Position numbers and translations under genes: made by a program. A stretch of DNA of 28,684 bases from Funneliformis mosseae (taxonomy: Eukaryota > Glomeromycota > Glomeromycetes > Glomerales > Glomeraceae), in contig CAJVPP010000622.1 in the NCBI GenBank assembly GCA_910592005.1, positions 1-28,684 of the forward strand, written 5' to 3'. The first letter of the stretch is position 1, and each line of letters starts with the position of its first letter. Below, in pieces: positions 1 to 28,684 of the stretch. The notes beneath the pieces were generated by a model. The model searched no databases. It worked only from the letters and a program-made list of their open reading frames with translations, and was not told the DNA's origin.

Positions 1-453
1 TATACAAAACTTTGGATCTAATTCTATTACTAAATTAAGATAAAGTACAACTTAATAAACTACAGAAACCTTGTAAATATTGTTAACTTAATTAACAAGT
101 TTAACTAAGTAAACTACATTAACTATATAAACATATTTAATTTCGTTAACGGCGTTACTATCAGTTTCGTTGTTATGATAGTTTTTGTCGTTTCAGTTAT
201 TTCTGTCATTTTCGTAATTTTGGCCGGTCGATCGCTAATTCGTGTTAAGGAATTACAGCTCCGTTTAGCAATGATCTACAGAATTATACTTAATAATCTT
301 TTTGAAATATCTCACTAAATATTAATCTAATCAGGTTAAGCTTATATTCATTGGAAAGTTCTCATCAAGATGGTTTTAATGATAATATTTTCATCAAAAT
401 ATTGATCATTAGTTCAAGAGTTATTTCATTTAACAATGTGAAGTGAGTGTTAT
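1..453. other. A+T-rich non-coding stretch
   Basis: No open frame or recognisable protein remnant was found on either strand. The part from about 140 to 240 is richer in TTTCG and GTCG words than its surroundings, but no inverted ends or target duplication could be seen. Confidence 0.5.
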
Positions 454-876
454 CTACTCACTATTTCTTAGTAATTTTTCTTGTACACGTCGCTTCTTAT
501 TATCAAATTCATCATACGCTAACATCCTATTTTTTAATAACTCTATGACTATATTGATTACCTATTTTATATCTTCCCTCAGACTCTGATTCAGTTCCTG
601 ATTTTTCGCCTAAAAATAAATCAAATAATTAGCAAAGCCAGAACAAAGATCATGACAAGAGTTGTCCTATGAATCTGTTCCATAATAGAAAATTTTTCTC
701 ATACCAGTCGACATAATTCTATATAGATAGTTGTAATCCTCGATCTTAAATGCTTTGTCCGCAGTTCGCTTCTTCTTGTTCATGTAGAAGGAACTCTCGA
801 GTTATTTTATATTTTGAAGGTAACCAATCTTAACATTTTGTGGTTTTTTCTCAGTGATACACAAAGAATCTTCCAT
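454..876 (-). pseudogene. decayed ORF of unknown family, coiled-coil-like C-terminus
   Basis: Read from the ATG at 876, one minus-strand frame stays coherent for about 140 codons and is broken only by TAA and TAG codons (four of them) before a final TAG at 454. Between the stops the residues look protein-like: a basic stretch (MNKKKRTADKAFKIEDYNYL), then a charged helical tail rich in Lys, Glu, Asn and Gln that could form a coiled coil. Each internal stop is one transition away from CAA, CAG or TGG, the same pattern as in the neighbouring dead genes. I do not recognise the family. It lies on the same strand as the F-box/LRR cluster. It could be chance in an A+T-rich region, but the length of clean frame between stops argues against that. 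Confidence 0.4.
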
Positions 877-1343
877 CCCAGTTATAGAGTAATCAATTCT
901 TTCAGATACGTGTAATATAGATAAAATAAATTTGCAACATGTTAGAAACTATTACAAAAAAATGTTAGCTCATCTTCGATCACTTTGCCAAGAAATTTTA
1001 GCGAACTTGGTTCGCCCAAATAATGCCACAAAAAAATACCACATATCTGGATTGAATTGCTTAATGCTCGTTATATCCACACTGTTAACTTTATATTTGC
1101 AAAGTACTATACATCTTTTAATTCTTCCAGCGTTTTGTACAATGAGAAATTTTGTAATTTTTGTTCTGATATCTCTTCAATAAAATCCGCTCCACAGTGA
1201 ATAAAAAAAATCTAATTAATGATCATATAAAACACCTCTTAACATACTCTAGACTAGTTAGATTAGTTAGTCAGTACGTCATCTAAAACTATTGCAATTG
1301 TATTGAAATTAAGTTACCTGTGTATCTGATGTAAGGCTGAATT
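877..1343. other. intergenic stretch, no gene seen
   Basis: A plus-strand open frame at 932-1183 has no recognisable composition and is treated as chance. No repeat structure was found. Confidence 0.4.
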
Positions 1344-2168
1344 CTAACTATCTCGCATACTTAGATCTAAAAAGCTCTGAAGATCCTGAGCTAAAATTTG
1401 ATTATTAAATATCCTAATAAGATCAAGAGGCGTTAAAATTTCCACAAAATTCTCTACGTGGATATTTGGATTTAGTTTATTTACAGCTTCTTTACTAACA
1501 TTGTAATATCCTCTTAAATTAAGATATTTTAAATTAAAACACGAACTAACAATCTTTTTAATCATTATATCAGTAATTTTATAAAAGGAAATGTCAAGAT
1601 GTCAGAGCTTTGAAGAGGAATGAATAACATTGTAAATTAATATTTCAGAAAACTCTGTGCAATTAAAAATATTTAGACATTCTAATTTATGACATAAATC
1701 TGCGATTGCAGTTAGATCTTTATTAATTTTCCATTGAAATAAATTACTTAAAACGGATATATTAAGATACTTCAAATTTAGGTATGATTCTACTATTAGC
1801 TTTAGAACTTTTTCAACGAATTCAGACTTCATACTTCCTTCAAAATTTAAATGAATTATATTTTAGAACTTGCATACAATACTTTTGATTTTTTTATTTG
1901 AAAGCCGATAATCTGATATTTTAATATGAGTTAATTTTGAGCTATAAATTGGTTTACGCCCTCCTCTGAATACTATTTTTAAAAATCTTTTTAATTGAGT
2001 TCAATCATCTACACCATTTAACTCAATGTGTTTCTATAGAATAGAAATACCACATCTGTATCACAATCAGCAAACAACTAGAGTGGAGTAAAGAGATTTA
2101 TCTATCAATAAGAAATGTAAAATATGTTCTAGTAATTCCTATATATTAAAAACACTTGTATATACCAT
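1344..2168 (-). pseudogene. F-box/LRR protein, copy A (dead)
   Basis: Degraded copy of an F-box plus leucine-rich-repeat protein, the family that acts as substrate receptor of SCF ubiquitin ligases. Read from the ATG at 2168, an F-box-like N-terminus (LEHILHFLLIDKSLYSTLVV) is followed by 26-residue RNI/AMN1-type repeats with the NLKYLNIS-type pattern, ending in FLDLSMRDS. The frame is continuous with copies B and C, but carries in-frame stops: TGA and TGA in the F-box, TAG, TGA, TAA (1865-1863, where copy C has CAA), a TGA near 1600 and the final TAG. No frameshift is needed to follow it. Comparison with copy C shows the changes are almost all C-to-T or G-to-A. It is the most heavily mutated of the three copies. 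Confidence 0.85.
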
Positions 2169-2252
2169 GCGAAGTGCCTCTGGCTAAATAATGTATATTA
2201 TATGCCATATCTTTAATCAAAAAAATAAATACAAAGCTTTAGACTAACTAGA

Positions 2253-3457
2253 TTATTCAGACTCTGATTCAGTTTCAGAGCTAGAAGATTCTGAATTAGA
2301 ATAGCAGTAATCTTTATCAAAATTTTCAATATGAATATTTGGATTTAGCTAATCTATGGCTTTTTTGCTAATATTTTCACATTCTTCCAAATCTAAAGAT
2401 TTTAAATTGAGACATGAGCGAGCAATTTCTTCGATAGTCTTACTTGTAATATTGCAATAACTAAGATTGAGATGTTGAAGCTTTGGGCAGGAACGTATAA
2501 CATTACAAATTGATGGCTCACTAACAAAATCACAGCAACACAGATCGAGGTATTCTAATTTATGACAAGAATGAGCCAGTGCTTTAGTAACTCTATCAGT
2601 AATATCATTACTATCGATTTCTAAGTGTCTTAAATTCAGAGATCCTTTAATGATGGCTATAATCAATTCATCATTCCACAAAGCCATAGCCCCACTAAAC
2701 TCAAGATACTCTATTTTGAAGTGTTTTCGCATCAAAGTACTAGCATCTTTGACATCCCCCTACTATATAAAATATCAAGATTTCGTAAATTTGAGCATGA
2801 GTTTAAGATGCAACTTATAGATTTATCTGTAATCCAACATGCTTCGGCAAAATGGAACTCTTGCAAATCATGGCAATTATCTGCAATTACAAACAAAGAT
2901 TTATCAGTAATATTTCTGCAGTAGGAAATATTTAGATATTTTAATTTATAGCATAATTCTACAATCGCATATATACCTTTATCAGTTATTTCTTGGGCAT
3001 CCCACAGATTGAGATATCTCAAATTAGGATACGATTCCGCTATTATAAATAGTGATTTATCACCAAAACCTATACTTTCTTTGAAATCTAAATGAATTAT
3101 ATTCAGAAATGTATTCGCAATACTTTTTATTTTTTTATCTGAAAGCGAATAGTAATAAGTAATTTCTAGATGGGTTGTATTCGAAACATTAGCTGACTTA
3201 TTCTTTTCACACATTATTTTTACAAATATTTCCCATTGAGTACGATTTCTCTCACTATAAGTATATCCATCTGGAAAATAGTGCTCATATCTCAGGTCAT
3301 TCCCCTTTAGTTCGATATATTTCCATAAGCTAGGAATAGCATATCTATACTAAAATCAGTTAACAAATAGAGTGGGGTAAAGAGATTTATCTATCGCTAA
3401 AAAATGTAAAATCTGTTCTAGTAGTTCTGGTAAATAAAAGATGCTAGATTGCGTCAT
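2253..3457 (-). pseudogene. F-box/LRR protein, copy B (dead), acidic tail
   Basis: Second copy of the F-box/LRR family, about 400 codons. From the ATG at 3457 the F-box reads YLPELLEQILHFLAIDKS and continues through YAIPSLWKYIELKG, then about ten leucine-rich repeats of the Cys-containing RNI type (for example YLNLWDAQEITDKGIYAI). It is broken by a TGA and a TAG (3352-3350, TGG in copy C) inside the F-box, by one missing G in the G-run at 2756-2760, which shifts the frame, and by a TAG near 2355 where copy C has Gln. Beyond the last stop the frame reads on into a Ser/Glu-rich tail (SNSESSSSETESESE) ending with TAA at 2253; the other copies do not have that tail. Its repeats are less decayed than in copy A. 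Confidence 0.85.
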
Positions 3458-3546
3458 GCGAAGCGTCTCGTGCTAAATATTCTGTTTATATGTTATATCT
3501 TTAAATGAAAAAATAATAAAATACCTTCAAGAAAATCATGCGATCA

Positions 3547-3807
3547 TTACTCTAGGATAAGTCTTTCCAGTATCTCATCTAACGCAAATGCTTGTAAACC
3601 ATCCATAAGAACTTTAAATATATTCTCAGGTGATAATCCTTTTAATAATGCATATTTAAGAAAATTTTTATTATAGTCTAAACTCTTGTTACACTCTTCT
3701 AGCTTCGAATAAAAATTCTTAACTGTATTTTCACCTTGAACCAATAATATAGTACGAAAATTAAAAAGAGTCTTTCTTTTAGACCATTCAAGATCTACCT
3801 CCTTTAC
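3547..3807 (-). pseudogene. retrotransposon gag-like fragment
   Basis: An open stretch of about 86 codons starts after a TAG at 3810-3808. It has the layout of the retrotransposon gag domain: a Trp-containing start (EVDLEWSKRKTLFNF), then ENTVKNFYSKLEECNK and a GLSPENIFKVLMDG motif followed by an amphipathic end. In the gag family this region is the capsid-like part that packages element RNA. There is no nucleocapsid zinc knuckle or polymerase attached, so it is a scrap. It lies between F-box/LRR copies B and C. It may belong to the same family as the gag-protease gene at 4969-5977, but that is inference. Confidence 0.5.
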
Positions 3808-3929
3808 CTATATATTATTTATACTAGCTAATCTATATTTTTTGTCGCACAGGGTATAACCCAACAAAAAATCTTCTGTACTGATCACTGATCCAGGTTA
3901 GTTAAATCGATAAAGTATCACCATTCTGC

Positions 3930-4880
3930 TTAATTGGCTAGTATTTTATCGAAATAATTTCTTAGTGATCGTTTGATAGGGTGCTGGAATATCAGATCTA
4001 AAGTCTGCGTCAAATTCTGATTATTACGCATACTTAGATCTAAAAGTCTCTGAAATCTCTGAGCTAAAATCTCTCTACTAGCAACATTATTCTGTGTAAG
4101 ATGATTTCTAACCATCCCAATGAGATCAGGAGACATTATAATTTTCACAAAATTATCAACATAAATATTCAGATTAAGTGAAACGAGCTGATTTACAGCT
4201 TCTTTGCTAATATTATTACACCCTTCCAAATTGAGATACTTTATGTTAAGACACGAGCCAGCAATTTCTTTGATAGTTATATCGGTAATTTTACAAAAGC
4301 TGAGGTCAAGATGCTGGAGCCTTGGGTAAGAACGAATAACATTACAAATTGATGTTTCAGAAAACTCTGTACAATTAGAGATATTTAGATATTCTAGTTT
4401 GTAGCACAATTATGCAATTGCAGTTAGACCTTTATCAATTTTCTATTGAAATAAATTACTTAAAACAGATATATTAAGATACTTCAAATTTGGGTATGAT
4501 TCTGCTATTAGCTTTAGAACTTTTCCAACAGACTCAGACTTTATACTTCCTTCAAAATCTAAATGAATTATATTTTGGAACCTGCGTACAATACTTTTGA
4601 TTTTTTTATTTGAAAGCCGATAGTCTGATATTTTAATATGAGTTAATTTTGAGCTATAAATTGGTTTACACCCTCCTCCAGATACTATTTTTAAAAATCT
4701 TTTTAATCGAGTTCGATTATTCACACCATTTAGCTCAATGCATTTCTATAGAATAGGAACACTGCATCTGTACCACAATCAGGATACAAATAGGGTAAAA
4801 TACAGTGTCTTATCTATTTCAAGAAAATATAGAATCTGCTCTAATAGTTCTAGTAAATTAAAAATGCTTGAATGTGCCAT
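3930..4880 (-). pseudogene. F-box/LRR protein, copy C (dead)
   Basis: Third and best preserved copy, about 316 codons. From the ATG at 4880 the F-box (LLELLEQILYFLEIDKTLYF) leads through a GGGCKPIYSSKLTHIKISDY linker into six or more leucine-rich repeats ([36 protein letters not shown]) and a C-terminal [20 protein letters not shown] segment. In-frame stops are a TGA in the F-box shared with copies A and B, a TAG shared with copy A, a TAG after LSNLFQ (TGG in copy A) and a TAA before LCYKLEY. No frameshift is seen. Since every loss is a nonsense transition, the protein was probably intact until recently. Confidence 0.85.
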
Positions 4881-4968
4881 GCGACACATTTCTAGCTAAA
4901 TATTCTATTTTATATGTTGTATCTTTAAACAAAAAAATAAAATTAGCCGAGCCTAGTTCACTGATAGA

Positions 4969-5977
4969 TCACTGCTCCGGACTATTGATTGGGTTGGAAA
5001 AATCAGTCATAGCTCAGATCTGACTATCAGATAATGTCGAAATGTAATTTACTTCTTCGAATGAGATCACAAAATTATCATCTAATAATAGTTTTGAATC
5101 ACATATATCTAAAGTTGCACCATTTTCTCAAAACTAAGGTCCTCCTAAAATTAAATCAGATCTCAGCCAATCTGATCCAGGAACTATAAATTTAATAAGT
5201 GTGCTTTTGTGCTTCTCACCATCTTCAAAACCAATATGCAGATTGACTTTTCCTAATGTAGAATAGGATACATCCGGAGTTACAATGCTATTGCTTTTAC
5301 TGTGATTTGTAATTTCTAATTCACTAATATGTTTTTGGCTAATGCAATTTACATCAGCACTTGTATCAATTGATGCCTCAATAGGGATATTTTTTTCGAC
5401 TATACAATTCACAAATACCATTTTATTATGACATATATAATATTCAAATATAAAATTAAAACCTCTATTCAACACCTGATTTTTCAAATCCTTCTGGCTC
5501 AATCATTTCAAACTACTACTCGCTTAACCTTTCTTGGTCGTGCTCTTTTTCGTTACTTATGAGAACAGCCCCTTCTTACCTGGTACCCATGGGACTCCTC
5601 AACTATTTCACTCAAATCAGATTCTTCAGAAGATTCAGACGAATAGGAGAAATCCTTATTCTTTTTTTGACCCTTTTCACTAATCAGCAAGGGAACTATT
5701 TCTTGTATTAAATCAACCATAGTTTCCCTATCTACACATTCATTCAGATCTTCTAATTCGATTTTTAAGGATCTTATGTCTTTTTCAGTCTTTTTACCCT
5801 CTTTTCTAAAGTGTTATATTGGAAATGACAACCTTCGAATTGTTTCTTTAATTCCTCTGTTATACTAAAAACTCTATTACATACTTCTGCATTTAACTGG
5901 GCTATTTATTCTGTATTTGGGATAACTTCCTGCTCACTAGCTATACTATCAGATAAATGCTTTTGATCAGTTACCAT
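4969..5977 (-). pseudogene. gag/aspartic-protease (retropepsin-like) gene, decayed
   Basis: The N-terminal part from the ATG at 5977 is a charged coiled-coil segment (EELKKQFEGCHFQYNTLEKR, then after a frame slip KDIRSLKIELEDLNECVD) and a Ser/Glu-rich linker near 5630. The second part, open at 5502-5134, is a retropepsin-like protease: active-site triad region ASIDTSADVNCIS, hydrophobic strands, and the C-terminal LILGGP motif followed, after a TAG and a TGA, by ENGATLDICDSKLLL, which matches the usual ILGRPWL-x-GA end of gag-protease domains. The TAG and TGA stand where Trp and Arg are expected. A stop separates the two halves and there is no reverse transcriptase, so this is a gag-protease remnant or a domesticated protease that later died. 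Confidence 0.65.
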
Positions 5978-6062
5978 TTTCGTGATATATTCTATATGCT
6001 AGATCTTGCCTCGAACGAAAAAATAAAATTAATAAATAATATCTAACCCATCTAGTATGTGA

Positions 6063-7217
6063 TTAGTTTTCATTGAAGAGCATGAATGGGTTTGCTTGAT
6101 CGTAAGGCATTTCACGAGGTCTGTAATTTACTATAGTATACCTCTGCGATAGCGCAGTATTATTTTTAGGACTATGTCGAAGTGCTTGACTAGCGATAGT
6201 ATTAGCTTTCGATAGATTCCTAATCCCACTCGCTACAACTGCAAATACAGCTCCTAAATTACGTAAGGAATTAGGAAGTAATGGCTTACCAGTTTCGAGA
6301 AGAAATTCAGTTTTTTTCAAAAACCTACTTAAGATTCCAGTTCCAGACGTCCCTGGATTTCCTAACTGTTTAGAAGATATTGCTTCCTGAATCCATGTAA
6401 GCAATTGCTTTGCCTGTTTCTCGTTCTTTTTAAGTGATCTAAACACCCGAGAAATATCCTGTTGACCTCAGTTTTTTATGTATCCTGTTATACCTCCATT
6501 AGATATACGCAAATTTTTAATTTCAGCTGGATGGATACAGTGCATAATCATTACATCAGCTAAGGCCTGTTTGTTAGGTGTATTAAATACATCATACGAA
6601 TCCAGTCTCTCCTTAACCGATTCTAACGAGAAGTGGTCCAGATAATGAATTCCTTCATCTTCGCATAATAAACTCTTTTTCTTTTAGATTTTATTCAATA
6701 AAATAGTTATCTCTGGAATCTTCGTAGCTTCGATTATTGCCTCTGAGGCATTAAGCTTTTGCAATTCTGTTTGGAACCTACTGAGACTAGATGTATAGGT
6801 AACTGGATTAGGGGATGTCTCAGTTAATGCTTTAGCTATAACTTTTACTTCTTTTTTACCAAAGCTATCTCGCATAATACGCTGAGCTGTTTCTCTAATA
6901 GTTTCTCTTTCTGGAATAATATCAGATACTTGGCAGACGCTTTTAGCACAGCATATATTCACTTCCACTTCTGCCCCTCCTTCTTTGGGGGTTACTTGAT
7001 TTTTAGTTCGACCAGTTCTTTGAGAAGGTGTCAACGCAAATGCTTGTTCTTTACTAAAGTTATATCCTTTTTGAAGACGATCGTGAGTCTGACGTCTTTT
7101 CTCTCTATCACCTGGTAAGAGCTCAAGTATTTCTAACGCATACTGGCTAAGCTCTTCGAGACTCATTTCATTGGTGAGTTCGTGGTCTGTAACGAACTTG
7201 GTTGTAATAGCAGACAT
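6063..7217 (-). pseudogene. tyrosine-recombinase-like protein, two nonsense codons
   Basis: One frame of 385 codons from the ATG at 7217, interrupted only by TAA at 6686-6684 (codon 178) and TGA at 6470-6468 (codon 250). Residues 1-225 are charged and helical and would be the DNA-binding arm. The rest resembles a tyrosine recombinase catalytic domain: MIMHCIHPAEIKNLRI (codon 229 is His where the first catalytic Arg is expected, a CGT-to-CAT change), NSLRNLGAVFAV (Arg 319), then ALRHSPKNNTALSQRY (His 348, candidate nucleophile Tyr 360). These enzymes cut and rejoin DNA through a phosphotyrosine and drive Crypton-type and virophage-type integration. I recognise the family as recurrent in Rhizophagus-like genomes; the recombinase assignment rests on motif order and is not certain. 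It lies directly downstream of the primase-helicase gene on the same strand. Confidence 0.6.
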
Positions 7218-7220
7218 GTT

Positions 7221-7285
7221 GTGATAAGTAGACTATAGTGGTAATTAGATTAATCTGTGATATTCAGATTATATATTGTGGGATA
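7221..7285. repeat. 19-bp repeat units upstream of the recombinase gene
   Basis: About three degenerate tandem units sit immediately 5' of the recombinase-like start codon, the clearest being TTAGATTAATCTGTGATAT followed by TCAGATTATATATTGTGGG. They match the 19-bp unit of the array at 12421-12705 (consensus TTAGATTATAGTGTGATAT). Position suggests an operator or a recombinase-binding site; this is inference. Confidence 0.5.
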
Positions 7286-7498
7286 AAGTTCAATTCGAAA
7301 AAATTATTCTGATAATTCACTACTTCATAGTCAATTGGCAAAAAAGAATATTATAACTAATTGCGAGTTCTCTATAAGGCCACGAGTTCTGGCCAGAATA
7401 TCTTTTATATATATTTGAAAATTACGGGTAGATAGGATATGCGAAAAAAAATAATAATAATCCTTCTCAAAATAAATCTTTGATTGAGAGAGGGCTCT

Positions 7499-10400
7499 TT
7501 ACCAAAGCATACCATTCTTCTGGAGTATGCTTATTGTTTTTTTCCATTTCTCATCGGTATTAAGCCACAAGATTATGACTCTGTTATCCTTGAGCCTGCG
7601 ACAGATAATTTCTTCCCCTATCAATCTTTCACGTACCGTCATATCCATATCTTCTTTAGGATCATCCTTCATCTCTATAGCCTAATTACACATTCGTGAA
7701 TCCATTTCCATCCTATCCTAGAATGTGGGTGAATCGTGTTTATCTTTCTTTGTGATGGTTACGAACTTTTCAGGATCTTCACCGAACTCGACTGCCCTTT
7801 TTCTGAGACGCTCTTCTCGCTGTTATCTAGCTAGAAGTATAGCAGACAATACTTGATTGATAGGCTTAGAAGAATCGCACTCGTCACTTATTTCTTTTAG
7901 AGGCATATCCACCACTTTGCTAATAGGCTCAATAGATTCGGGAAGCTTGCTAGTCTCAAGTTCATCTATTACTAGCTCAGGTGTTTAGAAGTCTCAGATG
8001 TGCCAGATAATGAAGCAACTAGAGCACGTGTATCTTCTACTACATAGTCAGAAAGAGTCTGAGCCAATTCGTCCTGTTTATCCGCCTTCTTATCCCTTAG
8101 AGGGAGTTTCTTTTCTGGTTGAGGTGAGGCTATTTTTGAGGAAGTGATTTCTGGCACATTGAATATGGGTATGTCTGTAGCCTCATTTTCGGATAAGTTG
8201 GGTTGTGGTGTATCAGAAAATTCTTCTATATCGTCTAAGCCAAATTCATAGAGCTTGGTTACGATCTTGGAGCAGTCAAAAATATATTGCCATTCCCTTC
8301 TTCCACTATTTGCCCTTTTACGTTCAATATTAATCTGTGAGAATTTTTTGCCAAAGATGTTGTTAGAAAATGGCTTTTCACTATTCCCTCCACACCATTC
8401 AACATAGTTCTGGTATAATGATATACAACTTGGCTTGGCTACTTGATCCTCATTCCATGAAAAAATATAATCAATTATAAATCGAATGGGATTAGGAAGC
8501 TGATCTCGCATGGTTTCTATCTTCATTTTAGTTGAAGGAATCTTTCGTGGCTTCTATCTCGAAAGATTAAGACTAAGCAAATATGACATAAAAGATCTAG
8601 GCGTATCGGAATGCTCAAGAATTTCTCCAAACTGATCAAAATATGTGAAATTATTTTTACAGCGAGGGGAGATATCTAAACATACAATATGTTCATCTTC
8701 CAACTCCACTCGAATTGGAGTATCGTGATTACTTAGAATCATAAATCTGGAAAAATAATTGCATTCCTGTGATTCGAGATCTTTACACTCAATTGAAACA
8801 TAGTCTTCTGTAATAAGAGATTTCAAGTGATCATTCGCCTTATGCCATTCCCCACTAGCCATTCCTGTTTTATTCATAATAATAAGTTTTTGTACTTAAA
8901 TGGGACTATTAAATCGTCCAAGAATCTTCCCTAGATCAGAGATCGAGTAAACAAGCTCTGGACTGAATAAGCTTTTTCAGATAAAATCAGTAATAATATT
9001 TTTTTCACAACATGGTGGAGAACGCAATACAAGAATAGTTTCAGGAATTGTACTTAGATACTGAATCAGGAATGCGAACCATTTCAGAACATATTCAGAA
9101 AGTTTTTTATCCTCATTACACCAGATATTTTCTATACGCCAGACGATCGGATTCACTAGATCATAATTAATATGGGAAGTCGGCTTTACTTTGAATCCTA
9201 AGAAGAGATTGAAGAATTCAGTTTTTGGTGAAATAGCATTTGAAGGATATAGTAGGAAATCGATATCTGCATAAGCAATCAAACTAGTATTGAATGCATT
9301 CTCCAGTAAAGATTGTAATTTTATAGCTTCCCTACCTAACTCGATGATATTAATGGTTAATTTACCGATATCTAACTTGAAGCCCATATCGAAGTATAGG
9401 TCACCATCAGATTTTTTATGCTTAAGAATCCATGTTTTCAAATTCTTTTGAATGCAGGCAATTGTTACTTGGATTGCATTATATACTTCATTTCGTGAAA
9501 ATCTTTTCTTAGAAATACACATGGATATTAAATTCCACCTATAGATGCCTGCCGAAACCTCCTCAAAATAATTTCGTCATACCCTTTTCTATGTTTTTAA
9601 TATAGTTTTGACAGTTTCGGCTTTTGTCGTATCAAATGGATTTCGTCGTATCCCTTATTATGATTTTAATATAGTTTCGTCTAAGTTTCGACTGTTATTA
9701 AGGGGTTTCGTCCCTCATCTATAATTCCACCATACAAAATAATCGTTAGGATTTGAAATTCTGGATTGTTCTAGTTTTACAGGACTTTAAAGCTTTTGTT
9801 CTCGATCCAAGGCAGTTTCGCTAATAGTAAGTTTTTTTGAAGGTTTTCTGAAGCTGGGTTCCCTATCATTGTTTGCCTAGTAGCAGAAAAAGCTATAGGA
9901 TTTTTTATTTCGAATAATATATGCATTATCACTATCATATTCTCGGTCATATATTGGACAGTGTGATGAAAAGATGCGCGATAGTGGAAATTTATCAGGA
10001 AAATTTTCAAATGAATATGAGAGACTATATCCTTCGATTCTAGCTTCTTGAAGTAATGTCTCTACCAATTCAAATTCAGCTTGAGTGATTTCACTATTCG
10101 TATCATCAAATCTTTGGACTTTTAGCTCTGAAATATCTAAAAGAGAACTTTTTACGACTTCTGATTCATCACTGGGTAGACGGATCATAAAGTCAAAGAT
10201 GCTTTCATCTTTTGGACAAATAGCTTTTTTACACGAACACGTTCTCCAGTCTTTTCGTCAGACTTGAGGGATCCAAGCATCCTAAGGAAAAAGACCTTTT
10301 ATTTGCGATATTATCAATAATATTATTTCCTTGTAGAGCTATCAGAAGTTTCTTACGAACAAGCTCAGTAAAAACTGCAACCTGAGCAATATTTGGAAGT

Positions 10401-10831
10401 CTCATGCCAGTAGTAGAAACATGGAGAGATATTTTTTTTGCATCACTACTACTGGCAATAACTATAGTTTTAGGATTCCACTTCAGGAATATCTTCAAAC
10501 ATGTCTTTCTAAAAGCAAGAATAAGTGAATCTAGTACCTCTTTGTGTGATAGCTTAGGTTCAATAGTATCAAGCACTTCTTGTGATAAATCAAAATCTAT
10601 AATAGGCTGAAATGGCTCATTTCCATCAATGAATTCATGTAAGGAATGGCCTTCACGATCTAAAAGTATTGCTTCTATCTCATCTGCATTATCTGCGCCT
10701 AGAAAATGCCTTAGCCTAACACTATCATCTCAAATTTTATATAGAGATGCACCTATATCAGAGGCTTTGAACTCACAATAGTAGGGGGTGGGCGCGTCGA
10801 AGAATTCTGAAAACTCGGATTATTCAGTCAT
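7499..10831 (-). pseudogene. NrS-1-type primase-polymerase/D5-like helicase, decayed
   Basis: A replication protein of about 1,050 codons. Domains in order: archaeo-eukaryotic primase core with motif I QPIIDFDLS (Asp79/Asp81) and motif II KKISLHVS (Ser135, His137); a zinc-ribbon remnant CPIYDREYDSDNAY..SFFCY, with one Cys turned to Tyr; a helicase domain with Walker A near 9012-8998 degraded to SPPCCEKN and Walker B-like KLIIMNKTG; a conserved RFMILSNHDTPIRVE arginine-finger region; a C-terminal winged-helix-like part (SLYQNYVEWCGGNSEKPFSN) and an acidic tail. Breaks: stops at 10822, 10732, 9879, 9789, 8979, 8898, 8556 and three in the tail; one-base losses near 10290, 10226 and 7980; and a MITE at 9540-9723. 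The start at 10831 is the first ATG before the domain. It diverges from the gene at 10939 across about 107 bp. The family primes and extends DNA and unwinds it; this copy cannot function. Confidence 0.8.
9540..9723. mobile_element. 184-bp MITE inserted in the primase-helicase gene
   Basis: Imperfect terminal inverted repeats start TATAGATG at both ends (left TATAGATGCCTGCCGAAACC, right read inward TATAGATGAGGGACGAAACC). The flanks are a perfect 8-bp direct repeat ATTCCACC at 9532-9539 and 9724-9731, the target-site duplication. Inside, a block of about 75 bp starting ATTTCGTC is present twice, diverged. Removing the element and one ATTCCACC joins the primase-helicase reading frame on both sides without a gap (…DYFVWWN then LISMCISKK…). 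Eight-base duplications are made by hAT, Merlin, P and KDZ-type transposases; the superfamily cannot be settled from the ends alone. It has no coding capacity. Confidence 0.85.
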
Positions 10832-10938
10832 TTTTTCAGATATATTATCAAAGTATACCAAAACTTAAGGTATATTAATCGTAAAAAAAAAGTTCAAAAT
10901 GAAATTAATTCCCCAAGATTATTAATTGATCTATACAA

Positions 10939-11163
10939 ATGGGAGGCGAAAAAAAGCAGACACCCTGGTATTTTTATTACTGTCTATATATTCTTAGGAC
11001 TGGAGAAGTATGTAATCAGAGATGTTATGATCCAAATGGATGTAAAGTTCATCGGAATTCTAGGCAGGTTCCTTATAAGGAATACAGTGAGCTGACAAGA
11101 GGCAAATATGACTATTGTGATATACATGCAAAAAAATATAGATCAAGGAAACATTATCATTGA
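10939..11163 (+). CDS. small Cys/His-rich protein, possible zinc binder
   Basis: Intact 74-residue ORF starting at the first ATG. Cysteines and histidines are spaced like a small zinc-binding domain: Cys15, Cys25, Cys29, Cys35, His38 (pattern CLYILRTGEVCNQRC then GCKVH) and a second pair Cys60-x2-His63 (CDIH). The N-terminus has an aromatic cluster (WYFYYC) and the C-terminus is basic (KKYRSRKHYH). The C-YIL-x-G-x-C pattern recalls short Cys-rich repeats seen in giant-virus and Glomeromycotina proteins, but I cannot name it. It is transcribed away from the primase-helicase gene from a shared region of about 107 bp, and the iteron-like repeats begin 50 bp past its stop. It is the only gene in the left half with no disabling mutation. 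It could be a DNA-binding accessory or regulator of the dead element. Confidence 0.6.
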   Translation: MGGEKKQTPWYFYYCLYILRTGEVCNQRCYDPNGCKVHRNSRQVPYKEYSELTRGKYDYCDIHAKKYRSRKHYH

Positions 11164-11214
11164 AAAAAACTTGTAAAAATCCAGAATATATCCCAGTAAA
11201 CTGTTTTAGAAATT

Positions 11215-11604
11215 CTGTCCTAGTTTCTGTCCTAGTTATCAGAATTTTCTAGAATGGATAAAATATAGCTAGATGGTAATTTTAAGACGAATGAAAGGGA
11301 AAGAAATAGTCTGTCCTAGTTGTTCTGGTTGTCCTAGTAAATTTTGGATTTCTTTTCTTTTTTTTTACCTATAGATATACTGGTATATAGTATACATATA
11401 GCATACATATATTATACATATACCATAGATGGATTACGATTTTTTTTAAATTTTTAAAATTTTTATTTTTACTAGAACAACTAGGACAACTAGGACAAGT
11501 ATAAAAAGAACAAGTTAAAACAAAGAAAGAAGCTTTTCTTTCATATCAGAATCTGTCCTAGTTCCCGTTCTAGTTTCTAAAATAACCAGAACAACTAGAA
11601 CAGA
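11215..11604. repeat. iteron-like array of CTGTCCTAGTT units in both orientations
   Basis: About ten units of CTGTCCTAGTT or close variants. Forward units lie at 11215-11225, 11227-11237, 11311-11321 and 11328-11338; reverse units run head to tail at 11471-11499 (ACTAGAACAACTAGGACAAC and on); forward units again at 11553-11563 and 11567-11575; reverse at 11585-11604. Forward and reverse groups face each other, so each pair can form a hairpin. The centre (11380-11440) is a TATACATA-rich A+T stretch. The layout, near a primase gene, resembles an iteron origin or a transposon end with subterminal repeats. Confidence 0.65.
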
Positions 11605-12420
11605 TCATGTCTGTACGAAAAAGAGTATAAAAGATCAGAATAAATATAGAAATATAAGAGATACCCAATGAGTGCCAAATTTATTTACTAGCACTATTCC
11701 ATAATTTCGGCTAAAATTGAAACACAATAACTTGGCATTCAAGGTGATACTTAGGGTAGTCTTCTATGTAATCATTATATAAAATATTAGCAGAAGCCTA
11801 ATAATCCCAAGAAAGATAACAAATGTATCACTAGTTCTATCACTAGTTCTGAATACTAACTTAAGACACTAGTGCTATATTTATTTTTTATAAATTCATT
11901 ATCACATATAATGACATATAGTATCTTCCTAATCGAGGTAATGAGTCAAGCTCTTGAGAAAATCCATTAACATTGTTAATGCTTTTTATATCCTGTGATA
12001 ATTCAGAATTTTTTTACCATATTTCAACATTCTGGCCGACACTATTCTGTATTTTTTTCCTTTTTATTACGCTACTTTGGCACCTAGAAAGGTAACTAAA
12101 TAGACGCAAAAGGTAAGTACTTTAATATAGAATTTGACATCCAATCAGACGCAGAGGATCAGTATCATCAATATATAACTTAAATTACAAGTGGAGTAGA
12201 AACAGGAAGAAAAGAGAGGTAGTTAGATTAAAGCGTGGGTAGTATTTAGATTATAACGTGGTAACAAAATCATACATATGAGAAAAAATACAAATATCAA
12301 GAAAAGTATAAATATATAACTAGAATGAGAACAGAGGTAATATCAAAATAAAAGGGTAGATTAAAGAGTGGTAATCAGGTTATGTATTCAGATTAAAACG
12401 TGATGATCAAGTTGTAGTCA
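11605..12420. other. non-coding A+T-rich stretch with scattered 19-bp units
   Basis: No protein-like frame. There is a short tandem repeat of TATCACTAGTTC near 11827-11850. Diverged members of the 19-bp family (TTAGATTATAACGTGGTA-like) appear from about 12225, ahead of the regular array. Confidence 0.45.
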
Positions 12421-12705
12421 TTAGATTATAGCATGATATTTAGGTTATAGTGTAATATTTAGATTTTAGTATAATATTTAGATTATAGTGTGATATTTAG
12501 ATTATAGTGTGATATCTAGATTATAACGTGATATTCAGACTATAGCATAGTATTTAGATTATAGCATAATATTTAGGTTATAGTGTGATATTTAAATTTT
12601 AGTGTAACATTTAGATTATAGTGTAACATTTAGATTATAGTGTGATATCTAGATTATAACGTGATATTCAGACTATAGCATAATATTTAGATTATAGCGT
12701 GGTAC
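12421..12705. repeat. tandem array of fifteen 19-bp units
   Basis: Exactly fifteen 19-bp units with consensus TTAGATTATAGTGTGATAT and no spacers, 285 bp in all. Variants recur in order: the pair CTAGATTATAACGTGATAT / TCAGACTATAGCATAATAT starts at 12516 and again at 12649, 133 bp (seven units) apart, so the array grew by duplication of multi-unit blocks. The last unit ends AGCGTGGTAC, which is the arm sequence of the palindrome that follows. Confidence 0.85.
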
Positions 12706-12723
12706 TATAACCTAGTCTAAGTG

Positions 12724-12764
12724 GGATACCACGCTATAATATAATATATTATAGCGTGGTATCC
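12724..12764. repeat. perfect 41-bp palindrome
   Basis: Two exact 19-bp inverted arms, GGATACCACGCTATAATAT and its complement, around a 3-bp centre. The arm contains the same word as the units of the adjacent array (ATTATAGCGTGGTA), and a further arm copy lies at about 12692-12705. It could be a cruciform site, two abutting ends of a small element, or a protein-binding site. Confidence 0.85.
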
Positions 12765-14378
12765 TACTGAAGTGAAGCAAAAATATAATAAAGATGAAAT
12801 AGTATATTTTATAATATATATATATAATTTTAAAGTGTATTAACTTACTATTCTGATATTTAACCTTTTTTCTTATATGTATTTAAAATATTAATAAATT
12901 ATAAGATGTAATTTAATTAAAGATTTTTAAAGTAAATATATTAATTTATTTTTTCAAATAAATCAGATTATCTTTAATAAATTTTAGAAATATAAAAATA
13001 TTATACTTTTAGTAATATTTTAAAGTAACATTATATAAAAAAATAGGAAATTGTACTTTAGAATATTATTGATACTATATAATTTAAAATAAAATAGGTA
13101 ATAAAAGGTAAGAAATACAATTTTTTTTTAATATATCATGCTATTTTAATAATTAATACAATATTTAAAATAGTAAAGCATTGTTAACAAAAGATTAAAA
13201 AATTGAACTTAAATAAGAAAAATAATTGATATCATAAAGATTAAAAAACAGATAAAAATTATCAAATAACTTATAACATAAGGATTATAAACAATTGATA
13301 ATATAAAGATTATAATAAATCTAAAAATGATTAAAAATAAAAGAAAATAGCACAAGTATATTATAAGTATTGTGGTATTAAATTATAAAGTAATACTAAT
13401 AATATTACAAATATATAAATATAAATAGCAAAAAGAATTAAAGAAATAGCTAAAATTTTAAAAAGGATTATTAATAATAAAATAATAAGAATATAAGAAG
13501 ATATATATATGTTTAATAATATATATTTTTGATATTCTAAGAATTTGCTATCTTAGCTATATATTCTAGCTATATATCTTAACCTGTTCTATTATATCTT
13601 AAATGTTCTATTTGTCTTATTTATATCCTATCAATATTCTATCAATGTCTCATCAGTATCTTATAATAACACTGCATGTGTTTTATATTATGATATCATA
13701 ATATTTAGATTATGAAGTTACAAATAGATTATAATAGTAGTTTAAGATTTATAATTGATCTTAATAATCTGCAAATTTCATAATATATTTAGATTATAAT
13801 ATGATAATCATAATTTAATCTAAGTAGTATACTATTTATTATATTTATTATCTTTAAAAGCATTAGTTAATTTTTTTTTTATTTACTTAAAAAACATCAT
13901 AAAATTTATTATAAAAGTATTAATTTTTAATAAAAATAATTATAATTATTCAGATAAATTTTTAAGTAAAATTATTTAATAAATAAATTTTTATTATTTT
14001 TTTATAAAAGCAAATCAAAAGAAAATTTATATTTACAAACTTTTTGAGATGGTAGTTTTTTATTTTTTAATTATATAATAAAATCAATTATTTATAAACA
14101 TATTTAACCATAATATTATTATTAAAAAAAAAAAAAAAAAAACTTATCTATTATAGGTTTATTATAGTCGGATTAACATGATAAATTTTCAGGAGAAGTT
14201 CAATAAACCTGTTTTAAAATATAAATATTGATGAACCATGATGTCATTGTACCTTTGAATTACATAACTTTAATGTTGAGAATCAGAGAAGGTTGGTTAA
14301 TAACTTTTTTTTTTCTGTCAGTTTAATAATAAACATCATTATCATAATAAACCATCAACCACAAGTTTAATTATAAAT
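12765..14378. other. A+T desert between repeat half and housekeeping block
   Basis: Very A+T-rich with poly-A and poly-T runs (an A18 run near 14125) and no coding signal. A few loose matches to the 19-bp unit (TTTAGATTATAATATGATA) occur at about 13690-13830. The last 150 bp should hold the promoter of the HPt gene. Confidence 0.5.
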
Positions 14379-15266
14379 ATGCCTTCACCTTCAAGCTCCA
14401 GCTCTGAACGCTCCTTTAATGTAGTCTTGTCGCGGTTTTTTTTTCTCTGATTTTTTATGTTCCAAATCCTTTAATTAACCCTCCATATACTTCTATACCT
14501 AATAAAACGTCGCTGTTATTTTTTTCTCAAGGAGGAAGAAAATGGAAGGGAGGTTTCTACACCAGATTCAGATCTTATTGATCACGAAACATTTGACCAG
14601 CTACTGGAGATGGACGATGACGAAGATCGTGACTTTTCCAAATCTATAGTTTGGAATTATTTCGAACAAGCGGAAACGACTTTTGATAACATGGATAATG
14701 CTTTGTAAGTAGTTGATTATTAATTTCAGAAAATAGTCTAGCTTTTTCAGCGACGTGTCAAACCTTTCTATAGTTTGATTTGATCGATATTTCATTGATA
14801 ATTTCAAGTTGAAATTTAAATATAAAAATAGGAATGAACCAGATATTGATTAATTGGATTCTCGTATTTTAACCTTCGATTATTGAAAACGCTAATTCTT
14901 ATTAAGTTGTTATTAGACTATATTTATTTTTTAACATTGTCATCGTGAACAACGAATTGGCTAACTATATCTTGACTGTTTTCAATTGCAACTCGGAACA
15001 TTAGGGAAAAGCGAAACCTTGATGAATTGTCTAAATTAGGACATTTCTTGAAGGGTAGTTCCGCTGCCATTGGGTTAACCAAAGTCAAGGCATCTTGTGA
15101 AAAGATGCAACATTTTGGTAATATGAGAGACGAGACAGGGACGAATACCATTTCTGAAGATGATGCAATCACAAAAATTTCAACCTTATTGGAAAAGGTT
15201 AAAGATGAATATAGAGAGGCAGAAACTTACCTGAAAAATTTCTATACGGAACGAGATAATTTATGA
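14379..15266 (+). CDS. YPD1: HPt phosphotransfer protein, YPD1 type
   Basis: Carries phosphate from hybrid histidine kinases to response regulators (Ssk1/Skn7 type) in the fungal osmotic and stress phosphorelay. Three exons fit a single frame: 14379-14420, 14532-14704 and 15005-15266; introns start GTAGTC and GTAAGT and end CAAG and TTAG. The product is 158 residues, close to the usual YPD1 size. The N-terminus is Ser-rich (PSPSSSSSERSFN), then acidic with helix A (IDHETFDQLLEMDDD), then the diagnostic HPt signature LGHFLKGSSAAIGLTKVKAS with the phospho-accepting His85, CEKMQHFG, and two C-terminal helices. The start is the first ATG and its phase fits the exon 2 junction. No disabling change is seen. 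The next gene on the same strand starts 650 bp downstream with no functional link evident. Confidence 0.92.
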
Positions 15267-15912
15267 AAAGATTTTCTTGCTTATTTAAAATATTTGTATC
15301 TATCTATGTAATTTTTTTTTTTTTTGAATTAACGTTTTAAAATCGCTTTTTTTAAAGCGGAATAATTGTTAAATCGTTTTTAACAACAAAATCATAATAT
15401 AAACACAAAATTAGTTATTAACAGGGTTAACGTTAAATTATTGGAGATGTCAAGAAAATAAGACAGTTAGCGAGTTCAATTAAAAAGGAACATGTATATA
15501 AGTTGCAGTCACATCAAGGAAACTAATTATTTAACAAATTAGAAACCAAATTCATTTTTTTTTTTTTAATTAATAAATATATATATAAATAAATATTAAT
15601 TAAAGATGAAATATATTCTAACTTTAAATAAATATTAAGAGAATCTAAGAATCCTGTTTGAATCTTGTCACATCTTGTCACATTTGCTGCTTACAGCAAT
15701 TTTTTTAATTAACGTGGCGGAGAAAGATATCTTCGTCACCCATGTGAGATGATGATCAGCTTGCATAATTTCTTGTGAAACTTATGGTGATTTCTATAAA
15801 AATATACAGTATTTTTAGCATTTCGATTTAACTTTAAAAATTATATTATTTTTGTTATTTTTATTTTTTTATTTTTTTATTTATAAAGAATCTCATTTAT
15901 GTCTACAAAAAT
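15267..15912. other. intergenic region between the HPt and VTT genes
   Basis: Holds the 3' end of the HPt gene (a T13 run near 15315) and the presumed promoter of the next gene. Contains several T or A runs of 10-13 bases. No RNA gene or further ORF was recognised. Confidence 0.5.
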
Positions 15913-15922
15913 ATGCAAGTAA
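15899..15922 (+). promoter_or_regulatory. 7-codon upstream ORF overlapping the VTT gene start
   Basis: An ATG at 15899 opens a 7-codon frame ending with TAA at 15920-15922 that overlaps the main ATG at 15913 in another frame. If the transcript starts upstream of 15899, scanning ribosomes would meet it first, which would reduce translation of the main protein. The transcript start is not known. Confidence 0.35.
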
Positions 15923-16631
15923 ACCATTTTCAAAATCCTTTCATGCTATCACATAATGATTCGATTATTAAAATGCCCGTTATCTCGGGATTTAACGAAG
16001 ATACAAAAAAATACAAGACTGAATATGATAAAGCCATTAAATCACAAAGCAAAGTAGTTACCTTTCTCCCGCACATGTTTTTTCTTTTTGGCTGTGCGTT
16101 TATATCACTTTGGGGAATTGTTTCTTTAGTCAAAACTATACCAAATTTATCTCTTCCAACTTCAATTGAGGCAGTAAAAAAACAAGCTATAATATTGGAA
16201 AACTATTCCAATAGAACTTGGGAAGGATATATACATATATTTACCGTTTTTTCATTAATTTATGTTTGGAAACAGGCATTCTCCATACCTGGAGCCATTT
16301 TCCTGGTAAATTATATATATATAATAGATTTTATATACAATAAACCTTAAAAGCTAACAAAAAAAAAAATAATTAAATTAGAACATTTTAGCAGGTGCTT
16401 TATATGGACCGTTTACTGCTACGTTATTGAGTTCTATACTCACCTCTATAGGAGCTTCATGTGCATATCTATTAAGCAAATTTATTGGACAGCCAATGAT
16501 AGATCAATATTTATCTGATAAATTGAGTTTTCTAAGAAAACAAGTCGACGAAAATAGAGATGGATTATTCTTTTATTTGTTATTTATTCGAATGTTTCCT
16601 TTGTCGCCTTGGTGGTAAGTCACCCTCATTT

Positions 16632-16678
<47 letters not shown>

Positions 16679-16982
16679 GCAAATTTATTCTAATTTATTT
16701 TGATATATCAGGCTTCTTAATTTAGCATCGCCACTATTATACATTCCAATTGGTCCATTCTTTGCTTCAATGTTTTTTGGATCGATCCCGTATAATCTTG
16801 CTTGTTGTCAGGCAGGAGATATTCTATCTGAGCTTACTTCAACTGCAGATATATGGCAGCCAGCTTTACTTCTAAAGATGATGATAGTATCTTTATTAAG
16901 TTTGATACCTCCTTTTTATAGTAAAAGATTAAAGAAATGGAACGAATTACGCATTAAGACGTCACCATATGTTATCGTATAA
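15913..16982 (+). CDS. VTT-domain membrane protein, TMEM41A-like
   Basis: Member of the VTT (SNARE-associated Golgi, DedA-like) family, multi-pass proteins of the ER and Golgi; relatives such as TMEM41B are lipid scramblases. Three exons join in frame: 15913-16305, 16382-16614 and 16712-16982 (introns GTAAAT..TTAG and GTAAGT..TCAG), giving 298 residues. Membrane segments lie around residues 49-73 and 105-121. The VTT core follows: FSIPGAIFLNILAGALYG across exons 1-2, SIGASCAYLLSKFIG, ENRDGLFFYLLFIRMFPLSP, and NLASPLLYIPIGPFFASMFF. The ENRxxLFFxLLFxRxFP pattern is nearer TMEM41A than TMEM41B. The second intron holds a T10 run followed by an A run of nearly 40, a potential hairpin. The frame is intact and Trp codons are normal TGG. 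The ATG at 15913 opens a soluble N-terminus of about 45 residues. Confidence 0.88.
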
Positions 16983-17511
16983 TAAAAAGTTTGATTAAAA
17001 AGGACATTTTTTTTTTTTTTATCCTAAATTTTATGTTAATTTTACGATTTTTGATATGTATAATAGACACTGTATTTTTTTTTTTTTTTTATCCCATTTA
17101 TGTATATCTTTTTTTCCTATTAATAACGATAATGCTTTTAAAACCTAACTTACTTTGGATAACAACATTTTCTTGACACAACATTCCAAACAATTAATGT
17201 ATTTAAAGAGATTATTGTATATGTTGTAATTAATATGTTGTAATACATTAGTTATTCTCATAATGAAATTGAACTTTAATAAAATTGTCATGAAATTTCA
17301 GACTGCCAATTACAGCAGATTAGAAAAAAAAATTTTTTTTCTCACATCAATAGATTTTGATTAAATAATTTAAATAAAGTTTTGAAACTTTTATATTTCA
17401 GATTCATACAATAAAAAAAAAAATAAAAAAATTAAAATATACGTATAATTTTTTTTTTACAAACTATATGTATAGTTATTTTGTGTAACAACTTAAAAAA
17501 GTAATTTAAAT
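16983..17511. other. convergent intergenic region
   Basis: Separates the 3' ends of the VTT gene (+) and UFD2 (-). Rich in T runs (T13-T14 near 17010 and 17080). The plus-strand open frame at 16991-17176 is made mostly of Phe, Ile and Leu codons from T-rich sequence and is not supported as a gene. Confidence 0.5.
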
Positions 17512-20500
17512 TCAAATATTTCTTTTTTCTCTTTTTTCCCTTTTGAAAGTTTCAATTCGTTCTTTCAATTCCGTGTCTATGATTATATATAAATGAACAT
17601 TGTTAGCTCAAATATATGACTTCAATAAAAAAATGATATATATATTTATAAATATATACTTGGAATAACTTGATCTATTGTCAAAGGCTTCCTGTTGAAA
17701 GGATCCGTAGCATCGCTCAAAAGGTGAGTCGTGATGGATTTACGATCAATAGAAACTCGCGATTCAGGTAAAATAACAGGATCTTCCATTATTTCATACA
17801 TAAGTGGATCTAAAATTTAAACAGTTATATATTAATCAGAAAAAAAAAACTGATAATATTAATTTAAGCTTACCCAAAAATTCATCAGGTATATCACCCA
17901 ACTCTTCGTCGTCAGCCGCTTCCAATTTAATTACTTCCTCAACATCATTGACAAATTTATTCAATATTTCAACATCTCTTTCCAATTTCAAACTGTATTT
18001 CTTCAAGATTTCTGACGCTTTTGAAAATAATTCTTTCTTATAACTTCTACCATCTCTAGCAACTGCTTGTACGAATTCTTTACTTTTACATAAGTTCAAA
18101 TATACAGTTATCAATTGTTGTAATAAAGTTCTAGGCTGAAATCGATATTTATCTGGATTTCTAACTTTAAGTTCAGTGCACCGTGGACCAACAAGAGAAT
18201 CTAAATTATAATCTAACATTGCTGCTAATCGATCGACAATTTGAGGTGTGATAAACGGTTCGACTACCTCTGATGTCATATATTCAAGCATGTGTACTGT
18301 TTCATTCCCGAGAGCCATATAAGATGTAGCTTGTCGTTCAAGAGAGCGAAGCAACCCTTCGCGTTCTTGACGATGTTGCTTTACAATTATATTTTATAAG
18401 ACAAAGCTATTTTTAAAAGAAATTTATTACCAATTGAAATAATGACTTGTTCTTACCGGAGTTTGCCTATTCCATTCCGCGGTGTCACTCATTTCATTTT
18501 GTAAATTACGAATTTCCACCAATTTTTTAAGACTTTCATCCAGGAGATAAGTTGCATCGTTCATTAATAAATTAGCAAATTTTACAAAGGATTCTGTTTT
18601 TCTGTTAAGAATATCGTTTAGGTTTATATTAAAAGAGTGTTTATGTGATATTTGAAATTTGTTTGAATAGTTTACTAACCGACTTTCCTCTCTTAATTTA
18701 TTTCTATGGTCTTGATTATTCCATATTGAATTGAATATTTGCGAAATATTATATCTAATATTGAATTTATCATAAAATTGAGTGTGCATTCCGGTCTGTT
18801 CCACCTCTAAAAAAAAGAAAAAAAGTGGTTTTTTTTTCCAAAAAAAAATTAATTTATAAATTAAGATCATACGAAAAAATAGAAAGAAAGAAAAATAAAT
18901 AAACTTACCAACATAAAAAGACATTAAAGATGACATTAAATGCTCCAAAGAAATAGGATGTGAATTTAAAATAGCCCCCATACCACCTTCATTGTCATTT
19001 CGTGTTGTGTAATAGAACAAGATCTAATGATCATGGCAAATATTAGAAGAATTTTATACGAATCACCTCAAGTTAAATTACATAATAATTAGGAAGAAAG
19101 CGAATCCTTACTTCTACAAACTTTGCTTTCAAATATGGATTCTTAATATATGACGAAGATTTAAGAAAAGTGATAATGAAAATTATCAGCTCGTCACGCG
19201 AGCCAGAAAGTATTACTCGGGGGTTATATCTGTCATAGGTAACTTATGCGTTAAAAAAGCTTTTGTAATAATAATCACATAAAAAATATATACCTGGAAA
19301 TGAACAAGAAAAATTCGGTAACGTCTTCAATGATAAATTCAGGTAACATAATAAATTCCTTTGGAGGGGTTGGCGGTAAAGGTAAGCTTGAAAAATATAT
19401 CAGGAAAAAAAAAAGTTTAAGAAAATCTAGATTATAGATAAACTTCAACAACTTTGTAGGAATATACCTAATTTGCTTTTTAGGATGTTGACCTGTAGGA
19501 TCAACAATTCTTAACACCCAATTAATCACTAAGTTATAAAATTGTAGTGAATGGGATAAGGATTCCGGATCTAACAATTGAGAATCATACGCTATTTTAT
19601 GCGAAGCCCATTTGTCGAGTTGATCCTAAAATGTAAGTAAAAAAAAAATATTTAATAAAAGTTTACGGATCATTTCTTATTATACAAGTATCTTACCTTA
19701 CAACGCTTTAGTAGAACTTCATTGATAGCAGCAGCTGGAGTCTATATGAACAGTTAAAAGAAAGTTATAAAAACTCGACCACAGAAAATTTTAGAATATT
19801 TACCCCTGCCCAGTTTGGTTGATCAGCTCTCATCCCATCATACTGTTTTTGTAATTCCATAAGATCTCTGTTCAGATTATTATAATTATCATAACATTGC
19901 AATGGTCCATAATGATGGATTGCTAAGGTGATAAAAAAAATTTCCGATATGAAATTTGAGGGTTCTGCATGTAAACAAGATATAAATAATTAAGATATTG
20001 AGTCTTATTAAAGCTAAATAAACAGCACTAATATTCAAAACCTTTCTGACCTTTCTCATTTTCCAAAGAATAGTATGCGTCTGATTCTTGTTGAGTTGCC
20101 TTAATTTTTGTTTCTTGACTAATATCAATTCGTTTCGACTTTCTGAAATAATTAACGTCGATACGATCGATCTTTAATTAAAAAAAAGTTTCCCGTTAGA
20201 AATTGTTAAGTTGAATAAAAAATTTAAAAATCTTTACTACCTTAGTATAACCCATAAAAGGATCCGCGAAAGTTAATAGTACAGAACTTAGATTCATTAG
20301 AAACCCATCGGTTCCTACTTGCGAAGGATCAACCTATGGGTAGATAAGTGGAGTTGAAAATTTTTATTCACAAGTGTAAATTAATATAATATGGATACGA
20401 ACCTGCATTTGTGCTCTTTTTTCGTTCAACTTAATAACTGTGGCAAAATAAGAAAGTACAGCTTCTTTTGAAGACGGTGAAGAACGTACAATATTATTAA

Positions 20501-20746
20501 ATATATTAAAAAGAGATTTCTGAAATTATATTCCCATAATGCAATTACGTATTTAATAAATGTAATATATATAAATATAAAAAAAATAATAGTCAGATTA
20601 TATTTAACCTGTACTCCTCGTATAGCACCCCTCAGACTTATCATAGCAGAATCCACATCAGCTTTACTTCTTTGTTGAACGTTACTAAAATAACTTTCCG
20701 CTATAGTTGGCTATCATCAAATAAGAATTTAATCAGTCATAATTTC

Positions 20747-20779
<33 letters not shown>

Positions 20780-22944
20780 TTAAAACCTCGTCCAATGGAA
20801 AAACGGATAACCGACAAAATGGGCCTAAAAAAGACATAACCTCGAACGTTTTGGCAGTCAAATTAGGAGGATTCCAGCATCTTAGCGTTGGTAACTTATA
20901 TACTTAAAAGTTAATATTGAAAATTTTTTTTTTAAAAAAAAAAAAATGAACATATATTAGTTGATTTCTTTACCATCGCTGCCAGGGATTTGATCTCAGT
21001 TAGAGTTAATAAACACTAAAATTATAGAATAGTACAAGTAATCATTAGATTAAATTAAAAAAAATTTAATGAAATCCAATACTTAAAACTACATGCATTA
21101 AGTGGTCGTAAAAAATCATCCAAGATTTTTTTCGAACGCATTTGAGCCGTCAACCCAATTAAAGCTTGTCCAAAAACCTATAGAAATATTGAATATTTCT
21201 TTTAGAATCACATATAATTATTAAGTTATACTTAAATATATGATATGATATAAATTTTTTAACTTGTTCAAATCCTTCCTCATCAATTTTTGCAGACAAT
21301 TCCTGAATAAAGTCCCAAGGTAACCCTTCAGTAGTATTAACATCGGCCAATAGTCTTGGAACGAGCTGTTCGGGACCTAAATTCATTGAACTAAGCAATA
21401 GATAAAAAAAGAAAAAAAAAAAAATACATCAAGTTTATTTTCCATTACTTACATAAAATAAACTTTTAAGTGAATATTCTTATATCCAGAAGAGCTACCT
21501 ACTTATTTACTTGTGGGAACATATCAGGATATTGAATAATCAATCCGGCATAGTTTACTAATAGATCTTTTATTGTATCCAAGACATTAACTCGTTCGTT
21601 AATAATTGAAGGTTCTAATGTCTAGATAAATACGCATTATTAATTCACGAACATCCTTTATAATTAATTATAAATAAAATATTTTTATACCTTAGACGCG
21701 CGTGTTAGCAAGTTTTTCTTAATCTCAACTGCTCGTTTCCAGCTGTCCAGCAGATAATCAAATGTGGGTGTACGAGGCAATTTCGAAATCGCCTGTACAA
21801 TTTCCTCATCATCACTCATTTGATCTGGATTAATAGATAATCGAGCAACTAGAGCACTTTCAAGAATAGATTGTGATAATTTGAATGATGTATTCTCTGT
21901 TCATAATATCCAATCTTGGTATTAGATTTATAAAAAATAAAGCCAATCAAAATAAGCGAGATATAGGAAGAGGCAATTGCCGCATGAATTTATTCATACC
22001 AGGATCCTCTTCCTTTAACTCCGCAACTTGGGAATATAGATAAATCAATTGAGAGTCACTTTTTTCGGCCGATGATTTCTTTGAAAGGACAGTAGTTTAT
22101 AAAATAAATAAATAAAAAAAAAAAATACACATCAAAATGAAGAATAATAGATTAATTTCTGTCAAGATTTTATTATGGGATTAATTATTATATAATATTT
22201 TTTATTATTACAAAAATATTAAATCGTTTAAAAAAATTTGACACATCCCAACCAAGTCTTAATGTTAACCAACTTACATCAAGTGTAATTTGAAGGATTT
22301 TGGAGATGACATCATTTTGCCAATCTTCAAAGGATTTAACAGGCTGTTTTGGTTTTGGTGAAACCGATGTAGTATTCTTTGAGATAATAAGTAAATAAAA
22401 TCAAAGAATACATATTCTAAGTTAAAGAAGAAATAACTTCGAATTGCTGAGCTTAACAAATTTAATTCATTAAAACTTTTAACAACGTGAAACTCTTTCA
22501 TAAGATCTAAATAAGCTAGCCAACGAAATGCCCTACTTGCAAAGTATACTATAAACTAAACAAAAGCATTAGAAATACAAATAGTAAAAACTGAAGCTAT
22601 TGCTCTCACCATAGGTTCCAACCTTCCCTTATCCTTTTGTTGTTGTAGCTGTTTACTTTGACTTTTGAGCGAAGTCGGAGCAGTAGCAGACGCGGTATTA
22701 GAAGACGACGCGAAAGTCCTTGAAGTTCCAACAGAGTTGTCTGAACTATTTTGTTGAAGCTTCGCTAAACGTTTTAATCTGATCTAATTTTTTAACAATC
22801 GTAACCAAAGATAAATTGAAAATTTACAGATTGGATATAAACTTTTTGATCTGGATCAGCCTTTACCTTTTCTGCGTCTGACGAGGGAGACGGAAGTTCA
22901 GGCACTGCTTGCTCGGCCACTTGTTTTGGTGTTGCTGGATCCAT
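17512..22944 (-). CDS. UFD2: ubiquitin chain elongation factor E4 (U-box ligase)
   Basis: E4 enzyme that lengthens ubiquitin chains on substrates and works with Cdc48/p97. About 1,074 residues from 25 exons: 22944-22828, 22783-22610, 22376-22278, 22078-22000, 21896-21691, 21621-21503, 21390-21264, 21177-21097, 21015-20974, 20894-20787, 20710-20609, 20519-20403, 20333-20241, 20171-20051, 19922-19804, 19741-19697, 19625-19468, 19386-19294, 19229-19112, 19023-18909, 18806-18680, 18601-18457, 18378-17874, 17809-17660, 17576-17512. N-terminus low-complexity Ser/Gln; Ufd2 core about residues 330-985 ([47 protein letters not shown]); C-terminal U-box from about residue 1000 ([28 protein letters not shown]), ending [20 protein letters not shown]. 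All junctions keep phase with GT-AG borders except exon 8 to 9, where only a GC donor (AAT|GCATGT) keeps the frame. Intact otherwise. Confidence 0.95.
20747..20777. repeat. (AAT)n microsatellite in a UFD2 intron
   Basis: About ten trinucleotide repeats of AAT within the intron between exons 10 and 11; likely length-polymorphic. Confidence 0.85.
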
Positions 22945-23026
22945 GTCGGAAAAAAAAAAATTACAAAAAGGCACAAGTAGGGAGATTTATTTTTTATAAA
23001 ATTCCTTTTATATATATGTTCTGGCG

Positions 23027-23063
23027 TAACCGAAAATACCTAACCGAAAATACCTATCACGTG
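23027..23063. promoter_or_regulatory. tandem 14-bp repeat plus CACGTG box upstream of UFD2
   Basis: TAACCGAAAATACC occurs twice head to tail (23027-23040, 23041-23054), followed by the palindromic E-box CACGTG at 23058-23063, 85-120 bp 5' of the UFD2 ATG. CACGTG is the site of bHLH factors (Cbf1/Pho4 class in fungi). The position suggests a UFD2 promoter element; it has not been shown to function. Confidence 0.5.
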
Positions 23064-24525
23064 TCAAGTAAATCCCATAAATTTTAATTTCATTTATCAG
23101 ATTAAATTTTTTGACAAGTTTTTTAACTTTCAAACCTTCTTTTATAGCAAGGAAGGCGAAATTTTTGTTCTAATTTTAGAACCGTATTCGCCTTTCTTTT
23201 TTTTTTTTGTTTAGAAGAATATAATTTCCGTAATATCTACTGTACTTAATTAAAAATTTTTGGTAATTAGTATGGTTCGTCTAAACGGGAACATTATCGT
23301 ATATCTCGCGGACGTTTAAAAAATTAATATCATAGATTGGTACTTATTGGCACCTTAATCAATTATCATATATTAAAATTATGACGTAAAGATTAATAAA
23401 TGTTGCTCAATCTTAGAAAATACAAAGCATATTTATTCTTTGAAAAATAATGTTTTTTATATTTAAAGATTTACTAATACTGTATATTTGCAGGATATCT
23501 TAATAGAGATTTGAAATAAAATTCATTTATGTATATTAAGAGTTATAATATTTGTAGACTTTTATTAACAACTATATCAATAAAACTTTAAAATAGTATA
23601 AATTTTATTAGCAACTGTATAAAAAAAAATGATTAAAAAAGCAGCTTTTTGTATGTTTTAATAATTAAAAATAAAAAAATTTTGAAATTTACTTTAATAA
23701 TATTATTTAAAATAAGTTTTTTTTAGATATTTAAATAAAATCAAAAAAAAAAAAACTACTTAGAATATTAAAGATAATTTATTTAATTAAAATATTAAAT
23801 AACATATTTACATTATAATGTTAAAAATAATATATAAGTTAATAGTATTAAAAAAATTAAATTTATAAGTTATAGTATAGGTTATCTAAAGATAAAACTT
23901 TAAAAACTAATAAATTTCAAATTATTATAAATACAAAAAAAAAAAAATAAACTAAAAATAAAAAAAAAAATATTTTTTTAAATAAATAGCAAATTTTATT
24001 ATATAATCATAATAAAATTGTTTAAAATATTTTATATAAATTGATGAAAATGTTTAATATATATATATTATAAGACATTAATTTAAAAAATAATTTTTAG
24101 AATTTAAATAAGAAAATATAATAGCTATTTTATTATAAATTATTATAAATTTAAAAATTAAATAAATAATTAATAAATAATTCTTTTATTTTATATTTAT
24201 AATAAATTGATTAAATATAATAATAATTATTAGTATAACTATTAAATAAATTTTAAATATAATGTAATATAATTAAATTATTATAATGCAACTTGATCTA
24301 TATTAGTATTAGGAAATTAAATAATTTTAAACAGTTTTGAACAAGTTATAAACATATTTTTTTTATATTTATTCTTTTTAAAATGTATAATAGTGTGCAT
24401 ATAAAATTAAAATGATAGTGTAAAAAAAACATGAATAGTATGCAACCTTGAATAAAGTAAAAAATTTAGGTATATAGTGTTTATTTTGTTCATAGAAGAG
24501 ACAAGAATTCTGCAAGAAAATAGTA
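23064..24525. other. A+T-rich intergenic region with a hairpin at 23149-23198
   Basis: From 23149, AAGGAAGGCGAAAT pairs imperfectly with ATTCGCCTTTCTT at 23186-23198, enclosing a second short inverted repeat GTTCTAATTTTAGAAC (23167-23182) and followed by a T run of about 13. Beyond 23230 the sequence is an A+T desert with no coding signal. Confidence 0.5.
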
Positions 24526-24839
24526 ATGAAATTAATAGATTCACTATCTGATATTCGTAAACCAAATTTCTTAAAAATGCCTGATTATTCATTAGGACTT
24601 GAATTTGATATATACTACTCACAATATAGTTTTGCTATTAAGATCAAGGTATATAACATGAATGCTTTCATATTTTCTTTCATAAAAACTAAAAGGATTT
24701 TGAAAAGCAGTTTGCATAAGATTAACTAAAAAAAGAACTTTGTAATAAAAGTCAAATACTACTTATCAAAGTATGATATTATAAAAATTCTTATTTAGTA
24801 ATCCCTAGAAAACTTAAAAAACTGGGTCTTATCTTTTAA
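24526..24839 (+). pseudogene. PD-(D/E)XK nuclease-like ORF, decayed
   Basis: An open start (KPNFLKMPDYSLGLEFDIYY) leads to SQYSFAIKI, then after a one-base loss near 24645 the frame continues as QGI-HECFHIFFHKN, KDFEKQ, LKKELCNKS, ILLIKV-YY, LVIPRKLKKLGLI, with stops at the dashes and elsewhere. The layout (conserved Asp, about 10 residues, then FAIEIQG-QHE) is that of a PD-(D/E)XK or Vsr-like nuclease seen in Glomeromycotina multigene families; the catalytic Glu is Lys here (GAA to AAA). The stops fit CAA-to-TAA (four) and TGG-to-TGA (one). No N-terminal domain is recognisable upstream. It can only be a fossil. Family assignment is from the motif pattern and moderate. Confidence 0.45.
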
Positions 24840-25232
24840 CTGGTATTATATATTTTTCTTAGTTAAATTATGATTTTCTAATTTTGAATCTATTTGGATA
24901 GTAAAAAGTATTTTTTATGATCATGTGAAGAAACCTTACCTAAAATTATTTTGTTTAATTTTGTTCTTGCATAATCATAATCTAATTAACTTAAAATGAT
25001 AAAAAATATAATCAAAAAAAATATATTTTCTTCAAAAATAATCAATCAAATTCTACCTCTAGAAAGAAATTTTTAGAATATAAAAGAATCTTCAGAAGAG
25101 AAAAAGTAAGTAAATGTAATACAGATAGATTAAGTTCTATCTTATATTGACACATATGATAGTTTACCTATACAGATAGACTAGAAGTTGTCAGTAGAAA
25201 AAATCAATATTTTTTTTTTGAATGCTAAGATA
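24840..25232. other. A+T-rich spacer left of the transposon
   Basis: No gene or clear repeat seen. Ends at the TA target dinucleotide of the Tc1-type element. Confidence 0.4.
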
Positions 25233-26586
25233 TACAGGAAGATATAAAAAGTATTAGCCACCCAACGTGATACAAGTGAGATGCGTGTTGTCACGTTCTT
25301 TCTAAATTAAGCTGCAGTTTTTTTTTTATTTTAAGTTATATGTGATTGTTATGTAAATGATCAAAATAAAAAAATCGCCATTATATAACATAAAGTTGAT
25401 CATATGATCATACGAAAAAAAACTTTTTTATTAGTGAAAAAAATTTACTGCAAGGATGTGTCATGGAAAGGAACTTAGTAAAGGCCAAAAAGAGCTATTA
25501 TCGCAGCTAAAAAATTAGGACATACAAATACTAGGATTTCCGTAGTCATAAATTGCTCTCATTCTTCTGTTTGACGTGTTTAGGAATTATATAAGCTAAA
25601 AGCCTTCTAAAGAAATGTTTGGGTTGACTACGAATTTTTAACGAAACTGAACGCAAACATCTCAAAAGTTTAGTGGTTAAGAATAAAAAAATCTATTATC
25701 AAACCCTTTTTCAAATACGTTTAAATTTTATAAATGAAATAAATAAATTCATTTTCATACAAACCATTTAAAATGAATTAGCCAAAGAAAATCTTTATTC
25801 CTGAATTCCTCGTTTTAGTCCTTTAATTTCTGAAAGTAATAAGAAAAAACGTTATTTGTGAGCCTGTACTTACGAAAATTAGACAGTAGAAGATTTTAAA
25901 CGAGTTGTCTGATCAGACGAGAGTACTTATATACAATTTAGAACTTCAGGTTTTAGATGAGTGTAACGTGAATCTTCTGAAGAGTTTCATAAAGACTGCA
26001 TTATAGCCACAGTCCAAAAGAGCTTTGGTCGCATGTTCTGGAATATTTCTCCTGTGTTGGCTTGGGTCCTTTGATCCCCTTAGAAGATCACGTTACTGGA
26101 ATTATATATCATGACGTTTTGGCTAATTATGCCATTCCTACAGTCAAATTTCATGCAAAAAAAGATCAAAAAAAGATATTTTTTTCAAGAAGATAACATG
26201 CTCGTACATACTGCAAAAATTGCATGTTTGTTCCTCACATTCTCAAATATTGAGGTGTTTTTCTGGCTGGCCCAAAACCCTGATATCAATCCAATAGAAA
26301 ATATATGGTCATATATTGAGGTCAAGATATGTCAACGAAATTTTTAGCCATCAAGTGTTAGGCAGTTGGAACAGTGGGTTAAAGAGGAGTGGAATGTAGT
26401 ACTCATAGAATATTACTGTAATTTAATCAAGTCAGTGCCACATCAGGTTCAAGCTGTTCTTGCGGCTAATAGAAAACTAATGAAATATTAACCTGTATTT
26501 GATAAAATAAAAAAATAAAGAATTATTAAGTTAGTTATTTCGTAAAATATTTTACAAAAGTGGCTAATACTTTTATACCCCCTGTA
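25233..26586 (+). mobile_element. full-length dead Tc1-type DNA transposon
   Basis: About 1.35 kb. Terminal inverted repeats of about 28 bp: left end TACAGGAAGATATAAAAAGT followed by ATTAGCCAC, right end read inward TACAGGGGGTATAAAAGT then ATTAGCCAC. The element is flanked by the TA dinucleotide at 25231-25232 and 26587-26588, the usual Tc1/mariner target duplication. A decayed transposase fills the plus strand. Confidence 0.9.
25456..26491 (+). pseudogene. Tc1-type DD34E transposase, decayed
   Basis: About 345 codons, the normal size for a Tc1 transposase, which cuts out the element and inserts it at TA. The helix-turn-helix region is visible as GKELSKGQK then, in another frame, AIIAAKKLGHTNTRISVVIN. 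The catalytic domain keeps all three acidic residues: SDESTYIQFRTSG (Asp at 25916), EDNMLVHTAK (Asp at 26192) and NPDINPIENIW (Glu at 26297), the last two 34 residues apart. It is broken by at least one frameshift near 25490, by others before 25640, and by about eight stops, most at positions where the family has Trp (YS-IP, RYL-AC, YEN-TVED, RVV-SDE). Only the C-terminal part from 26111 is open. Confidence 0.88.
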
Positions 26587-26588
26587 TA

Positions 26589-28590
26589 TGAATATAAATT
26601 TGATATTAATTCAAGAGAAAATGTATTTATGGTTAAAATGAAAAATATGAGTACACGTCAGTTATTAATTATCTTTAAGGTTATCTTAAAATTCTTAATG
26701 AAGGTGATACTTTTAACCCTCTGATAAATATTATGGTTAATTTAGGTAAAAAAAAATTCCTTTGAATTATTATCAGTTTTATAATCTCTCATGTATTATA
26801 ATAGTTTACTATTGATTATGTAAAAGAAAAAAACTGGTATCAGCTGATTTTGCTATATATCTAAGTTTGTCTATTATTTTAAAGCCTTCATCTTTACCTT
26901 CATAACATGAACTAAGAATTCATATACTTTCCTGACATTGGAAAATTTCTCTAGTTGATAAAATAGTTGATTTTGTTATATTAGGTTTTATTCTTAATTT
27001 CTCTCTAGTATTATCATAAATTAATTATATAGAGAAGACCCATATACAACTAATGAATAGAATTGCAGTATCCCAAAAGTATGATAATCAGAAAGGTTAG
27101 AATACAAATTATTATTATTAAATGCAACAAGAATATGTAAGATGTATATTTAGAGTTAAAATTTATAATAAAAGAGTTATAAAGAATGCGAACAAACAGT
27201 TTAATCGATATATAATTATACATATTACATAGATATTTATTATTAATTGTATCAAAATTTTTAAATTTTTTCTATTTCTGATTTTAAGCTAGATTTTGGA
27301 TACATCAGGCAATACCAATAGCAGAAAGGCACATAGTAGTAGTAGGATAATTAGAAGTTTATTTAAGAAGGTATCTAATAAGCATTTGATAAATTTTTCT
27401 TAAATTTATTTTTTAGATAGAAGTGCAGAGTATATTTTTATTAAAGTTTTATAATTAATATGCTATTTGATGAGCTAACCTATGTTGAACCTATTCTTGA
27501 CTAAGAAAAAATTAGAATAATTTTACAGATTTTTCTAAATTTTATAAGGTAATATTTTGTTAGATTTATATAATTTGATATGTTATTTTATGAGCTAATC
27601 TGCACAAAGACAGTTTTGATATACTATTTTTTTTATTAGATTTATATTATAAAATAGCATATTCTGAAGGAAATTAAAATAGTTAAACTTATTTTTTCAT
27701 TAGACTTTATTTTAAAATATATTATTTATTAAGTAAAATTATATAAAGCTAATTTCTAATATACATTTTTTTGTTAAATTTATTTATAGAAATTTATGCT
27801 ATCGTTAAATATAAATATTTTTGTTAAACTTATTTATGAGATAATAAGTACTATTAAACTTATTATTATTAGACTTATTTATACAATAATAGAATTGTTA
27901 GACATATTATTATTAGACTTATTTAATAAATATACTAAATAATATGCTAGTCTTGCAGATTCCACCTAAATATATTATTTTTCGTTAGATTTATTTATAA
28001 TAAAAAAATTACAATTCTAGAAGTTTTAGAAGCTTTCTAATATAATAATAAAAAATCAATATAGAAATTAAAATTCTAAGTCAACTAGAAGTATTTCAAC
28101 ATAATAAAGAAATAATATTCTAAAACTTTTAGAAGCTTTTCTAATATAATAAAAAAAATGATACAATTCTTAAAATTTAAGAACTTACATATAATGTTCA
28201 AATAGAGCTTTTAAATCTTTAATTCTAAAATTACCATTTTCATATTATGCAAAGTCAAATATAAAAAGTAGAAAATTTCTTAAATATATATTATATTATA
28301 TTCAAAATATATAAGAAGATTGAAATAAAATTTGTTAAAAAAATAGATAAAATTTGTATCTGATAGTAGATTAGATATAGTTAAAGTATAGCATTTTATA
28401 TGTAAAGTATATTTAATTTTATAGTTATCATATATATTAAATATATACTTTAAAATTAAAAGGATTTAAAAATAGGTAAAAAAGTTTTTTTATACTTTAT
28501 ATAACTTATTAAATAAATCTTTTTATCAAAAAAATTATGAAATCATCTATTTTTGAATTAGTAAATAATATATGTATTATTACTAGTATA
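26589..28590. other. A+T-rich region of short degenerate repeats
   Basis: No protein-like frame recognised. Several loosely repeated words occur, such as ATGCTATTTGATGAGCTAA near 27460 and ATGTTATTTTATGAGCTAA near 27580, and TTATTATTATTAGACTTATT near 27865 and 27905. These look like old repeat copies. Confidence 0.45.
28013..28162. repeat. direct repeat pair of about 45 bp
   Basis: ATTCTAGAAGTTTTAGAAGC with its A+T tail at 28013-28058 recurs as ATTCTAAAACTTTTAGAAGC with a matching tail at 28117-28162. Each copy contains an internal TTCTA..TAGAA symmetry. Origin unknown. Confidence 0.55.
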
Positions 28591-28609
28591 TGGAGGGTGA
28601 TCACAGGTA

Positions 28610-28684
28610 GAGTTCCGGACGAGTCGAGTTAACTCACGAGTCAGATAAGCCGAGTCGAGTTCAAATCAAGTCGAGTTGGTGTTT
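28610..28684. repeat. edge of a GTCGAGTT-based repeat
   Basis: The last 75 bases switch abruptly to about 50% G+C and contain GTCGAGTT three times, with related CGAGTC words between. The element continues past the window, so its size and type cannot be judged. Confidence 0.6.

What the first reader, a model, noticed from the sequence alone, without database searches (positions are those of the whole stretch)
6063..12764. Candidate undescribed element: primase-helicase plus tyrosine-recombinase-like gene with two repeat arrays
Seen: a NrS-1-type primase-polymerase/helicase and a recombinase-like gene lie in tandem on one strand, a small Cys/His ORF diverges from the primase, iteron-like repeats follow it, and 19-bp repeats occur both before the recombinase start and in the array at 12.4-12.7 kb. 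Known: primase-helicase plus tyrosine integrase is a toolkit of Sputnik-like virophages and some other integrating replicons, and Cryptons carry a tyrosine recombinase. Inference: this is a dead copy of a self-replicating integrating element multiplied in the host genome.
Basis: partly seen in the sequence, partly recalled or inferred. Interest (0 to 1): 0.75.

Follow-up and report, generated by a model that had tools for sequence, protein, structure and literature searches.

The report
Modular mobile element in mycorrhizal fungi
The window holds one dead copy of a repeated, probably self-moving DNA element of root-symbiotic fungi that pairs a recombinase-like gene with swappable replication genes and ends in a 49-base palindrome; the family libraries searched did not recognise its recombinase, and it may explain part of these fungi's unclassified repeats.

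Summary
In an 82-Mb fungal assembly the window is one of many copies of a cassette in fixed order: F-box/LRR gene, retropepsin-like gene, recombinase-like gene, D5/NrS-1-type primase-helicase, divergent Cys/His ORF, inverted repeats, 19-bp array, and a palindrome that is the right end (12768). The 48 contigs with two or more kinds keep the order; one has its right end inverted. Thirteen clean right ends have unlike flanks, by eye; the palindrome's arms change together. The 19-bp motif recurs before the recombinase start in 20 of 29 other copies. New: the gene before the recombinase is swapped: helicase in 14 of 30 loci, an unrelated 174-aa ORF in 13, a third protein in 2, never both of the first two, with no signal on the recombinase tree. 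Not shown: the recombinase fold (low-confidence models, no family match; motif only), the left end, any mobility. Best reading: a modular, capsidless, integrating replicon family with a tyrosine-recombinase-like enzyme; this copy is dead.

The parts
3826..4945 (-). Remains of an F-box/leucine-rich-repeat gene downstream of the retropepsin-like gene; probable cargo
   Evidence: ORF 3930-4409: LRR_4 4.1e-8. LRR-region match within 1.5 kb of the recombinase in 20 of 29 other loci (3 of them only to 3532-3826), against 0 of 29 helicase loci and 1 of 19 right-end loci (matches of 80 bp or more). Relative in C2479 has F-box-like PF12937 3.3e-6.
1340..3825 (-). Further tandem LRR units; junction at 3825|3826; membership uncertain
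   Evidence: Self-match 1340-2229 to 3800-4980 at 79%; LRR_6 8.2e-12 in 2349-2735
5045..5905 (-). Broken coiled-coil/retropepsin-like gene (coiled coil by eye)
   Evidence: gag-asp_proteas 0.024 for 5134-5502 (below cut-off); tblastn relatives in 15 of 29 other recombinase loci; Gigaspora rosea P0050 joins the recombinase to an Asp_protease match (7.5e-5, 23.3 bits, below the 26-bit cut-off) in one gene model
6063..7217 (-). Broken tyrosine-recombinase-like gene (two in-frame stops; first catalytic Arg position reads His)
   Evidence: 40 matches scored of 99 candidates in the genome; 330 protein homologues, 120 listed; R-K-R-H-Y pattern: K and Y in 50 of 50, H 49, R-II 42, R-I 40 (the 50 were picked for a near-complete C-terminal half)
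7224..7290 (.). 19-bp repeats in the recombinase leader, same motif as the right-end array
   Evidence: Matrix hit at 7245; three-unit pattern read by eye from the printed leaders of other copies; 20 of 29 above the 95% background level
7396..7447 (-). Shared TATA-like leader start (by eye); module junction just beyond
   Evidence: BLAST similarity between helicase-type and ORF-X-type copies ends at a median of 156 bp, at most about 300 bp, upstream of the recombinase ATG (182 pairs), against a median of 757 bp for same-type pairs (169 pairs; only 900 bp were compared)
7499..10830 (-). Broken primase-polymerase/SF3 helicase (AEP plus D5/NrS-1-type)
9540..9731 (.). Inserted repeat in the helicase with a 9-bp direct repeat (AATTCCACC); MULE-like MITE by its target-site length (inference)
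   Evidence: Alignments of other copies jump from about 9539 to 9723, in L003 with a 9-bp overlap; L068 holds the insert at 89%; ends printed
10942..11163 (+). Small Cys/His ORF, divergent from the primase
   Evidence: tblastn relatives in many loci, several with stops; related to the 185-aa Cys/His protein of ORF-X copies, blastp 7e-9
11205..11615 (.). Inverted repeats of a TGTCCTAGTTGTTCTGG type; possible origin or promoter
   Evidence: I2, I3, I13, I18; region aligned at 70-90% in seven right-end loci (L062, L074, L075, L077-L080)
12246..12705 (+). 19-bp direct-repeat array (core 12421-12705)
12720..12768 (.). Terminal palindrome, the right end of the element
   Evidence: 13 clean right ends have unlike flanks right after it, by eye; a 14th, L068, is interrupted inside the palindrome. 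Gapped BLAST of three copies runs 17-46 bp past 12768 in AT-rich flank (L067, L069, L070). 18 two-sided changed cells against a shuffled mean of 7.0; half-site 78 matches in the genome against 3 for the reversed pattern
13310..13870 (+). Decayed older right end beyond the first one
   Evidence: 134 columns at 67% to the right end; motif score 17.5 reached by 0 of 200 resampled sequences; a similar tandem arrangement in C2630

Best explanation
A family of modular mobile elements of arbuscular mycorrhizal fungi. Shown: conserved gene order, many copies, a precise right end (19-bp half-site array plus a 49-50 bp palindrome), the same motif in the recombinase leader, and alternative genes in the position before the recombinase. 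Inferred: the recombinase-like protein binds the 19-bp half-sites, acts on the palindrome to join element DNA to the chromosome, and represses its own gene through the leader copies. In helicase-type copies the primase-helicase amplifies an extrachromosomal form, possibly from the inverted-repeat region beside the Cys/His ORF. F-box/LRR genes ride along as cargo. The window copy is dead: stops in the recombinase, a fragmented helicase, an inserted repeat.
For: Order kept in 48 of 48 multi-kind contigs (window included), strand in 47 (one hit per contig and kind). Sharp right end with unlike flanks in 13 clean copies. Covarying palindrome. Leader motif in 20 of 29 copies. Recombinase catalytic pattern with K and Y in 50 of 50 picked sequences. 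Two helicase segments hold 45-47% of their differences at codon position 3. Relatives in Rhizophagus, Gigaspora, Dentiscutata, Glomus and Cetraspora. ORF X and recombinase carry consecutive locus tags in R. irregularis and G. cerebriforme, and eight listed contig lengths recur in both lists.
Against: Fold not confirmed: low pLDDT, no significant PDB match, no integrase among the family matches shown, and the catalytic-domain profile does not separate 8 E. coli recombinases from 55 other proteins. Left end and target-site footprint unknown. Coding constraint is weak: recombinase segments have 39% of differences at position 3, no more than one of three non-coding controls (29%, 34%, 40%), and CysHis has 32%. 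Further standard pair types of the palindrome do not exceed shuffles (12 against 12.9). No extrachromosomal form or empty site was seen.
Confidence: 0.55

Rival explanations
1. Hairpin-ended linear replicon: the recombinase-like protein is a telomere-resolvase-type enzyme and the palindrome is a replicated-telomere junction or an opened and filled-in hairpin end.
Against: These structural matches are at noise level and mixed with unrelated folds. In the window the half-site occurs only at the right end. The inverted right end of C2411 is not a head-to-head junction: no motif hit and no match of 80 bp or more follows its palindrome before the inverted-repeat region. Ordinary recombinases also use inverted half-sites (recalled).
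Confidence: 0.15
2. Remains of an endogenised DNA virus or virophage-like agent that lost or never carried a capsid here.
For: AEP plus D5-type helicase; the 2C_adapt match of ORF X (E 0.0034, below cut-off), a domain I recall from giant-virus proteins; replication-gene swapping in polinton-like viruses (recalled).
Against: No relative of either query in two scans of the viral-contig collection, one of them for close relatives only; no capsid, ATPase or PolB gene noticed in the window, though none was searched for by name; [quoted passage not shown] irregularis strains studied there.
Confidence: 0.12
3. A passive repeat: genes spread by segmental duplication or carried by another transposon; the recombinase-like gene is not the mover.
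For: Mobility is not shown, the left end is unknown, LRR genes also occur in other contexts, and the copies read in detail are largely broken.
Against: Common right end with unlike flanks, a covarying palindrome, and the same motif in the recombinase leader and at the end tie this gene to the terminus.
Confidence: 0.13

Closest known systems
Crypton (tyrosine-recombinase DNA transposon)
   Same: A tyrosine-recombinase-like gene and, as far as seen, no reverse transcriptase, in fungi
   Different: Cryptons carry essentially only the recombinase (recalled); here there are replication genes, a retropepsin-like gene, a Cys/His gene, F-box/LRR genes and a terminal palindrome; the three weak PF00589 hits of the genome are not copies of this family. 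Whether published R. irregularis 'Crypton-A' consensi (named in PMC8647823, passages read) include this family could not be checked.
Sputnik-like virophages and polinton-like viruses with tyrosine integrase
   Same: Primase-helicase plus tyrosine integrase; exchangeable replication genes (recalled)
   Different: No capsid or packaging genes noticed; fungal chromosomal repeats; no relative in two viral-contig scans
NrS-1-type primase-polymerase / C962R and D5 helicase-primases
   Same: Homology of the helicase part; source names read 'highly derived D5-like helicase-primase'
   Different: A component only; Walker A reads GKN in P0133 and P0122 (my reading)
Telomere resolvases (TelN, TelK, TelA, ResT)
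   Same: A palindromic target of about 50 bp, recombinase chemistry (recalled)
   Different: No sequence or significant structural match; one palindrome seen per copy; eukaryotic host
Starship elements of Pezizomycotina
   Same: Recombinase-driven cargo carriers (recalled)
   Different: Different size and host lineage (recalled); relation of the recombinases not tested here

Membership tests
Tyrosine recombinase | R-K-[H]xxR-[H/W]-Y catalytic residues in order | tested here: met
   R-I 40, K 50, R-II 42, H 49, Y 50 of 50; the box-II histidine position reads Ser in 44 and Arg in 6; spacings 19, 71, 29, 12. A motif on one alignment of 50 picked sequences, not proof.
Tyrosine recombinase | Catalytic-core fold | tested here: inconclusive
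   Mean pLDDT 56.9 and 43.9; no PDB match below E 2.2; VIA rows at noise level
Tyrosine recombinase | Match to a known family profile (supporting, not strictly defining) | tested here: inconclusive
   No integrase model for P0001, nor among the families shown for 46 members at E 1 (25 of 35 Pfam, 25 of 39 PHROG, 15 of 15 NCBIfam); PF00589 gives no hit over its cut-off in the genome and three weak ones elsewhere
Crypton | Recombinase as the only element gene | tested here: not met
   Conserved neighbours
Virophage / polinton-like virus | Major capsid protein and packaging ATPase | tested here: inconclusive
   None among the 10 window ORFs given to Pfam; complete copies not seen because the left end is unknown
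AEP-SF3 replicase | SF3/D5-type helicase domain | tested here: met
   DUF5906 2.4e-19 and Pox_D5 2.6e-6 in P0133, NrS-1 primase 2.7e-7
AEP-SF3 replicase | AEP primase domain | tested here: inconclusive
   AEP_C962R only at E 0.061; IDFD and SLH motifs read by eye in P0122
Telomere resolvase | Conversion of a palindromic junction to hairpins | not testable with these tools
   Needs biochemistry
Maverick/Polinton | Protein-primed PolB and rve integrase | not tested
   No search for these genes was run

The most novel reading that the evidence does not exclude
A eukaryotic capsidless replicon family whose recombinase-like enzyme processes a roughly 50-bp terminal palindrome into hairpin ends (or uses it as a folded single-strand site), with freely swapped replication modules and F-box/LRR cargo: a new superfamily of self-replicating mobile elements in mycorrhizal fungi.
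Probability: 0.15. Interest if true: 0.9.

Novelty: new variant of a known kind. Interest (0 to 1): 0.68.

Why it matters
PMC11075540 (passages read) says the R. irregularis genome is about 50% repetitive and that two thirds of its transposable elements had remained unclassified before its own curation, which added 636 sequences of new families; whether this family is among them is not known. Its recombinase is missed by the integrase profile here, so it could account for part of the rest. It offers a testable case of replication-module swapping in a eukaryotic mobile element, and a possible driver of F-box/LRR gene copies in obligate plant symbionts. A full-length pair seems to exist: a 386-aa recombinase and a 796-aa primase-helicase whose listed contigs have the same length of 7223 bases.

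Tried and rejected
Left end: 436 is a junction with another repeat, and C3898 and C157 share about 690 bp beyond the matching point. 3825|3826 is a local junction, and four other copies share about 80 bp beyond it. 5045 seems only to mark the end of coding similarity (my reading). No terminus was established.

Head-to-head dimer in C2411: rejected; between its palindrome and the inverted-repeat region there is no motif hit and no match of 80 bp or more.

Module swap at the 19-bp leader repeats: not supported as such; in the six printed pairs the break lies upstream of the TATA-like box, though BLAST ends of the 182 mixed pairs scatter from 0 to 300 bp.

Fold proof of the recombinase: two models, Foldseek and VIA second look, inconclusive. 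The catalytic-domain profile against 8 E. coli recombinases and 55 other E. coli proteins gave no separation; the top row was ttcA, not a recombinase. PDB sequence search with the 46-member profile: three rows at E 0.18-0.98, none a recombinase.

Viral relatives: two scans, none. Rfam at gathering scores: none. tRNA: none.

Papers: nine of ten search slots used. PMC8647823, PMC11075540, PMC5294986, PMC10640383 and PMC10386755 were read as passages only; everything else was seen as listings and abstract starts. I found no description of this element in those searches; they do not cover most subscription papers, preprints or Repbase.

Full report
Setting. The window is the whole contig C622 of an 82.0-Mb, 4154-contig assembly. 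Homologues of the two main proteins that carry an organism name are arbuscular mycorrhizal fungi: Rhizophagus, Gigaspora, Dentiscutata, Glomus, Cetraspora, Diversispora, Entrophospora, Funneliformis, Scutellospora (120 of 330 and 102 of 102 listed; many rows carry no name). The host is therefore most likely a glomeromycotan fungus; the species was not determined.

Anatomy. On the minus strand, from right to left, lie the broken primase-helicase (about 10830-7499), the recombinase-like gene (7217-6063, one frame with two stops), a coiled-coil/retropepsin-like gene (about 5905-5045) and F-box/LRR remains (4945-3826, with further LRR units to 1340). On the plus strand a Cys/His ORF (10942-11163) diverges from the primase. 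Inverted repeats follow (11205-11615), then a 19-bp array (12421-12705) and a 49-bp palindrome (12720-12768). Host-like genes start beyond about 14.4 kb (my reading).

Copies and order. Genome searches returned 40 matches for the helicase (43 candidates), 40 for the recombinase (99 candidates), 88 for the right end, 55 for the retropepsin region and 69 for the LRR region; a copy can give several matches, and only the best candidates were scored. Taking one hit per contig and kind, 131 contigs had a hit and 48 had two or more kinds; the order LRR, retropepsin, recombinase, helicase, right end held in 48 of 48 (window included), and the strands in 47 (C2411 has its right end inverted). Most of these contigs test only two or three of the five kinds.

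Right end. Of 14 printed right ends, the window included, 13 have unlike flanks directly after the palindrome by eye; in L068 the palindrome itself is interrupted. Against a perfectly sharp edge: gapped BLAST of L067, L069 and L070 runs 17-46 bp further into AT-rich flank. In 13 palindromes 94.6% of cells pair; 18 cells have two-sided changes against 7.0 in shuffles, seven pairs against 4.5, but further pair types (12) do not exceed shuffles (12.9); sliding the partner drops pairing to 31-47%. The half-site pattern occurs 78 times against 3 for the reversed control, often as plus/minus pairs about 30 bp apart. The 19-bp array unit resembles one palindrome arm. A decayed second right end lies at about 13.3-13.87 kb, and C2630 shows a similar arrangement.

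Leader motif. In the 29 other recombinase loci the 130 bp before the start codon score a median of 8.4 with the array matrix, against -5.0 for random pieces of the same loci; 20 of 29 exceed the 95% background value and 9 do not. Reading the printed leaders, three 19-bp units often stand in tandem between a TATA-like box and the ATG. The same protein may bind both places; this is inference.

Module swap. tblastn of four proteins on the 30 recombinase loci (window included) shows the helicase next upstream in 14, ORF X in 13, a third protein in 2 and none of these in 1; no locus has both helicase and ORF X. The loci reach only about 1.5 kb upstream, so this concerns the nearest gene. On a recombinase DNA tree the label needs 11 changes (shuffled mean 12.3); 277 of 1000 shuffles need as few, so type and lineage are unrelated at this resolution; branch support was not examined, and gene conversion could blur the tree. 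Between types, similarity ends at most about 300 bp upstream of the ATG (median 156, 182 pairs), against a median of 757 bp for same-type pairs (169 pairs; 900 bp compared). ORF X has 249 homologues (120 listed) and 74 matches in this genome. In R. irregularis (OCT59_024178/024179) and G. cerebriforme (C1645_818995/818994) ORF X and recombinase carry consecutive tags; eight listed contig lengths recur in both homologue lists. The Cys/His proteins of both types are related (7e-9). X-type contig C3891 also has right-end similarity.

Recombinase identity. The motif R-K-R-H-Y is conserved as given in the membership table. The eight R-II departures are Cys or His (4 and 4 of 50), which a single CpG transition in an Arg codon would give (inference). 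One source names a homologue 'integrase: PROVISIONAL' (P0005). Profile and fold evidence is missing. I put the tyrosine-recombinase assignment at about 0.8 by judgement.

Constraint and death. Differences between copies at codon position 3: helicase segments 40-47%, AEP segments 37-41%, recombinase 39%, retropepsin 38%, LRR 39%, Cys/His 32%; three non-coding stretches read in an arbitrary frame give 29%, 34% and 40%. Only two helicase segments clearly stand out, so past coding constraint is weakly supported by this test. The window copy is dead: stops, fragmentation, an insertion at 9540-9731 with a 9-bp direct repeat, His at the first catalytic Arg position.

Cargo. LRR matches lie within 1.5 kb downstream of the recombinase in 20 of 29 loci, against 0 of 29 helicase loci and 1 of 19 right-end loci. 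The close copies C142, C2479 and C2411 keep the LRR start. LRR genes are also found elsewhere, so cargo is likely but not proven.

Mechanism. Most likely: replication (helicase-type) or another aid (ORF X, third protein) yields extrachromosomal element DNA, and the recombinase acts at the palindromic end. Steps shown: none biochemically. Steps inferred from anatomy: all.

Conclusion. The finding is real and more interesting than described, because the replicative gene is an exchangeable module. Novelty is rated as a new variant of a known kind (integrating replicon with recombinase and replicase), since a stronger claim needs the left end and the recombinase structure.

Noticed in passing
9540-9731: 0.19-kb repeat inserted in the helicase with a 9-bp direct repeat and TIR-like ends; another copy in L068 (89%). 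Probably a MULE-derived MITE.
   Followed up: partly
L068 (C88), about 46116-46243 of the contig: The terminal palindrome is enlarged: its two half-sites lie 128 bp end to end and the extra inner sequence looks palindromic too (by eye).
   Followed up: no
1-435: Another repeat family (matches on many contigs ending at about 435-443) abuts the region at 436.
   Followed up: partly
436-1400; C3898, C157, C2322: A segment shared with only a few contigs, followed there by a coiled-coil gene; C3898 is an ORF-X-type copy yet shares the window's left part.
   Followed up: partly
L037:2706-3737: HNH/NUMOD4 homing-endonuclease-like gene on the opposite strand between recombinase and retropepsin-like gene in C2479 (HNH_3 2.2e-19).
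   Followed up: no
L038:1-546, L039: Third gene variant upstream of the recombinase; no Pfam match, one weak PHROG of unknown function (0.022).
   Followed up: partly
L067 (C502) after 2100: A right end that lies directly beside or inside an LRR gene.
   Followed up: no
14.4-19.6 kb: Host-like genes: phosphotransfer (YPD1-like), TVP38-like and UFD2-like, by eye only.
   Followed up: no
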